This document shows, in pieces, positions 1 through 64,000 of a DNA stretch of 64,000 nt. The DNA lies in NCBI GenBank assembly GCA_029254375.1, contig JAQWXR010000018.1, forward strand, positions 1-64,000, given 5' to 3'. The position numbers were made by a program, and so were the translations under genes. This DNA is from Schleiferiaceae bacterium (GTDB taxonomy: Bacteria; Bacteroidota; Bacteroidia; Flavobacteriales; Schleiferiaceae). The notes beneath the pieces are model-generated. The model ran no database searches and was not told the origin of the DNA. It was given only the letters and a program-made list of their open reading frames with translations. Position 1 is the first letter of the stretch, and each line of letters starts with the position of its first letter.

Positions 1-537
1 CAAGCTAAAGGCGCTACCCTAATTGGACCAAATTGCCCAGGCATCATCACGGCAGATGAAGCGAAGGTGGGTATCATGCCTGGTTTTGTCTTCAAAAAAG
101 GCAATATCGGCATCGTATCCAAGTCTGGAACCTTGACCTACGAGGCTGCCGACCAAATTTGCAAGGCAGGAATGGGCGTCACCACGGCCATCGGCATTGG
201 CGGTGACCCCATCATTGGAACTACCACCAAAGAAGCCGTTGCGCTTTTGATGAACGATCCTGACACCCATGGTATTGTCATGATCGGTGAAATTGGCGGT
301 CAATTGGAGGCTGAAGCGGGCGAATGGATTAAGGAAAACGGCACTAAGCCTGTGGTAGGTTTCATCGCTGGTGAAACGGCCCCAGTAGGCCGTACAATGG
401 GCCATGCAGGTGCCATTGTAGGTGGTGCAGAAGACACCGCGCAGGCTAAAAAAGCAATTCTTCGCGATTGCGGGGTGCACGTGGTGGACTCTCCCGCGGA
501 CATCGGTAGCAAAATGGCGGAATTATTTGGCAAATGA
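1..537 (+). CDS. sucD: Succinyl-CoA ligase, alpha subunit (5' end outside window)
   Basis: Alpha subunit of succinyl-CoA synthetase, which couples succinyl-CoA cleavage to nucleotide phosphorylation in the TCA cycle. The frame is open from base 1, so the CoA-binding N-terminal half lies outside the window. The visible part carries LIGPNCPGII, the ligase core, and GHAGAIVGG, which holds the histidine phosphorylated in this family. The stop overlaps the next start as ATGA (534-537), so the two genes are probably translationally coupled. The partner sucC lies about 27 kb away on the other strand, as in other Bacteroidota where sucC and sucD are unlinked. Confidence 0.97.
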   Translation, partial: QAKGATLIGPNCPGIITADEAKVGIMPGFVFKKGNIGIVSKSGTLTYEAADQICKAGMGVTTAIGIGGDPIIGTTTKEAVALLMNDPDTHGIVMIGEIGGQLEAEAGEWIKENGTKPVVGFIAGETAPVGRTMGHAGAIVGGAEDTAQAKKAILRDCGVHVVDSPADIGSKMAELFGK

Positions 538-1367
538 GCACCATCTGGTACGAAGGAAATCGTCTGAGCGACGCGGAAGGCCAAGCCTTTTCGCGTCGTT
601 CGCATTTGTATGGGGACGGATTGTTCGAAACGATGCGTGTTCACCGTGGTAAGATTTGCTTTTGGGAATCCCATTATTTCCGCTTGATGGCAAGCATGCG
701 TATCCTGCGAATGGAGATCCCCGAGGCTTGGAGTCCGGATGAATTAGAGGCGGAACTAATTTCTTGCTTGCCTTCGGGGTCTTGGGATTGTCGTCTTCGC
801 TTGTCTGTTTGGCGTTCAGGTGGCTTGGGCTATGCTCCAAGCACGAATGGCGTTGAGCATGCCATCTACGTGCAAGAAATAGAAAGTTTGGGCTATCCTC
901 ACCCTCCTAAAACCTTAAAGGTGGATGTCTTTCAGGAGCACAAAAAGGCGCCAGGGCTATTGAGTAGTTTAAAATCAAGTCAGTCAGCGCTCTATATCTT
1001 AGCTGCCCAATTTGCTGTTGAACAAAGCTTGGATGATGTCATCCTTCTTGGCTTGGATAATCGGATTTTGGAAACGAGCCGTGGGAACCTCTTCGTACTT
1101 AAGGGAATAGAATTGACTACGGCCCCTCTGAGTGCGGGGGCTTTGCGTGGGGTGATTCGTGAACAGGTACTTCGACTAGCTCCAGGATTGGGCCTTGAGG
1201 TCAAAGAGGAAGCATTGAGCCCATTTGCCTTGCTTGACGCAGATGAAATTTGGATGAGCAATGCCATCGATGGCATATCCACGGTAACAAACTATCGAAA
1301 ATCCATCTACAGCGCTTTGCACGCAGGGCGTATGCAAAATGCCCTACGAGCGTCGGCATTATTCTAA
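534..1367 (+). CDS. Class IV PLP-dependent aminotransferase (PabC/branched-chain type)
   Basis: A 277-residue fold-type IV PLP enzyme. The N-terminus has the family signature YGDGLFETMRV (about residues 26-36). Lys147 in LSSLKSSQS is the likely Schiff-base lysine, and ILETSRGNLFVLK matches the E-x-S-x-x-N-[LI]-F element. Candidate activities are aminodeoxychorismate lyase (folate), branched-chain or D-amino-acid transamination; the length and the LYGDGLFET motif lean towards PabC-like, but substrate cannot be settled from sequence. The start overlaps the sucD stop by 4 nt. It is followed by the convergent yqgE gene, whose stop overlaps it by 4 nt. Confidence 0.85.
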   Translation: MSTIWYEGNRLSDAEGQAFSRRSHLYGDGLFETMRVHRGKICFWESHYFRLMASMRILRMEIPEAWSPDELEAELISCLPSGSWDCRLRLSVWRSGGLGYAPSTNGVEHAIYVQEIESLGYPHPPKTLKVDVFQEHKKAPGLLSSLKSSQSALYILAAQFAVEQSLDDVILLGLDNRILETSRGNLFVLKGIELTTAPLSAGALRGVIREQVLRLAPGLGLEVKEEALSPFALLDADEIWMSNAIDGISTVTNYRKSIYSALHAGRMQNALRASALF

Positions 1368-1948
1368 TTTAGCTGAGGCTCTTTAGGGGCATTGCTCCAC
1401 AAGCGAAAATCTGGAGGAAGTTGATTTTTTAATGCCTGGTAGAGCTCTCGTTGGGGGCTCAGGCAATTAACAGACTTTCCTGGAATGACAGCCCAACTTC
1501 CCTCATTGATTTCGGCGGTTAACTGCCCCGGAGACCAGCCGGAGTAGCCCGCAAAGAAGCGAATATGCCCAGGGGCCAATAATCCATCCCGCAGGGCCGT
1601 GTGCATGGCTTCAAATTCTCCGCCCCAATGCAGAAATCCATCAATAGAACGCGCTTGAGGGATGATGTCGGGTCGGCAGTGCAAAAAGAATACCATGTCC
1701 TGGTCGACAGGGCCTCCGATATGCAGTGGTGCTTTGGGCCACGTACCTTCGAGAGCGTCTGGCCAATGGAACGTGGTCTGATCATTGAGCATTAAGCCCA
1801 CCGTGCCCTCCTCATCATGTTCAGTGATGAGGATAACCCCACGGTGGAAATTTTCATCTTCTAATAAAGGGTGGGCTAATAAAACCTGTCCTCGTTCCAT
1901 TCTATATGCTATTGGCTGCGCCATATCCTCTAATTTAGCAATATCCAT
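1364..1948 (-). CDS. YqgE/AlgH family protein
   Basis: Member of the YqgE/AlgH family (PF02622), about 194 residues, biochemical role unknown. The core GQVLLAHPLLEDENFHRGVI and TEHDEEGTVGLMLN is the family N-terminal motif, and FAGYSGWSPGQL the conserved C-terminal one. Three starts are possible: TTG at 1969, ATG at 1948 (MDIAKLED) and ATG at 1924 (MAQPIAYR). I chose 1948; 1924 is nearly as good. With 1948 the start codon shares two bases with the divergent pdxH start. No clear promoter box is visible upstream; it would lie inside pdxH. Confidence 0.85.
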   Translation of the reverse strand: MDIAKLEDMAQPIAYRMERGQVLLAHPLLEDENFHRGVILITEHDEEGTVGLMLNDQTTFHWPDALEGTWPKAPLHIGGPVDQDMVFFLHCRPDIIPQARSIDGFLHWGGEFEAMHTALRDGLLAPGHIRFFAGYSGWSPGQLTAEINEGSWAVIPGKSVNCLSPQRELYQALKNQLPPDFRLWSNAPKEPQLN

Positions 1949-2579
1949 GAGTTTACACGACGACCGCAAAGAATACCAGTTAGATCAATTGGATGACGGG
2001 GCTAAATCCTTGAATCCCATTATCTTGTTTGAGAAATGGCTCGAGAATTACCGCCAAAGTGGAGTAGCGGATGCTACGGCATTTGCTCTGAGTACGGTCG
2101 GAGAAGACGGAACCCCCGATGCTCGTATAGTTCTTCTCAAGGAACTCAGTGAGGGTTCTTTGATTTTCTATACCCACTACAGCTCAAAGAAAGGCCGAGA
2201 TTTAGCGTTTCATCCGCAGGCCCATGCATTGTTCTTTTGGCGGGAGATGGAGCGTCAAATTCGGATTTCAGGATCTGTGATTCAAGTGCCCTCTGAAAAA
2301 AGTGATGCATACTTTGCCTCACGTCCGACTGGGAGCCAGCGAGGTGCCATGGCTTCGAATCAATCAGCGGCAGTGGCCTCAAGATCGGTCATGGAAGAGA
2401 AATTTGAGGCTCAAGGAGCGATACCCGATGAGGCATTGCAACGACCTCAACTTTGGGGCGGATACGCTTTGCGCATAGAACGAATAGAATTCTGGCAAGG
2501 TCGACCAAGCCGGATGCACGATCGTATTGCCTATACTTTAAAAGATCATCGCTGGGAGGCTCAGCGACTTGAACCCTGA
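1947..2579 (+). CDS. pdxH: Pyridoxamine 5'-phosphate oxidase
   Basis: FMN-dependent oxidase that converts pyridoxine or pyridoxamine 5'-phosphate to PLP, the cofactor used by the aminotransferase two genes away. The 210-residue product starts with the typical MSLHDDRKEYQLDQL and has GTPDARIVLLKEL and FYTHYSSKKGRDL (FMN binding), FWREMERQIRISG, ASRPTGSQRGAMAS and the C-terminal WQGRPSRMHDRI signature, so it looks complete and active. The open frame extends upstream to 1785 in the antisense of yqgE, but nothing before residue M55 of that frame resembles PdxH. A sugar dehydrogenase gene starts 7 nt downstream. Confidence 0.95.
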   Translation: MSLHDDRKEYQLDQLDDGAKSLNPIILFEKWLENYRQSGVADATAFALSTVGEDGTPDARIVLLKELSEGSLIFYTHYSSKKGRDLAFHPQAHALFFWREMERQIRISGSVIQVPSEKSDAYFASRPTGSQRGAMASNQSAAVASRSVMEEKFEAQGAIPDEALQRPQLWGGYALRIERIEFWQGRPSRMHDRIAYTLKDHRWEAQRLEP

Positions 2580-2586
2580 AACTATG

Positions 2587-3594
2587 ATGTCTAAGACGAT
2601 TTCTTTCGCTGTAATCGGTTGCGGTCGGATAGGCCAGCGCCATATGGAAATGATCAAGAATCTTCCAGGAGCTGAGTTGACGGCGCTGTGTGACGTGCTT
2701 AGCGCCGGTGATTTAGGGATAGATACATCCATTCCTCTCTACGCAACAGTCTCTACAATGCTCCAAGCCCATCCTGCGCTCGATGTGGTAGCGATCGCCA
2801 CACCCAATGGCTTCCATGCGGACCATGCCCTTCAGGTAATTGCTGCGGGAGCTCATCCAATTATTGAAAAGCCGATGGCCTTGAAACGGAGCGATGCAGA
2901 AAAAGTGCTCCATTTAGCACTTCAAAAAGGCAAGTATGTATTTGGAGTAATGCAAAATCGCTATTCACCGCCCAGCGCTTGGCTCAAAGAAGTAGTAGAG
3001 CAGGGCTTAATGGGTGAAATATATCAGGTTCACGTGGACTGCTTCTGGAATCGCGATGATCGCTACTATCATTCGGGCGGTTGGCATGGAACCAAAAAAT
3101 TAGATGGTGGAACGCTGTTTACCCAGTTTAGCCACTTCATTGACATACTCTATTGGCTATTTGGGGACATTCAGCCAACTTCTGTCCGCCTGAATAACTT
3201 CAATCATGCGCATAGTATTGAATTTGAAGATTCGGGCATGGTGCACTTTGACTTGGCCCAAGGGGGAGTGGGGTCATTGAATTATTCCACCTCCGTTTGG
3301 GATTCCAATCTTGAGTCGAGTATGACCATCATTGGGGAAAAGGGCTCAATCAAGGTTGCAGGCCAGTATATGAATGAGGTAGCGCACTGCAATATTGAGG
3401 GCTACCAGATGCCCACGCTTAAGCCCAGTAATCCGCCAAACAACTACGGTCCCTATAAGGGGTCTGCAGCCAATCATAGTTATGTCTACGAAAATGTCAT
3501 GGCCGTTCTTCATGGCAAAGGGCCTATTACAACGAACGCCCTGGAGGGATTGAAGGTTGTTGATATTATAGAACGCATCTACGCCAAGGCCTAA
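2587..3594 (+). CDS. Gfo/Idh/MocA oxidoreductase, WbpB-like
   Basis: NAD-dependent sugar dehydrogenase of the Gfo/Idh/MocA family, 335 residues. AVIGCGRIGQRHM is the Rossmann dinucleotide motif, IEKPMALKRSDAE the EKP catalytic lysine element, and GGWHGTKKLDGGTLFTQFSH resembles the lid/substrate segment of WbpB/WlbA enzymes that oxidise UDP-N-acetylglucosaminuronate at C3 for O-antigen sugars. This assignment is by motif resemblance; other glycosides are possible and no other wbp genes sit here. In-frame ATGs at 2569, 2584 and 2587 exist; MSKTISFAVIG fits best. The gene ends at a perfect bidirectional terminator hairpin. Confidence 0.82.
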   Translation: MSKTISFAVIGCGRIGQRHMEMIKNLPGAELTALCDVLSAGDLGIDTSIPLYATVSTMLQAHPALDVVAIATPNGFHADHALQVIAAGAHPIIEKPMALKRSDAEKVLHLALQKGKYVFGVMQNRYSPPSAWLKEVVEQGLMGEIYQVHVDCFWNRDDRYYHSGGWHGTKKLDGGTLFTQFSHFIDILYWLFGDIQPTSVRLNNFNHAHSIEFEDSGMVHFDLAQGGVGSLNYSTSVWDSNLESSMTIIGEKGSIKVAGQYMNEVAHCNIEGYQMPTLKPSNPPNNYGPYKGSAANHSYVYENVMAVLHGKGPITTNALEGLKVVDIIERIYAKA

Positions 3595-3615
3595 GTTGGC
3601 TTTTGAGTGAATAAA

Positions 3616-3639
3616 AAAAGCCGCCCATGGGCGGCTTTT
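3616..3639. terminator. Bidirectional hairpin terminator between oxidoreductase and HU genes
   Basis: A 24-nt perfect palindrome: AAAAGCCGCCCA followed by its reverse complement TGGGCGGCTTTT. The GC-rich stem with A-tract on one side and T-tract on the other can terminate both convergent transcripts. Confidence 0.9.
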
Positions 3640-3663
3640 GCGTTTAGGTGATTTTGGGTGGAA

Positions 3664-3933
3664 TTAAAGCTTGCCGCTCAATTCAGCGCCCGCCTTAAAC
3701 TTAGCTACTTTCTTGGCTGCAATTTTAATAGTCGCACCCGTCTGTGGGTTACGGCCCTCACGCGCACCACGAACGGAGACGCTAAATGTACCGAAGCCAA
3801 CAAGAGAGACTTTATCTCCTGATGCCAATGCGCTACCTACTGAGTTAGTGACTGAGTCCAATGCTGATTTTGCCTGCGCCTTGGAGATTCCTGCGTCTGC
3901 AGCGATGGCGTCGATGAGTTGTGCCTTGTTCAT
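3664..3933 (-). CDS. HU family DNA-binding protein
   Basis: An 89-residue histone-like DNA-bending protein of the HU/IHF family. It starts [22 protein letters not shown] (dimerisation helices), then has [25 protein letters not shown], the conserved beta-arm with the proline that intercalates into DNA. It is expected to dimerise and compact the nucleoid. Upstream is the best-formed Bacteroidota promoter in the window (TTG-N19-TATATTTG), giving a leader of over 35 nt, in line with a highly expressed gene. Downstream it shares the palindromic terminator with the convergent oxidoreductase gene. Confidence 0.97.
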
Positions 3934-3975
3934 GCTTTTGAATTTAAAAGATTAAAAATTTGTTTTGGTCACTAA

Positions 3976-4005
3976 CAAATATAAACGAATACTCAGTCCA
4001 CACAA
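3976..4005 (-). promoter_or_regulatory. Promoter of the HU gene
   Basis: On the minus strand: -33 element TTG (4005-4003), a 19-bp spacer and -7 element TATATTTG (3983-3976), matching the Bacteroidota sigma-ABfr consensus TTG-N19-21-TAnnTTTG in full. The leader before the HU start at 3933 is about 35-40 nt. Confidence 0.75.
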
Positions 4006-4009
4006 GGCT

Positions 4010-4978
4010 TTAAGCGGATTTTAGCCCGCTAAGGGTAAATTCCCCTCTAAGTCGAAAGCCCCGAAGGAAGTCTATGGCTTTCATTTTACGCTTTCCAGGC
4101 CATTGAATTTCATGAATATTTAGAACTCCCTCACCTTGAGATAAATGCACACTGTTATTTGAAATAATAAGTTTAATACTCAATGCATAATCACCTGTAT
4201 TACAATCATTTAATTTTTCTGATGAAAAAACCTTTATACGGCCATTTATGGCTTCATCTAAGAGGAAACTCGCACCAGGGAAGGGATCGCATGCTCTAAT
4301 ACGGTCATGGACTTGATCTAAAGTTTTCAACAAGTCTAATTGCCCAAATGGTTGATAAATTTTGGGAGCTGATCGCAAGTCATTTGAGACTATTTGGCTC
4401 TTTGCGATTAGTTTTTGGTTAAATAGTCCATCAATTGTACGCACAGCCAGACCTGCGCCTGCAATCATTAAGCGCTGATACACGGATGAAATGGGCTCGT
4501 TTTCGCCAATCTGAAGCACTTCTTGGAGCAAGATGCCCCCCTCATCAATCCGTTCATTGAGCAAAAAGGTCGTTACCCCTGTTTGCTTTTCTCCGTTCGC
4601 GATGGCCCATTGGATAGGAGCTGCACCGCGATAATCGGGAAGCAATGAGGCATGTACGTTGAATGTGCCAAATGGAGGCATTCCCCAAACGGCTTGAGGC
4701 AGCATGCGAAATGCAACGACGACAAAGATATCCGCTCGGAAGCTTGCCAATGTGCTTAAGAATCCAGGGTCTTGGAGCTTTTCTGCCTTGAGCAAAGAGA
4801 GATTTAAACGCTCTGCTGTTTCCGAAACGTGAGATGCCTGCATTTTGAGACCCCGACCGGCAGGTTTGTCTGAGGCAGTAACCACCGCGACCACTTCTAT
4901 CTCTGGGCAGGCAACCAGTGCTTCAAGCGTTGCCGAAGCAAATTCGGGGGTTCCAAAGAAAATAATGCGTGTGCTCAT
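4010..4978 (-). CDS. fmt: Methionyl-tRNA formyltransferase
   Basis: Transfers a formyl group from 10-formyl-THF to initiator Met-tRNA. The product is 322 residues. Residues 1-25 (IIFFGTPEFASATLEAL) begin the formyltransferase domain; FNVHASLLPDYRGAAPI around residues 106-122 includes catalytic Asn107 and His109, and Asp145 lies in IDEGGIL, matching the N-H-D triad. The tRNA-binding C-terminal domain follows (KVFSSEKL, GEFTLSGLK). Its ATG overlaps the recQ stop as ATGA on the minus strand, so it is the last gene of a NadR-like kinase-recQ-fmt operon. Confidence 0.96.
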   Translation of the reverse strand: MSTRIIFFGTPEFASATLEALVACPEIEVVAVVTASDKPAGRGLKMQASHVSETAERLNLSLLKAEKLQDPGFLSTLASFRADIFVVVAFRMLPQAVWGMPPFGTFNVHASLLPDYRGAAPIQWAIANGEKQTGVTTFLLNERIDEGGILLQEVLQIGENEPISSVYQRLMIAGAGLAVRTIDGLFNQKLIAKSQIVSNDLRSAPKIYQPFGQLDLLKTLDQVHDRIRACDPFPGASFLLDEAINGRIKVFSSEKLNDCNTGDYALSIKLIISNNSVHLSQGEGVLNIHEIQWPGKRKMKAIDFLRGFRLRGEFTLSGLKSA

Positions 4979-6864
4979 GCTAGTTGATAGATGCCTTGAC
5001 TAGTTCGTTCCCACAAATGTCGTTCAATTCCGTCGCGCAGGGCTTTGGCCACAAGAGCTTCCTGGTCAGGGAGAACTTTCATTAAAGACGCGGCATTCGC
5101 AGGCGCCTGCTCTAGTAAGGCCAAAATGTGGGCTTGAATCGCAAAAGGCCCTCGTTCTATGGTCTCCGTACATCGGTCACATCGGCCACAGTCCTCGGTG
5201 ATATCTTCATGGAAGTACGTTAGAAGCCCACGCATCCGACATTGCTTCCCATGAAGGATAGCCAGCATGCCTTCAGCCCGCAGACCTTTTGCTGTCATCA
5301 TAGCCTGAACCTTTTTCCTAGGGATGGGCATATAGCCCTCGGCTTCACGTGCCATCGTCCAGATAATCTGTGTTTTACTTTCTATATGCTCCCATCGCAA
5401 GATGCCTGCGCTTTGCAGCTTATTCAGCGCATCGTAGAGTGCCGGAATAGCCAGGTCAAGAGTTTTAGCTAAGGCTTTTGGGGAGAAAGGAACAGCCCCT
5501 TGGCTAGATCCGGGATCCTTTCGAGCAATAGCATAGGCTACATAGGCGTATGAAGGAAGTGACTCCGCGGCAAGGACAAGAGCCTCCCCATGAACAATCA
5601 TCTGCACATGGGACTGGTTTTTCCACCCGTCATGAAGCCGGAACAGACCTTCTCTCTCCATAGTTTGCAGGCCAAGTGCAATCCAACGACGAGGTCGCCC
5701 TAGTTGCTCACTCAGCTGGTCTAGGTCAATCGTTTGACGAAAATCTTTGCCATCTCCAACAGCGACTTGGCCCAGGCTGGCTATTCGATTATATAGGGTT
5801 GAGAGATCTTCCCAGGTGATTCTTTCTTCGTTCAAGCGTCTACGGAAACTCTGCTCCACGCGCGGATCCAGAAAGAAATGCGCCTCGGCTGAAGCGCCAT
5901 CTCGGCCAGCACGGCCAATTTCTTGATAATAGGCCTCCGGTGAGTCTGGGATATCGATGTGAAATACTTGACGCACGTTGGATTGATCGATACCCATGCC
6001 AAAGGCGTTGGTGGCTACCATGGTTGATTGCGCGCCTTCGGACCACGCTTTCTGCTGTCGACTTCGGTCTTCAGCACTCATTCCTGCATGGTATGCGCCT
6101 GCGGGGATGCCTTGATCGGAAAGACGTTTAGCCCACTGAACGGTTTGACTTCGACTCCGAGTATAAATGATTTGGCGCCCTTGGCTGGGCGTAATCCACT
6201 GAATTAGGCTGCGCTCGCGCTGTTGGCTTGAATGGATATGGATGCCCAAATTTGGCCGTGCAAAAGATTTTTTAAATACACGGGCTTGCTCTAGGGATAG
6301 AAGTACTTGAATATCTCGTAAAACATCAGGCGTAGCGGAAGCCGTGACCGCCAAACAGGGGAGATGGCCTATTTTCTCACGAAGGCGCCCTAATTGAGTA
6401 TAACTCGGCCTAAAGTCATGCCCCCACTGGCTGATGCAATGAGCTTCGTCGATGGCGAGGAGGCCCAGAGGCAAATAAGGCAGTCGGCTCATAAAACGGC
6501 CAGATAAGGCACGTTCTGGAGAGAGGTAAAGAAAGGAAAACTCTCCAGCAATGGCTCTATCCATGACTTGATCCCAGTCACGTGCATCAATATCTCCTGC
6601 CAAAGACAAGGCGGAGATGCCTCTTCGCTGTAATTCCGCAACTTGATCTTCCATGAGGGAAATTAATGGAGAAATCACTAGGGTGCAGGCTTCGCGCGCC
6701 AAACCTGGAACTTGAAAGCAGATGGATTTGCCCCCTCCGGTCGGCAGAAGGGCTATGCCGTCATTCCCAAGGGCAATGTGATGGACGATGTCTTCCTGTC
6801 CGGGGCGAAATTGCTCATGACCCCAGACGCGCTGCAAGAGAATCCGCAATGACTCAGTGGTCAC
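4975..6864 (-). CDS. recQ: RecQ family ATP-dependent DNA helicase
   Basis: Superfamily 2 3'-5' DNA helicase for recombination and fork repair. I start at GTG 6864 (MTTESLRILLQRVWG, 629 residues); the ATG-initiated longer frame to 7017 lies wholly inside the upstream kinase gene and has no RecQ similarity. Motifs: FRPGQEDIV (motif 0, 19-27), PTGGGKS (Walker A, 41-47), DEAH (139-142), then GRAGRDG (motif VI). Four cysteines, 542, 559, 562 and 565 (CGRCDRC), probably bind zinc close to the C-terminus; no obvious HRDC domain follows. It overlaps the upstream gene by 11 nt and fmt by 4 nt. Confidence 0.92.
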   Translation of the reverse strand: MTTESLRILLQRVWGHEQFRPGQEDIVHHIALGNDGIALLPTGGGKSICFQVPGLAREACTLVISPLISLMEDQVAELQRRGISALSLAGDIDARDWDQVMDRAIAGEFSFLYLSPERALSGRFMSRLPYLPLGLLAIDEAHCISQWGHDFRPSYTQLGRLREKIGHLPCLAVTASATPDVLRDIQVLLSLEQARVFKKSFARPNLGIHIHSSQQRERSLIQWITPSQGRQIIYTRSRSQTVQWAKRLSDQGIPAGAYHAGMSAEDRSRQQKAWSEGAQSTMVATNAFGMGIDQSNVRQVFHIDIPDSPEAYYQEIGRAGRDGASAEAHFFLDPRVEQSFRRRLNEERITWEDLSTLYNRIASLGQVAVGDGKDFRQTIDLDQLSEQLGRPRRWIALGLQTMEREGLFRLHDGWKNQSHVQMIVHGEALVLAAESLPSYAYVAYAIARKDPGSSQGAVPFSPKALAKTLDLAIPALYDALNKLQSAGILRWEHIESKTQIIWTMAREAEGYMPIPRKKVQAMMTAKGLRAEGMLAILHGKQCRMRGLLTYFHEDITEDCGRCDRCTETIERGPFAIQAHILALLEQAPANAASLMKVLPDQEALVAKALRDGIERHLWERTSQGIYQLA

Positions 6865-7417
6865 GAAGATGATGTAGCATGAAATCCACACGTTCCTGCA
6901 CGGATGCATGGGGCACGATGACGAGACGATAGCCTGCAGCGGTATACGTGTCCACGAGGGACTGGTGGATTGCGTTGCAGGTGCTGTAGGGCTCCCAACG
7001 GCCTTCATCCATTTCATAAATCTGTTCCCATGGCGGGAAAATGAAGACGTCTTCGTGGTACGGAAAACGGCTTGGATTCATTTCCTCTGGGATACTCTTC
7101 TCTCCGGCATCCATGTACGCGAGAATATCAAGGATCGATCGGTCGTAAAAGACAGATCCAGACAACCAATCCGCTGCTTTATGTTGTTCTGCACGGAGTT
7201 TCCATAGGGCTTTGGAAAAAGCAATTAAGTTCCTCCATGGATCGCTACCTCCTTCGCCGTAGCCTGTCTCTTCCCAATATTCGCGTGACACTTCTTTCAT
7301 CACTGAAAATCCTTGAGCTTCCATCGCTTGCACTACCGTGGACTTGCCAGTGCCTGGTGCTCCAGTTAAAACAATTCGTCTCACGGAAGAACTTACATTG
7401 TTACTTTTGGTATTCAT
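6854..7417 (-). CDS. NadR/Ttd14-like AAA ATPase (P-loop kinase)
   Basis: A 187-residue single-domain P-loop NTPase of the AAA_28 / NadR-like group. GAPGTGKST at residues 19-27 is Walker A, FYDRSILDILAYMDAG resembles the D-R-[GS] lid region of nucleoside kinases, and FIFPPWEQIYEMDEGR is typical of this Bacteroidota family. NadR relatives phosphorylate nicotinamide riboside, and a pnuC transporter gene is elsewhere in the window, but the substrate here is unproven. Its ATG directly touches the start codon of the divergent DUF493 gene (CATATG), so its promoter must lie inside that gene. It leads the recQ-fmt operon. Confidence 0.75.
   Translation of the reverse strand: MNTKSNNVSSSVRRIVLTGAPGTGKSTVVQAMEAQGFSVMKEVSREYWEETGYGEGGSDPWRNLIAFSKALWKLRAEQHKAADWLSGSVFYDRSILDILAYMDAGEKSIPEEMNPSRFPYHEDVFIFPPWEQIYEMDEGRWEPYSTCNAIHQSLVDTYTAAGYRLVIVPHASVQERVDFMLHHLRDH
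7402..7409 (+). promoter_or_regulatory. -7 box TACTTTTG of the DUF493 gene
   Basis: Exact match to TAnnTTTG, 8 nt before the ATG at 7418. The box lies in the antisense of the first codons of the NadR-like gene. It predicts a leader of only a few nucleotides. Confidence 0.55.
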
Positions 7418-7684
7418 ATGGAAGCGAGTGCGTTTAAAGAATTACTGGAACAAAACTACACTTGGCCCAGCATTTACATGTTTAAATTTGTTTGTCCGGC
7501 AAGTAATGAAAATATTGCCTTCTTGGGTAGTCTTTTCAATTCAGAAACGGCTGAAATTCAGATCCGAAGTTCGTCCAAGGGGAATTACATAAGCGTCACT
7601 GCCAAGGAGTTAATGCTCTCCGCCGATAAGGTAATTGAGCGTTACAGCAAGGTTCGGACGATTCCGGGATTACTTTCCCTCTAA
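7418..7684 (+). CDS. DUF493 family protein
   Basis: An 88-residue protein of the DUF493 family (YbeD-like ferredoxin-fold), function unknown. WPSIYMFKFVCPASNEN and SSKGNYISVTAKELMLSADKVIE are the family's conserved segments, the latter close to the pattern seen across Bacteroidota. The start codon directly abuts that of the divergent NadR-like gene, and the last 15 nt overlap the 3' end of convergent clpC, so the gene is squeezed between two minus-strand operons with no spare sequence. Confidence 0.85.
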   Translation: MEASAFKELLEQNYTWPSIYMFKFVCPASNENIAFLGSLFNSETAEIQIRSSSKGNYISVTAKELMLSADKVIERYSKVRTIPGLLSL

Positions 7685-10291
7685 CTCCTCCGGCTTCACT
7701 TCTTCGGACTCACTTTTCTCTTTTTTCGGCATTGATTTCTTACTCACCTTGGGTTTGGATTCTTCTTGGCTCTCAGGGGACTCCGTGCGTTCGATTCGAA
7801 GTGAAAGAATTTCTGCATCCGTTTCCGTCGTAAAGAAGATTGAGTCTCCCGGCTGCGCTTGGCCCTTGACAATTTCTTCCGCCAACGGATCCTCCACAAA
7901 CTTCTGAATCGCCCGAGCTAAGGGGCGAGCGCCATATTTTGGATCGTAGCCTTTTTCACCAATAAAATGAATAGCGGCCTCGTTTAAGTTTAATTGATAG
8001 CCAATCGCATCCATTCGCCGAATCAATGCCTCCGCTTCGATTTTTACAATTTTGGCTATGTCCTCTTTTTCGAGCGAATTGAACACCACTACATCGTCAA
8101 TTCGATTCAAGAATTCGGGGGCAAACGCTTTTTTGAGGGCGCTTTCAATCACGCCCTTGGCAAGTTCGTCCGCCTTTCCTTCACGCGTTTGGGTGCCAAA
8201 TCCCACTCCCGCTCCGAAATCCTTCAATTGACGTGATCCAATATTGGATGTCATGATGATCAATGTATTTTTAAAATCCACCTTTCGACCCAAACTATCA
8301 GTCATATGGCCTTCATCCAAGGCCTGAAGCATTAGGTTGAAAATATCGGGATGCGCTTTTTCAATTTCATCTAGGAGCACCACGGAATAGGGCTTCCGAC
8401 GCACCTTCTCTGTCAATTGACCACCTTCTTCATACCCTACGTACCCTGGAGGCGCTCCCACCAAACGGGAAAGAGCGAATCGCTCCATATACTCAGACAT
8501 ATCGATCCGAACCAAGGCGTCCGCTGAATCAAACAATTGAACAGCGATTTCCTTGGCTAATTGAGTTTTTCCTACCCCCGTTGGTCCAAGGAAAATAAAT
8601 GAGCCGATAGGCTTATTTGGGTCTTTTAATCCAGCCCGGTTACGCTGAATGGCCCGAACTACTTTGCTGACCGCCGTGTCTTGGCCAATGATCTTCGACT
8701 TGATGCTGTCCTCCATTTTGGCCAATTTGTCCAACTCCTGTTTGGCTACCTTCCTTACAGGGATGCCAGTCATCATGGAAACTACTTCGGCAATGTGATC
8801 TTCCGTTACAGGCTGACGATTCTCCCGGAGGTCTTCTTCCCATTTGGCTTGAGCCTTGCTCAGTGCTACTTCAATATTCTTCTCATCATCTCGAAGTTTA
8901 GCCGCTTCTTCATAGCGCTGACGACGAACCACTTCCATTTTTTTCTGACGGATGTTTTCAAGGCTTCTTTCTAAATCGGCCACTTCTTCGGGAACGACTA
9001 TACTCGTGATGTGCACCCTGCTGCCCGCTTCGTCCAAAGCGTCAATGGCTTTGTCAGGGAGGTGCCGGTCCGATACGTATCGAACCGTCAAGCGTACACA
9101 GGCCTCCAAGGCTTCGGGGCTGTATATGACATTGTGATGTTCCTCGTATTTGGGTTTGAGATTTTCCAGAATTTGAAGCGTTTCCTCCGGGCTGGGAGGA
9201 TCCACCATGACTTTTTGGAAACGCCGCTCCAAAGCACCATCTTTTTCGATGTATTGGCGGTACTCATCCAAGGTAGTTGCTCCGATGCATTGAATTTCTC
9301 CACGGGCCAAGGCCGGTTTAAACATATTGCTCGCATCCAAGGAGCCGGTGGCTCCTCCAGCTCCAACAATGGTGTGTAATTCATCAATGAATAGGATGAT
9401 GTCGTCGTTTTTTTCGAGTTCATTCATCAAGGCTTTCATGCGCTCCTCGAATTGACCGCGGTATTTGGTTCCGGCTACAAGGGAAGCCAGATCCAAGGTC
9501 ACTACCCGTTTGCCGAAAAGCACACGGCTTACTTTTTTCTTGATAATACGAAGAGCCAATCCTTCCGCAATAGCTGATTTGCCTACTCCTGGTTCGCCGA
9601 TGAGCAGAGGGTTGTTTTTTTTCCGTCGAGAAAGAATTTGGCTAACGCGTTCAATTTCTTTCTCCCGCCCGACAACGGGGTCTAATTTATCTTCTTCGGC
9701 GAGTTTGGTCAGATCTCTTCCAAAATTGTCGAGTACCGGCGTTTTACTCTTTGGATCTGCGCTCGCCTTACGGGAGGAGCGTGGGATAGGGTTTTCGTCA
9801 TCGTCTTCGTCCTGTAAGGATGCAATCGGCTGACTGCGACTAGCGCTAGAATCATCCATGAATTTGGTCTGATATTCTGCTTTGACAGATTCATATTCGA
9901 CTCCCATATTCTTAAAAATGCCGGTCACAGGGTCGTTTTCGTTGCGCAGAATGCATAATAGAAGGTGGGCGGTGCGTATCACCGCACTTGCGTAGAGTTT
10001 GGCTTCTAGAAAGGTTGTTTTGAGGGCTTTTTCAGCCTGACGTGTGAGGGGGATGTTCTTCCTAGGGGCAGAACTGGCGTCACCTAAGTCGGTTAAGCCT
10101 TCCACTTTTTCACGCAAGACGCTCAAATCCACGCCCATAGAGCGAAGGATCTCCACGGCTGAGCCGTCGCCTTCGCGCACCAGTCCTAAGATTAAATGTT
10201 CAGTACCTATGCTGTCATGCCCCAGGCGTAGGGCCTCTTCCTTGCTGTAGCCGATGACGTCTTTGACGCGCGGGGAAAAATTCTCATCCAT
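7670..10291 (-). CDS. clpC: ATP-dependent Clp protease ATPase subunit ClpC
   Basis: Hsp100 unfoldase that feeds substrates to ClpP. From ATG 10291 ([16 protein letters not shown]) the product has 873 residues; the frame upstream to 10438 lacks similarity. Domains: Clp N repeats (about 1-150), an acidic/Ser-rich linker, AAA-1 with GEPGVGKS (232-239), a UVR-containing middle domain ([13 protein letters not shown], around 457-470) that marks ClpC, and AAA-2 with GPTGVGKT (569-576). The C-terminus is a Lys/Glu-rich tail (about 35 residues) beyond the usual end. Divergent from gyrA across 161 bp and overlapping the convergent DUF493 gene by 15 nt. Confidence 0.95.
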
Positions 10292-10420
10292 ACTTCCAAA
10301 GTAACCAATACAATGCCAACACTTGGCGTTGTGTTTGAAAGAACATTTATAAACAGCAAATTGTGCATAAAACGCCTCTAAAATCCGCGTCAATCCTGAA
10401 TATATGGGGTATTCAAGGCG

Positions 10421-10428
10421 TATTTTTG
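10421..10428 (+). promoter_or_regulatory. -7 box TATTTTTG upstream of gyrA
   Basis: Matches TAnnTTTG in the 161-bp gap between divergent clpC and gyrA, 24 nt before the gyrA ATG. No matching -33 TTG at the expected distance is seen, so support is moderate. I found no equally good box for clpC in this gap. Confidence 0.45.
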
Positions 10429-10452
10429 AACAATACACTATAATCTGACAAA

Positions 10453-12987
10453 ATGGCGGACGCTGAACGTATTATTCAAATTAACATTGAGGAGGAGATG
10501 AAGAGCTCCTACATCGATTATTCGATGTCGGTGATTGTCTCACGTGCCCTTCCTGATGTGCGCGATGGCCTCAAGCCGGTGCATCGTCGAGTTCTTTACG
10601 GAATGAATGAGATGGGAAATTTCTCCTCTCGTGCCTACAAAAAATCAGCCCTAGTTGTGGGTGAGGTGATGGGTAAATTTCACCCACACGGTGATTCTGC
10701 TATTTACGATACGGCTGTGCGAATGGCTCAGAACTGGTCCTTGCGCTACATGCTAATTGACGGTCAAGGAAACTTTGGCTCGGTCGATGGAGATTCCCCG
10801 GCGGCGATGCGTTACACCGAGATTCGGATGCGTAAAATCACCGAGGAAATGGTTAAGGATATTGACAAAGAAACAGTCGATTTTAAGCTCAACTATGACG
10901 ATTCCCGTCAGGAGCCCACCGTCCTTCCCACAAGGATACCTGCATTACTAGTTAACGGAGCTTCGGGTATTGCCGTAGGTATGGCAACCAACATGCCTCC
11001 TCATAACCTTACTGAAACCATCAATGCCGCGATTGCCTACGTGGACAATCCAGAAATTGATGTGGATGGCCTAATGCAGTTCGTCAAGGCACCTGACTTT
11101 CCTACGGGAGGAATTATTTATGGCTACGATGGGGTTCGAGAGGCGTTTCACACAGGTCGAGGCCGGGTAGTGGTGCGCGCACGAGCAACCATTGAAGATG
11201 TGAATGGACGTGATTGCATCATTGTTTCGGAGATTCCCTACCAAGTGAATAAAGCGGAAATGATCAAGAAAACCGCCGAGCTTATCAACGACAAAAAGCT
11301 GGAGGGAATCAGCGACATCCGTGATGAGTCGGATCGGAATGGAATGCGCATAGTATACGTGCTAAAGCGTGATGCTGTTCCCAATGTGGTTCTAAACAAA
11401 CTATATAAATACACCCAGTTGCAAAGCAGCTTCAGTGTGAATAATGTTGCACTCGTTGCAGGGCGCCCAGCGACGCTGAACTTACGAGAGATGATTCACT
11501 ACTTCGTGGAGCATCGCCATGAGGTGGTCGTTCGACGAACTCATTACGAGTTGAGTCAAGCCGAAAAGCGTGCTCATGTGCTGGAGGGATTACTTATTGC
11601 CATTGACCACTTAGATGCTGTGATTGCTCTTATTCGAGGGTCCAAGACAGTAGACCAAGCAAAAGAAGGTTTGATGGAGAAATTCGGCTTGTCCGAAATT
11701 CAGTCGAAGGCAATCTTGGAATTGCGTCTCCAAAAGTTGACGGGATTAGAGCGTGATAAAATCAAGTCGGAATTCAACGAATTGATGGAGCAAATTGCCT
11801 ATTTCAAGCGGATTCTAGACGAAAAGGACTTGAGAATGAGCATCATCAAAGAAGAATTGGTAGAGGTGCGCGACAAGTATGGGGACGAGCGTCGTTCGGA
11901 AATCGAATACGCCGGCGGCGACATGCGCATGGAGGACATGATTGCTGATGAAGATGTGGTTATAACCATTTCTAACATGGGCTATGTGAAGCGTACCCCA
12001 TTGACAGAGTATCGGACACAAAGCAGGGGAGGAGTGGGCTCTCGCGGGGCGACTACACGAGACGAGGACTTTATTGAACATGTGTTCGTAGCATCGAACC
12101 ATAATTATCTCTTATTCTTCACCGAACAGGGCCGGTGTTTCTGGCTGCGTGTTTATGAAATCCCGGAAGGAAACCGAACGAGCAAAGGCAAAGCCATTGT
12201 GAATTTGATCAATATCCCTCAAAACGATAAGGTTCGTGCCTTTATAAACACGAATGATATTAAGGACGAGGAGTATGTGAATTCGCACTATGTGGTGCTT
12301 TGCACGACCAAAGGGATTATTAAAAAGACAACCCTTGAGGCATACAGTCGTCCACGGGTGAATGGAATAAATGCCATCACGGTTCGAGAAGGTGACAAAT
12401 TGCTCGAAGCTCGACTCACTACTGGAAACATGGAGATCCTCATGGCCGTAGGTTCGGGTAAGGCAATTCGCTTCCCTGAGGAAAAAGTTCGCCCAATGGG
12501 TCGAAATGCATCCGGTGTTCGTGCGATGGCATTAGACACGGATAATGACATCATTGTGGGTATGGTGTGCACGGATAGTGATCAAGAGTCAATTCTCGTA
12601 GTAAGTGAAAACGGCTATGGTAAGCGAACTCTTGTCGAAGATTACCGCGTGACGAACCGAGGCGGAAAAGGGGTGAAAACGTTAAGTATCACTGAAAAAA
12701 CAGGAAAACTTATCGCTATTAAGGTGGTGACTGATGATGATGACTTGATGATTACCACAAGAAATGGTATCATGATTCGGATGGAAATGAACGAAATCCG
12801 AGTGATGGGTCGAGCTACCCAAGGAGTTCGAGTGATCAATCTGAAGTCAGGCGTTGTGATTTCATCCGTAGCCAAAGTGCCCCATGTTGAGGACGAAGAC
12901 GTAGTCATTGACATCACTGAAGACGCAACGGATTTGAGTGCAGAAGCGGCAGGGGAGAGTCCCACCGCGGGGCAAGACGCAGAATAA
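10453..12987 (+). CDS. gyrA: DNA gyrase subunit A
   Basis: Breakage-reunion subunit of gyrase, 844 residues. Catalytic Tyr121 lies in [10 protein letters not shown]; the quinolone region [11 protein letters not shown] (77-87) keeps Ser82 and Asp86, the susceptible-type residues. The C-terminal beta-pinwheel follows from about residue 500. The position of the E. coli GyrA box (QRRGGKG) reads QSRGGVG here, and a second loop further on reads TNRGGKG, as I recall for other Bacteroidota GyrA. The acidic C-terminal tail ([15 protein letters not shown]) is typical. It ends at a hairpin terminator and is monocistronic by context. Confidence 0.96.
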
Positions 12988-13007
12988 AGCGCTAACTTTT
13001 AATTCAA

Positions 13008-13033
13008 ACGCCCGGCCCTAACGGGTCGGGCGT
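13008..13033 (+). terminator. gyrA terminator hairpin
   Basis: ACGCCCG (13008-13014) pairs with CGGGCGT (13027-13033), with an inner G.T and three G-C pairs and a 4-nt loop. The T-run after it is weak and contains the -7 box of the next gene (TATCTTTG), so terminator and promoter are fused. Confidence 0.7.
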
Positions 13034-13041
13034 TATCTTTG
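13034..13041 (+). promoter_or_regulatory. -7 box TATCTTTG of the TPR protein gene
   Basis: Exact TAnnTTTG match starting at the base after the gyrA terminator stem; the ATG follows 18 nt later at 13060. It supports the signal-peptide start over the upstream in-frame ATG at 13039. Confidence 0.6.
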
Positions 13042-13059
13042 TACCATATATCTAATTCT

Positions 13060-14349
13060 ATGAAAACGACTGCATTCTTTGGAGCTATGGTGTTGTCCAT
13101 CTCCATGTTCGCCCAGGCACCGAGTATTTCTAGTGCCAAAATCGCCATGGACCGTGGAGATTTGACAGAAGCCAAGAAGTACATCGATGAGGCCACTGGA
13201 ATCATTGAAGCTCAGCCCGCAGCGGAGCAGAATCCAAAGCTCATGCCTAAATACTTTGTCTATCGTGGCCAGGTGTACTACAAGCTTTTCCAAGATGAGA
13301 CACTAACTCAGCCGATTTACTTGGATGAGGCGGCTCAGAGTTTTGCGGATTGCATCGCCTTTGAGGCGTCCAGTAATAAGAAACGGTACTCAAAAGAAGC
13401 AGAGGAGGTATTGCCTTACATCGCAGCGGACTTTATTACTATTGCAGAGGACAACAACTTTAATAAGAACAACAAAGAGGCAGCAATATCAGCCTATGAA
13501 TCAGCGTACAAGCTGCGAAATGAACTTGGTGCTCTAGATACCTTGACCTTGAGTTATATCGGTTATTTATCGCAGGACGTAAAGGACTACGCTCGTGCTG
13601 AAGAGGTGTACAAGATGCTCATGGACATGAACTTTAAGAATATCATGTGGACAGGGATTTTGTTAGAAGATGGCAATCGTTATCCTTTCCCAGACAAGAA
13701 AACTTTAGACTTCTACATTTCTACGGAGCGCGCTTCGGAACCACAGCGCTCTGAGAGTATCGCTCATGAGTTCTATGTTCAGTTGTTGTGGGTGTATAAC
13801 GAAACAGAGCAGCATGAAGCTTATGATGCATTGATGAAGGTGGCTCGCGCCAAGTTCCCTTCCAACGACAATCTGTTGAAGATGGAATTGCAGTCCTTCT
13901 TAGACAAAGAAGACTTTGATGGCGCCTTGGCCAACTTGGAAGAAGCTTTGGTAAGTGATCCAAAAAATGCCTTGTATCTGTATAATGTGGGTTTCATTTA
14001 CCATCAGAAGAAAAAAGATGCAGTCAAAGGACGGGAATACTACGTGGCAGCCATGGAGGCGGACGCCGATTATTTGGATGCAGTCTACATGCTTGGCTTG
14101 ATGCACATCGACGAGTCAAACGTGGTGGTGGAGAAAATGAATGCTTTGCCTCGTAATGCCAAGAAAGAATACGACAAGCTGAATGGAGAGAAGGATTCAG
14201 AATTATCTGAGGCATTAGTCTTTTTTGAAAAGGCGTATGCCATAAACGCGAAGGATGAAGCGACGTTACAAGCCTTGCGTGAAGTGTATTACAAGTTGGG
14301 CAAATACGATGATGCGAAGCGCATTATGGAAGAAATGGGTAATATTTAA
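13060..14349 (+). CDS. Secreted tetratricopeptide repeat protein
   Basis: A 429-residue exported TPR protein. MKTTAFFGAMVLSISMFAQ is a signal peptide ending at a probable signal peptidase I site, which favours ATG 13060 over 13039. The mature part is helical with several TPR-like units, for example AKIAMDRGDLTEAKKYIDEA, DYARAEEVYKMLMDMNF, LYNVGFIYHQKKKDAVKGREYYVAAME and LREVYYKLGKYDDAKRIMEEM. It probably works as a periplasmic or outer-membrane-associated scaffold. No enzymatic motif is visible. Own promoter and own terminator, so it is a single-gene unit. Confidence 0.85.
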   Translation: MKTTAFFGAMVLSISMFAQAPSISSAKIAMDRGDLTEAKKYIDEATGIIEAQPAAEQNPKLMPKYFVYRGQVYYKLFQDETLTQPIYLDEAAQSFADCIAFEASSNKKRYSKEAEEVLPYIAADFITIAEDNNFNKNNKEAAISAYESAYKLRNELGALDTLTLSYIGYLSQDVKDYARAEEVYKMLMDMNFKNIMWTGILLEDGNRYPFPDKKTLDFYISTERASEPQRSESIAHEFYVQLLWVYNETEQHEAYDALMKVARAKFPSNDNLLKMELQSFLDKEDFDGALANLEEALVSDPKNALYLYNVGFIYHQKKKDAVKGREYYVAAMEADADYLDAVYMLGLMHIDESNVVVEKMNALPRNAKKEYDKLNGEKDSELSEALVFFEKAYAINAKDEATLQALREVYYKLGKYDDAKRIMEEMGNI

Positions 14350-14368
14350 TCCCCAGGATTTCTAAATA

Positions 14369-14400
14369 GAAAAGCGCGCGCCATTTGGCGCGCGCTTTTC
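14369..14400. terminator. Hairpin terminator after the TPR gene
   Basis: GAAAAGCGCGCGCC and GGCGCGCGCTTTTC form a near-perfect stem around an ATTT loop. The A- and T-tracts on its two sides make it usable for the convergent dnaE-like gene as well. The remaining 136 nt up to 14536 hold only a 16-bp AT palindrome (14493-14508) and no gene I can support. Confidence 0.88.
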
Positions 14401-14492
14401 ATTTCTGGAGACATACTCCATAAAGGTTTAAGGATTTAGCAGGGTAAGAGTGATTGGATGGATGTTCGGAGGTTGAGCTGATTATTAGTTAA

Positions 14493-14508
14493 CATAATAT
14501 ATATTATG
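14493..14508. repeat. 16-bp perfect AT palindrome
   Basis: CATAATAT followed by its reverse complement ATATTATG, in the intergenic space between the TPR terminator and the 3' end of the dnaE-like gene. Its function is unknown. Confidence 0.4.
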
Positions 14509-14536
14509 GGGAGATTTCATGGAAGAAAAAAATCCT

Positions 14537-17500
14537 TCACGAGGGCAATCGTTTCATACTAGGACTGATTGGTCTGCGGCGCGGGATTTGTGTTACAGGA
14601 TGCCCGAGCCCGGCGTCAGCATAACGTGGATCAGCCACCATAGGACAGCGCTCCACGTGTTCAACTTCTAAACTGAGGTAGTCATGTTCTGATTGAACTC
14701 TGCCCTGCAGAATGAAGACGCCTCGGTCCTTTACGACATAGCGCCGTACCGAGGGCGGAAAATGAACTGTATCAAAAATGTCCCCCGTAAATTCCTGAAA
14801 GGTTCCAAACTGCATATGTTCTCCTTTGATAGTCTTGCTATTCTTAATGCTAACCACATAGCCTAAGGCCTGAATAACCTGTCCTTGATGCTTTTTCCAC
14901 TGTTTTACGCATGTAAACGGTTTCCCTTGCCAGCCTGTAAATAAGTCAAAGGGATTTCCGAGGCTAAACCCAAGAAGCTCTAATTGATCGTAGGCATCAT
15001 CGAGAATGTGCTGTGAAAGCTCAGGTAAGGAAAATGCCCGTGCGGGCGCCTCAAATAGAGACAGGCTTGGTGCAGCCTGGGGTTTGTGGCCTAGCCGGTG
15101 ATGTGCTTCCCAAAGAAGGGCCCGTTTCGCCTGCTTGGCGAATCGAAATCCGCCTATCCGAATCAATAACAATAAGGACTCCATAGGGACAGGATGTTCC
15201 GCGCGGTGCATCCGATCAATAAACGTGGCCAACGAGGAAAAAGCACCTTTGCGCAGGCGTTCGTGAACGATGCTTCGACAAAAGCGAATGTCTATGCCCA
15301 AAATTCGCTCCATGCCTAGGAGTATGCGCTGGCCATCTAGTAGAGAGCTGCAAACATCGCCTTCATTCACGCAAGGGGCTTCAATGGTGGCTCCATGTCG
15401 ACGTGCTTCGTGGAGGTAGAATTCTGCGCGATAAAATCCTCCGCCATTATTGATAGTCGCGACGAGATATTCTAGGGGGAAGTGTGCTTTGAGGTAAAGA
15501 CTTTGAAAGCTTTCTACTGCGTAAGACGCTGAATGGCCCTTTGCAAAGGCGTAGCCTGCAAAACTCTCGATTTGCCGCCATATTTCTTGGGCATCTACAT
15601 CCGGGTAGCCCTTGCTCCGGCAATTGGTAAAGAATTGCTGCTCAACGGCTAGAAACTCTTCTCGAGACCGGTATTTACCTGACATGCCTCGACGCAGTAC
15701 ATCCGCTTCTGCGAGGCTCAGTCCAGCGTAGTAATGGGCGACTCTGATGACATCCTCTTGATAAACCATGACGCCGTAGGTTTCAGGCATGATGTCGAGC
15801 AATATTGGGTGCGCTTGTGCGCGCCTTTCTGGCTGACGGTGCCGTTCAATATACTCCCGCATCATGCCGGATTGCGCGACACCTGGACGGATGACGGAGC
15901 TAGCCGCTACGAGTTCTAGGTAATTGCTTGTCTGTAGTTTGCACATAAGCATGCGCATCGCGGGTGATTCAACATAAAAACAGCCCATGGCACCCCCATT
16001 CTTGAGGAGCGCCAGGCTTTTGGGGTCTGTTTTGAAGCGAGCTATGTCGTGAATATCGAGTTGAGCGACTTCGGCCGGCTTATTTTTTTTGAGGATGGTT
16101 ACACATTCAGAAATCTTGCTTAGTCCGCGCTGGCCTAGGATGTCAAACTTGTGAAGGCCAACGTCTTCGGCGGTGTACATGTCAAAATCCACCGTGGGAA
16201 AACCTTTAGGCGGTAAAAACGTGGTAGAAAAGGAATGCAGCGGCTCTTGCGCAATGAGAATCCCGCCCGAGTGAATGCTCATCCGGTGGGGAAGGCCGTG
16301 AAGTCGATGTGCATATTGCAGGAGCCGCTGGGCGCTTTCGTCCCCTGCGGGGATTTTTCCTTCCGCAATGGCATCAATTTCAAACTTTGGCAAGCCGAAA
16401 ACTTTACCCAGTTCACGCACCACCGCGCGGTACTGAAAGGTATTGCAGGCGCCGAGTAAGGCCGTGTGTGGAAAGCGCTTGAAGATGTATGCCGTCAAGT
16501 GTTGGCGGTCGCGCCAGGAGAAATCCAGGTCAAAATCTGGTGGGGACTGCCGGTACAGATTGATAAAGCGCTCAAAGTAGAGATCGAGTTCAATGGGGTC
16601 GACATTCGTAATCTTTAGCAGGTAAGCGACGATGCTATTTGCGCCACTCCCGCGTCCTACGTAGAAGTAAGATTGTTTCTGTGCATAGCGGATAATATCC
16701 CAGTTGATTAAAAAGTACGCAGTAAAGGCTTTTTCTTGAATGATTTGCAGTTCCTTCTCCAGGCGTTCATGAACGGCTCGGCTCGCATTCGGATAGCGGT
16801 GAGGAATTGCATCTAAGCATAAGTGCCTAAGGAGCGTTTCGTCTTTGGTACTTGAGCCGGTATAGGTTTGTTGGTTCTTGCCCCCACTCCCCTTTCCTAG
16901 CTGTGCATCCCAGGGTCCTAGGCTGGAAAGGAAATATTGCCCTTGTGTCCATAGTTGTTTTGAAAACCGTGCAGCCAGGCTTTGCGCATCCTCCCAGCGG
17001 TGCTCGTTCGGTAGATGGTCGTTGACTGTTAATTTGCTTAGCACGGTGTTGTGCTCCATGGCTCGAAGCAATCGATGGCTGTTGAAATCGCTCGTTCCGC
17101 GAAAGGCCATGGTGCCCCAGGCAAGGCAGCGTCGCGGCTCAGGATATCGCTCTGCGCGGCGTTGCTCGCTTTCTTCGATGCCGACCCACTCGTCCGCGCG
17201 GAGCTTCCGTTCAGGCGCTCGCTGTAGGGGGTAAATTATTCGAACTTCCGCAAGTTGAGGAGGGCTTTCAAGATGTCCTGGCCTGGCCCGGCTCAGCCAT
17301 GTGTTGATTTGCTGAAACCCATAAGGGCTTTCGGGCAGTAGTATAGCGATTCTAATTCCACCAACTCTTAGATCTACTGCAGGCTGAATCGGGATCTTAG
17401 CCAGTTGTAGGCTGGGTAGAATACCTGCGGTGCCATTCACTTCGGCCAGAATCAGCGGGCTGCAGCCGTGTTTTTCTGCTAGGTCTAGGACGTCTTTGGG

Positions 17501-17548
17501 CTCCAGCACTCCAAAGCGGAAGCTGTACGCCGTGTGGCTAATTATCAT
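14537..17548 (-). CDS. Short DnaE-type DNA polymerase III alpha subunit (mutagenesis cassette)
   Basis: C-family DNA polymerase, 1003 residues, clearly shorter than the roughly 1160 residues of E. coli DnaE. The N-terminal PHP domain is degenerate: HTAYSFRFGVL and LAEVNGT replace the metal-binding HxH and TDH motifs. The polymerase core has YVGRGSGANS (296-305), catalytic Asp340 and Asp342 in PPDFDLDF and YQEDVIRVA further on. An OB-fold segment (VIQALGYVVSI...) ends the protein, with no tau-binding domain. Together with the SRAP, Y-polymerase and S24 genes upstream it resembles the DnaE2/ImuC error-prone polymerase of mutasomes. Spacing to the SRAP stop is 3 nt. Confidence 0.88.
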   Translation of the reverse strand: MIISHTAYSFRFGVLEPKDVLDLAEKHGCSPLILAEVNGTAGILPSLQLAKIPIQPAVDLRVGGIRIAILLPESPYGFQQINTWLSRARPGHLESPPQLAEVRIIYPLQRAPERKLRADEWVGIEESEQRRAERYPEPRRCLAWGTMAFRGTSDFNSHRLLRAMEHNTVLSKLTVNDHLPNEHRWEDAQSLAARFSKQLWTQGQYFLSSLGPWDAQLGKGSGGKNQQTYTGSSTKDETLLRHLCLDAIPHRYPNASRAVHERLEKELQIIQEKAFTAYFLINWDIIRYAQKQSYFYVGRGSGANSIVAYLLKITNVDPIELDLYFERFINLYRQSPPDFDLDFSWRDRQHLTAYIFKRFPHTALLGACNTFQYRAVVRELGKVFGLPKFEIDAIAEGKIPAGDESAQRLLQYAHRLHGLPHRMSIHSGGILIAQEPLHSFSTTFLPPKGFPTVDFDMYTAEDVGLHKFDILGQRGLSKISECVTILKKNKPAEVAQLDIHDIARFKTDPKSLALLKNGGAMGCFYVESPAMRMLMCKLQTSNYLELVAASSVIRPGVAQSGMMREYIERHRQPERRAQAHPILLDIMPETYGVMVYQEDVIRVAHYYAGLSLAEADVLRRGMSGKYRSREEFLAVEQQFFTNCRSKGYPDVDAQEIWRQIESFAGYAFAKGHSASYAVESFQSLYLKAHFPLEYLVATINNGGGFYRAEFYLHEARRHGATIEAPCVNEGDVCSSLLDGQRILLGMERILGIDIRFCRSIVHERLRKGAFSSLATFIDRMHRAEHPVPMESLLLLIRIGGFRFAKQAKRALLWEAHHRLGHKPQAAPSLSLFEAPARAFSLPELSQHILDDAYDQLELLGFSLGNPFDLFTGWQGKPFTCVKQWKKHQGQVIQALGYVVSIKNSKTIKGEHMQFGTFQEFTGDIFDTVHFPPSVRRYVVKDRGVFILQGRVQSEHDYLSLEVEHVERCPMVADPRYADAGLGHPVTQIPRRRPISPSMKRLPS

Positions 17549-17551
17549 GGC

Positions 17552-18331
17552 TTAAGAGGGGCGCATGCCTTCTAGACGCAGATCGCTTTTGCTTTCGTAC
17601 TCCTCTTCGCTAAATAGGCGCTCCCCCGTGGGAAGAAGGATTTTAACGTCTTTATTGCGTGGGTTTTTAATGGCCGGAGATATAGGGTAGGCATTTAAGC
17701 GCTCTCCTGGATAGGGCTTTAGCAGCTCTGTAATATCTGAAAGTTCGCTGTCAAGCGAAAGCCAGTCCTGCTCTGCATCTCGAGGAATAATGACGGGGGA
17801 CCGGTGGTGGCGGATCCTTTGTGTTACCGTGTTTGCTGCGACTGTGATGATAGCGAAGGAGCGAATAATCTCCCCACTTGTGGGGTTATGCCACTCGTCC
17901 CAGATTCCGGCAAAGGCAAAGGGGCGCTCTTGTTTTCTGAGATAAACGAGGTAAGGCTCGCTGAGCTTGTGGTCTTCTGGGCCTTCGATAAACGCATCAG
18001 CAAGGACGAGGCAACGCTGGCTGCGTATGGCTTTACGGAAGCTAGGCTTTTGAATAATGCCCTTGGAGCCGAGGTATCCGGGGTTGTTTTCGGGATTGTG
18101 ATCTCCTTCGGCTCGCGCATTAAGCAGGCACATGGGTTTTTGGGCCCAGTGGGGAACGAGGCCAAATTGGAAGAGTTGGACTTCTTTCGGTCGGTCGCTG
18201 GCAATCACAGGAGCGCGCTCACTCGCCGAAACATTGGGGTTTTTTGGGAAGAGTTCAGGTTGAGGAACGCGGACGCCAAAGCGCTTTTCTACGACGTCAA
18301 TCCGGCTTATTTGAACATAGCGTCCACACAT
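17552..18331 (-). CDS. SOS response-associated peptidase (SRAP/HMCES/YedK family)
   Basis: SRAP proteins form a thiazolidine crosslink with abasic sites in single-stranded DNA, shielding them. The 259-residue product starts MCGRY, so Cys2 becomes the N-terminal nucleophile after Met removal. Asn71 (LNARAE), Glu116 (RCLVLADAFIEG) and His175 (HHRSPVII) align with the YedK catalytic residues; the usual HxRMP reads HHRSP. It is co-transcribed with the DnaE-like polymerase (3-nt gap) but separated from the Y-polymerase by 110 AT-rich bases with an internal promoter, so it can be expressed both with and independently of the upstream pair. Confidence 0.93.
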   Translation of the reverse strand: MCGRYVQISRIDVVEKRFGVRVPQPELFPKNPNVSASERAPVIASDRPKEVQLFQFGLVPHWAQKPMCLLNARAEGDHNPENNPGYLGSKGIIQKPSFRKAIRSQRCLVLADAFIEGPEDHKLSEPYLVYLRKQERPFAFAGIWDEWHNPTSGEIIRSFAIITVAANTVTQRIRHHRSPVIIPRDAEQDWLSLDSELSDITELLKPYPGERLNAYPISPAIKNPRNKDVKILLPTGERLFSEEEYESKSDLRLEGMRPS

Positions 18332-18345
18332 AGGTGTAGTTATTT

Positions 18346-18366
18346 AATAGTTTAAACAAAACTATT
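18346..18366 (-). promoter_or_regulatory. Promoter plus inverted repeat upstream of the SRAP gene
   Basis: Minus strand -7 box TAGTTTTG (18364-18357) lies inside the inverted repeat AATAGTTT-N5-AAACTATT (18346-18366), 25 nt before the SRAP ATG. The arrangement suggests an operator covering the promoter. The arms differ from the palindrome in front of the S24 gene, so a different regulator is possible. No -33 TTG is seen at the right distance. Confidence 0.5.
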
Positions 18367-18441
18367 TAAAATACTGGTTTTGTGTATTTTAAATATTGGT
18401 ATAGATATTTTCTATAAGTCGTTTTGACTTAGCTGAAGGCC

Positions 18442-19653
18442 TTAGGATCTTCGGTTCGAAAGCAACGGCGGCGGCTCTCCATTGAAGGGGTTCTCTCGAC
18501 CAATAGTCCGTGCCCCCATTCCATAAGCACGGACAACGGCTCGGTCTCCATACGTCACGCGAATATGATCCATGGCAGCATACAGTCGGTCGTTTCGGTC
18601 GCATGTCTCAAAGAGGTGATACTGCTCCCCTCCCCCTACGAGTCCGCTCAAATGAATACCAATAAGTCGAATTCGAACCCTTCGATCGTAGAGACGCTGA
18701 AACAACTCTTTAGCTTTTGGGATCAAGATGGCATCAGAGGCAGTGTAAGGCATGCTGACTTGCTGGCTATGCGTCTGGAAGTCAGCATAGCGGATTTTGA
18801 TTCGCACACAGCTAGTTAGCTTATGTCCTCGGCGGAGCTGAAAGGCTAGGTTTTCGACCATCGCCACTAGAATGCTTTGAAGCTTTTCAATGTCAGCACT
18901 ATCCTGATCAAAGGTGCGCTCGGTCGAAATGGATTTCCGCTCATGGCTAGCGCGCACAGGGGATTCATCAAGCCCTTGAGCCTTTTCCCAAAGGGTTTTC
19001 CCAGGCTTGCCAAATACGCTGTATAACATATCGACAGGCATTTCCTGAAGGATTCCAATGCTCTGGACGCCTAGATTCCTCAAGGTTTGATAAGTCTTCT
19101 CTCCGACCATAGGGATTTTTCGGACAGATAAAGGGGCTAAGAAGCTCCGCTCTGTACCTAGATCAACGTGCCTTTGATTATTGGGTTTCGCTTCTCCTGT
19201 GGCTACTTTAGAAACCGTTTTATTTGCAGAAAGACCAAAGGAAATGGGCAATCCGGACTCGCGCATGACGCGTTGGCGAAGCTCGGAAGAAAAGGAAAGG
19301 GCGCCAAAAAAGCGATCCATGCCGGTCAGATCGGCATAAAATTCATCAATAGAGGCTTTTTCCAGCAGGGGAACCTGCTCTCGTATGATATCTGTTACTA
19401 GCTTGGATTGCTTGGAGTAGGCGGCGGAATTCCCTCGAATAACGACGGCTTCGGGGCATAAGCCTCGTGCCATCCGCATGGGCATGGCGGAACGTATGCC
19501 GAATTTCCGTGCCTCATAACTACACGAAGCCACTACGCCTCGGTCGGAGGTGCCTCCAATGAGAATGGGGCGCCCCTCCAGTCGCTGGTCCTGTAGGCGC
19601 TCGACGGACACAAAAAAGCTGTCCAAGTCCATATGAAGCACGTGGCGTTGCAT
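18442..19653 (-). CDS. Y-family DNA polymerase (DinB/UmuC-like)
   Basis: Translesion DNA polymerase, 403 residues. HMDLDSFFVSVE carries metal-binding Asp9, and SIDEFY carries Asp103-Glu104, so the active site is intact, unlike ImuB where these are lost. Fingers (CSYEARKFGIRSAMP) and little-finger domain are present. QYHLF (345-349) matches the QxxLF beta-clamp-binding motif. It lies 13 nt after the S24 repressor gene in the same direction, as umuC follows umuD, and upstream of the SRAP-DnaE pair. It is DinB-like by motifs, but context is UmuC-like. Confidence 0.93.
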   Translation of the reverse strand: MQRHVLHMDLDSFFVSVERLQDQRLEGRPILIGGTSDRGVVASCSYEARKFGIRSAMPMRMARGLCPEAVVIRGNSAAYSKQSKLVTDIIREQVPLLEKASIDEFYADLTGMDRFFGALSFSSELRQRVMRESGLPISFGLSANKTVSKVATGEAKPNNQRHVDLGTERSFLAPLSVRKIPMVGEKTYQTLRNLGVQSIGILQEMPVDMLYSVFGKPGKTLWEKAQGLDESPVRASHERKSISTERTFDQDSADIEKLQSILVAMVENLAFQLRRGHKLTSCVRIKIRYADFQTHSQQVSMPYTASDAILIPKAKELFQRLYDRRVRIRLIGIHLSGLVGGGEQYHLFETCDRNDRLYAAMDHIRVTYGDRAVVRAYGMGARTIGRENPFNGEPPPLLSNRRS

Positions 19654-19666
19654 GAGGGGGAGCGGA

Positions 19667-20467
19667 TTAGGCGACGTTTTGATTCAATGCTATCCGAAGG
19701 GCCCGCACTTCTTGCTGTAGCGCGTCGAGGCGATTTAGGACGACATCATCACCTCCAAACTTGGCGGAGAGGTCCCATTGAATACTCCCCTCCACTTTCC
19801 AGACCTCAAGAAGATCCTCAACGTGTACGCAATAGGGTGCGTAGATGGGGTTATCTGAAATGAGTTCGATTTCTCCAGAGGAAAGGATGTGATTGCTTGC
19901 TCTTTTAAATACAACACCTTGGTCCTGAGTCAGAAATACATAGAGCTCTCCTGTTTTAATAGAATGCCAGTCCTGCACATAGCTAGAAATCACGTACGAG
20001 CCAGGCACAAAAGGGAGCATACTATCTCCTTGAATTTGGAATACGCGTCGAGTTTCTTCAGAGGATAGCTCAGGTATGGGCAATGAAAACTGAGGAAGTG
20101 CTTCAACAAAGTCAATATCGCCATATCCCCCAAGGTAGCCGGCGGCCGCTTTGACAGGAACGAGGGATATGCGCTCTCGGTTGCTTTCTGGATCGATAGG
20201 TACGGCAAGTACGCGCAACTTTCGGCCAGCAAGGCGCTCTCCATCTATGCCTTTAGAGGCAGACGCCAGGTCCATTCCGCCGACTAAACTATCGAGACTT
20301 GTTTGAAATACGCGAGAAAAAGCCATGAGGGTCTCCAGCTTAGGCTCTGCTCTTCCTTCTTCGTAGGATCCAATTAAAGATCTCTTAACTCCTACTCTAT
20401 CAGCAAGTTGCTGCTGTGTCCATCCATTTTTTTTACGAAGTGATTTCAGGCTATTGGCGAGTTCCAT
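19667..20467 (-). CDS. HTH/S24 self-cleaving repressor (LexA/UmuD-like)
   Basis: A 266-residue XRE helix-turn-helix (residues 3-60, GWTQQQLADRVGVKRSLIGSYEEG) joined to an S24 peptidase. Ser149 (QGDSMLPF) and Lys188 (VVFKRAS) form the catalytic dyad, and Ala109-Gly110 in VKAAAGYLGG is the predicted autocleavage site, as in LexA, CI and UmuD. RecA-filament-stimulated cleavage would relieve repression of this cassette; the cleaved C-terminal part could also assist the neighbouring Y-polymerase, which is inference. The C-terminus has a short coiled coil (LNRLDALQQEVRALRIAL). Its promoter sits under a 36-bp palindrome. Confidence 0.92.
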   Translation of the reverse strand: MELANSLKSLRKKNGWTQQQLADRVGVKRSLIGSYEEGRAEPKLETLMAFSRVFQTSLDSLVGGMDLASASKGIDGERLAGRKLRVLAVPIDPESNRERISLVPVKAAAGYLGGYGDIDFVEALPQFSLPIPELSSEETRRVFQIQGDSMLPFVPGSYVISSYVQDWHSIKTGELYVFLTQDQGVVFKRASNHILSSGEIELISDNPIYAPYCVHVEDLLEVWKVEGSIQWDLSAKFGGDDVVLNRLDALQQEVRALRIALNQNVA

Positions 20468-20473
20468 CTTTAT

Positions 20474-20524
20474 TTACTAATTAAATTAGAATACTAAATT
20501 AGTTAGTAATAAAGGATTGTGCAA
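20474..20524 (-). promoter_or_regulatory. Promoter and 36-bp operator of the S24-PolY cassette
   Basis: Minus strand: -33 TTG (20524-20522), 20-bp spacer, -7 TAATTTAG (one mismatch to TAnnTTTG, 20501-20494). Over the -7 box and predicted start lies an imperfect palindrome, 20474-20509: arms TTACTAATTAAATTAG and CTAAATTAGTTAGTAA around AATA, 14 of 16 positions symmetric. This is where an autoregulating S24 repressor would be expected to bind. The predicted leader is about 20 nt. Confidence 0.65.
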
Positions 20525-20530
20525 ATTTTT

Positions 20531-21778
20531 TTAATCAGAATGTAGCGGACTGTCGACCATGGCATGCCCTGCAAGCCAAGCACCGGTCCAAGCGGCCTGA
20601 AAGTTGAAGCCTCCGGTGAGCGCATCAATATCCAATACCTCTCCGGCAAAAAACAAACCTGATTGAAAACGACTTTCAAAGGTTTGGAAGTTTACTTCCT
20701 CGAGGGCTATGCCTCCAGCGGTGACAAATTCTTCTTTAAACGTACTCTTGTCCACTACTTGAAAACTGGACTCGGAAAGTGTTTCGGCCAAGCGACGAAC
20801 CACGGGCCTACTTAGATCTGACCAATTGGCCGTTTCCGGGATGCGTGCATGGGCGCAGAGCGTCTTCCAAAGGCGAAGCGGCAAACCGTAAAGAGCGTTT
20901 GAAATCACGCGCTTGCGCTGAAAATCAAAGTCTTTCCGATGACCATTCAGCTCTTCAAACAAGTCTTCTACATCCATATGAGGAACCCAGTCCACGTAAA
21001 TTGTGAAGCGATAGTCTTGCTTAGCCATCCAACGGGCCCCAAAAGAAGAGAGCTTGAGCACGGCGGGGCCACTTAGGCCCCAATGAGTAATCATCAGGGG
21101 TCCCTCGGTCTCAAAGCCCCCTACAGGTAGTGTGATGCGTGCGCTAGGCACCGAAACTCCCGCCAAATCTTTGAGGCGTGGGTCGTGGATATTAAACGTA
21201 AACAAGGAGGCCACCGGAGAGACAATGCGATGCCCTATGTTTTGGACACTGTCCCACATTCGCTTGGAACTGCCGGTAGCCAGAAGGATGCGATCAAAAT
21301 ACTTTGTTTCTCCAGAATCTAAAACGAGGTTAAATCCACCACTTTCTCTCGGATCAATACGCTTAGCGCCAGACCTTAAATGAAATTCAACGCCGGCTCT
21401 TTCGGCAAACTCTAATAGACAATTCGCAATGCTTGAAGATTGATTTGATACTGGGAATACGCGGCCATCATCTTCAATTTTCAAGTCTACTCCTCGGTCG
21501 GTAAACCATTCCATGGTATCACCGCAAGCAAATTTGTGAAACGGCCCTAGCAATTCCCGCTGACCACGGGGATAATACTCCACAAGCTCCTGAGGGTCAA
21601 AGCAGCCATGGGTAACATTACAACGCCCTCCTCCAGAAATCAAAACTTTGCCAAGCAGTGTATTTGATTTTTCGAATACATGAATTTGAGAGTCAGGTGA
21701 GGCTTCGCCTGCTGCAATAGCGGCAAAAACACCGGCAGCGCCACCACCGAGAATAGCAATTGAATACGAGGCACTCAC
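20531..21778 (-). CDS. NAD(P)/FAD-dependent oxidoreductase, HI0933 family
   Basis: Flavoprotein of the HI0933/BaiN-like family, 415 residues. ILGGGAAGVFAAIAAGE is the FAD-binding GxGxxG, GKVLISGGGRCNVTH the family signature, and GGFNFQAAWTGAWLAGHAM the C-terminal FAD contact. The substrate is unknown. The start is GTG at 21778; a TAATTTTG box ends 4 nt before it, supporting that start and a leaderless message. It lies upstream of the S24 cassette on the same strand, but the cassette has its own promoter in the 63-bp gap, so I treat it as separate. Confidence 0.88.
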   Translation of the reverse strand: MSASYSIAILGGGAAGVFAAIAAGEASPDSQIHVFEKSNTLLGKVLISGGGRCNVTHGCFDPQELVEYYPRGQRELLGPFHKFACGDTMEWFTDRGVDLKIEDDGRVFPVSNQSSSIANCLLEFAERAGVEFHLRSGAKRIDPRESGGFNLVLDSGETKYFDRILLATGSSKRMWDSVQNIGHRIVSPVASLFTFNIHDPRLKDLAGVSVPSARITLPVGGFETEGPLMITHWGLSGPAVLKLSSFGARWMAKQDYRFTIYVDWVPHMDVEDLFEELNGHRKDFDFQRKRVISNALYGLPLRLWKTLCAHARIPETANWSDLSRPVVRRLAETLSESSFQVVDKSTFKEEFVTAGGIALEEVNFQTFESRFQSGLFFAGEVLDIDALTGGFNFQAAWTGAWLAGHAMVDSPLHSD

Positions 21779-21782
21779 CTGA

Positions 21783-21790
21783 CAAAATTA
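21783..21790 (-). promoter_or_regulatory. -7 box TAATTTTG of the HI0933-family gene
   Basis: Exact TAnnTTTG on the minus strand, 4 nt before the GTG start at 21778. This decides the start codon and predicts a leaderless transcript. Confidence 0.6.
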
Positions 21791-21807
21791 CGGGGATTCT
21801 GTAGAGT

Positions 21808-22191
21808 TTAACGCCCCCATGAAGCCGGAAGTGGAATATCGGCTTTGCGAATTTTGATTAAGCGCCCACTTTGCTCGAAATACTCAAGATCATAGAGCCC
21901 ATAGCACATGGTTCCATCTTCCAGTAATTCCATACCGGTGGCGTATTTAGGATTAAATCCTTGCATAAGAAGCTCATCCTTGGCTACGAGATCCTGCCCC
22001 GTATTAAAATGTTCGGATAAAACCCCATAATTCTGCTTAAGGCTTCGATGGTATGGACGGCACACCTTGTTGGCATCCATCATACGAGCGTTGTGGTACG
22101 TATTACGACATCCATCATCGCAATACTTTTTATCGGCCCGACCAACGAGGGGCAATCCACACTGTAAACAATACGTTTGATTTCGTTTCAT
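21808..22191 (-). CDS. Zinc-ribbon hypothetical protein
   Basis: From ATG 22191 the product has 127 residues. The N-terminus YCLQCGLPLVGRADKKYCDDGC has four cysteines in CxxC...CxxxC spacing, a small treble-clef or zinc-ribbon, followed by RNTYHNARM, a layout I know from uncharacterised Bacteroidota proteins. The rest (KYATGMELLEDGTMCYGLYDLEYFEQSGRLIKIRK) has no motif I recognise. It is divergent from ssb; the 174-bp gap holds two copies of TTTGTAAAC. The frame extends upstream to 22245, but the residues before M19 do not look coding. Confidence 0.7.
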   Translation of the reverse strand: MKRNQTYCLQCGLPLVGRADKKYCDDGCRNTYHNARMMDANKVCRPYHRSLKQNYGVLSEHFNTGQDLVAKDELLMQGFNPKYATGMELLEDGTMCYGLYDLEYFEQSGRLIKIRKADIPLPASWGR

Positions 22192-22257
22192 GTTATTTAA
22201 TGTTAGGTGAAATGATTTTACGAGTGGCAATATATTGTGTGTCATTTGAGCTATTTG

Positions 22258-22311
22258 TTTGTAAACGGATATACTTATTTACGCTTTTACTAACATTTGT
22301 AAACAAATATT
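22258..22311. promoter_or_regulatory. Paired TTTGTAAAC elements between zinc-ribbon and ssb genes
   Basis: TTTGTAAACGGATAT (22258-22272) and TTTGTAAACAAATAT (22297-22311) are direct repeats 39 bp apart. Each contains dyad symmetry: GTTT-GT-AAAC in the first and the longer ATTTGT-AA-ACAAAT in the second. They look like paired operator sites in the divergent intergenic region; no known regulator is implied. Confidence 0.45.
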
Positions 22312-22365
22312 ACCGATTTGATACTAAGCCAGAAGGATTTTTGGATTGAACTAAAAACATGAAAT

Positions 22366-22722
22366 ATGGCGAATATGAAAAATCGAATCACGCTCATTGG
22401 GCGGGTTGGGCAAAGTCCCGAGAGTAAATCCTTTGATTCTGGAAAACAACGATGTCAATTTTCTCTGGCCACCAATGAAAAGATAAAAACCTCCCAAGGC
22501 GACGTAAAGGAGGATACACAGTGGCACTCTATCGTTCTTTGGGGCTCACTTGCTGAGATAGCTGAGAAGTATGTTCGCAAGGGCGACTTATGCGCCCTGG
22601 AGGGAAAGTTGGTCTATCGGAGCTATGAAGATGCCAATGGCCAAACCGTATACAGAACGGAAATTATTGGAAACGACCTTCAATTATTAAGCCCGAAGTC
22701 TTCTGAAATGCCAAACGATTGA
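22366..22722 (+). CDS. ssb: Single-stranded DNA-binding protein (SSB paralogue)
   Basis: OB-fold ssDNA-binding protein, 118 residues. MKNRITLIGRVGQSPE, CQFSLATNE, TQWHSIVLWGSLAEIAEKYVRKGDLCALEGKL and YRTEIIGNDLQLL are the standard SSB strands. It is short: there is no Gly/Gln/Pro-rich linker and the end is SSEMPND instead of an acidic tip finishing in DIPF, the docking site for repair partners. It is therefore likely a second SSB and not the main replication SSB, which is not seen here. An alternative start is ATG 22375. The last 43 nt overlap the convergent M14 peptidase gene. Confidence 0.9.
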   Translation: MANMKNRITLIGRVGQSPESKSFDSGKQRCQFSLATNEKIKTSQGDVKEDTQWHSIVLWGSLAEIAEKYVRKGDLCALEGKLVYRSYEDANGQTVYRTEIIGNDLQLLSPKSSEMPND

Positions 22723-23720
22723 ATTTGATCTTGCGAAACCACGGTGCCTGGCAAAAGATGGCTTAAGGATTGCTCACAATGACTTTGAATCCAGCTGGGC
22801 ATCGTGGGGTCGTATGCCTCAACCACCCATTGAATTACAAATTGACCCTCTATGACTCGTTCTTCGAGTCTTAAATGGGTCGTCCCATTCGAATGATGAA
22901 TAAGCCATTCATTCGCGGGGTAGTCATTCATGGGTAAATCATGATATGCTTGAATGTTAGGATCTAAGTCTGTCCATGAGGGCAGTCGATCTAAATCTAT
23001 TAGGAGCGCGCTTAATTGTTTGCCTACGGGTGCTCTGCTCCAATCGCTCAAATGAATGCCTGTTTCGAATGTGATAGTGGCCACTCCGTGTTCTTGGAAA
23101 TACTCTCCAAATGCTGTAGGATAAAATTGGTCATCGAAGCGAGCAACGGCCCCAGGCCATTTGGGTAATAATTGTCCGATCCATTTCGCTAAAACACGCT
23201 GGGCGAGGTCTTGAGCGCTTTGCTGGGCCTCATTGGGCGCTTCGGGGTGTCCCTTGGGTGCAAGCAAGGAAAAAGCTGCAGGCTTATTGCTTCCTTTTGG
23301 GAAAAAGCGTGGCCGCTGGTCATGGAGATTGAGGACAAGTTCAGGTTTAAATGAGCGAAAGGCAGCGACCAACGCTTGTGCCTCTGGACTTATTAGCGCT
23401 CGTGCATCCCGATTGATATCCATGCCCTGAGCGTTCAGCCGGGTAAAAGCTTCAGCGCCATCAGGGTTAAGGATGGGGATGATGAAGTAGCTGGAAGCAA
23501 GCGTTGAGGATGACATAAGGTCCATTAAGGCTTCAAATCCAGTAGGTTCATTTCCATGCATTAGGGACCAAGCCATGATCCGTTTGGCGTCCTGGGCATT
23601 TGTGAAGCCACAGATTGGGCGACCCTCATAGGAGCGACCCAGTTCGATTTCAGTCCAATTTAGACGAATTGCCGCTGTGCGGGCTCGTCCCAAACGTTGA
23701 TCAAATGACTGGTATCGCAT
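22680..23720 (-). CDS. M14-family zinc carboxypeptidase
   Basis: Metallocarboxypeptidase of the M14 family, 346 residues. His55 and Glu58 in MHGNE and His133 in NLHDQ are the zinc ligands; Glu219 in TITFETG fits the catalytic base. LNPDGAEAFTRLNAQGMDINRD is the substrate-binding arginine/asparagine region. There is no signal peptide, so the protein appears cytoplasmic; peptides or peptidoglycan fragments are possible substrates. A TACATTTG box ends 4 nt before the ATG. The 3' end overlaps ssb by 43 nt. Confidence 0.87.
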   Translation of the reverse strand: MRYQSFDQRLGRARTAAIRLNWTEIELGRSYEGRPICGFTNAQDAKRIMAWSLMHGNEPTGFEALMDLMSSSTLASSYFIIPILNPDGAEAFTRLNAQGMDINRDARALISPEAQALVAAFRSFKPELVLNLHDQRPRFFPKGSNKPAAFSLLAPKGHPEAPNEAQQSAQDLAQRVLAKWIGQLLPKWPGAVARFDDQFYPTAFGEYFQEHGVATITFETGIHLSDWSRAPVGKQLSALLIDLDRLPSWTDLDPNIQAYHDLPMNDYPANEWLIHHSNGTTHLRLEERVIEGQFVIQWVVEAYDPTMPSWIQSHCEQSLSHLLPGTVVSQDQIQSFGISEDFGLNN

Positions 23721-23724
23721 GTTT

Positions 23725-23732
23725 CAAATGTA
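23725..23732 (-). promoter_or_regulatory. -7 box TACATTTG of the M14 peptidase gene
   Basis: Exact TAnnTTTG on the minus strand with 4 nt between box and ATG (23720), predicting a leaderless transcript. Confidence 0.6.
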
Positions 23733-23770
23733 CGCAGGCATAATTGCTCTTCATTCCCGATGTTTGTGAA

Positions 23771-24724
23771 ATGAAAAAGACCATCGTCCCATTAGCCCTA
23801 TTGATCACTTTAAACCTCCAATCACAACCGATTACCTTTTGTGCTGGAAGTTGTGCTGACCTGCGTGATGATGAGGCAGAATCCATTTTTATTCAAATCG
23901 CGGAAGAGGAAAAGTCCTTTTTTCTTTGGTTAGGCGACAACCTATATTTCAAAAAGGAAGACTGGCAGGGCGAAAGTGAGATGCGTGATGCCTACCAGCA
24001 GCGATTTTCGACGCAACCAGTTCAAGCCCTCTTGAAGAGTAGTCGCCAATTAGCTATTTATGACGATCATGATTTTGGCCCGAATGATTCGGACTCTTCT
24101 TTTACTGGAAGGCGTTTCAGCGCCCACGCCTTCGCTGAGCAATGGAAGGAAACGCCTACGCAAGTGGAGCGCTATGGTGACATTCGTTGGGCTGAACGCT
24201 ATGGGTCTACCTTAATGATAGGTTTGGATGATCGTTTTCACCGCGGCCCCGTAGGAACTCAAATTTTAGGTCGTGGTCAGCTTAATTGGCTCGCTAAAAC
24301 CCTCTCTGAAAATTCGGATGCCTCCATCGTTTTTATTGCAGTGGGCTCGCAGGTTCTAAATGATGCAAAGGTTTTTGAGAATTATGCTCGTTTCCAGGAA
24401 CGTGATGAGTTTATGTCTCTCTGCGCGCGAGCAGGAATGCCGGTTGTATTTCTTACTGGAGATCGCCATCATGGAGAGATTAGTCAAAAAAGAGTGGATG
24501 GAGTTACCCTGACGGAGATTACCGCCTCCCCTCTGACCTCTACCACGCATGACCCGAGCAAGGAAGAGCTCAAAGCAAATCGTTCTCTTGTAAAAAACAC
24601 GGTAGTGAGTGAAGCACACTACGCGCGAATCCATTGGGATGGCCTATCGGAACTGACGGTAGATTTGGTAGGTAAATCGGGTACTACGATAGTAAACAAA
24701 AAGATATACTTGCTACCTTTGTAG
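23771..24724 (+). CDS. Secreted PhoD-like metallophosphatase
   Basis: Alkaline phosphatase D-like enzyme, 317 residues from ATG 23771. MKKTIVPLALLITLNLQSQ is a signal peptide, which is why the upstream in-frame start at 23744 is rejected. FCAGSCADL, WLGDNLYF, IYDDHDFGPND (metal-binding and catalytic block) and TGDRHHGEI match the PhoD metallophosphatase core. It probably releases phosphate from phosphodiesters or monoesters outside the inner membrane. It is divergent from the M14 peptidase across 50 bp and followed 4 nt later by a small HTH gene that has its own promoter box at the end of this ORF. Confidence 0.85.
   Translation: MKKTIVPLALLITLNLQSQPITFCAGSCADLRDDEAESIFIQIAEEEKSFFLWLGDNLYFKKEDWQGESEMRDAYQQRFSTQPVQALLKSSRQLAIYDDHDFGPNDSDSSFTGRRFSAHAFAEQWKETPTQVERYGDIRWAERYGSTLMIGLDDRFHRGPVGTQILGRGQLNWLAKTLSENSDASIVFIAVGSQVLNDAKVFENYARFQERDEFMSLCARAGMPVVFLTGDRHHGEISQKRVDGVTLTEITASPLTSTTHDPSKEELKANRSLVKNTVVSEAHYARIHWDGLSELTVDLVGKSGTTIVNKKIYLLPL
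24714..24721 (+). promoter_or_regulatory. -7 box TACCTTTG of the small HTH gene
   Basis: Exact TAnnTTTG match overlapping the last codons of the PhoD-like gene, 7 nt before the ATG at 24729. Confidence 0.55.
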
Positions 24725-24728
24725 CACT

Positions 24729-25082
24729 ATGCCGATCGATGTCCACCCCGAAAACCAACGCCTCGTAGCCTGGATGCAAATCAAAGGGTTGAATGCCTCG
24801 CAGCTGGCTCAACGACTGGAAACGTCTCGAGCTACCATATCTCACGTTGTGAACGGACGCAATAAGTTGAGCTTGAACCTAGTCCAGTCCCTCGCTCGAG
24901 AATTTTCAGATTTTGACCTTTACTATGTGGTCATGGGAAAACATCTACTCCCCGGTCAAGCGCTGACGGAAAAAGCTCCGAATGAGCGACTAGTAAACGA
25001 AGACCTTGTGGGGAGTTTAGAAACCTTGATCATTATCGAAGGGGATCATTTCGAAGTAAAAACTCGAAGGTCATCGAATTAA
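24729..25082 (+). CDS. XRE-family HTH transcriptional regulator
   Basis: A 117-residue protein with a Cro/CI-type helix-turn-helix at residues 8-60: RLVAWMQIKGLNASQLAQRL, then ETSRATISHVVNGRNKLSLN, ending in the conserved second helical pair. The C-terminal part (LVGSLETLIIIEGDHFEVK) has no known domain. Targets cannot be deduced. It follows the phosphatase by 4 nt but carries its own TACCTTTG box, so it may be transcribed alone. Confidence 0.8.
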   Translation: MPIDVHPENQRLVAWMQIKGLNASQLAQRLETSRATISHVVNGRNKLSLNLVQSLAREFSDFDLYYVVMGKHLLPGQALTEKAPNERLVNEDLVGSLETLIIIEGDHFEVKTRRSSN

Positions 25083-25112
25083 ACCATTCACTCATCTTTG
25101 GGTTAATGGGTC

Positions 25113-25565
25113 ATGTACCTTATTGAACGTAGCCAAGACCTGCCTATCCCTTTAGAGGAAGCGTGGGCTTTTTTTTCTTCTCCGAACAATCTGTCTAAGA
25201 TTACCCCTAAGAATCTTGGTTTTGTCGTTATGGGAAGCCTTCCAGAGCATATGTACGAGGGACTTTTTATCCACTATAAAGTCTCCCCTTTAGCCGGTAT
25301 ACCCATGAAGTGGACCACTGAAATAACCCATATTCGGCCCATGGAATATTTTGTGGATGAACAACGAGTTGGTCCCTATTCCATTTGGCATCATGAGCAC
25401 TTCTTTGAGGCTATTCCTGGGGGAGTTCGAATGACTGACCGGGTGCATTATCAAGTTCCTTTTGGGATTTTAGGTCGTTTAGTTCATCCTTTCCTCGTTC
25501 GCCCTCGACTGGAAGAGATATTTTCTTTCCGTTTCAAAGCGGCTGAAGAACTCTTTGCATCTTAA
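25113..25565 (+). CDS. SRPBCC (START-like) family protein
   Basis: A 150-residue helix-grip protein of the SRPBCC superfamily. MYLIERSQDLPIPLEEAWAFFSSPNNLSKITPKNLGF is the characteristic N-terminus, and IWHHEHFFEAIPGGVRMTDRVHYQVPFG the ligand-cavity strands. These proteins bind hydrophobic ligands; no specific ligand can be named. A weak CATCTTTG element lies 12 nt upstream of the ATG. It is followed 9 nt later by a DUF2452 gene and then an esterase, all same strand, forming a small operon of soluble proteins. Confidence 0.8.
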   Translation: MYLIERSQDLPIPLEEAWAFFSSPNNLSKITPKNLGFVVMGSLPEHMYEGLFIHYKVSPLAGIPMKWTTEITHIRPMEYFVDEQRVGPYSIWHHEHFFEAIPGGVRMTDRVHYQVPFGILGRLVHPFLVRPRLEEIFSFRFKAAEELFAS

Positions 25566-25574
25566 TTTTGTTGT

Positions 25575-26012
25575 ATGGCTGAGCCCTTTAAGCAAAATCC
25601 TATAGACAAAGATAAAGTAGCCGAAAACCCTGGCCTCTTGCCCTATGCCCACCACGTGGGAGGCGTGCCTATTGTGCCTACTCAAGAAGGCATTCAGCGC
25701 TCGTCTGCGCTATCGTCGATGGACTTTCAAACGGATCTTCAACTGGGACAAATTAAAGAACAGATGGAGCTTTTGGCAGAGCAAGCCCGGAGCATTCAAA
25801 AGCGTAAGCAAGTCTCTGAGTGGATCTACAATGCAAAAATTTCGTTCAAGCCTGAAGTGAACCACGTCTACCACTTGTACGAGCGAGAAGATGGCAGCTT
25901 TACATTGTCCCTTTTGAGCCCGGAAGAGTTTGCTTTGAGTTTGCGCCAACTTGGACGATTCGTTCATACGATTCGCCTTTTGGGCGATCACACATGGCAT
26001 ATTGAACGATAA
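25575..26012 (+). CDS. DUF2452 family protein
   Basis: A 145-residue DUF2452 protein, function unknown. The segments NPIDKDKVAENPGLLPYAHHVGG, QTDLQLGQIKEQMELLAEQA and YNAKISFKPEVNHVYHLYERE are near-invariant in the family in Bacteroidota. There are no membrane segments or catalytic motifs. The stop is immediately followed by the ATG of the esterase gene without a gap. Confidence 0.9.
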   Translation: MAEPFKQNPIDKDKVAENPGLLPYAHHVGGVPIVPTQEGIQRSSALSSMDFQTDLQLGQIKEQMELLAEQARSIQKRKQVSEWIYNAKISFKPEVNHVYHLYEREDGSFTLSLLSPEEFALSLRQLGRFVHTIRLLGDHTWHIER

Positions 26013-26672
26013 ATGCAGCATCCCTCCCCCATTGCATTATTGGATTCCCGCTTTGAACCCTGTAAATCGGGTGAATTGCATCCTCAGGAAGTATGGTTAC
26101 TGCATGGGTATGCGAGCAATCAAGACGATTTATTTGGCTTTGCCCCCTACCTATCTAAGGCATTTTCCGTTCGATCCCTTCGAGCTACGCAGCCTTTAGA
26201 TTTTGGCGGCTACGCGTGGTACGCCCTTTCCTTTGATGAACAAGGTATCCGCCATACGAATGAGCAAGAAGCCCTTCGGTCCATCGATCGGGTGGCTGAA
26301 GCCCTTCATTGGTATGCGCTAGAGCACCCAGACTCCCCACGCCCGATACTCGTGGGATTTTCGCAGGGCGGCATTTTGAGTAATGCCATAGCCACCAAAT
26401 ACCCTGAATTAATCAAAGCCGTGGCTGCCATTGCGAGTTACTTTCCGGTTGAATGGAGCTTTCTAGAAGCCCCCGTATCCCCTGTCCCTCATTGGTTAGC
26501 CATTGGATCGGAGGATGGGGTTGTTCCAACTACATTGTCTTTGCCCAGTTTTGAAAAAGCCAAATCCAAATTCGGCATTCCACTTGAGATCAAAACTTAC
26601 CCTATGCCCCACACCATCAGCCCGGCGTGCTTTAATGATCTAGTTTCCTGGCTGAAGAAACAGCTAGATTAG
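26013..26672 (+). CDS. Alpha/beta hydrolase (phospholipase/carboxylesterase type)
   Basis: A 219-residue serine hydrolase similar to the Est/YpfH carboxylesterase group. LLHGYASNQDDLFGFAPYL forms the oxyanion region, GFSQGG (Ser117) is the nucleophile elbow, GSEDGVVP carries the likely Asp and MPHTISP the His. It is cytoplasmic, as there is no signal peptide. It starts at the base after the DUF2452 stop and its end overlaps convergent pnuC by 4 nt. Confidence 0.85.
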   Translation: MQHPSPIALLDSRFEPCKSGELHPQEVWLLHGYASNQDDLFGFAPYLSKAFSVRSLRATQPLDFGGYAWYALSFDEQGIRHTNEQEALRSIDRVAEALHWYALEHPDSPRPILVGFSQGGILSNAIATKYPELIKAVAAIASYFPVEWSFLEAPVSPVPHWLAIGSEDGVVPTTLSLPSFEKAKSKFGIPLEIKTYPMPHTISPACFNDLVSWLKKQLD

Positions 26673-27217
26673 GCTTTCAATTCTCTTTTCCAGATCTGCA
26701 GCCCTCTCCACGCCATTGCCATCATTATCGCCGAATATGCGGCATAAATGGGAAGATCCCGGACAAAACACAAAAATACCATGGCCAAATTTGTTATGAT
26801 CCATGTGTGCCAATTTTCAATGACCCTTTTTGCTTGAAGGTAGGTTGCGATCAGACTAAATGTGAAAATGCTCGAATCCAAAAGGGGGTTAGGATTTGGA
26901 CTGTAGAGTGCAAAGACTAAGGCAAGGCTAGCCGAACAGGCGATTCCGAGAAATAATCCAAGCCAAGCTTCTTTTCGTTTTAATGAACGCATCAAGCCAG
27001 TGACTCCGGGTCTACCCCATTGCATCCAACCATATACAGCCATGGCAGAATAGGCCAGATTCAATGTAGACTCTAGATAGAGATTTTGTGCAAAGAACAA
27101 GAAGGACGCTAAAAGGCATCCCAAGAGGCCCGCGGGCCATGCCCAGCGTTTATGACGAATGAGCCCTAAAACATAGAGGAGATTGAACAGGGCAGAAAAT
27201 CCTTCGACCCAGCGCAT
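26669..27217 (-). CDS. pnuC: Nicotinamide riboside transporter PnuC
   Basis: An integral membrane protein of 182 residues with about six hydrophobic segments, for example GFSALFNLLYVLGLI, AWPAGLLGCLLASFLFFAQ and WIITNLAMVFLCFV. WAWPAGLLG, LYLESTLNLAYSAMAVYGWMQW and WHTWIITNL are PnuC signatures. PnuC proteins import nicotinamide riboside (or thiamine in PnuT relatives) by facilitated diffusion, with trapping by a kinase; the NadR-like gene at 6.9-7.4 kb is a candidate partner. It lies 5 nt downstream of sucC, likely co-transcribed. Confidence 0.85.
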   Translation of the reverse strand: MRWVEGFSALFNLLYVLGLIRHKRWAWPAGLLGCLLASFLFFAQNLYLESTLNLAYSAMAVYGWMQWGRPGVTGLMRSLKRKEAWLGLFLGIACSASLALVFALYSPNPNPLLDSSIFTFSLIATYLQAKRVIENWHTWIITNLAMVFLCFVRDLPIYAAYSAIMMAMAWRGLQIWKRELKA

Positions 27218-27222
27218 ACTCT

Positions 27223-28413
27223 TTATCCCACCAGTTCTTTGACGAGATCTGCGGCTTCTTTCAGTTGAATCGCGGAGTAGACCTTGAGGCCACTTTCATC
27301 AATCAACTTTTTGGCCTCAGCGGCGTTTGTTCCTTGGAGGCGAACGATAATGGGCACAGGAATTTCACCAATGCTAGCATAGGCGTCCACAATACCTTGA
27401 GCTACCCGGTCGCAGCGGACAATACCTCCGAAGATGTTCACCAGGATGGCTTTGACGTTGTGATCTTCAAGAATGATGCGGAAGGCTTTTTCTACGCGCT
27501 CAGCATTGGCGGTGCCTCCTACATCCAAGAAGTTAGCGGGGTTGCCACCAGCCATTTTGATGATGTCCATCGTGGCCATGGCCAGTCCAGCGCCGTTGAC
27601 CATGCACCCTACGTTGCCATCGAGCTTTACAAAGTTCAATCCAGCCTGGTCTGCTTTGACTTCGGTCGGGTCTTCTTCGCGGAAGTCGCGCAAAGCAGCT
27701 AATTCTGGGTGACGGAAAAGCCCATTGCCATCCAGTGCGACTTTGGCGTCGACGGCCATAATCTTATTGTCGCTGGTCTTCAACACAGGGTTGATTTCGA
27801 ATAAGCTCGCGTCAATGCCTTGGTATGCGGCCATCAAACTCTTTACAAAGACGACCATTTCTTTAAATGCAACGCCCGAAAGCCCCAGATTGAAGGCAAT
27901 TCGGCGTGCTTGAAAGTCTTGAAGCCCCACCGAAGGATCAATGCTTTCGGTAAATATTTTTTCGGGGCTGCGCTCCGCGACGGCTTCGATATCCATGCCG
28001 CCCTCGGGGCTATACATGATCATGTTGCGTCCCGCAGCGCGGTCTAAAAGGATGCTCATGTAGTACTCCTCCGTTTCGCTTTCGCCCGGATAGTACACAT
28101 CTTCAGCAATCAGCACTTGATGCACCTTCTTGCCTTCTTTAGAGGTCTGAGGGGTCACCAGTTGCATTCCAATGATGTCTGTTGCGCGGGCTTTTACCTC
28201 CTCAAGGTTTTTTGCCAACTTGACTCCACCGCCTTTGCCTCGTCCACCTGCGTGTACTTGAGCTTTGACCACATACCATTGGGTCCCAGTTTCTGCGGTG
28301 ATGGCCTTAGCGGCTTCAACGGCTTCTTCTGGGCTGCTCGCGACCTTGCCGCGTTGAACACGCACGCCATAAGAGGCGAGAATATCTTTTCCTTGGTATT
28401 CGTGGAGATTCAT
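27223..28413 (-). CDS. sucC: Succinyl-CoA ligase (ADP-forming), beta subunit
   Basis: Nucleotide- and substrate-binding subunit of succinyl-CoA synthetase, 396 residues. The N-terminal ATP-grasp domain begins MNLHEYQGKDILASYGVRVQRG and includes KAQVHAGGRGKGGGVKLA; the C-terminal ligase domain has LFEINPVL, GLAMATMDIIKMAGG, DVGGTANAE and ILVNIFGGIVRCD. The sequence is complete. The alpha subunit gene is at the window start. A TACCTTTG box 25 nt upstream drives it, and pnuC follows 5 nt downstream. Confidence 0.97.
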   Translation of the reverse strand: MNLHEYQGKDILASYGVRVQRGKVASSPEEAVEAAKAITAETGTQWYVVKAQVHAGGRGKGGGVKLAKNLEEVKARATDIIGMQLVTPQTSKEGKKVHQVLIAEDVYYPGESETEEYYMSILLDRAAGRNMIMYSPEGGMDIEAVAERSPEKIFTESIDPSVGLQDFQARRIAFNLGLSGVAFKEMVVFVKSLMAAYQGIDASLFEINPVLKTSDNKIMAVDAKVALDGNGLFRHPELAALRDFREEDPTEVKADQAGLNFVKLDGNVGCMVNGAGLAMATMDIIKMAGGNPANFLDVGGTANAERVEKAFRIILEDHNVKAILVNIFGGIVRCDRVAQGIVDAYASIGEIPVPIIVRLQGTNAAEAKKLIDESGLKVYSAIQLKEAADLVKELVG

Positions 28414-28438
28414 ACGTATAGCTTTCTTAAGTGCTCGG

Positions 28439-28446
28439 CAAAGGTA
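28439..28446 (-). promoter_or_regulatory. -7 box TACCTTTG of sucC
   Basis: Exact TAnnTTTG on the minus strand, 25 nt before the sucC ATG at 28413, in the 72-bp gap to divergent lolD. Confidence 0.55.
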
Positions 28447-28471
28447 CTTCTCGAATCCTGGAAATCCGCGC

Positions 28472-28479
28472 TACTTTTG
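28472..28479 (+). promoter_or_regulatory. -7 box TACTTTTG of lolD
   Basis: Exact TAnnTTTG, 6 nt before the ATG at 28486. It supports that start over the ORF-track start at 28117, which lies in the antisense of sucC. Confidence 0.6.
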
Positions 28480-28485
28480 GAGTCT

Positions 28486-29139
28486 ATGTCGACTCTACTC
28501 GAAGCACGCAATTTGACTAAATCCTATGGGGAGGTATCTGTTTTAAATGGTCTTTCCCTGGAGATTGAACGTGGTGATTTTCTGGCTATTACTGGGCAAT
28601 CAGGATCCGGTAAATCCACATTACTGCACATTCTAGGCGGGTTGGATCATGCCGATTCTGGGGATTTGTTTTTTGAAGGAGAGGCCTACCCAAACCAAAG
28701 CAAAGCGGTCGATCGCTTCCGCAATACGCATTTGGGATTTGTCTTTCAATTTCACCATTTGCTTCCAGAATTTACCGCCTTAGAGAATATTTGCATGCCC
28801 GGTTGGATCGGTAAACACGAGGATATCGAAGCGCGAGCGTTGCATTGGGCAGAGGCTTTAGGAGTGGCACAACGCCTGAATCACCTCCCGTCGGCCCTCA
28901 GTGGTGGTGAACAACAGAGAGTGGCGGTAGCACGGGCTTTGGTGCACGGGCCCAAATTACTACTAGCCGATGAGCCCTCGGGGAATCTGGATCGCCAACG
29001 ATCGTCAGAATTATTTGACATTCTTCAAGACGTACGCAAACATAGCGATGTAGCCATGGTGGTGGTTACCCACTCGGAAGAATGGGCGGCAAAGGCCGAT
29101 CGAACTTTACACTTGAGTGATGGCGCATGGCGCAGCTGA
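28486..29139 (+). CDS. lolD: ABC transporter ATP-binding protein, LolD-like
   Basis: ABC ATPase of 217 residues. Walker A GQSGSGKST (37-45), Q-loop FVFQFHHLLPEFTALEN, signature LSGGEQQR (138-145), Walker B LLLADEP and the H-loop THSEEW are all present. The FQFHHLLPEFTALEN stretch is close to LolD, the ATPase that releases lipoproteins to LolA in the periplasm, but the same subfamily also contains MacB/FtsE-like ATPases. No lolC/E permease is adjacent. It overlaps the TIGR02757 gene by 13 nt. Confidence 0.85.
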   Translation: MSTLLEARNLTKSYGEVSVLNGLSLEIERGDFLAITGQSGSGKSTLLHILGGLDHADSGDLFFEGEAYPNQSKAVDRFRNTHLGFVFQFHHLLPEFTALENICMPGWIGKHEDIEARALHWAEALGVAQRLNHLPSALSGGEQQRVAVARALVHGPKLLLADEPSGNLDRQRSSELFDILQDVRKHSDVAMVVVTHSEEWAAKADRTLHLSDGAWRS

Positions 29140-29948
29140 TTCCGGCCGAAGAATTAAAAAGCTGGCTAAATGCTTGGTCTCAGCGATATGAGCAAGTAGA
29201 TTTTATTCCACTTGATCCGATTTCCATTCCCCACCGATACGAGTCTCCTGAGGACATCGAGTGCGTGGCCTTCATGACGGCCACGATTGCCTGGGGACGA
29301 AGAGCTTCCATTCTGCAGAGTGCGCATCGCATGTTTGAGCCGATGGGAAATTCCCCCGTGGCCTTCCTCGTCGATGCGAATGAAGAGGATTTAGAAAGCC
29401 TCGTTTGGGCTCATCGCACCTTCTTGCCAGAGGATGGCTTGCGCTTCATGAAATCGTTGCAATCTTGGTATCAGAAGCATAACAGTCTGGCGCATGGCTT
29501 TGAGCTAAAGCGCGGTGAAACGGACTATCACGCGGCAATTGATCGATTTAGATTCGTCTTCGCTACCCACTGGCTAGATTCACGTTCGGCGAAACACCTA
29601 GCCTCTCCGGCTCAAGGGTCTGCCGCCAAACGTTTACATCTGTTTTTGCGTTGGATGGTGCGTTCCTCGAACAAAGGAGTGGACTTCGGCCTTTGGAATG
29701 CTGATCCAAGCTTCCTATCCTGCCCGCTGGATGTTCACAGTGGCAATGTCGCTCGTGCTTTGGGCTTATTGGATCGCAAAGCGAATGATCAAAAGGCTGT
29801 TTTAGAATTAGATCTAGCCTTGAGAAGCATGGACCCCAAAGACCCTGTGCGCTATGATTTTGCGCTTTTTGGCCTCGGAGAAGCGGGTATTTTAAAGGAA
29901 GGATTTGCTGGTGATGCCTACACGGACTTCGTACCTTCCCCACGATGA
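29127..29948 (+). CDS. TIGR02757 family (DUF2400) protein
   Basis: A 273-residue cytoplasmic protein of the TIGR02757/DUF2400 family. Motifs: DPISIPHRYESPEDIECVAF, TATIAWGRRASI, FLRWMVRSSNKGVDFGLW and PLDVHSGNVARALGLL, the last resembling the helix-hairpin-helix end of DNA glycosylases of the HhH-GPD type. A DNA-repair role is plausible and fits co-transcription with rarA, but none is established that I know of. It overlaps lolD by 13 nt and rarA by 4 nt (ATGA). Confidence 0.85.
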   Translation: MAQLIPAEELKSWLNAWSQRYEQVDFIPLDPISIPHRYESPEDIECVAFMTATIAWGRRASILQSAHRMFEPMGNSPVAFLVDANEEDLESLVWAHRTFLPEDGLRFMKSLQSWYQKHNSLAHGFELKRGETDYHAAIDRFRFVFATHWLDSRSAKHLASPAQGSAAKRLHLFLRWMVRSSNKGVDFGLWNADPSFLSCPLDVHSGNVARALGLLDRKANDQKAVLELDLALRSMDPKDPVRYDFALFGLGEAGILKEGFAGDAYTDFVPSPR

Positions 29949-31219
29949 GTAACGCCCCACTAGCCGAACGAATGCGGCCTAAAAAGCTGAGCGATTATGC
30001 CGGCCAACATCATGTTGTGGGTGCCAAAGGGGCGCTTCAGCCTGCCCTTGATCAAAAACGATTACCCTCACTCCTCTTCTGGGGACCTCCAGGCGTTGGT
30101 AAGACGACCCTCGCGCAGTTACTTGCAGAGCAGGTCGATATGCCGTTCACGGCCATATCCGCCATTTCGAGCGGAGTAAAGGAAGTCCGAGAGGTGATTC
30201 AACGTGCTGAAAAGGATCGAATGTTTCATCCGCGCGGGCGGGTGCTTTTCATTGATGAAATCCACCGCTTTAGCAAGTCTCAACAAGATGCCTTACTCGC
30301 TGCGGTGGAAAAAGGCACGATTACTTTGATCGGAGCCACAACCGAAAACCCCAGTTTTGAAGTCAATTCTGCCCTATTGTCGCGTTGCCAGTTATTTGTT
30401 CTGAAATCACTTGAAGAGGAAGAGCTTATTCCTCTAGGAATTAAGGCAATAAGTTCAGATGAATTCTTAAAAAGTACCGCAGTAAGCGAAGTAAACTTTA
30501 AAGCGATATACGGCTTCACCGGTGGCGATGCTCGACGGTTCCTGAATACGCTAGAGAGCCTGTGTCTCGTCGCTAAAAATGACGGCCGATCCCAAATAGA
30601 TTCGGACTTTGTCCTAGAACACGCTCCAAAAATGGCTCCTAAGTATGACCGTGCAGGAGAACAACATTATGATATCGCTTCGGCACTTATCAAATCTATT
30701 CGAGGTAGCGATCCGCAGGCGACTGTGTATTGGCTAGCACGTATGATAGCAGGGGGAGAGAGTCCCACCTTCATCGCCCGAAGGTTATTGATTGCCGCAG
30801 CTGAGGATGTTGGCTTAGCCAATCCCAATGCATTGACCGTGGCCACGGCTTGTTTCCATGCGGTAGAGCGTCTTGGCATGCCTGAAGGTCGGAATCCTTT
30901 GAGTGAATGTGCCATCTACTTAGCAAGTAGCCCAAAGTCGAACCGGGCCTATTTGGCCATCAATGCCGCCTTAAAAGAGGTGCAACAGTCAGGGGATTTG
31001 GAAGTTCCGCTTCATTTGCGAAATGCCCCGACTCAGACCATGAAGGATTTGGGCTATGGAGAGGCATACCGTTATCCGCATGACTTCCCGGGCAGTTTCG
31101 TTTCCCAAAACTACCTACCCAAAGGTCTATTTGAAAACCAGTTTTATACGCCCGGAGAGAATCCAACCGAAGTGCGCATCTCGGAATGGCTCAATGCCCG
31201 CTGGTCGAAAGAATCATGA
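29945..31219 (+). CDS. rarA: Replication-associated recombination protein A
   Basis: RarA/MgsA/WRNIP1 AAA+ ATPase, 424 residues, which acts at stalled forks with SSB. LAERMRPKKLSDYAGQHHVVG is the family N-terminus, GPPGVGKT (47-54) Walker A, FIDEIHRF Walker B, GATTENPSFEVNSALLSRC sensor 1/arginine finger, and the C-terminal tetramerisation domain includes RMIAGGESPTFIARRL and DVGLANP. Its 3' end overlaps the convergent OmpA-family gene by 29 nt. It is the last gene of lolD-TIGR02757-rarA. Confidence 0.95.
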   Translation: MSNAPLAERMRPKKLSDYAGQHHVVGAKGALQPALDQKRLPSLLFWGPPGVGKTTLAQLLAEQVDMPFTAISAISSGVKEVREVIQRAEKDRMFHPRGRVLFIDEIHRFSKSQQDALLAAVEKGTITLIGATTENPSFEVNSALLSRCQLFVLKSLEEEELIPLGIKAISSDEFLKSTAVSEVNFKAIYGFTGGDARRFLNTLESLCLVAKNDGRSQIDSDFVLEHAPKMAPKYDRAGEQHYDIASALIKSIRGSDPQATVYWLARMIAGGESPTFIARRLLIAAAEDVGLANPNALTVATACFHAVERLGMPEGRNPLSECAIYLASSPKSNRAYLAINAALKEVQQSGDLEVPLHLRNAPTQTMKDLGYGEAYRYPHDFPGSFVSQNYLPKGLFENQFYTPGENPTEVRISEWLNARWSKES

Positions 31220-33146
31220 TTTCCGTCCGGCGGTTTAGGGCTTGCCCCGCTTCCGTCTCGTTGGAGGCTAGAGGTCGAGCTGCACCAAAGCCTTTGGCCC
31301 GCATGCGTTCCCGAGCGACACCCTGAGCAACCAAGGCCTCAAGAACCGCTGCACAGCGCTTATCACTTAGCGCCTGGTTATACATAGTTGAACCTTGGTT
31401 ATCTGTGTGGCCCTCTACCTGAATTTCCAAGGAGGGATTTTCTTGAAGCCAGCCGGCTACGCGATAGATTTCGACCATGGAAGCAGGCAATAGCTCGGCT
31501 TCGTCAAAGGCGAACAGCAAATTATTCAGACGGAAGGCATCTCCTATGTGCGTTTTGCGCAGGAAAACGGTGTCCTTTTGCACATTTCCAGCACGCTCTT
31601 CTGTGAGGAGCCGGTAGCTCTCAAAATTGTAGCCAGGGGCTTGTACACTGAAGGCCATTTGTGTGTTTAAGGGTAAGCTGGTTTCAAATAGAGGGCCCGA
31701 ATGCGTTACTTCTTGCTTCAAACCTTGACGTGATATGGACCATTTAGCCGCGGGAAGGGCCTCCCTCGTTTCCACATCCAGGGCATAAACCTCAAGCCAT
31801 ACGATGGGATTAGCACGCGCCTCTGCGGGAAGTTCAAATTCAAAAATGACGGGAAGGTTATTCGATTCGGGGGCTATTTCAGTACCGTAGGTGCTTATTT
31901 CCTCTTCCCAAACCGATTCACCGAGCAATCCGCCCGACAAGAAACCGCTAAGGCCATCAGGAGCCACAACCAAGCCAAAATTGTCCAAATGGTCGTTAAT
32001 GGGATAGCCTAAATTCTCGGGAACTGACCAGCTGCCGTCGGACTGCCATACAGACTTGTAAAGGTCCATGCCCCCCATGCCCACATGACTTGTGGAAGCA
32101 AAGTACAAGGTCTTACCATCTGCATGCAGGAAAGGGCTAAACTCATTTCCCTTACCGTTAATGGTAGCTGGCAACACCTCTGCCTTGCTCCAGTTTTCGC
32201 CATCCCAGCGGCTCATCCAAATATTGGAATGGCTTCCCGGCTTCTTGGAATCCCGAATAAAAAAGAGGTGCTGTCCATCCGCCGAAAGGCATGGCTGGGT
32301 CTCCCATTGGGGGGTGTTTACGGCGGCCCCTATGTTCTTTCCTTGGGTCCAGCCAAAGTGGGTAAATTCGGACAAGTAGATATCACACGAGCCATAGCCA
32401 TCTTCTCTCTCGCAGCCCGCGAAGACCATTCGGTGTTCATCCCCTTGGACCGAAACAGCGCCCTCATTCAGCAAGGTGTTGATCCAACCCTCCACTTTGT
32501 GCGGAACAGCCCAACCCAATGAGTCTCCAGCAAACGTGCTATAGATGTTTTCATCCCGTGGTATTTGGTGGTAGTTGCGCCCTGTAAAGTACAAGGTGCT
32601 TTGGTCGCCAGAGATGCTTGGAAAGAAGTAGGATTCAGGAAAGCGTTTTCCCGTTTGGACGTTTTTAATGCTTCTTGGCACAATGCCGAGCGAAGGGGTT
32701 TGGCGCGCTTGTAGTCCAAAAGCCGCATTCGCTTGGAGGCGTTTAGCATCTATAATTTGGGTCTCGGGGAGGCGTTCAAGAGCGAGATAGGCAGACCAAG
32801 CAGTCAGTGAAGTTTGGTATCCCCCAAAACCCAAAGCGGCGCGACCCAGGTTAAAATACCCTGCACGGGCTGAGCCGGTATGAGCGGCTTGACCGAGGGC
32901 GTCAAAGCACTTCGTCGAATCATCCCAACCCTCATAAAGTTCTCCAAGGGCTAACCAGGCGGCCGGATATTTGGGATCCAACTTTACGGCGCGTAGAAAG
33001 TGCTTTTCTGCTTTGAATAGGTTACCCGTTGGATAGAGGAATTCCCGAATGCCCTTTTGATAGGCCGAAACAGCCCCTCTGCTTTGAGCAAGAAGCGGGA
33101 TGCTCCATCCACAAAGCAGCGTGAATAAAATGACTCGAATACCCAT
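31191..33146 (-). CDS. OmpA-family protein with TPR and PD40 (WD40-like) repeats
   Basis: Exported outer-membrane-associated protein of 651 residues. MGIRVILFTLLCGWSIPLLAQ is a signal peptide. Order: TPR-like repeats (about 25-130, FLRAVKLDPKYPAAWLALGELYEG), PD40 beta-propeller repeats (SGDQSTLYFTGRN, LSADGQHLFFIRDSKKPG, HADGKTLYFASTSHVGMGG), a beta-sandwich, and a C-terminal OmpA domain (LEIQVEGHTDNQGS, NQALSDKRCAAV, NRRTEIMIL) that binds peptidoglycan. Relatives are common in Bacteroidota and some act in gliding or T9SS contexts; no such genes adjoin. It overlaps rarA at the 3' end and is divergent from fur. Confidence 0.9.
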   Translation of the reverse strand: MGIRVILFTLLCGWSIPLLAQSRGAVSAYQKGIREFLYPTGNLFKAEKHFLRAVKLDPKYPAAWLALGELYEGWDDSTKCFDALGQAAHTGSARAGYFNLGRAALGFGGYQTSLTAWSAYLALERLPETQIIDAKRLQANAAFGLQARQTPSLGIVPRSIKNVQTGKRFPESYFFPSISGDQSTLYFTGRNYHQIPRDENIYSTFAGDSLGWAVPHKVEGWINTLLNEGAVSVQGDEHRMVFAGCEREDGYGSCDIYLSEFTHFGWTQGKNIGAAVNTPQWETQPCLSADGQHLFFIRDSKKPGSHSNIWMSRWDGENWSKAEVLPATINGKGNEFSPFLHADGKTLYFASTSHVGMGGMDLYKSVWQSDGSWSVPENLGYPINDHLDNFGLVVAPDGLSGFLSGGLLGESVWEEEISTYGTEIAPESNNLPVIFEFELPAEARANPIVWLEVYALDVETREALPAAKWSISRQGLKQEVTHSGPLFETSLPLNTQMAFSVQAPGYNFESYRLLTEERAGNVQKDTVFLRKTHIGDAFRLNNLLFAFDEAELLPASMVEIYRVAGWLQENPSLEIQVEGHTDNQGSTMYNQALSDKRCAAVLEALVAQGVARERMRAKGFGAARPLASNETEAGQALNRRTEIMILSTSGH

Positions 33147-33204
33147 GGTAAAGCACTAAGGTACGCGTGTAAAACTGTAACTTCGCCTCTGATCTACAAC
33201 GGCC

Positions 33205-33642
33205 ATGAGTGCTTCATCGTTTGACCAAGTCAAACAGGTTTTTACGGAGTTTTTAGAGACCAACGGGCAGCGTAAAACGCCCGAACGCTATGCCATACTC
33301 CATGAAATTTATTCTCAGGATGATCACTTTGACATTGAATCACTCTATGGTTCAATGAAAATCAAGAACTACCGTGTTTCTCGGGCGACCTTATATAACA
33401 CAATAGACCTGCTGTTGCAATGCGGTTTGGTGCGGAAGCATCAATTTGGTCAATCTCAAGCCCAGTACGAGAAGTCGTATTTCAACAAACAACACGACCA
33501 TGTCATTTTAGTCGATAGTGGGGAAGTAAAAGAGTTCTGCGACCCCAGAATTCAGCAAATCAAACAAAGCATTGAAGAGGTGTTTGGAGTGGAAGTCACC
33601 GGCCATCAACTCTATATATACGCAAAATCCAAAAAGGAATGA
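33205..33642 (+). CDS. fur: Fur family transcriptional regulator
   Basis: Metal-responsive repressor, 145 residues. The winged helix spans about 1-90 ([49 protein letters not shown]), followed by the dimerisation/metal domain with [18 protein letters not shown]. The usual structural-zinc CxxC (LDCG) is VDSG, as in many Bacteroidota Fur proteins, so only regulatory and partial sites remain. It could sense iron, zinc or peroxide. Its stop overlaps the purA start as ATGA. A TAACTTCG near-match to the -7 box lies 19 nt upstream. Confidence 0.93.
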
Positions 33643-34913
33643 ATCACGGAGCAGACATTTTACTCGGCCTGCAATGGGGGGACGAGGGAAAAGGTAAAAT
33701 TGTTGACGTACTCACTAAGAAGTATGATGTCGTTGCACGCTTTCAAGGGGGCCCCAATGCAGGTCACACGCTGGAATTCAACGGAATCAAACATGTTTTG
33801 CACACGATTCCGTCGGGTATTTTTCATGAAAACGCCATGAACATCATCGGCCATGGTGTCGTGATGGACCCGGTGATTTTCTGCAAGGAAATTGACAAAT
33901 TGATGGAGCTAGAGCCAAAATGCCTGGATCGACTGCAGATTTCCCGCAAGGCACATTTGATTTTACCTACGCACCGCCTTTTAGATGCAGCTTCAGAAGC
34001 GGCTAAGGGCAAGAACAAAATCGGTTCGACCCTCAAAGGCATTGGCCCAACCTATATGGATAAGACAGGCCGAAATGGTTTGCGTATCGGAGATATTGAA
34101 TTGCCTGATTTCTTGGACCGCTACAATGCGCTGAAGGCTAAGCACATGCAAATGCTTGGGGATTTCGTGCCTGTCTTCGACTTAGACGAAGCGGAAGCAG
34201 CTTGGATGGCTTCGATCGATCGCCTCCGCCCGATGCAATTGGCCGATACCGATGTACTCATTCAAGAGGCCTATAAATCAGGTAAGCGAATATTAGCTGA
34301 AGGGGCTCAAGGAACACTCTTGGATATTGACTTCGGTACCTACCCGTATGTCACATCTTCAACGACTACTGCTGCTGGAGCCTGCACAGGCTTGGGTCTT
34401 GCGCCAAATCGCATTGGAGACGTACTGGGGATTTTCAAAGCCTATTGTACCCGCGTGGGTAGTGGCCCCTTCCCTACCGAGCTAGATAATGACCTGGGTC
34501 AGGCTATTCGTGATAAAGGCCATGAATATGGCAGCACCACGGGACGTCCTCGCCGCACCGGTTGGTTGGACCTCCCTGCACTGCGCTATGCCGTCGAAAT
34601 AAACGGAGTGACCCAGCTCATGATGATGAAGGCCGATGTGCTTTCAGGAATGAAAGAGCTAGAGGTTTGCACAGGCTACAAATACCGCGGCGAAACCATT
34701 AGCCATCTACCCTATTCTTTAGAAGAAGATCTTTTGGAGCCTGTGTATACCACGCTCAGAGGCTGGGACGAAGATTTGACAGGCGTAACTGACGTGAATC
34801 ACCTTCCTCAGTCATTAATTGACTACACCCGATTCATAGAACAAGAAACGGGCGTTCCCATCGTTCTTATCTCTGTGGGACCTGATCGCGAACAAACTTT
34901 GTGGCGTGCATGA
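33639..34913 (+). CDS. purA: Adenylosuccinate synthetase
   Basis: GTP-dependent first step from IMP to AMP, 424 residues. [16 protein letters not shown] at residues 10-25 is the P-loop with catalytic Asp14, followed by GGPNAGHT with catalytic His, [38 protein letters not shown] and [13 protein letters not shown]. Complete and typical. Start overlaps fur by 4 nt and stop overlaps the OstA-like gene by 4 nt; the order fur-purA-ostA-like implies translational coupling. Confidence 0.97.
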
Positions 34914-36286
34914 AGCGGCTCCTTGCCGCTCTCATAATCTGCCTGTCGTGGACTGCCCTTGGGCAGCTTCGACCTGGACAACGTATCGATTTATTACACA
35001 GTACTTCGGTGACTGTAAAGCGTACTTCCACAGGCCCCGTTCATATACTCAAAGGGGACGTAGCCTTCAAGAATCGCGATGGAGTATTTTACTGTGATTC
35101 CGCTCGATGGTGGCGCAAAGACGATCGCTTTCTCGCCTATGGGAATATTCGATTCCGAGGGAAGGATGGGGTCCGCTTAAGTTCTCAAACACTAGACTAT
35201 ACGAAAGGCTTAGCATTTCTACGGGGCCAAGTTGTCTTAAAGCACGAGAGTCAGACCCTTAAAACCCCAAGTCTGAGGTATGATACCGAAAATGAGACGG
35301 GCACCTTCCACGAAGGAGGTAATATAGAAACCGCAGATGGCAACTTAACGTGTAGATCCGGCCAATATTGGGCCACGGAATCCCGCTTCCTATTTGAGGG
35401 CGAGGTCCACGCGCTTACCAAAGAGTATGTGATTGACTGTGTACGTATGGAGCAATGGCCCAATGACCATCTATACTACCTAGATCAAGGGGGTCGGGCA
35501 AAAACGGATCATGGATCCATGAACTTCGGGCGAGCGCTCCTCCAGACGGAGCCAAAAATCAGTCATTTTTACCGAGGGGTGGTCGGAGTGGACTCGCTTA
35601 TTCAATTCAACGCAGATAGTCTCTACCAAATCGAGGCAGACTCTCAAACCGAGCTATATGGCAAATCAAAGCCGGCCCAATGGGCGGACTGGGGTGCTGA
35701 CAGCATGGAAATTCACGCAATGGCCATAGTTCGAACGCTTCGATATGCTAATGCCGATGGAAACGTGAGCACATTTATACAAGGCATGGCCAGTCATTCC
35801 GAATCCATGCGTTGGAACGCCACAGATTCCATTCTACATTTATTTGGATTGCCAGTGGTTTGGGCGGAGGACTATCAAGTCTGCGCTGACACTTTGAGGT
35901 TTTACCTACAGTATGAGCCCGACCTAGACTCCATATATGGTCTAGGACTCGTCCATTTGAGTACGGCAGTCGATTCTTTGCGCTCTGATGAAATGGCCGG
36001 CGCCATGCTTTCCGGCTTCATGAGTCAGCAAAAAATGAAAAGCCTTCGGATCCAAGGCAATGCGCAAGCCCTATTTCATCCGGACCCACAAAGAAGCTCT
36101 CAAGTCCTAAGTGCCGAAATCTTATTGCTTTTTGCGGAAGGCAAATTGCTCGAGGTACAATTCATCAAAGGACCACAGGGCGACGTAAAATCCTCCTCGA
36201 GTTCTTCTTCGACGCATTTGCCCGGGTCACGCCCTCAGCGGAGTCAACGACCGCTCAGAATGGAAGCGATATCTGGCTTGAAGTAA
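34910..36286 (+). CDS. OstA-like (LptA/LptD N-domain) exported protein
   Basis: Exported protein of 458 residues from ATG 34910 with signal peptide [19 protein letters not shown]. Repeats such as HILKGDVAFKNRDGVFYCDSARWW, FLAYGNIRFRGKDGVRLSSQTLDY and AFLRGQVVLKHESQTLKTPSLRY are the beta-jellyroll units of the OstA family that shuttle LPS across the periplasm. It probably acts as the LptA-type bridge of LPS export. The C-terminus runs into a Ser/Arg-rich low-complexity tail, the last 43 nt of which overlap the convergent MazG-like gene. An upstream GTG at 34901 adds three residues only. Confidence 0.85.
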   Translation: MKRLLAALIICLSWTALGQLRPGQRIDLLHSTSVTVKRTSTGPVHILKGDVAFKNRDGVFYCDSARWWRKDDRFLAYGNIRFRGKDGVRLSSQTLDYTKGLAFLRGQVVLKHESQTLKTPSLRYDTENETGTFHEGGNIETADGNLTCRSGQYWATESRFLFEGEVHALTKEYVIDCVRMEQWPNDHLYYLDQGGRAKTDHGSMNFGRALLQTEPKISHFYRGVVGVDSLIQFNADSLYQIEADSQTELYGKSKPAQWADWGADSMEIHAMAIVRTLRYANADGNVSTFIQGMASHSESMRWNATDSILHLFGLPVVWAEDYQVCADTLRFYLQYEPDLDSIYGLGLVHLSTAVDSLRSDEMAGAMLSGFMSQQKMKSLRIQGNAQALFHPDPQRSSQVLSAEILLLFAEGKLLEVQFIKGPQGDVKSSSSSSSTHLPGSRPQRSQRPLRMEAISGLK

Positions 36287-36633
36287 TGAGGTCCCTTCAA
36301 AACTTTACCATCCTCTCGATAGATGGGTTGACCATCATCACCTAGTTTGCTCATGTTACTGCGCTGAATCTCCCGAAAGACGTCTTCAATTTTACCTTGC
36401 ATTCCATGGGTGATCATAGTTCCACACAAGATGTAGAGCATATCTCCCAGGGCGTCGGCTACCTCAACCAAATTGCCTGACTGTGCGGCTTCAAGGTATT
36501 CATCATTCTCTTCGGCCATCAGTCGATGACGTAAGGCAATGAGGCCTTGATCCACCCCTGTACTGGGGCTTTTACAATAGGGAATGCGATAAACTTCATG
36601 GAATTTGGTCACGGCGGCTATTTGTTCCTGCAT
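36244..36633 (-). CDS. MazG-like nucleotide pyrophosphohydrolase
   Basis: A 129-residue all-alpha NTP pyrophosphohydrolase-like protein. RLMAEENDEYLEAAQSGNLVEVADALGDMLYILCGT contains the paired ExxE and ExxD metal-binding motifs of the MazG/phosphoribosyl-ATP pyrophosphatase superfamily. The likely role is hydrolysis of non-canonical or excess nucleotides; the substrate is unknown. The C-terminus IYREDGKVLKGPHYFKPDI is shared with Bacteroidota relatives. It overlaps the OstA-like gene (43 nt) and starts close to the promoter of the divergent small membrane protein. Confidence 0.82.
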   Translation of the reverse strand: MQEQIAAVTKFHEVYRIPYCKSPSTGVDQGLIALRHRLMAEENDEYLEAAQSGNLVEVADALGDMLYILCGTMITHGMQGKIEDVFREIQRSNMSKLGDDGQPIYREDGKVLKGPHYFKPDIASILSGR

Positions 36634-36639
36634 GTCAGT

Positions 36640-36647
36640 TATTTTTG
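36640..36647 (+). promoter_or_regulatory. -7 box TATTTTTG of the small membrane protein gene
   Basis: Exact TAnnTTTG between the MazG-like start and the TTG start at 36664. It rules out the ORF-track start at 36547, which lies upstream of this box inside the MazG-like gene. Confidence 0.5.
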
Positions 36648-36663
36648 TGACAAATTACCACTC

Positions 36664-36849
36664 TTGGAAAACATAGGCACAGGACATTGGATATTCGCGG
36701 GGATTTTTACTCTCGGGTTTTTGGGCTATCTTATTTGGAGCTATCGCAAAGATGCACGGATTCATCTGATGCATTATGGCAGCAACCTAAAAATCGTTTT
36801 GGGCGTGGTAATGCTTCTTTTTGTGATTTACATTTTTAAACGACTTTAG
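36664..36849 (+). CDS. Small two-helix membrane protein (TTG start)
   Basis: From the TTG at 36664 the product is 61 residues: ENIGTGHWIFAGIFTLGFLGYLIWSYRKDARIH with one helix, then LKIVLGVVMLLFVIYIFKRL with a second. The central SYRKDARIHLMHYG should face the cytoplasm by the positive-inside rule. The ORF-track frame from 36547 would run through the MazG-like gene and is unlikely. The function is unknown; it precedes the DUF6580 gene by a single nucleotide, so the two are coupled. Confidence 0.65.
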   Translation: MENIGTGHWIFAGIFTLGFLGYLIWSYRKDARIHLMHYGSNLKIVLGVVMLLFVIYIFKRL

Positions 36850-36850
36850 T

Positions 36851-37390
36851 ATGCGTTCATTTTCATCCTATCTAGCTCCTGCGGGTATTCTGATTTTAGC
36901 TTTGAGCACGCGTTTCTTACCTCACTTTCCCAATTTCACCGCGGTAGGTGCTGTGGCCCTTTTGGGAGGATTTTGGACCAAAGACCGTCCGGCGGCCTTT
37001 TTGCTTCCACTTCTTCTTTTGTATGTGAGTGATATGGTTTTAAATAATCTTTTGTATGCCAGTGTATCCTCATCATTTACATGGGGTTACCCCGGTATGG
37101 TTTGGGTGTATGTGGGCCATTTAGCTATGATATTTTGGGGTCAAAACGCTTCACGCATGCAGGGCATAGCGGGCGCAGGACACGCTGTTGTGGCGAACGT
37201 CCTCTTTTTCGCCTTGTCAAACTTTGGATTCTGGTTAGGGAACCCAGCTTTATCTCAATCCACTTATGGACTGCTTACGGCATATCTGGCAGCCATCCCC
37301 TTCTTCGTTTCTTCGACAGCAGGAACGCTTGTATTTGGCGCCATTATGCAATGGGCTTATTCCAAGCGCAGTGTGCTCGGTATAGCGTAA
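36851..37390 (+). CDS. DUF6580 family membrane protein
   Basis: A 179-residue polytopic membrane protein (five to six helices). LAPAGILILALSTRFLPHFPNFTAVGAVALLGGFW is the hallmark N-terminus of DUF6580, a Bacteroidota family that looks like an S-component or small transporter. Its 3' neighbour is a TonB-dependent receptor under a cobalamin riboswitch, convergent to it, so a role in cobalamin or cobalt uptake is a reasonable but untested inference. It ends at a strong terminator. Confidence 0.8.
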   Translation: MRSFSSYLAPAGILILALSTRFLPHFPNFTAVGAVALLGGFWTKDRPAAFLLPLLLLYVSDMVLNNLLYASVSSSFTWGYPGMVWVYVGHLAMIFWGQNASRMQGIAGAGHAVVANVLFFALSNFGFWLGNPALSQSTYGLLTAYLAAIPFFVSSTAGTLVFGAIMQWAYSKRSVLGIA

Positions 37391-37406
37391 GCAAAATCTC
37401 CTTCTT

Positions 37407-37443
37407 AAAAAGAAAGCCGGGCGATAGACCCGGCTTTCTTTTT
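37407..37443. terminator. Bidirectional hairpin terminator between DUF6580 and receptor genes
   Basis: AAAAGAAAGCCGGG pairs with CCCGGCTTTCTTTT around a 7-nt loop, giving about 15 bp of stem with T-tracts after both arms in either direction. The final bases overlap the receptor stop codon region. Confidence 0.9.
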
Positions 37444-39202
37444 ATAAGGAGTACGAAAGCCGCACTTGCACGTAGCGTCCTGGCATGGGATATCCTGGCT
37501 GGAAGACAATCGCTTGATTGAACAGATTTTCCAGTGATAGATTGGCTCTCCATGCCGCAGACAACCGATGGGTATACTGAAACCCAAAAGTCGACTGAGC
37601 CGCTAGAAAGGCTTCTGGGCCGGACCCTGGAGCGGCCCAGAACGTAGGAGCCGCTGTTTGCCCAGTCCAGGTCATCGCCCATTCTCCTTTTGCCCAACGC
37701 CGAGAAACCATTGCATTGGCCAGCCAAGGAGCTACATACGGCGCCAAATTTCCATCATAATCGGTCACACGGACATAGCGCAGGTTTGCGCTAAACACCC
37801 AATCCTTGAGGGCGTAACGTCCAGTAAGTTTGGCACCTTGTCGATCCCACGAACTCTGGTTCACTGGGCGCCAATTCCCAAAATCATCGGGGAGCCATAT
37901 GATGGCTTGCTGTAGTTGCGTACTAAAGACCTGAGCTTCCACACTGCCGCGGGGAAATGACTTTCGTACAGTGCCGTTTGCTTCCCATCCTTTTTCTGGA
38001 TCTAAATCTGGATTTCCAAAACCCGTCCAAAACAAATCATTCATAGTGGGGAATCGAAACATTTGGCGAAACTGGCTGGACCATGTCCATGACCGCGTTT
38101 TTTTCTCCCAAACGACCTGAGGCGCGAACGGACTTTTTTTGCTGTCCCAAGCTGACCATTTGGCGCCTAAAGAAATCTTCCCTAGACGCGTAACGGGTGA
38201 TTCTGCCATGAGGTTTAGGGTAACATAATTGATCGTGACATCCGGTTTGTACACCCCATTCATTCGATTTACACCGACAGTCTCCTCGTTGTAAAGCTTC
38301 CATTTCTTCCAATGGGTACCCGTGTAGAAGCGCATATAGGCGCCTTGGCTGGTATTTGTGTCCGAATACCACGGTCCCTGGTAAAACTGATTTTGGTTCC
38401 AAAGTACCTGTTCAGTTCGGAACTGAAGATGCTCAAAGTTGTACGATTGGTACTGGCTTACTTGCGCACGGAGGTCCTGTTGGCGCGCAGGAATGTCTTC
38501 AAAATCAAAAATGGACGCAGGGAGCCCGCGATCGGCGGAGACCATATAAGCGGTTCCACCGGTGCTCCAACGCCCTCCATTATACCTACGCTCATGCGTT
38601 AAAAAGAGTTCTTGTCTGTTTCCATCTGCTCCGTTGCGACGCAGGCCAGCATCACCGTGGCGGTAATCATTCTTCCAAGCCTCGGTGCCTCCACCTATTC
38701 GCATGCTGGACTTTTCGGTTTTGGACACCGTCCAAATGCCCCCTATCCCTGCTGCTTTTAAGCTGCTGCCTTTTAATTCAAGGACATCTGTGCCTTGCCC
38801 ACGCACGTCCAGGAGTTCGCCTAAAGCTTGGCCGCTTTGATACTGAGAAGCTAGCGCCGTACCCCAAGAGCGGGCTTGCCCCCATTGCGGCAACAAGGAA
38901 AAGTCAGCTACACCGAGGTCCGGCGCGAGCAAAGGAAGCCCCTCCCAAGAACCCTGCACGTAAGCCGAGGGATACCCGTCGCGACTTAAAAGCAGCGATG
39001 CGCCTGGAGACGTCATGCGTATATCTGCGCCGCTGCTCCAAAGTCCCATAGCATCGGGCTGGCTTAGGCTGCTTTGCGCGGAGGGCGCCTGACTCCAAAT
39101 GGGGACCGTTGAAAGTTGAAGTGTGCTGTCTGGGCTATGGGCATAACTGGCCATAGCGCCAAAGCTAAGCCCCAGAAGGACTGCAAAGGGTCGTGTTTTC
39201 AT
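37442..39202 (-). CDS. TonB-dependent receptor (probable cobalamin receptor)
   Basis: Outer membrane beta-barrel of 586 residues with signal peptide MKTRPFAVLLGLSFGAMASYA. The plug is short (about residues 30-140): ADIRMTSPGASLLLSRDGYPS and WEGLPLLAPDLGVADFSLLP resemble the plug motifs RG.....VLVDGVPL and the last strand of BtuB-like plugs. There is no carboxypeptidase-regulatory domain. The barrel follows, with FRFPTMNDLFWTGFGNPDLDPEKGWEANG, a classic TBDT block, and ends in VQVRLSYSL instead of a terminal Phe. The cobalamin riboswitch directly upstream makes B12 or a corrinoid the likely cargo. Confidence 0.88.
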   Translation of the reverse strand: MKTRPFAVLLGLSFGAMASYAHSPDSTLQLSTVPIWSQAPSAQSSLSQPDAMGLWSSGADIRMTSPGASLLLSRDGYPSAYVQGSWEGLPLLAPDLGVADFSLLPQWGQARSWGTALASQYQSGQALGELLDVRGQGTDVLELKGSSLKAAGIGGIWTVSKTEKSSMRIGGGTEAWKNDYRHGDAGLRRNGADGNRQELFLTHERRYNGGRWSTGGTAYMVSADRGLPASIFDFEDIPARQQDLRAQVSQYQSYNFEHLQFRTEQVLWNQNQFYQGPWYSDTNTSQGAYMRFYTGTHWKKWKLYNEETVGVNRMNGVYKPDVTINYVTLNLMAESPVTRLGKISLGAKWSAWDSKKSPFAPQVVWEKKTRSWTWSSQFRQMFRFPTMNDLFWTGFGNPDLDPEKGWEANGTVRKSFPRGSVEAQVFSTQLQQAIIWLPDDFGNWRPVNQSSWDRQGAKLTGRYALKDWVFSANLRYVRVTDYDGNLAPYVAPWLANAMVSRRWAKGEWAMTWTGQTAAPTFWAAPGSGPEAFLAAQSTFGFQYTHRLSAAWRANLSLENLFNQAIVFQPGYPMPGRYVQVRLSYSL

Positions 39203-39243
39203 ATCGCTTCAGCGCTAGGCCCGGCACTGACGGGGGTATAGAA

Positions 39244-39404
39244 CTTGGCAGGTCTTCTGGCTCCCTGTCGCTTCGTGGCCTTCCCAGACTATCCAGTGGC
39301 ATATTCACGAAGCGTATCAAACAGGTTACAGCTGCGGGTACAGCTCCGGAATTGCACCGGATTCCCTTTTAAGCCTTTCTAATTAAAAGGCACGCAAGAA
39401 CCCC
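39244..39404 (-). ncRNA. Cobalamin riboswitch
   Basis: On the minus strand: GGGAATCCGGTGCAATTCCGG, then GAGCTGTACCCGCAGCTGTAA, then the B12 box GCCACTGG (39300-39293), then GGGAAGGCC and the closing AGAAGACCTGCC, the full consensus of RF00174 in order. The element lies between the HMG-CoA-lyase-like gene and the receptor start at 39202, so it controls the receptor. A CCCG/CGGG pair at 39220-39235 could belong to the expression platform, but I cannot assign it firmly. Confidence 0.96.
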
Positions 39405-39410
39405 GCAAAT

Positions 39411-40277
39411 TTAGAGAAAAAAGCGACGCGCAGCGTTGTGTGCTGCTTCAAGGGCCAGCGGGGATACATTGGTCTGGATACCTTCGGACAAAGCGAAGGT
39501 TAACAGGCTTTCGGAAGGCAAATTCCCGCACAATTGATCTTGTGCCAAAGGGCAGCCTCCGTAACCCAGTAAGGCGGAGTCAAATCGACAAACGCCTGCT
39601 TCCCATCCAGCTTGGACTAAGCCAGAGCGCAACGAATACCCTGATGGTACATGAAGATGCAAGCCGAGATTCGCTGCAGGACTAGCACGCCGACAGGTGG
39701 TCACTAATTCGCTGATGCTCTCGGGACGGGCCATACCGACTGTGTCGCTGAGCGAAATCGCCTCAGGCTCAACCTCCAATTGGATGCGAGCAACCCAATG
39801 AGCTACTTCCTCAACGCTGAAGGGCTCGCCATATGGATTCCCAAAAGCCATGCTGACGTACACCACCAGCGACTTTCCTGATTGACGGATCATCTTCGCA
39901 TGACCGCTCAGTTCTTCCATGGCTTGTTCGCATGTTCGATTGGTGTTGCGTCGCTGAAATTCATCGGACGCGGAAAAAGGAAAACCGATCACATCCACCT
40001 GAGGGTGCGCACATGCGGACGATACACCATGGCGATTCGCTGCAATGACTAAGAATCTGTTCTTCCCTTTAACCTTCGAAAGTCTGCTTAGAACTTCCGA
40101 ACTATCAGCCATTTGAGGGATGGCCTTGGGTGAGACGAAGCTGCCTATGTCAATGCTGTCAAAGCCCACCTCCATGAGGTGTTCCAGGTACTCCACCTTG
40201 GCGTCGGTAGATAAGGGATGTGGATAGCCTTGCATAGCGTCCCGCGGGCATTCCACCCAAATCAACTTCTTTTCCAT
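39411..40277 (-). CDS. Hydroxymethylglutaryl-CoA lyase-like protein
   Basis: TIM-barrel lyase of the HMGL-like family, 288 residues. VECPRDAMQGYPHPLS replaces the usual VEVGPRDGLQ; FDSIDIGSFVSPKAIPQMADS, FSASDEFQRRNTNRT, SLSDTVGMARPE, LHLHVPSGY (metal-binding His-x-His) and LLGYGGCPLAQDQLCGNLPSE (catalytic Cys in GGCP) follow. The last two fit HMG-CoA lyase, which splits HMG-CoA into acetyl-CoA and acetoacetate in leucine or ketone metabolism. The start overlaps the pyrD end by 16 nt. Confidence 0.85.
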   Translation of the reverse strand: MEKKLIWVECPRDAMQGYPHPLSTDAKVEYLEHLMEVGFDSIDIGSFVSPKAIPQMADSSEVLSRLSKVKGKNRFLVIAANRHGVSSACAHPQVDVIGFPFSASDEFQRRNTNRTCEQAMEELSGHAKMIRQSGKSLVVYVSMAFGNPYGEPFSVEEVAHWVARIQLEVEPEAISLSDTVGMARPESISELVTTCRRASPAANLGLHLHVPSGYSLRSGLVQAGWEAGVCRFDSALLGYGGCPLAQDQLCGNLPSESLLTFALSEGIQTNVSPLALEAAHNAARRFFL

Positions 40278-41293
40278 ACCTCCTGTAATTTACTCACCAA
40301 AGCAGGCCCTTCATACACAAAGCCCGTATATACCTGAACGAGATCAGCCCCTGCATTCAACTTGTCGCGAACATCCTGGGCATGAAACACGCCTCCTACA
40401 CCAATGATGGAAATTTGATCATGCACGGCTTCGCGCACCCACTCAACGACTTGCGTGCTGCGCGCAACTATAGGTCGGCCAGATAATCCTCCCGCGCCGA
40501 TAGATTGGATCCGCTGAGCTGTCGCACTCAATCCAGAACGATCAATGGTTGTATTCGTGGCAATCAGCCCTTGGAAACCTGACTCAACCGCTAAACGCGC
40601 CATGCCTTGTACTTCATCTTTACTCAGGTCAGGGGCAATTTTAACGGCAAGAGGAATCGAACCAAGTCGATTATTCTCCTCGACTACGGCCTCAAGAAGC
40701 ACTTTAAGAGCCTTTTCATGTTGTAAATCCCTTAGTCCAGGCGTATTCGGCGAGGATATATTGATCGTGAAATAATCAACGGTTCCAGAAAGCATTTGCA
40801 TGGCTCTGATATAGTCATTCACAGCGTCTTGATTCGCTGTGTCTTTATTCTTTCCAATGTTTCCGCCTACAATGCCCAAGTTGGGATCTCTTTTGGCCAA
40901 ACGTTTGGCCGCATCTTCAGCCCCTCGATTATTGAAGCCCATGCGGTTAATGATCGCTTGATCTTGAGGAAGTCGGAATACGCGTGGCTGTGGATTCCCT
41001 GCTTGTGGCCGAGGAGTTAGGGTTCCAACCTCCACGTGACTGAATCCCAACGAAAAGAAGCCTCGGACTGCCTCAGCATTTTTATCTAATCCCGCGGCTA
41101 GGCCTACGGGATGACGAAACTGTAGCCCCATGGCCTCTACTGGTCTTGAAGCAATCTCTCCTGCCCAAGCAGATAAAAGACGACGGCCAAGGGCACTTGA
41201 CTGTAGGACTTTAAGTTGAGCCATCGTCAAATTGTGTGCTTTTTCTGCCGAAAGAGCAAAAAGCATGGGTCGAAGCAAAGTGTTATACAGCAT
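40262..41293 (-). CDS. pyrD: Dihydroorotate dehydrogenase (quinone), class 2
   Basis: Membrane-associated FMN enzyme of pyrimidine synthesis, 343 residues from ATG 41293 (MLYNTLLRPMLFALSAEKAHNLTM), where the amphipathic N-terminal helix for quinone access is visible. PVGLAAGLDKNAEAV, NRMGFNNRGA, GGNIGKNKDT, INISSPNTPGLRDLQ (catalytic Ser) and GVGGVFHAQDVRDKLNAGADLVQVYTGFVYEGP complete the class 2 pattern. The longer track ORF to 41368 runs into the divergent smpB promoter. A TACTTTTG box ends 6 nt before the ATG. It overlaps the HMGL-like gene by 16 nt. Confidence 0.95.
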   Translation of the reverse strand: MLYNTLLRPMLFALSAEKAHNLTMAQLKVLQSSALGRRLLSAWAGEIASRPVEAMGLQFRHPVGLAAGLDKNAEAVRGFFSLGFSHVEVGTLTPRPQAGNPQPRVFRLPQDQAIINRMGFNNRGAEDAAKRLAKRDPNLGIVGGNIGKNKDTANQDAVNDYIRAMQMLSGTVDYFTINISSPNTPGLRDLQHEKALKVLLEAVVEENNRLGSIPLAVKIAPDLSKDEVQGMARLAVESGFQGLIATNTTIDRSGLSATAQRIQSIGAGGLSGRPIVARSTQVVEWVREAVHDQISIIGVGGVFHAQDVRDKLNAGADLVQVYTGFVYEGPALVSKLQEVWKRS

Positions 41294-41299
41294 ACTCCA

Positions 41300-41307
41300 C
41301 AAAAGTA
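41300..41307 (-). promoter_or_regulatory. -7 box TACTTTTG of pyrD
   Basis: Exact TAnnTTTG on the minus strand, 6 nt before the pyrD ATG (41293). Only 4 bp separate it from the smpB box on the other strand. Confidence 0.6.
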
Positions 41308-41311
41308 GGGT

Positions 41312-41319
41312 TAGATTTG
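41312..41319 (+). promoter_or_regulatory. -7 box TAGATTTG of smpB
   Basis: Exact TAnnTTTG 4 nt before the GTG start of smpB (41324); it predicts a leaderless message that begins at or beside the GTG. Confidence 0.6.
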
Positions 41320-41323
41320 CCCC

Positions 41324-41764
41324 GTGAACCCTGTCATTCAGAATCGTCAAGCTCGATTTGCCTATCAACTAGAGGATTTCTTCACCGCTGGTCTTCAATT
41401 ATACGGTACCGAAGTGAAATCGCTCCGCGAAGGAAAAGGCAATTTATCGGATAGTTATTGCTACATCAGCGATACAGGTGAATTGTGGATTAAAAATCTG
41501 CACATCTCGGAGTTTCGCTTGGGTACCCATATGAACCACCTTCCATTGCGCGAGCGCAAGTTGCTTTTGAAGAAGAATGAATTGGTCAAAATTCAAAAAG
41601 CTTTGAAAGATGTGGGTACGACGGTGATTCCCCTCAAATTGTTTTTCAGCCCACGCGGTTGGGCTAAACTCGAAATCGCCACAGCCAAAGGCAAAAAATT
41701 ACACGATAAACGTGCGGCAATAAAAGAGCGCGATATTGATCGGGATACGCGAAGAGAGTTATGA
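41324..41764 (+). CDS. smpB: SsrA-binding protein SmpB
   Basis: tmRNA partner in ribosome rescue, 146 residues, with GTG start. NRQARFAYQLEDFFTAGLQLYGTEVKSLREGKGNLSDSYCYI is the conserved RNA-binding OB core, followed by LFFSPRGWAKLEIATAKGKKLHDKRAAIKERDIDRD with the basic C-terminal tail that enters the decoding site. The genome must therefore encode ssrA tmRNA, which is not seen in this window. It is divergent from pyrD; its stop lies 5 nt from the convergent pcm end. Confidence 0.95.
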   Translation: MNPVIQNRQARFAYQLEDFFTAGLQLYGTEVKSLREGKGNLSDSYCYISDTGELWIKNLHISEFRLGTHMNHLPLRERKLLLKKNELVKIQKALKDVGTTVIPLKLFFSPRGWAKLEIATAKGKKLHDKRAAIKERDIDRDTRREL

Positions 41765-41769
41765 TTGGC

Positions 41770-42426
41770 TTAACGGCCTGTATTGACGTCCTTCAGCATG
41801 GGGACGAACCTAAATTGCCCCAAAACTTCTTCTTGACGCAAGCCTGCTTTATCCGTCCAAACCGCATGCATGCTTTGCTCGCTTTCCACTTCGCCGACAG
41901 GCACTATTAAACGTCCTCCAGGACGCAGCTGCTCCAAAAGCTCCTGAGGCAAAGCCGGTGCAGCAGCCGTCACCAAAATGCCATCAAATGGGGCAAAAGC
42001 GGGCATTCCTTTATATCCATCCCCAAACTTTTGGCTTACCCTGTAGCCTAGATCGAGCAGCAAGCTTTTAGAGAAGTCGAAAAGCTCTTTTTGACGTTCA
42101 ATGGTATAAACCTTGTACCCCATCGCCGCTAAAACGGCAGCCTGGTAGCCCGAGCCCGTGCCGATTTCGAGAATCTTAGAACCACTCGGAGCCCGCAAAG
42201 CTTCCGTCTGAAACGCGACCGTATAGGGTTGAGAAATCGTCTGCTGCGCACGAATTGGAAAAGCGGCATCCCGATAGGCATACTGCTCAAACGAACTATC
42301 CAGAAACAAATGGCGAGGAACCTGACTGATCGCATCAAGGACCCCTTCATCCATAATTCCACGCTCGCGAAGCTGCTCGACAAGCTGTAAACGTTGGCCT
42401 TGGTGCCGTGGAGAATCGGTGCGCAT
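41770..42426 (-). CDS. pcm: Protein-L-isoaspartate O-methyltransferase
   Basis: SAM-dependent repair methyltransferase for isoaspartyl residues, 218 residues from ATG 42426. MDEGVLDAISQVPRHLFLD, AAFPIRAQQTISQPYTVAFQTE and ILEIGTGSGYQAAVLA (motif I, 86-98), then RPGGRLIVPVG, are the PCMT signatures. The longer track ORF to 42549 includes the divergent lipoprotein promoter and is rejected. It is convergent with smpB and divergent from the exported protein gene. Confidence 0.95.
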   Translation of the reverse strand: MRTDSPRHQGQRLQLVEQLRERGIMDEGVLDAISQVPRHLFLDSSFEQYAYRDAAFPIRAQQTISQPYTVAFQTEALRAPSGSKILEIGTGSGYQAAVLAAMGYKVYTIERQKELFDFSKSLLLDLGYRVSQKFGDGYKGMPAFAPFDGILVTAAAPALPQELLEQLRPGGRLIVPVGEVESEQSMHAVWTDKAGLRQEEVLGQFRFVPMLKDVNTGR

Positions 42427-42459
42427 GAAGGCCTGCAAATTACAAAGCCGCCACTGCTT

Positions 42460-42467
42460 TACCTTTG
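42460..42467 (+). promoter_or_regulatory. -7 box TACCTTTG of the exported protein gene
   Basis: Exact TAnnTTTG 4 nt before the ATG at 42472; fixes the start of the gene and predicts a leaderless message. Confidence 0.6.
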
Positions 42468-42471
42468 CCCC

Positions 42472-43392
42472 ATGCAGGAAAGTTTTACACGATTCATCGG
42501 ACTTGGAATGTGCGTGATCATTGCGTTTTGGAATTGCGATCGTGCACAAATCGATGAACCAGCGTTTCTACATGTGGAATCCCTGGCACTCGCGCCGGTA
42601 AGTAATGCGGCATTTGGGAATACCAGCTCGAAGGTTACCACCGCGTGGGTAGAGGTTAATGGACAGAATTTGGGGGCACATCACTTGCCCTTTAACCTAC
42701 CCGTTCTTATTGATGGGGAAGGTCCAGCCGAGGTTCGCCTGTATCCTGGGATCAACATTAATGGCATAGCTAGTTTTCGGGGAATCTATCCGTTCTACAC
42801 CGACTACAGTGCTCAGGTCAATTTGCAGCGAGGCAAAACCAGCCAAGTTCCTGCCGGAGGCCCAAATGTTTTGGCCTATGACTACAGCGGTCTGGGCGGA
42901 AATCTTATAGTCGAAAATCTAGAGAATTTTGAATCCGTTGGTCAGCGCCTTGTGGCCACGAGTCAAAGTGATACTAGCTGGATTTTGGTAAATGATGCTG
43001 CGCTGAAATTCCCGGCTCCCATGGGGGAATCTAATGTGTACAGTGGGATGGCTATTCTAGACACCGGAATTACTCGTTTTGAGGTTCATAGTCTAGAGCG
43101 CTATGTGTTGCCGAAATTAAGTGCGAACGTATACGTCGAATTGGATTACCGTTGCAGTCAACCGTTGAGTATTGGCGTCATTGCCTATCGACCAGGCCAA
43201 ATTATTCAGATGCCCACGGCTACACTAAATCCTAGTTCAACCTGGAATCACGCCTACATCAATTTGATCACCGAAGTGTCCGGTGTACCCGACGCCTCGG
43301 ACTTTCGAATTTATATCGGAACCATTAAGGCAGGTAACGGGAAGTTGGACACTGTGTTAGTAGATAATGTGCGTTTAGTCTATCGCCCGTGA
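42472..43392 (+). CDS. Hypothetical exported protein (possible lipoprotein)
   Basis: A 306-residue protein of unknown function. MQESFTRFIGLGMCVIIAFWNC is a hydrophobic export signal ending in cysteine; FWNC is a poor lipobox, so lipidation is uncertain. The mature part is beta-rich (VTTAWVEVNGQNLGAHHLPFNLPVLIDG, AEVRLYPGININGI) and ends with a carbohydrate-binding-module-like jelly roll (YVELDYRCSQPLSIGVIAY, TWNHAYINLI, FRIYIGTI). It overlaps the sugar-phosphate transferase by 4 nt (GTGA), which suggests a role in surface polysaccharide; that is inference. Confidence 0.6.
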   Translation: MQESFTRFIGLGMCVIIAFWNCDRAQIDEPAFLHVESLALAPVSNAAFGNTSSKVTTAWVEVNGQNLGAHHLPFNLPVLIDGEGPAEVRLYPGININGIASFRGIYPFYTDYSAQVNLQRGKTSQVPAGGPNVLAYDYSGLGGNLIVENLENFESVGQRLVATSQSDTSWILVNDAALKFPAPMGESNVYSGMAILDTGITRFEVHSLERYVLPKLSANVYVELDYRCSQPLSIGVIAYRPGQIIQMPTATLNPSSTWNHAYINLITEVSGVPDASDFRIYIGTIKAGNGKLDTVLVDNVRLVYRP

Positions 43393-44822
43393 GTCCGAGG
43401 AGTCGACATCTCAATCGTGTCGCTCACGGGTGGCGAATAGCATATCAAGTGTGGGATATTCTCGGTGGCCTGTTGGCCTACACCGCATTGTATAGCTTTA
43501 GAAAGAACATCCTCGAGCCCGCTCGTTTTGGCTTACCTGAAATGGCCTGGGACAGCTTTTTCTACTGGGGGGCCCTGATCACGGCGGGACTCTGGTTCAT
43601 GTCTATGATGATGGTAGGGTTGTACTTACGACCCTTGCGTAAGAGTCGGCTTAAAGAACTGAGCAAAGCCCTTCAGGTCTGGGCCATATTTAGCGTGATG
43701 TATTTCATGCTCTTCATTTTGGATGACTTCGTGGAGGGCTATAGTGGCTACTTTAAAAGTGCGGGCTTGTTTTCTGGCTTCTTACTGCTTTGGACGGTTT
43801 TAGGTAAAATTCTCCTGGGCTATATTATTCGGCATCGCATTAAGCTTCGGAAATTCACCTTTCCGACCTTACTGATTGGAGATCGCGAAACCCTAAGTCA
43901 ACATATTGAAGGACTTCTTCGGCACGCCTATGAGTCAGGTGAGGTACTGGCTGGCTGGATTAATACAGAAGGCAACGGCGATCGTTCGCCGCTTCAAAAT
44001 CTACCCATGCTCGGTCAGCCGGATGATGTAGGCCATTGGGTTGACAAGCTTCATGTGGAAGATTGCATATTAGCCCTTCCGTCGCAGCAGCATGATCGCC
44101 TTACCCCACTCATTTTGGATCTCGAGATGCTGGGTGCTCGTATTTTCATGCTGCCCGACACCTATGGCATTCTCTCCGGCATGGTCGGAATTGACGAACA
44201 TGGGCTACCCTTGATGGAATGGCACCTAGATCCAATGGACCCTTGGCAGCGAAATACAAAGCGATTGGGTGATGTGATTCTCAGCGCCTTGGCACTTCTT
44301 GTGCTGAGTCCCTTGCTTATTTGGGTGGGAATATTGGTGAAGATGGACGGCGGCCCGGCATTTTATCGTCAAGAGCGTTTAGGCCGAAAAGCGAAGCCGT
44401 TCAAAATCGTCAAGTTCCGCTCCATGGGAATAGGAGCCGAACATTCAGGCCCACAACTGAGTTCGGAGGATGATCCGCGCATCACGCGTATCGGAAAGTG
44501 GTTAAGGAAATACCGTTTTGACGAGCTACCTCAATTCTGGAATGTGCTTGTAGGAGAAATGAGCCTCGTTGGTCCACGCCCTGAACGGGCCTTTTTTGCC
44601 GAACAAATCTTAGAAAAGGCCCCGCAATACCGGCACATCTACAAGGTTCAACCCGGCATCACCAGCTGGGGAATGGTTCGCTACGGCTATGCCAGCTCTG
44701 TGGATCAAATGATTCGGAGAATGGAGTACGACCTCGTATACATTGAGAACATGTCTTTTTTCAATGATATCAAGGTGGGGATTTATACCGTTTGGACCGT
44801 GATCCAAGGCCGCGGGAAGTAA
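43389..44822 (+). CDS. Exopolysaccharide initiating sugar-phosphate transferase (WcaJ/WbaP-like)
   Basis: Polyprenol-phosphate sugar-1-phosphate transferase, 477 residues with GTG start overlapping the previous stop. About four N-terminal membrane helices, a central NAD-like fold (TLLIGDRETLSQHIEGL), then another helix (VILSALALLVLSPLLIWVGILV) and the catalytic domain with FYRQERLGRKAKPFKIVKFRSM, WLRKYRFDELPQFWNVLVGEMSLVGPRPE and KVQPGITSW. These are the hallmarks of the enzyme family that loads the first sugar on undecaprenyl phosphate. The sugar (glucose or galactose) cannot be read from sequence. Confidence 0.92.
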   Translation: MSPRSRHLNRVAHGWRIAYQVWDILGGLLAYTALYSFRKNILEPARFGLPEMAWDSFFYWGALITAGLWFMSMMMVGLYLRPLRKSRLKELSKALQVWAIFSVMYFMLFILDDFVEGYSGYFKSAGLFSGFLLLWTVLGKILLGYIIRHRIKLRKFTFPTLLIGDRETLSQHIEGLLRHAYESGEVLAGWINTEGNGDRSPLQNLPMLGQPDDVGHWVDKLHVEDCILALPSQQHDRLTPLILDLEMLGARIFMLPDTYGILSGMVGIDEHGLPLMEWHLDPMDPWQRNTKRLGDVILSALALLVLSPLLIWVGILVKMDGGPAFYRQERLGRKAKPFKIVKFRSMGIGAEHSGPQLSSEDDPRITRIGKWLRKYRFDELPQFWNVLVGEMSLVGPRPERAFFAEQILEKAPQYRHIYKVQPGITSWGMVRYGYASSVDQMIRRMEYDLVYIENMSFFNDIKVGIYTVWTVIQGRGK

Positions 44823-44844
44823 TTGCTGCCCTATCTTTCGGGTC

Positions 44845-45738
44845 ATGAAAAATGTGACTGTATTAGGCGCTGGCACTATGGGCAACGGAATTGCGCATGT
44901 GCTTGCGAGCCATGGCATCAACGTCTCGCTATTTGATATTTCTCAAGGGGCGCTGGAAAAGGCGATCGGAACGATCCGAAAGAATTTGGATCGCCAAGTT
45001 TCAAAAGGAATGCACACCGCGGAGGAAGCCCGTGAGGCTATGGGGCGTATTCATTGCTTCGCTGATCTTGAGGTGGCCTTGAAGAGCGCCGAACTGGTGA
45101 TAGAAGCAGCTACCGAACGCGAGGAGCTAAAACTTCAAATATTTAAAGATCTTGATGCCAAAGCTCCGGCTGGTTGTATTCTTGCGAGCAACACCTCTTC
45201 CATCTCCATCGGCAAGATTGCTGCTGTGACTCAGCGACCTGATTTGGTCATCGGGATGCACTTTATGAATCCGGTACCGGTCATGAAATTGGTAGAAATT
45301 ATTCGAGGTTACAAGACCTCAGATGACACCACAGACGCGGTAATCGCCCTCGCTAAGGACCTGGGGAAAACAGCCATCGCCTGCCATGATTATCCAGGAT
45401 TTGTAGCGAACCGCATTCTTATGCCGATGATTAACGAAGCCATTGAAACATTGCAGACGGGCGTGGCTGGAGTAGCCGAAATCGATGGCATCATGAAGCT
45501 AGGCATGGCGCATCCTATGGGGCCCTTGCAACTGGCCGATTTTATTGGTTTAGATGTTTGTCTGAGTATCCTGAGGGTACTCCATGACGGCCTAGGACAG
45601 CCCAAGTATTCGCCCAATCCCCTCTTAGTCAATCTCGTCACCTCGGGCGACTTAGGCGTTAAATCCGGTCGAGGCTTTTACGATTACAGCCAGGGCACGA
45701 AGGACGCTCCGGTTGCTTATTTACCTACTCACGCTTAA
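44845..45738 (+). CDS. 3-hydroxybutyryl-CoA / 3-hydroxyacyl-CoA dehydrogenase
   Basis: NAD-dependent dehydrogenase of short-chain fatty acid or acetoacetyl-CoA metabolism, 297 residues. VLGAGTMGNGIAHVLA (8-13 GAGTMG) binds NAD; ASNTSSISIGKIAA, GMHFMNPVPVMKLVEIIRG (catalytic His) and GFVANRILMPMINEAIE are family signatures, followed by the C-terminal dimerisation domain (HPMGPLQLADFIGLDV). A TATCTTTC near-match to the -7 box lies 5 nt before the ATG. It may work with the HMGL-like gene, but is not adjacent. Confidence 0.92.
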   Translation: MKNVTVLGAGTMGNGIAHVLASHGINVSLFDISQGALEKAIGTIRKNLDRQVSKGMHTAEEAREAMGRIHCFADLEVALKSAELVIEAATEREELKLQIFKDLDAKAPAGCILASNTSSISIGKIAAVTQRPDLVIGMHFMNPVPVMKLVEIIRGYKTSDDTTDAVIALAKDLGKTAIACHDYPGFVANRILMPMINEAIETLQTGVAGVAEIDGIMKLGMAHPMGPLQLADFIGLDVCLSILRVLHDGLGQPKYSPNPLLVNLVTSGDLGVKSGRGFYDYSQGTKDAPVAYLPTHA

Positions 45739-45748
45739 ACCCTGTATT

Positions 45749-46927
45749 ATGAATAAACTTCTCTCACTCGGAATGTTCGTTGGGCTTTCGATAAGCTCGT
45801 TGGCCCAAGTTAATTTAATTAACAAGGTGTCGGGCAATGGCGCGAATGATGACGGTAGCTTTGAATTCAAAACCCTGATTGACCTAGAGGCCACTCCCGT
45901 CAAAAACCAAGGCCAAACGGGAACATGCTGGTCCTACTCCACGACAGGCTTTATTGAATCTGAATTGATACGCATGGGCAAGCCTGCCATGGATTTGGCA
46001 GAAATGTACACCGTTCGCAAAGTCTACCAAGACAAAGCCAATCGCTATGTGCGCTTGCACGGCTATCTCAATTTCGCACAAGGTGGTGCCATGCCAGACA
46101 TGCTTTATGTCATCAAAAACCATGGCGCTGTGCCTCAGGATGCCTACCCTGGCTTGAACTACGGAAAGGATTACAACGACCACGATGAGCTCGAAGCCGC
46201 CTTAAAAGGCATTGTCGATGCCGTGGTGAATAAAAACTCGGGCACCGTAACTCCTGTTTGGAAAGAAGGATTTACTGGTTTCTTGGATGCCTATCTAGGT
46301 CCCGAGCCCAGTCTTTTTAAGTATGAAGGCAAGAGCTACACTCCTCGGACTTTTGCAGACAATGTTTTGGGAATCAAGCCAGACGACTATATTCAGCTCA
46401 CTTCCTACAGTCACCAGCCCTTCCAATCATGGTTTGCGATTGAAGTACCTGACAACTGGACCTGGGGACTTTCCTACAATGTTCCGTTGGACGATATGAT
46501 GGCGACCATTGACCATGCCCTGGAAAACGGATTCACAATTGCGTGGGCCACTGATGTTTCAGAGAAAGGCTTCTCCTTGAAGAATGGTGTGGCCGTGTTA
46601 CCCAGCAAACCCTGGAATAAAATGAGTGACGAGGAACGCTCTAGTGTTTACACCGGACCCCACGAGGAAATGGTGGTAACCCAAGAGCTTCGACAATTGG
46701 CCTATGACAATTACGAATCCACGGATGACCATGGCATGCAAATCGTCGGAAAGGTGGCCGATCAGACGGGAGCCATCTACTACATTGTAAAGAACTCTTG
46801 GGGTGAACGCGAAAACGCCTATCGCAGCGGCTATATCTATGCCTCTGAAGCATTTGTGCGCTACAAGACGCTTTCTATCCTTCTCCATAAGGGCGGAGTG
46901 CCTAAGAGAATCGCCAAAGGCATGTGA
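45749..46927 (+). CDS. Secreted C1-family cysteine peptidase (bleomycin hydrolase-like)
   Basis: Papain-family peptidase with signal peptide MNKLLSLGMFVGLSISSLAQ, 392 residues. Cys60 in QGQTGTCWSYS, His in DDHGMQIVG and Asn in YIVKNSWG form the catalytic triad. The wide Cys-His separation with a large insert, and KNSWGERENAYRSGYIYASEAFV, match the C1B group (bleomycin hydrolase/aminopeptidase C), normally cytosolic; here a signal peptide sends it out. ATG 45749 is chosen for that peptide. The stop is directly adjacent to the end of convergent argS. Confidence 0.85.
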   Translation: MNKLLSLGMFVGLSISSLAQVNLINKVSGNGANDDGSFEFKTLIDLEATPVKNQGQTGTCWSYSTTGFIESELIRMGKPAMDLAEMYTVRKVYQDKANRYVRLHGYLNFAQGGAMPDMLYVIKNHGAVPQDAYPGLNYGKDYNDHDELEAALKGIVDAVVNKNSGTVTPVWKEGFTGFLDAYLGPEPSLFKYEGKSYTPRTFADNVLGIKPDDYIQLTSYSHQPFQSWFAIEVPDNWTWGLSYNVPLDDMMATIDHALENGFTIAWATDVSEKGFSLKNGVAVLPSKPWNKMSDEERSSVYTGPHEEMVVTQELRQLAYDNYESTDDHGMQIVGKVADQTGAIYYIVKNSWGERENAYRSGYIYASEAFVRYKTLSILLHKGGVPKRIAKGM

Positions 46928-48697
46928 TCACATACGCTCGGGTGCGACGATGCCCAATAAGGCCATACCGCGCTGGAGAGCACCGGCGACTTGCCTGGAC
47001 AATGCTATACGGAACGCCGCATTTTGCGGCGTTTCGGCATTTAAAACAGAATGAACTTGGTAGAATCCATTGTAGATTTTGGCAAGATCATATAGGAAAC
47101 CTGCCACATCACTCGGGTTCTGGTCCGCTGCAGCCTTCTGAACCACCGAAGGGAACTTCGAAAGGCATTTGATGACTTCCTTCTCTTTATCTGCTAAATG
47201 GATGTCCTCCCATGTCCAAGGACCAGCATGTCCTGATTTTCTTAGGATGGAACAAATCCGAGCATGGGTGTATTGCAAAAAGGGCCCCGTGTTGCCATTG
47301 AAATCGATGGATTCTTCAGGATTGAAGACCATCCTCTTGCGAGGGTCGACTTTTAGAATAAAGTACTTCAAGGCACCATGTCCCAACGTGCGATATAAAA
47401 CACTCTGCTCCTCCAGTGAAAGGCCTTCAACTTTACCTAATTCCTCTGAAATCCTGCGGGCGCCAGCTTCCATTTCATCCAATAAATCATCCGCATCGAC
47501 TACGGTGCCTTCGCGGGATTTCATTCGTCCCGACGGTAAGTCTACCATGCCATAGGATAGATGTGAAAGCGTACTAGCCCAGGTGTAGCCGAGTTTTTGA
47601 AGAATAAGAAAAAGCACCTTGAAGTGGTAATCCTGCTCGTTACCTACCACATAGGTCAGAGAATCCATCTGAAAGTCTGAAAAACGTTGGATGGCGGTCC
47701 CAATATCTTGGGTCATGTACACCGAGGTGCCATCCTTTCGAAGAACTAATTTTTCATCTAGTCCATCATCTGTCAAGTCAATCCAAACAGATCCGTCCTC
47801 ACGGCGGTAAAAAATCCCCTGTGCCAGCCCAGTTTCAATATCCTTTTTGCCAAGAACATAGGTTTGGGATTCAAAGTAGTTTTTATCAAACTGCACCCCG
47901 AGACGATCATAGGTGGCATTAAAGCCTTCATATACCCACGCATTCATGGTATTCCAAAGCTCCATTACTTCAGGGTTCCCTGATTCCCAGTCTTGAAGCA
48001 TTTGTTGAACATGAATCATGCAAGGTGCTCTTTTCGTGGCGTCTACTTCTGAATATCCCTCTGCCATTAATTCGGCCACTTCACGTTTAAGTAGCTGATC
48101 AAATCGCACATAGTATTCGCCTACGAAATGATCTCCTTTGATTCCTCTAGTGGCTGGAGTTTCTCCGTTTCCGAACATTTTCCAAGCATACATGCTCTTA
48201 CAGATATGTACCCCGCGATCATTGATGATTTGGACCTGAATCACCTGTTTGCCAGTCGCTTGAATCAATTTAGACACAGAATAGCCTAAGAGATTATTGC
48301 GAATATGCCCAAGGTGCAGTGGCTTATTCGTATTGGGGGACGAATATTCCACCATGGCGGCAGGAAGGTCTGGATTCAACGGAACAATCCCCCATTGAGG
48401 ATCGACGAGCATTTGGTCCATCGCAGATTGCAATGGGGCATCCGATAGGCTCAGATTGAGAAATCCTTTCACGACATTATACGCAGAGACATCAGAAGCC
48501 TGGCGCATGAGGGACGCACCGATGTCTTCGGCCGTAGCTTCGGGGCTCAAGCGACTCACTTTGAGATAGGGAAATACAACCAAGGTTAGATCTCCCTCAA
48601 ATTCCTTTCGAGTTTCTTGCAAGTCGATATTGGCTTGCTCGATTCCATAAAGTTCTTTCAAGGTGGTGGCAATGGCCGCTTCCAGTCCTGTGTTCAT
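46928..48697 (-). CDS. argS: Arginyl-tRNA synthetase
   Basis: Class I aminoacyl-tRNA synthetase, 589 residues. The N-terminal Add1 domain (1-110) is followed by YSSPNTNKPLHLGHIRNNLLG (HIGH motif, about 118-138), QIINDRGVHICKSM, SYGMVDLPSGRMKSREGTVVDADDLLDEM (KMSK equivalent) and a DALR anticodon-binding domain ending in GIVAPERM. It looks complete. The gene lies 6 nt downstream of arginase in the same operon and touches the convergent C1 peptidase stop. Confidence 0.97.
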   Translation of the reverse strand: MNTGLEAAIATTLKELYGIEQANIDLQETRKEFEGDLTLVVFPYLKVSRLSPEATAEDIGASLMRQASDVSAYNVVKGFLNLSLSDAPLQSAMDQMLVDPQWGIVPLNPDLPAAMVEYSSPNTNKPLHLGHIRNNLLGYSVSKLIQATGKQVIQVQIINDRGVHICKSMYAWKMFGNGETPATRGIKGDHFVGEYYVRFDQLLKREVAELMAEGYSEVDATKRAPCMIHVQQMLQDWESGNPEVMELWNTMNAWVYEGFNATYDRLGVQFDKNYFESQTYVLGKKDIETGLAQGIFYRREDGSVWIDLTDDGLDEKLVLRKDGTSVYMTQDIGTAIQRFSDFQMDSLTYVVGNEQDYHFKVLFLILQKLGYTWASTLSHLSYGMVDLPSGRMKSREGTVVDADDLLDEMEAGARRISEELGKVEGLSLEEQSVLYRTLGHGALKYFILKVDPRKRMVFNPEESIDFNGNTGPFLQYTHARICSILRKSGHAGPWTWEDIHLADKEKEVIKCLSKFPSVVQKAAADQNPSDVAGFLYDLAKIYNGFYQVHSVLNAETPQNAAFRIALSRQVAGALQRGMALLGIVAPERM

Positions 48698-48703
48698 AAG
48701 GGT

Positions 48704-49660
48704 TTAAAATGAACCTCGTAAACCGAGGCGTTCTTGTAATCTAAATACGGTGCTTTGCAGGAGCTTGAACGCTGCCGTGCCCATCGCATTACCGCCGTTA
48801 TCCAAAAGTGGGTTGATTTCAGTGAATTCCATGCACATCACCTTGGGCTCATCCGCAAAAAGCTCCAATAAGCCTCGGGCTTCCTCCAGTGTGAAACCAT
48901 CAGAAACCGGAGTACCCGTGCCATCAGAAATACTCGGATCCATGCTGTCGACATCAAATGAAACGTAGACCATATCGCATTCTTGAAGTTGGGTCATTAC
49001 GGACTTAACGATGGCCACAACCCCCTTGGATCGCAGCTCTTCGACGCGATGAACGCGCATGTCGTGTTCTGCGATCAAGTGGTCTTCTGGAGCTTCGGTA
49101 GAACGCAAGCCAATAAATGCTACGTCTGAAGGTTTGACCCTTTGCGGATGGCCTTTCAGTTTCTGCCATGCGTCCACCGTGATAGGGCTTGGATCATTGA
49201 TTTTACATGCCACATTATCCGCTCCTATCGCCGTCGCTAAGGGCATACCATGCATATTTCCTGAAGGCGATGTGTAGGGTGAATGAAGGTCGGCGTGGGC
49301 ATCAATCCAAACAACTCCTAGTCTGGAAAGAGGAGACGCTTGCTTAATCCCCGCAATGGTCCCACCTGCATTCGAATGGTCCCCACTGATCACAATAGGG
49401 AACTGCCCATCGTCAAGTGATTCGGCAACCACCGCTGAAATGCGGCGGTACATTCGAACAATCCCTCGGATTCGCTTGCCATAGGGTGATTCGGGATGCC
49501 GATACAGCAAGGCGTTATTGGTCTGCACCTTACGTGGAGCCAAACTCCTAAAAAACTTGGGTTGAATATGGAAGGACGCGCCACGAATGGCGGCATAACC
49601 AAGACTTGAGCCTCGAGTACCCGCACCCAATTCGGACATCGCTGTGATCAGTTGAAGCAT
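48704..49660 (-). CDS. Arginase/agmatinase family enzyme
   Basis: Manganese ureohydrolase, 318 residues. Metal ligands: His95 in SGDHSNAGGT, Asp120-His122-Asp124 in WIDAHADLH, and Asp236-Asp238 in FDVDSMDPS. SGNMHGMPLA and DGTGTPVSDG are typical of arginase rather than agmatinase; formimidoylglutamase relatives have the same core. Sharing a transcript with argS puts arginine breakdown and arginine charging together, which may be only coincidental. The start lies 5 nt after a minus-strand TACCTTTG box mirrored to the ftsK promoter. Confidence 0.85.
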   Translation of the reverse strand: MLQLITAMSELGAGTRGSSLGYAAIRGASFHIQPKFFRSLAPRKVQTNNALLYRHPESPYGKRIRGIVRMYRRISAVVAESLDDGQFPIVISGDHSNAGGTIAGIKQASPLSRLGVVWIDAHADLHSPYTSPSGNMHGMPLATAIGADNVACKINDPSPITVDAWQKLKGHPQRVKPSDVAFIGLRSTEAPEDHLIAEHDMRVHRVEELRSKGVVAIVKSVMTQLQECDMVYVSFDVDSMDPSISDGTGTPVSDGFTLEEARGLLELFADEPKVMCMEFTEINPLLDNGGNAMGTAAFKLLQSTVFRLQERLGLRGSF

Positions 49661-49665
49661 ATGGG

Positions 49666-49691
49666 CAAAGGTAGGAATTGGCCTACCTTTG
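49666..49691. promoter_or_regulatory. Mirror-image divergent promoter pair (arginase / ftsK)
   Basis: CAAAGGTAGG-N6-CCTACCTTTG, a perfect 10-bp inverted repeat made of two TACCTTTG -7 boxes facing away from each other. The minus-strand box ends 5 nt before the arginase ATG (49660); the plus-strand box lies 20 nt before the ftsK ATG (49712). Confidence 0.65.
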
Positions 49692-49711
49692 AGACTCAGG
49701 AAGAAATCTCT

Positions 49712-52099
49712 ATGGCAAAAAAGGTTAAAAGCAGTCCCTTCTCTCCATTCTTTTCTGCGTGGAAGCAGACGTGGTCAGACTTGAAGACGAATAAATCCTT
49801 ACATGCGGTTTTTGGAATTGCACTGCTTTTTGTTAGCAGCTTTGCCCTTTTATCAAGCCTCTCATCCCTATTCTCATGGTCTGCGGACTACAGTGCCTTT
49901 GAGGATGGTTTTTCTGACACTTTGTGGGACCCGACCATTCGTATGACGAACACCTTTGGCAAGCTGGGGGCGGCTGTAGGATTCTATTTAACGGTCAAAA
50001 GTTTTGGCTGGACCTTTCTAATACCCCTCTCCTGGGTCTTGATTCTTTCTTTAAAATGGAGCTTTGGGGTTCCATTTAAGTCATCTACATGGTTGCGAAG
50101 AGGGCTTTTTTGGACCCTCTTACTCGGAATGGGCACGGCACTCTTGCCCGTGAGTATGGCAGATGTCTATGTAGGAAATCTAGGGCGCTATCTCGCCTTC
50201 TGGTCAGAGCAATGGCTAGGACTTGCTGGCGCCTGGCTAGCGTGGGCTGGCTTAACCCTAGCCCATGTAGTTTGGCTCTTCAAAATCACTCCACAAAATT
50301 GGCCAAAAAAGGCAGCGCTAGCCGCGCCTTGGGACAGCGAAGAAGACGTAAAGCAGGAGGATGAACTCAACGTACTCCCCGAAGAACCTGCAGAAGAAGT
50401 TGAATGGGACCTAAAGACGCCCGAAGGTCCCACACCCATGGAAACACCGGGAGTTAAGGTTGCATTGGCTGATGAGAATATCCAAGCGACTGAGCCCAGC
50501 CTAGAACTTGAAGAAATTGAACCGATACTCGTGTTTAGCGAAGCCTTTCAAGAAGATTCGCCACCACCTGCCAAGGGTTCCTTGGCGACGGCCTTTGACC
50601 CTCGTGCAGATCTATCGCGCTATCAGTTCCCTAAACTTAGCTTACTTGTTGATTTCCCTCCAGGAAATGCGAAGGTGGACGCGGAAGAGCTCGAAGCGAA
50701 TAAGGAGCGGATTATAGAAACCTTGCGCAACTATAAAATTGAGATTGCCAAAATCAAAGCGGCGGTTGGCCCCACCGTTACCCTCTATGAGATCGTCCCG
50801 GAAGCAGGTATTCGGATTTCCAAGATCAAAAGTCTCGAGGATGATATTGCCCTGAGTCTAAGTGCCCTGGGCATTCGTATAATTGCCCCGATTCCAGGAA
50901 GAGGAACCATTGGCATTGAAGTGCCTAACCGAAGCCCCCAGATGGTGAGTATGAAGGCGGTTCTGGCATCAGAGAAGTTCCAAAACAGCACCATGGATCT
51001 GCCGGTAGCTATTGGAAAGACAATCAGTAATGAGGTCTTTGTCGCTGATTTAGCGAAGATGCCACATTTGCTCATGGCCGGAGCGACAGGACAAGGTAAA
51101 TCAGTGGGCTTGAACGCCTTGCTAGCCTCGATTCTTTACAAGAAACACCCAGCTGAAGTCAAATTCGTCTTAGTTGATCCCAAAAAAGTGGAATTAACGC
51201 TCTACAATAAGATTGAGCGGCACTTCCTCGCCAAGCTACCGGATACGGCTGATGCCATTATCACAGATACGACCAAAGTGATTCACACGCTGAATTCCTT
51301 GTGTATCGAAATGGATGACCGCTATGACCTTTTAAAGGATGCCATGGTTCGGAACATCAAAGAATACAATGCCAAGTTTACGAGCCGAAAATTAAATCCG
51401 GAAGAAGGGCACCGCTATCTGCCTTACATCGTCTTAGTGATTGATGAATTCGCAGATTTGATCATGACGGCTGGCAAAGAAGTTGAGACACCCATCGCTC
51501 GTTTAGCCCAATTGGCCCGGGCAATAGGAATCCATCTCATCATTGCCACGCAGCGCCCTTCCGTCAATGTGATTACCGGAATAATAAAAGCCAATTTCCC
51601 GGCAAGAATTGCTTTTAAGGTTTCGTCCAAAATAGACTCTCGGACCATTTTAGACGCTGGAGGCGCGGAACAACTTATTGGTAGAGGTGATATGCTCTTC
51701 TCCGCGGGCAATGATCTTATTCGTTTGCAATGTGCCTTCTTGGACACCCCAGAGGTAGAAGATGTTTGTGAATTTATCGGCTCTCAGCAAGCTTATCCCG
51801 ATGCCTATGCCCTTCCTGAATATTCTGGGGAGGAGACGGGAAGCGTTGCCGGGAACTACAGTGCAGACGAACGCGACGCTCTTTTTACGGATGCAGCCCG
51901 AATTGTGGTGCAGTCTCAACAAGGTTCGGCATCCCTTTTGCAACGCAAGTTGAAATTGGGTTATAACCGCGCCGGTCGCATTATCGATCAGCTAGAAGAC
52001 GCCGGAATTTTGGGACCTTTTGAAGGATCCAAAGCACGACAAGTCTTAATCCAAGACGAACAACATTTAATGGAACGCTTAAATGGCCCGACCCAATGA
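49712..52099 (+). CDS. ftsK: DNA translocase FtsK
   Basis: Septal DNA translocase that clears chromosome dimers at division, 795 residues from ATG 49712 (MAKKVKSSPFSPFF). Four N-terminal membrane helices (about 30-190), an acidic linker (210-300), then the motor with FsxA-like alpha domain, Walker A GATGQGKSVGLN (near 457-468), Walker B YIVLVIDEFADLIM, ATQRPSVNVITGIIKANFPARIAF and the C-terminal gamma winged helix (SASLLQRKLKLGYNRAGRIID) that reads KOPS. It opens a plus-strand operon that runs through ribB. Confidence 0.96.
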   Translation: MAKKVKSSPFSPFFSAWKQTWSDLKTNKSLHAVFGIALLFVSSFALLSSLSSLFSWSADYSAFEDGFSDTLWDPTIRMTNTFGKLGAAVGFYLTVKSFGWTFLIPLSWVLILSLKWSFGVPFKSSTWLRRGLFWTLLLGMGTALLPVSMADVYVGNLGRYLAFWSEQWLGLAGAWLAWAGLTLAHVVWLFKITPQNWPKKAALAAPWDSEEDVKQEDELNVLPEEPAEEVEWDLKTPEGPTPMETPGVKVALADENIQATEPSLELEEIEPILVFSEAFQEDSPPPAKGSLATAFDPRADLSRYQFPKLSLLVDFPPGNAKVDAEELEANKERIIETLRNYKIEIAKIKAAVGPTVTLYEIVPEAGIRISKIKSLEDDIALSLSALGIRIIAPIPGRGTIGIEVPNRSPQMVSMKAVLASEKFQNSTMDLPVAIGKTISNEVFVADLAKMPHLLMAGATGQGKSVGLNALLASILYKKHPAEVKFVLVDPKKVELTLYNKIERHFLAKLPDTADAIITDTTKVIHTLNSLCIEMDDRYDLLKDAMVRNIKEYNAKFTSRKLNPEEGHRYLPYIVLVIDEFADLIMTAGKEVETPIARLAQLARAIGIHLIIATQRPSVNVITGIIKANFPARIAFKVSSKIDSRTILDAGGAEQLIGRGDMLFSAGNDLIRLQCAFLDTPEVEDVCEFIGSQQAYPDAYALPEYSGEETGSVAGNYSADERDALFTDAARIVVQSQQGSASLLQRKLKLGYNRAGRIIDQLEDAGILGPFEGSKARQVLIQDEQHLMERLNGPTQ

Positions 52100-52758
52100 A
52101 GAACCTACGCCTCATTCTCTCTATCGCTTTAATGGCTTTTATCGCACTGCCCCTGCCAGCCCAATCGGGGGATCCAGTTTCGCTCTTAAAAGAAGTAGAG
52201 AAAAAAACATTGTCCTACACGGACCAATCGATTCAATTCTCTCTGCTCATTGAAGCGCCTGGACGCGACGGCAAAAAAGTGCAAAGAAAAACTTCCGGTC
52301 AGGTTCTCGTCGTGGGTCAAAAAGCCCTACTCCAATTAAACGGCCAGCTCATTTTTCTTGAAGGAAGTAGAATCACCACCGTGAGTGAAGCCGATGAAGA
52401 AATTATTGTCCGAAAATTGGATGGAGACGAAACTCAATACACACCGGCGGCTTTGGTCAAAAAGTATGAGACGGGTTCCAACTTCCAATGGGCCGGCGAG
52501 GAAACCGTGGCTGGGGGAACAAAAATTGTGTACGTTCGAATGAAGCCAAAGAATAACGTGGATGTGCGTGATGTGATTTTCGGGATCAATATGCGGTCAA
52601 AGCGTATCCACTCCTACCAAGAGTTTGGGACGAATGATGTGAACACCACACTGAATATTTTACAATACGACGTTAATCAAGGCGTCACAGAACAGAAAGT
52701 CACTTTCACCAAGTCCAAGTACCCGGGCTATGATTACATGGCTCCCAAGGGAATGTAA
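52096..52758 (+). CDS. Outer membrane lipoprotein carrier protein LolA-like
   Basis: Periplasmic lipoprotein chaperone, 220 residues with signal peptide MKNLRLILSIALMAFIALPLPAQ. The half-barrel follows: LLKEVEKKTLSYTDQSIQFSLLIE, GQVLVVGQKALLQLNGQLIF and VRDVIFGINMRSKRIHSYQ. It would carry lipoproteins released by LolD-type transporters to the outer membrane. Its ATG overlaps the ftsK stop by 4 nt, the conserved ftsK-lolA order also seen in other Bacteroidota and Proteobacteria; the lptF/G permease follows 8 nt later. Confidence 0.9.
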   Translation: MKNLRLILSIALMAFIALPLPAQSGDPVSLLKEVEKKTLSYTDQSIQFSLLIEAPGRDGKKVQRKTSGQVLVVGQKALLQLNGQLIFLEGSRITTVSEADEEIIVRKLDGDETQYTPAALVKKYETGSNFQWAGEETVAGGTKIVYVRMKPKNNVDVRDVIFGINMRSKRIHSYQEFGTNDVNTTLNILQYDVNQGVTEQKVTFTKSKYPGYDYMAPKGM

Positions 52759-52766
52759 GCCCTCCT

Positions 52767-54188
52767 ATGCAGCGAATTGATTGGTACCTACTCCGGTCCT
52801 TTGCCGGAATATTCCTAAAAACCATAGGGATTTCCGTGTTCTTTCTGCTCATGCAGATGGTTTGGAAATACGTCGATGATTTGGCAGGTCGTGGCGTAGA
52901 CTGGTGGATTATCCTAGAACTTCTTTTTTATTGGTCGGCATCCGTTTTACCGATGGCTGCTCCAATCGCCGTACTCTTTGCGGGAATTATGGTCTTTGGG
53001 GACTTAGCCGAAAGTCACGAATTGGCGGCTGCCAAATCGTCTGGAGCTTCGTTTTACCGTTTGATACGCCCCGTACTTCTTGCTTTGGCCCTGATCGCAT
53101 CAGGGATGTTTTTCGTGGCAAATAACTTAATCCCCGTGGCCAACTTTAAAGGAGAGAACCTCCTGATGAATATCGCCAAACAGCGTCCAACATTTAACCT
53201 TCAACCCGGTATTTTCTACGGCGGGATCGATGGCTACAGTATTAAAATCGGAGCAAAGACGGATAATTCTGTGAGCGATATCCTAATTTATGACCACCGA
53301 GAACGTGGGGAAGGGAATCATACCGTGATTATGGCCCCTGAAGCAGTATTGCATTACACAGAGGGAAATCGCTGGATGGAAATGGAGCTGTTCAATGGCA
53401 CTTCGTATCAGGAGTACAAAGCGGAAAAGCGCGAAGAACGCGAGCGAAAGCCTTTTTTAGAGAGCAGCTTTGATCGTATGCTGATTCGTGTCAATATGGG
53501 CTCCTTTGAAATGGGAAATCTCTATTCTGTCAACCGCAGCGACGAATACAATATGCTAGGAGTAGGCCAGCTTGACGATGCCATAAATGCGCTTTACGAG
53601 CAATACCGCATGCGTCAGGATGAAGTGAATATGATTATGCGAAACAAATACTACGGTTGGCAGTCTAGCGATACCCTACAACTGGACTTAAGCGCCGTGG
53701 CTTCATTGAATATGAAGGACCGTCTTCGTGGACACTACTTATTTCGTGCCGTCAACAATGCGATTCATGCGGCACAATCCAATAGAGACTATATGGAGCA
53801 AATCCAGTCAGAATATGTTTGGAGGAATCAAGTCATTGCGAGGCATTATTTAGAGTTTCACAAGAAATTCAGCGTAGCCATCGCCTGTATTTTGCTCTTT
53901 TTTATAGGCGCCCCACTCGGCGCTATCATCCAAAAAGGTGGATTTGGCTTGCCCTTTGTCATTTCCGTCCTCCTCTTCCTGTTCCACTATATTTTGACGA
54001 TTATCTTTGAGAAAATGGGACGTGAATGGCTCATCTCTCCGATGTGGGCCATTTGGCTGCCCAACCTCATTCTACTACCCGTAGCCCTATGGATGACTAT
54101 ATGGGCGGCAAATGACGCAACCATGAACAGTTTTGCTCGTTTGCGAAAACGGCTTTTCTATTGGCCGTCCAAAAAAGACGTGGCATGA
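52767..54188 (+). CDS. LptF/LptG family permease (YjgP/YjgQ)
   Basis: Inner-membrane subunit of the LPS extraction ABC transporter, 473 residues. Helices include FAGIFLKTIGISVFFLLMQMVW, LPMAAPIAVLFAGIMVFGDLAE and, after a periplasmic beta domain (residues 130-330), FSVAIACILLFFIGAPLGAIIQKGG, LPFVISVLLFLFHYILTIIFEKMGR and two more. Family signatures are DLAESHELAAAKSSGASFYRL and FFIGAPLGAIIQKGGFG. Only one such gene is present; Bacteroidota often have a second elsewhere. It overlaps the next gene by 4 nt. Confidence 0.92.
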   Translation: MQRIDWYLLRSFAGIFLKTIGISVFFLLMQMVWKYVDDLAGRGVDWWIILELLFYWSASVLPMAAPIAVLFAGIMVFGDLAESHELAAAKSSGASFYRLIRPVLLALALIASGMFFVANNLIPVANFKGENLLMNIAKQRPTFNLQPGIFYGGIDGYSIKIGAKTDNSVSDILIYDHRERGEGNHTVIMAPEAVLHYTEGNRWMEMELFNGTSYQEYKAEKREERERKPFLESSFDRMLIRVNMGSFEMGNLYSVNRSDEYNMLGVGQLDDAINALYEQYRMRQDEVNMIMRNKYYGWQSSDTLQLDLSAVASLNMKDRLRGHYLFRAVNNAIHAAQSNRDYMEQIQSEYVWRNQVIARHYLEFHKKFSVAIACILLFFIGAPLGAIIQKGGFGLPFVISVLLFLFHYILTIIFEKMGREWLISPMWAIWLPNLILLPVALWMTIWAANDATMNSFARLRKRLFYWPSKKDVA

Positions 54189-55315
54189 AGATTCTCCACC
54201 TCTGCAACAAAGTCCCCTTTCCAGGCCGTGATGGTAGTAGTCTGGCGATGGAAGCCCTTATTCGACTGGAGGTCAAAGCGGGCCATTCAGTCCATGTACT
54301 TGCCTTGAATACGGACAAGCATTATGTTCACCATCCACAAGCGCATTTTGGAAGCACACTAGAATGTGTAAAGGTTCGGATCTCCCCTAGTTTACTTGGT
54401 TTCATGCGGCAGGTGAGTCATCCCGCCTCGTATTTTGCTTCTCGCTTTGATCATGCTAGCGTGCGGAATCGGATTCAAGTCTTGGCTCCTGAGGTGGACC
54501 TCGTTGTTGTTGACTCTCTGTTCATGGCGCTGTATTTAGAATGTTTAGGAGGCACACCTTGGGTTCTGAGGGCGCACAACGTCGAGCATCAAATATGGCA
54601 GCGCGCGCTGAGTCAAATCCCCTTCGGATTGAAAAAGATCTTTACCGCTTGGCAGACGATGCGTCTGAAGCGCTGGGAACTTGCCATTATTAAATCTGCG
54701 AGGATTTGGGCCATCTCCTTCGAAGACTCCTCCCTCCTTCTTCAGCTAGGTGCCGCAGAGAGCCAAACGATACCTTGCACTTTTGATGCCTTCGGGCCAT
54801 GGTCCGATAGCGGAGCCAAGGGCAGCGGTATATATCATTTAGGTGCACTAGATTGGTTACCCAACGTCCAAGGCCTTCAATGGTATGTAGAGGAGGTTCA
54901 CCCGATTTCGGCCCAAGAGATTATTGTCATATCTAAAAAGTGGCCTAGTCAATTGGTTCGCCCGGAAAAAATCAATCACTTGGCGCGTCTAGAAGATGGT
55001 TTTGACTTTGAATCTCATGGTATTTTTATCGCTCCAATTCTTTCGGGTAGCGGAATGCGTGTAAAACTTTTAGAAGCCATGGTTCGCGGAAAAGCCATTG
55101 TGACGACCTCGATTGGGGCAGCAGGACTTAAAGATGCTCCAGGCGTTCTCATTGCGGATCGCCCCGAGGAATTCGCTGAGGCTATTCGTCGGCTAGTAGA
55201 TAATACTGAATTCCGACAAAGCCAAGGGCGAGCGGCCCGGGCACATGCACTTGCTACCTTTGCCGACGAAGTGTTTGTAAACGACATGAGATCACTGGCA
55301 CCTAAAAGGACGTGA
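54185..55315 (+). CDS. Glycosyltransferase, GT4-like (GT-B fold)
   Basis: GT-B glycosyltransferase of 376 residues from ATG 54185 (MKILHLCNKVPFPGRDGSSLAMEALI). LRAHNVEHQIWQRALS lies at the domain interface and HGIFIAPILSGSGMRVKLLEAMVRGKAIVTTSIGAAGLKD is the nucleotide-sugar-binding C-terminal half with its conserved Glu. The donor and acceptor are unknown; neighbours (LptF/G, GT2) suggest envelope glycan or LPS synthesis. The longer track ORF start at 54161 lies inside the upstream gene. Confidence 0.85.
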   Translation: MKILHLCNKVPFPGRDGSSLAMEALIRLEVKAGHSVHVLALNTDKHYVHHPQAHFGSTLECVKVRISPSLLGFMRQVSHPASYFASRFDHASVRNRIQVLAPEVDLVVVDSLFMALYLECLGGTPWVLRAHNVEHQIWQRALSQIPFGLKKIFTAWQTMRLKRWELAIIKSARIWAISFEDSSLLLQLGAAESQTIPCTFDAFGPWSDSGAKGSGIYHLGALDWLPNVQGLQWYVEEVHPISAQEIIVISKKWPSQLVRPEKINHLARLEDGFDFESHGIFIAPILSGSGMRVKLLEAMVRGKAIVTTSIGAAGLKDAPGVLIADRPEEFAEAIRRLVDNTEFRQSQGRAARAHALATFADEVFVNDMRSLAPKRT

Positions 55316-56580
55316 TGATCGAATTCCCCACTATCACAAATTTGCTCGTGTCGACCGCCTTTATTTGGGTCGCCTTGGCAACTGCTTTGAAAGCCGGTGC
55401 TATCCCCTATGTTCTTTTTCCCGGCTTCGTTCGCCTGATTCAGCGGTTCAAACGTCCTGCAGCTACACCGAAGGCCTTTGATGTCTCTGACGAGACACTT
55501 TGGCCACAGGTGGATTTAGTATTTGCGGCCTACAATGAAGAGACCGTTTTGCGCGAAAAGCTAAGCAGCCTCCAAAATTTGGACTACCCGAAAGGCAAGC
55601 TAAACGTATGGGTTGGTTCGGATTTAAGTACCGATGCCACGGAAGAAATATTAGCGGAAATGGCTGAATCTATGCCTGAGCTTTGCTGGGAACGGATGCC
55701 TCAACGTTCCGGAAAATCCAAAATCATTAACCATCTCGTAGCTCAAGGGGATGCGGAAGTGATCGTAGGCACGGATGCTAATATTTTTTTCCATCCTATG
55801 GCCCTTAAGCATTTGCTGGCGCCGCTTGTCCTCGATTCAAGGACCAGTCTCGTAGGCGGCGAACTGACCTACCGAGGAATGGGTCAAGGAGATAGCCTGA
55901 AAAGTATTGCCTCCCAAGAACGCTCCTATATTGGTTGGGAAAACCGAACCAAAGTATGTGAAGGGGAGCTTTGGGGCATGACCATGGGAGTGGAGGGTGG
56001 TTGCTATGCGATTCGACGCAGTTCGTTTGTGCCGATTCCTCCTGGCACCTTCATGGAGGATTTTTTCTTGACCATTCGGGTTCTAGCTTCTGGTCAGAAA
56101 GTGCAACATGCCGCCTTGGCCACATGCACGGAAGATGTCAGCAATGATGCCCACATGGAATATCGTCGCAAAGTCCGGATTAGCCATGGAAACTGGCAGA
56201 ATATTTTTCGATTCCATATACAACTGACGGCCCGCTCTGTGGGACTGCTGTTCGTTTTCACCTGTCATAAGCTCTTACGTTGGATTTTCCCTGTGCTTGT
56301 CCTTGGTTTTTTGATCTACCAGGTGAGTGTAAGTATCCTTATTCTAATTGCAGCTGGGGAGCATCTAATTTTGGCCTTGAATTTGGGTACTTTTGGCGTC
56401 GGACTACTCCTACTGCTCTATCCTCGGACTTTTTTACCTAAACGCTTAGCGAAACTGCTAAAACCTCTCTCCTATTTTCTTTGGATGAACATTGCTTTGA
56501 TCCATGGTTTAATTCAATTCATACGCACCCCTTCTAACGCTTCAGGCGTTTGGCAACCTACAAAGCGCAATAATCAATGA
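55315..56580 (+). CDS. Family 2 glycosyltransferase, membrane bound
   Basis: GT-A fold processive-type glycosyltransferase, 421 residues. An N-terminal helix (ITNLLVSTAFIWVALATALKAGAI), then the catalytic domain: DLVFAAYNEETVLREKLSSLQNLDYP, WVGSDLSTDATEEIL, VIVGTDANIFFHP (DxD-like), TMGVEGGCYAIRRSSFVPIPPGTFMEDFFLTIRV (ED acid), then three C-terminal helices. It resembles enzymes that transfer sugars to lipid or polysaccharide. The start is ATG 55315, which overlaps the previous stop as TGATG; GTG 55312 is an alternative. It overlaps ribB by 4 nt. Confidence 0.87.
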   Translation: MIEFPTITNLLVSTAFIWVALATALKAGAIPYVLFPGFVRLIQRFKRPAATPKAFDVSDETLWPQVDLVFAAYNEETVLREKLSSLQNLDYPKGKLNVWVGSDLSTDATEEILAEMAESMPELCWERMPQRSGKSKIINHLVAQGDAEVIVGTDANIFFHPMALKHLLAPLVLDSRTSLVGGELTYRGMGQGDSLKSIASQERSYIGWENRTKVCEGELWGMTMGVEGGCYAIRRSSFVPIPPGTFMEDFFLTIRVLASGQKVQHAALATCTEDVSNDAHMEYRRKVRISHGNWQNIFRFHIQLTARSVGLLFVFTCHKLLRWIFPVLVLGFLIYQVSVSILILIAAGEHLILALNLGTFGVGLLLLLYPRTFLPKRLAKLLKPLSYFLWMNIALIHGLIQFIRTPSNASGVWQPTKRNNQ

Positions 56581-57698
56581 GTACTAGCCCATTCAGTTCA
56601 ATCGAAGCCGCTTTAGTGGACCTCGCTCAAGGGAAAATGGTCATCGTAGTGGACGATGAAGATCGCGAAAATGAAGGTGATCTTTTGGCCGTGGCCGAAG
56701 GAATATCTGCGGAAACCATCAATTTTATGGCTACGCATGGCCGCGGGCTTATCTGCGCTCCCCTGCCCGATGACCGCTGTGATGCTTTAGGCTTGGCACC
56801 CATGGTCCAACAGAATACGGATCCACATGAGACGGCCTTTACAGTCTCTGTGGACTTGCGTGGGCATGGCGTGACGACGGGTATTTCAGCCTTGGATCGG
56901 GCCAAAACAGTTCAGGCATTAGTCCGTCAGGATAGCTTACCGGAAGATTTTCAACGTCCCGGCCATATATTTCCTCTTCGAGCCCGTCCTGGAGGCGTCT
57001 TACGCCGCGCTGGACATACGGAAGCGGCCATTGACTTGGCCCGTTTAGCAGGAAAACAGCCTGCCGGAGTGATTGTAGAAATCATGAATGAAGACGGCAG
57101 CATGGCGCGCTTACCTGAACTCATCCAGATGTCCAAAAAATGGGATTTGAAGCTGATCAGTATTGAACAATTGATTGCCTACCGATTGGACCGAGAATCC
57201 TTGATTCGTGTCCACCGCAACTTCCAGCTTCCGACGGCCTATGGCCTTTTTGAGGTCTGTATTTATGAACAAACAACATCTAATCAGGTCCATTTTTCGA
57301 TGACCTACGGCTCCTGGGATGAGGATGAAACCGTACTCGTTCGAATGCAGAGTGGGGACCCTCGGCGTAGTATGCTCGATGATGTGCTACACCCTGCCGG
57401 AAGGGCATCCAAAATTGGTCCTTCCCTCGAGGCCATTGCCAATAAAGGTGCCGGAGTATTCGTTGGAATGAATCAGCAGCAAGATGCTCAAAGTCTTTTG
57501 GATTACCTCGATGAGATGGGAAGCGAATCAACTCAAGGAAGGTCTTTTGATGGGGATCCATTGGATTATGGCGTGGGAGCCCAAATCCTGCGACAACTAG
57601 GTGTTCGCAATGTGGCCTTATTAACCAATCACCCGATGAAACGGGTAGGAATCGAAGGCTACGGATTGCACATTGTGGCTAATGAGATGCTGAAATAG
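56577..57698 (+). CDS. ribB: DHBP synthase RibB with degenerate RibA-like half
   Basis: A 373-residue bifunctional-length protein. Residues 1-205 are a normal 3,4-dihydroxy-2-butanone-4-phosphate synthase ([57 protein letters not shown]). The second half aligns in position with GTP cyclohydrolase II, but the zinc motif (GSLRCDCGxQL) and the RQEGRGIGL catalytic stretch are missing: the matching region reads [23 protein letters not shown] and [17 protein letters not shown]. So RibB should be active and the RibA half is probably not. A separate ribA would be needed elsewhere. Confidence 0.88.
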
Positions 57699-57701
57699 GA
57701 C

Positions 57702-60700
57702 TTAGTCCTTCCTCGCAGCAAACCATTTCTTCCATAAGGCTGCCCAAGAGCTTCCCATAAATTGCGCCTGAATCCCAAGACCCTGCTTTTGGGCCACTGG
57801 TTGCCCTGTGAATGCCATATCTGAATTTCGAACAGAATAGGCTGAGGCCATCCAACGACCGTCTGCCGTGAGCTGATAACTAAGGGTGAGGTCCCCAAGG
57901 CCCATATTCGCTTGCTGACTGCCCATTGGTATCCCCCATTCAGTCATGACTTTGAGTCGATTATCTAAAAAGGATCGGCCAATACTTGCGTCCATTTGGC
58001 GCTGCAACGCCTTGGAATCACTTGCATAGGCTAATTGCACGTCCCAATTTTCTCCAAGCCCCTGCGCCATGAAATTGGAAAATTGCTGAGCTAGAACCTG
58101 CGTAGTATTCGTCTCCAAAGCGGAAACACCTGTCGCAGACCAGCCTTGGCCTTGATCCCAAAAACTATGTAAAGTGAGCATACTCAATACTTGCGTTGTT
58201 TTTTCATCCGGAGTTACCAATCGACTTTGTAAGGCGGCTTGGGTGGCCGAATTTGCAGTTGGGAGTTGGATGTCAAAGCCTAAGTCAGGCTGCATTAAAT
58301 CTCCTGTAACCTCTAGCATAACGTCTACCGCTAGGCGCTCCTGGTTTACTAATCCCAAATACGTACTTGGATTCGTTCGAGTTTTATAGATGGCGGTGAG
58401 ATTCACATCCGCATGGTATGGGTCTCCTGACCAGGATAAAGTCGCCCCTGGCTCCACACTGAATGGCTTATTTACCAAGTTTTGCAAAGTGAATAAATAC
58501 GTGCCCTCTTGAAGCGTGAGTAGGCCATTCATTTGAAGATCGCCGCCATGGGGGAAGTCTATGCGAAGGTCACCGCTTCCCTTTCCTTCAATAACGTCCC
58601 CAACGGTTTCATCTAGGATAATCCGGGCTGTTATATCTGGATTCACGTGGACGGATAATCCAAAATCAAATTGAAATTCAGCCTTTGGAAAAGCTTCTTT
58701 TGAATTGTTTCGGCGTATTAGTGGACCTTTTTGTCTTGATTTAAACGTGATAAAACTGGCATCCTCGAGGGTCACCGGAGCATCCATCGGTAGGGCAAAA
58801 ACCGAAGAGTCTAAGGGCGTCGCATCTACTTCTAGACGTAAACCACTAAAACCACCGCTTAGATTCGCAAATCCCTTGGCAAGAACCTCTCCGTAAAAAT
58901 CCTCACCCTTGGCTAAATCCAAGGCTAAGAATCGATCTCCTTCCATGCGTAAGCTAATGGATTTGCCTGGCGCTGCGTAATAGTCATAAACCCCATTGAG
59001 TTGGATTTGCCCTTTGTTTCGATGGTCCTTTAGTATTCCGGTTAACTGAATATCCCTTTGTCGGAACTTCAGACGAGGGCTACCGTAATAGCTGACGCCC
59101 GTGCTTGGCAAAAGAAAACTCGCTTCATGGAGCTCACCGCGGCCAAGTAGATTCCAGCCTTTCTTTTCTTCCCGCAAAATCACTTCAGCCATGATTTGAC
59201 CACCCCATTGCTCTAGACTGCCTTCTGTAAAAGGTTCCAGGTAGTTCAGCGGTAGGCGGTCTACCGTCAACTCTATATCCCAGCGCGTCTTTCGATCCCC
59301 GGTGGCCAGTAGCCATAAACTATCTCCCCAGCCCGCTTGGGCTCGCATATTCACGTCCCCAGTTTGGATATCAACATCCCACTGACTTTCCACGGAACCA
59401 AGCGATTGACCTTCGAGTGTCAATTCTGGAATCCAGAGGTCCGCGCTCGTATTCCACGAGCCAATTGCGCCTGCTAAAATGAATTGGCCCCATAAATTAC
59501 CTTCGACGGGAAGGGATTCTGTGAACACAGCGGTCCAATCCTTCAACGGAAAGTCAGAGCATTGGATGCGCATGACTTCGAAGGGGTCCGCACTTAATGC
59601 CCCCGACATGGCTATACTGCCAACCGGACTCTGCCATTGAATTCCCTGACCTAGGCTAAGCTTTCCCTTTCTCCAATCATATCGAATATCCATACCGCCT
59701 TGGATCGCGCTGTGATGACCTAGCAGGCTCACAGAGCTCGGGAGCAAATGAGCGCTCCATACCGCTGGCTTTCGGTCCAATTGCCAACCTACATGACCGG
59801 CGATATTCATGGACTTCCAATCCCAATTGATATGGCACAAATCTTCTTGGTCTTTGCGGCTTAGGACGGCTAAGTCTAGCATTCCTTGCGGAAGCAAAAG
59901 ATGGAATTGGCTTTCGACAGGGCGGAGATTTTTCATTGGGGCGGCAGACGAGATCGACCACGGACTGGCGTTCCAATCCCCTGATGCTTCGATCCGCTGA
60001 TAGCCATTTTTCATCTCATACCTGGCTTTCCATTTAGGCCCATCTGCCCAAAAGGTTTGAATGCCCTGCTCCTTAGACCATTTCCATTCACCGTCTAACC
60101 ATTGGGAAAGTGAATACTCTATGTTTAAATTTTCGGGGAGTCTCCATTCAAGCGGGCTCATTAATGCCGTAAAGCCCGCCCTATATGAACCCAGTCGAGC
60201 TTCCATTTCATGTTTTCCTGAGGTCCCTCGATTCCAATCCAAATAGCAGGCTAAGTAGCCGGAATTTTTTGTCGTTTCAATATGCGCAGACCCGCCATTA
60301 GCCCAGGAGAAATTACCTTTTAGTTCTCCACGAGCAGGAAGTCCAAGTGAATCCAAATAATGCATGTTTTCATCCCATGCCCATTGAAAATTCAAATATT
60401 CTGCTCCAAAGTTGTAATGAAATTTCGCCTGACCTATGTAAGGCTCTTTAGCCGCAAGGTTGACCATTATTTCTTGATGACTGCCTTTGGCTTCAATCTT
60501 CCAATCAAGCACCTGTAAATTGTCCTTGGCGATTTGATTCCCTTGGGCCGTATAAGACCAATCCCATGATCCTTGTGAACTTCGATGACCCTTAGCATGA
60601 CTTGTCCCATTGACTTCCCATCCTTCCCAATCCAGTTGAAGGATCTCCGCACGCCATTGGTTCCAATCCAAATCAAACTCAAAATCATTCAAGGTCCCAA

Positions 60701-61592
60701 AAGCCGCAAGTTTCGCCAATAACAGGTTTCCTTCTTGTTCTTGCAAAGTGAAATCCCAACGACCGTCATGGTATCCCCCTTCAGCATTCCATAAACGCTC
60801 TCGCCAAAAGGCCTGCGTTCCCAGAGCTTGCCAATTTTGGTAGCTAGAATCTCCAAGCAGGATTCCTGAGGCCGTGGCCTCCCAAGGAATTCCCAGCCAG
60901 TCCCATTGAATCAGCGTTTGAATCGAATCAAGCAGCACATGCACGTCTAGACTAAATTCTGCACTCTGCATACTGAGTTCCCAATTCTGCCCTTCCTTCC
61001 CTCCATGCATATATATTTCTGACCAATTCGCTAATCCTGGGGCAAGGGAGGCATTAAAAGTCGGAGCTCCATCCGTATTCCAAACAAAATTGGACAGATG
61101 AGGGTGAAATGTCCATTCCGAATCTGTAGGATTTGGTTTCCATAGGATGCGACCTCCAATCTCTTCAATACTAAATGCGAATGCGGAACCAGAATCGGCA
61201 CTATCTATCCAAGGATCCATCCAATGAAGCCATGAGGCGTTTGGCTGTCCCACCACCCAGAGGGAATCCCAATGTAGCTGCTCTACTCCAATGACGGGAT
61301 TAGAATATCCAATTCCATTCAATGTCAGACCATAAATCGCAACATAGTTCTCTTGGTCGCCTAGTTTGACCTCGGCAAGTCGAATACCTCTCCATGGTTG
61401 CCATTCAATACCTTCCCAATGAATCTCCACAGAATCGACCAATGGATGCTGAGTCGCAAATTCTTTAGCCCAGGTATCTATTTTTTTATTGACAAATTCG
61501 GGATGGAAGAATAACCAGCACAAGGCAATCAACCCCAACAAAGCGAGCCCGCTAAGGAAGATTAATAGGCTTCTTACGATTCTTCGGCGCAT
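57702..61592 (-). CDS. Translocation/assembly module TamB-like protein
   Basis: A very large (1296-residue) AsmA/TamB-type protein. MRRRIVRSLLIFLSGLALLGLIALCWLFF is a signal anchor. The rest is a long beta-helix groove and the TamB C-terminal DUF490 domain: FDFGLSVHVNPDITARIILDETVGDVIEGKGSGDLRIDFPHGGDLQMNGLLTLQEGTYLFTLQN is diagnostic. Such proteins bridge the periplasm and carry phospholipids or help insert outer membrane proteins. An upstream GTG at 61598 is possible but ATG 61592 is preferred. It ends 3 nt from the convergent ribB stop. Confidence 0.9.
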   Translation of the reverse strand: MRRRIVRSLLIFLSGLALLGLIALCWLFFHPEFVNKKIDTWAKEFATQHPLVDSVEIHWEGIEWQPWRGIRLAEVKLGDQENYVAIYGLTLNGIGYSNPVIGVEQLHWDSLWVVGQPNASWLHWMDPWIDSADSGSAFAFSIEEIGGRILWKPNPTDSEWTFHPHLSNFVWNTDGAPTFNASLAPGLANWSEIYMHGGKEGQNWELSMQSAEFSLDVHVLLDSIQTLIQWDWLGIPWEATASGILLGDSSYQNWQALGTQAFWRERLWNAEGGYHDGRWDFTLQEQEGNLLLAKLAAFGTLNDFEFDLDWNQWRAEILQLDWEGWEVNGTSHAKGHRSSQGSWDWSYTAQGNQIAKDNLQVLDWKIEAKGSHQEIMVNLAAKEPYIGQAKFHYNFGAEYLNFQWAWDENMHYLDSLGLPARGELKGNFSWANGGSAHIETTKNSGYLACYLDWNRGTSGKHEMEARLGSYRAGFTALMSPLEWRLPENLNIEYSLSQWLDGEWKWSKEQGIQTFWADGPKWKARYEMKNGYQRIEASGDWNASPWSISSAAPMKNLRPVESQFHLLLPQGMLDLAVLSRKDQEDLCHINWDWKSMNIAGHVGWQLDRKPAVWSAHLLPSSVSLLGHHSAIQGGMDIRYDWRKGKLSLGQGIQWQSPVGSIAMSGALSADPFEVMRIQCSDFPLKDWTAVFTESLPVEGNLWGQFILAGAIGSWNTSADLWIPELTLEGQSLGSVESQWDVDIQTGDVNMRAQAGWGDSLWLLATGDRKTRWDIELTVDRLPLNYLEPFTEGSLEQWGGQIMAEVILREEKKGWNLLGRGELHEASFLLPSTGVSYYGSPRLKFRQRDIQLTGILKDHRNKGQIQLNGVYDYYAAPGKSISLRMEGDRFLALDLAKGEDFYGEVLAKGFANLSGGFSGLRLEVDATPLDSSVFALPMDAPVTLEDASFITFKSRQKGPLIRRNNSKEAFPKAEFQFDFGLSVHVNPDITARIILDETVGDVIEGKGSGDLRIDFPHGGDLQMNGLLTLQEGTYLFTLQNLVNKPFSVEPGATLSWSGDPYHADVNLTAIYKTRTNPSTYLGLVNQERLAVDVMLEVTGDLMQPDLGFDIQLPTANSATQAALQSRLVTPDEKTTQVLSMLTLHSFWDQGQGWSATGVSALETNTTQVLAQQFSNFMAQGLGENWDVQLAYASDSKALQRQMDASIGRSFLDNRLKVMTEWGIPMGSQQANMGLGDLTLSYQLTADGRWMASAYSVRNSDMAFTGQPVAQKQGLGIQAQFMGSSWAALWKKWFAARKD

Positions 61593-61610
61593 GGACACGA
61601 AGGTATGAGG

Positions 61611-61618
61611 TACTTTTG
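61611..61618 (+). promoter_or_regulatory. -7 box TACTTTTG of tsaD
   Basis: Exact TAnnTTTG 4 nt before the tsaD ATG at 61623; it excludes the track start at 61605, which lies before the box. Confidence 0.6.
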
Positions 61619-61622
61619 CAGC

Positions 61623-62657
61623 ATGACGCGCTCAGGACCTATTTTATTGGCGATTGAATCTAGCTGTGACGACACTTCCGTGGCCGTACTGGATGGTTTT
61701 CATGTATTGGCTAATGTGGTTCATAGTCAAGTGATTCACGAACAGTATGGCGGGGTCGTCCCTGAACTCGCATCGAGAGCACACACTGAAGCTATTTTGC
61801 CTACGGTAAAAGCCGCCTTGCGGCGCGCGGCTAAGCAATTTCAAGATCTTGATGGTATTGCTGTCACCCAAGGTCCAGGTCTCCTGGGATCTCTTTTAGT
61901 CGGTCATTCGTTTGCGAAGTCCCTGGCATTGAGTCTGGAAATACCTTATGTCAATGTGGACCATATGGAAGCCCATATGCTGGCCCACTTCCTTTATGAG
62001 CCTGGAATTCAAGACAAGCCTATCCCCGGTTTCCCCTATCTCTGCCTAACGGTTTCTGGGGGGCATACACAGCTTGTTCAAGTCAATGACTGGAATGATT
62101 TTCATGTTTTGGGAGAAACTCAAGATGACGCCGTGGGAGAAGCCTTTGATAAAGCGGCCAAATTATTGTCTCTCTCCTATCCTGGAGGACCTGAGATTGA
62201 TCGCCTTGCTCAAGGAGGAGAGTCTGTCTTTCACTTTTCCCAGCCGCAGATGCCTGATTTACAGTTCAGTTACTCCGGATTAAAAACGTCAATCCTGCGC
62301 AGCATGCAAAAAGAAGTCAAGGAGCATCCTCAAAGTCTCGATACCCAGCTCGCTGATTGGTGTGCGAGTATCCAGGTGGCGCTGATTACTCCTCTCCTAG
62401 AAGGGTTAAGCCAGGCGGCAGAATTAGTAGGCATTCAGCGCATTGCATTAGCGGGTGGGGTGTCCGCCAATTCCTACTTGCGCAGCCAGGTTCAAAAAAT
62501 GGCCGATGCCAAGGATTGGGAGCTTTATCTACCCCCATTTTCTTACACCACAGATAATGCGGCCATGGTCGGTGCGGCTGGACAATTCGCTTGGAGTGCA
62601 TCGCGATTTGCAGAGATGAAAGATGCCGCCCAACCTAAACGCGTTGTCCATGCTTAA
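61623..62657 (+). CDS. tsaD: tRNA N6-adenosine threonylcarbamoyltransferase
   Basis: Kae1/YgjD-family enzyme that, with TsaB and TsaE, attaches threonylcarbamoyl to A37 of ANN-decoding tRNAs. The 344-residue product has ILLAIESSCDDTSVAVLDG (N-lobe), ELASRAHTEAILPTVKAAL, VTQGPGLLGSLLVGHSFAKSLA, His114/His118 in NVDHMEAHML (metal ligands), LTVSGGHTQLV and LAGGVSANSYLR. The leaderless-type promoter decides the ATG. The stop codon is 8 nt inside the start of the RimB-like gene. Confidence 0.96.
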   Translation: MTRSGPILLAIESSCDDTSVAVLDGFHVLANVVHSQVIHEQYGGVVPELASRAHTEAILPTVKAALRRAAKQFQDLDGIAVTQGPGLLGSLLVGHSFAKSLALSLEIPYVNVDHMEAHMLAHFLYEPGIQDKPIPGFPYLCLTVSGGHTQLVQVNDWNDFHVLGETQDDAVGEAFDKAAKLLSLSYPGGPEIDRLAQGGESVFHFSQPQMPDLQFSYSGLKTSILRSMQKEVKEHPQSLDTQLADWCASIQVALITPLLEGLSQAAELVGIQRIALAGGVSANSYLRSQVQKMADAKDWELYLPPFSYTTDNAAMVGAAGQFAWSASRFAEMKDAAQPKRVVHA

Positions 62658-63078
62658 GCGAATTATTGGACGCACAGAGATAGTTGATCTTCCTAGTATT
62701 CCCTGGAATCAGGTACCATGCCGAATTGATACGGGGGCCTATCGCTCAAGTATGCATTGTGACGACATCCACCTAAACGAAAATCCCGATGGAAGTCAAA
62801 CCTTAGTCGTAACCTTTCAGGGTGAGGACAGTCACAGCGAAAAGCACTTCAGTCGATTTTCAGAGACTTCGGTAAAATCAAGCAATGGCATTGCCGAGAC
62901 GCGTTATTTAGTCGCACTTCCCGTGCGCATTTTTGGCACAGATTTTATTACAGAGTTCACCCTAACGAATCGAACCGAAATGAAATTTCCCGTCCTCCTT
63001 GGACGCACCTTTTTACGGCATGGATTTATCGTCGATGTCCGCAAAACCAATCAGTCATTTAAAACTACTTCTGCGTAG
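62650..63078 (+). CDS. RimB-like retropepsin-type ATP-dependent zinc protease family protein
   Basis: A 142-residue protein from ATG 62650, overlapping the tsaD stop by 8 nt. RIDTGAYRSSMHCDDI carries the Asp-Thr-Gly-Ala of retropepsin-like aspartic proteases, and FPVLLGRTFLRHGFIVDVRK is the matching C-terminal LLGR motif of the RimB/DUF785 family. RimB relatives remove the poly-glutamate tails that RimK adds to ribosomal protein S6, and rimK follows 9 nt later. The pair is a write/erase unit by context. The track start at 62623 lies within tsaD. Confidence 0.85.
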   Translation: MLKRIIGRTEIVDLPSIPWNQVPCRIDTGAYRSSMHCDDIHLNENPDGSQTLVVTFQGEDSHSEKHFSRFSETSVKSSNGIAETRYLVALPVRIFGTDFITEFTLTNRTEMKFPVLLGRTFLRHGFIVDVRKTNQSFKTTSA

Positions 63079-63087
63079 CTTCACCTT

Positions 63088-63999
63088 ATGAACATTCTCA
63101 TTCTTTCTGCCAATCGCAACTTGTATTCTACACGCCGCCTCGTTTCTGCCGCGGAGGAACGCGGACACAGCGTAAAGGTCATGAACGTGCGCAAGTGCTA
63201 TGCAGTATTATCTAAAGGGGAGCTTGACATATACTATGGAGACCATCGAATAGACGAAGTCGATGCCGTCATTCCTCGAATTGGCGCCTCCCTGACCTTC
63301 TATGGCTCCGCCATGCTGCGTCAATTTGAAATGAAAAAGATCTTTACTCCCGTGAGTTCTTTGGCATTAGTACGTTCTCGTGACAAACTGCGAGCCTTGC
63401 AGATTTTGGCTAAAGAAAATGTAGCCATTCCCAGAACGGCGGTCGCCAAACAGCCGACCGATATTGAATACCTCATTAAGCAAGTCGGCGGAGCACCTCT
63501 GGTGGTAAAGCTCTTGGAAGGAACCCAGGGAAAGGGAGTCGTTTTGGCTGAATCAAAAACTGCGGCCAAATCCGTTATTGAAGCATTTTATGGACTGAAT
63601 GCCAACATCTTAGTTCAAGAATTCATCAAAGAAGCAAAAGGAGCAGATGTTCGCGCTATCGTTGTAGGCAACAAAGTGGTTGCTGCATATAAGCGCCAAG
63701 GAAAAGAAGGAGAATTCCGCTCCAATCTTCATGCGGGAGGGCATGGAATTCCCATTAAACTCAAGGCATCTGAAAAGAATGCAGCCATTCTCGCAGCAAA
63801 GGCGCTTGGGTTGAAGGTAGCCGGAGTCGACCTTTTGCAAAGTGAACGAGGACCGCTCATTCTCGAAGTGAATTCATCGCCCGGACTCGAAGGAGTTGAG
63901 CGCACAACAGGGATTGATGTCGCTGGAAGTATTATTCAATACATGGAAGAGAACTATCAGCTTTCGCAAGTTAAAACGAAAGATAAAATTGGAGCCTAA
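63088..63999 (+). CDS. rimK: Ribosomal protein S6-L-glutamate ligase RimK
   Basis: ATP-grasp ligase that adds glutamates to the C-terminus of ribosomal protein S6, 303 residues, complete within the window. ILILSANRNLYSTRRLVSAAEERGH is the RimK N-terminus; VVKLLEGTQGKGVVLAES, VQEFIKEAKGADVRAIVVGNKVVAAYKR, HAGGHGIPIKL and ILEVNSSPGLEGVERTTGID form the ATP-grasp core with Mg-binding Glu and Asn. It pairs with the RimB-like protease upstream and is co-transcribed with tsaD. Confidence 0.95.
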   Translation: MNILILSANRNLYSTRRLVSAAEERGHSVKVMNVRKCYAVLSKGELDIYYGDHRIDEVDAVIPRIGASLTFYGSAMLRQFEMKKIFTPVSSLALVRSRDKLRALQILAKENVAIPRTAVAKQPTDIEYLIKQVGGAPLVVKLLEGTQGKGVVLAESKTAAKSVIEAFYGLNANILVQEFIKEAKGADVRAIVVGNKVVAAYKRQGKEGEFRSNLHAGGHGIPIKLKASEKNAAILAAKALGLKVAGVDLLQSERGPLILEVNSSPGLEGVERTTGIDVAGSIIQYMEENYQLSQVKTKDKIGA

Positions 64000-64000
64000 T

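Follow-up and report, generated by a model that had tools for sequence, protein, structure and literature searches.

A predicted operator pair for a non-canonical LexA-type S24 repressor over the promoter of an error-prone polymerase operon in a Schleiferiaceae bacterium

The window analysed here is a 64,000-nucleotide stretch of DNA from a Schleiferiaceae bacterium. Within it, a 63-bp intergenic segment (20468-20530; 82.5% AT) hosts a 36-bp imperfect dyad. A gene for an S24 repressor lies downstream, with its ATG 7 bp from the dyad, and is followed by genes for two DNA polymerases and a SRAP protein. The features are as follows.

20494-20524, minus strand: Bacteroidota-type sigma-A promoter (TTG, N20, -7 box TAATTTAG)
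20494-20506, minus strand: box O1, promoter-distal; CTAACTAATTTAG on the minus strand, an exact CTAA-N5-TTAG that overlaps the -7 box
20477-20489, minus strand: box O2, promoter-proximal; CTAATTTAATTAG on the minus strand, an exact CTAA-N5-TTAG
20474-20509, no strand: composite 36-bp imperfect dyad made up of O1 and O2; not a conserved unit
19667-20467, minus strand: HTH_3 plus S24 repressor of the non-canonical LexA type, 266 aa (A109-G110 cleavage pair, S149/K188 dyad, helix 240-264)
18442-19653, minus strand: Y-family DNA polymerase (PolY), DinB/Pol IV-like, with the catalytic D and DE residues present
17552-18331, minus strand: SRAP (SOS response associated peptidase)
14537-17548, minus strand: DnaE2-like error-prone polymerase III alpha, 1003 aa; last gene of the operon
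14369-14400, no strand: GC-rich 14-bp hairpin, likely operon terminator (-28.7 kcal/mol), between the convergent DnaE2 and TPR ends

The DnaE2-like protein shares no more than 28-36% identity with the replicative DnaE, which is encoded separately. Together, PolY and DnaE2 recall the ImuA-ImuB-DnaE2 mutasome, and the DnaE2B-PolY-RecA module of Bacteroidetes, in pairing a Y-family with a DnaE2-type polymerase (PMC12926913). Unlike the mutasome, the operon encodes a PolY of the active type, with catalytic residues, rather than an inactive ImuB; ImuA is absent and SRAP is included. Note that PolY and SRAP are separated by 110 bp (18332-18441), a gap of similar length in close relatives, and that the other gaps in the operon are 3-13 bp. 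The 110-bp gap contains no exact box. At the far end, positions 14365-14404 hold a perfect 14-bp GC-rich stem, likely to serve the convergent DnaE2 and TPR genes as a two-way terminator.

The first-pass annotation took the first gene product for a generic CI/LexA repressor. The LexA/CI type is upheld; specifically, the protein very probably belongs to the non-canonical LexA type of Bacteroidetes. Members of that family combine HTH_3 and S24 domains, carry Ala-Gly, Ser and Lys residues for RecA-triggered self-cleavage, and have an extra C-terminal helix that LexA and CI lack (Sanchez-Osuna et al. 2021, PMC8565304). The same features are recognisable here from sequence and model. The N-terminal HTH (PF01381, HTH_3) matches with an E value of 2.6e-16, and Peptidase_S24 with 4.3e-7. 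Across an alignment of 27 relatives, A109, S149 and K188 never vary and G110 hardly does. The AlphaFold model (mean pLDDT 74, which is moderate) has a helical N-terminal HTH with five helices, an S24 fold and, at the C-terminus, a long helix (240-264). This helix may correspond to the extra helix reported for the family. In structural comparison, the protein comes closest to a lambda-186 hybrid repressor and LexA; for the HTH alone, the best match is P22 c2. NCBIfam has no equivalog name for the protein. Canonical LexA was considered and rejected, since the winged-HTH domain PF01726 is absent among the Pfam matches.

The promoter on the minus strand was correctly placed by the first-pass annotation: TTG at 20524-20522, a 20-bp spacer, and TAATTTAG at 20501-20494. 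The published -7 consensus, TAnnTTTG, occupies positions -12 to -5 (PMC9723704). Hence, transcription probably starts near 20489. With this start, O1 would extend from -17 to -5, over the -7 element, and O2 from +1 to +13. The layout is clean: one box over the -7 element, a second at the transcription start, and a 17-bp register between them.

The dyad itself is real. It reads TTACTAATTAAATTAG AATA CTAAATTAGTTAGTAA, is centred on 20491.5, and has arms (20474-20489 and 20494-20509) complementary at 14 of 16 positions around the AATA loop. The TACTAA repeat noticed inside the arms is also present, at 20475 and 20492. Scoring 15 over 18 pairs, the dyad ties with the stem at 14384.5 as the best of all 18-pair dyads in the 64-kb window. 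Closer reading of the arms reveals two adjoining 13-bp palindromic boxes, each an exact CTAA-N5-TTAG: CTAATTAAATTAG (20477-20489) and CTAAATTAGTTAG (20494-20506). The distance between them is 17 bp, measured between starts or centres. Because each arm holds its own complete 13-bp box, the 36-bp dyad can be understood as a by-product of two palindromes placed side by side. In dinucleotide shuffles of the segment 20468-20530, a single CTAA-N5-TTAG turns up in 0.8% of cases, and a pair in none of 5000.

The motif is not new. CTAA-N5-TTAG is the box of Bacteroidetes non-canonical LexA, and precedes umuDC, recA and dinB, as well as the repressor's own gene, in that phylum; several genes have two or more boxes per promoter (PMC8565304). 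We consider it highly likely, judging by sequence and conservation, that O1 and O2 are the operator pair of the adjacent S24 repressor, a non-canonical LexA, and lock the S24-PolY-SRAP-DnaE2 operon as an SOS operon. Since the putative operator lies over the promoter of the repressor's own gene, the circuit would be autoregulated. The S24 protein very probably represses its own transcription and that of three DNA-repair genes, encoding the two polymerases and SRAP.

Alternatively, the 36-bp dyad could be a single operator that a repressor dimer or tetramer recognises as a whole. The symmetry of the arms is indeed rarer than chance, with a 14/16 dyad in 0.3% of the same shuffles, and a pair of dimers spaced 17 bp apart would have one twofold axis in common. 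However, a complete 13-bp box of known type sits in each arm, and the published relative binds just such a box with a rigid spacer. For the P. actiniarum repressor, EMSA and mutagenesis demonstrated binding to CTAA-N5-TTAG in vitro, and binding was lost if either half or the spacer length was changed (PMC8565304). Comparison across the genus also counts against a single operator. Our footprint comprised the window and 18 congeners (19 sequences; the genomes are MAGs). O1 is exact in all 19, and so is the TTG-N20-TAnnTTAG promoter; the 17-bp register between boxes is kept in the 18 congeners. The core of O2 is intact (8/8) in six sequences, matches at 7/8 in six more, and at 5/8 in the remaining seven. 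In those same seven, symmetry of the 36-bp composite is down to 9-11 of 18 pairs, yet O1 is still perfect. Since O1 and the promoter are kept while the composite symmetry decays, selection appears to act on box and promoter, not on the large palindrome. Reduction of O2 to a half-site in 7/19 sequences indicates that O2 is not essential everywhere. We conclude that a single 36-bp operator is improbable. Hence, the earlier proposal of a CI/LexA-type autoregulated operator stands in that the element overlaps the promoter of the S24 gene, with an amended unit: two CTAA-N5-TTAG boxes instead of one palindrome. Conservation in relatives, named beforehand as the check, was found for O1 and the promoter, and not for the dyad as a whole.

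Beyond the genus, the spacing recurs. Among other genera in which a box could be recognised, 8 of 12 neighbour pairs show a second, weaker box at a distance of 17 or 18 bp (naive binomial 3e-7, with relatedness ignored).

A dyad just past the stop codon of the HI0933-like gene could also act as RNA, either as the terminator of this upstream gene or as a 5'-UTR structure. The minus strand does fold, at -7.7 kcal/mol (z -3.0). However, the AU-rich stem is weak against the -28.7 kcal/mol terminator at 14384. Moreover, the composite symmetry decays in congeners where the box stays, and a copy stands before recA in one congener, G018, where a terminator would be senseless. We regard an RNA hairpin as very improbable.

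Still less probable is that the S24 protein is the CI repressor of a prophage or mobile element, with the dyad as a phage operator. The N-terminal HTH is closest to P22 c2/434-type repressors, and a phage origin has been suggested for the non-canonical LexA family (PMC8565304). Phage genes are, though, absent from the listed neighbourhood. The locus is chromosomal, with housekeeping neighbours: synteny across the genus takes in gyrA, TPR, HI0933 and the cassette, with the same promoter in 19/19 sequences.

For an operator pair bound by the S24 repressor, the following mechanism can be proposed. A repressor dimer on O1 (20494-20506) would hide the -7 box and so block sigma-A polymerase. Another dimer, 17 bp away on O2 (20477-20489), would obstruct the first transcribed bases and strengthen the block; at this distance, the two dimers would probably bind cooperatively. 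On DNA damage, RecA filaments would trigger self-cleavage of the repressor at A109-G110, by means of S149 and K188. Cleavage would release S24-PolY-SRAP-DnaE2 as an inducible translesion-synthesis cassette. The released operon would make more repressor and so reset itself.

Much of this is familiar. Two classical LexA boxes precede lexA in E. coli, and the arrangement here is similar, with tandem boxes over the repressor's own promoter and RecA-triggered self-cleavage expected. Conversely, the DNA-binding domain is a CI-type HTH rather than a winged HTH, and the box sequence differs. Agreement is closer with described non-canonical LexA systems, which share CTAA-N5-TTAG boxes at the repressor's own promoter and error-prone polymerase genes as targets (PMC8565304). 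The differences are a strict 17-bp tandem pair and a regulon that is seemingly one operon without recA. Control of several SOS genes, including recA, is typical of the family, varies within it, and very small regulons are reported in some lineages (PMC8565304). The biology is mostly known, and what appears unusual is the very small regulon, with boxes essentially nowhere else in the genus, together with one relative in which the polymerases are lost and a copy of the switch precedes recA. With our analysis, a small lineage of aquatic Bacteroidota (Schleiferiaceae/Cryomorphaceae-type MAGs, from which the named close relatives also come) joins the recently described non-canonical LexA system. 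It also offers a minimal one-operon SOS circuit in which the target would be mutagenic repair, not recA.

The size of the regulon was judged from a scan of the 1.7-Mb assembly (88.5% complete). There are 19 exact CTAA-N5-TTAG sites, about as many as shuffles of the window predict (0.72 per 64 kb). O1 and O2 are the only intergenic boxes; the other 17 of the 19 fall inside long ORFs. The extended 17-bp O1 is the sole match in the genome to TRCTAAN5TTAGYA. Likewise, in most of 22 genus genomes this pattern occurs once, before the S24 gene. No box was found upstream of recA in the genus, this genome included, with G018 as the exception, and no SOS gene outside the operon was found with a box in this genome. 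With recA lacking a box and the remaining exact sites in ORFs, the regulon appears to be one operon, to which weaker boxes (at least one core mismatch) could add targets; a full SOS response is not indicated. The first-pass annotation expected a scan to uncover a regulon; essentially no site emerged beyond the repressor's own operon.

Some individual sites deserve mention. A possible box at 22991 lies inside a peptidase-like gene (22680-23720) and was taken as chance. Upstream of ssb (22270-22300) is a box-like stretch, CTAACATTTGTAA, that matches at 6/8 positions and is too weak for a claim. Additional boxes in congeners G010, G013, G014, G015, G016 and G021, and one in G009, are inside ORFs. 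A further G009 box (C12:43618) is at the 3' end of a gene, ~95 bp before the next start. One box in G012 is located beyond the uvrA 3' end, where two genes converge.

Congener G018 is different (L059:6301-7301 and L172:1387-1471). Here, an 85-bp duplicate of the S24 promoter, 91% identical, directly precedes recA; both boxes in it are unchanged, and the first codons of the S24 gene are still attached. No other single observation argues as strongly that the boxes are SOS boxes as this independent placement in front of recA. As in other congeners, recA keeps its usual neighbours, evidence against a chimeric contig. The G018 genome (L059/L172; 84% complete) lacks PolY and DnaE2. There, the S24 gene is directly followed by TPR and gyrA, which flank the cassette elsewhere, so loss of the polymerases is not just an assembly gap. 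We lean, with some reserve, towards a two-part account. The SOS network of the genus would have shrunk to one repressor and one operon. G018 would then represent a regulon switch: PolY and DnaE2 were lost, the repressor and both boxes were kept, and recA was brought under the same control by the copied 85-bp promoter. If this is true, G018 is a direct snapshot of a LexA regulon gaining a target by promoter duplication. The promoter copy in G018 also makes the rewiring of SOS regulons open to test.

The cassette itself also varies. Most congeners retain the order S24-PolY-SRAP-DnaE2. In L051-L054, no SRAP match lies between PolY and DnaE2 and both polymerases are kept; hence, SRAP appears dispensable in the cassette. 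In more distant Bacteroidota, the cassette genes are rearranged or divergent. Four such relatives (L068, L071, L073 and L105) have the order S24-SRAP-DnaE2-PolY, and in Marinilabiliales-type relatives PolY and DnaE2 are divergent from S24.
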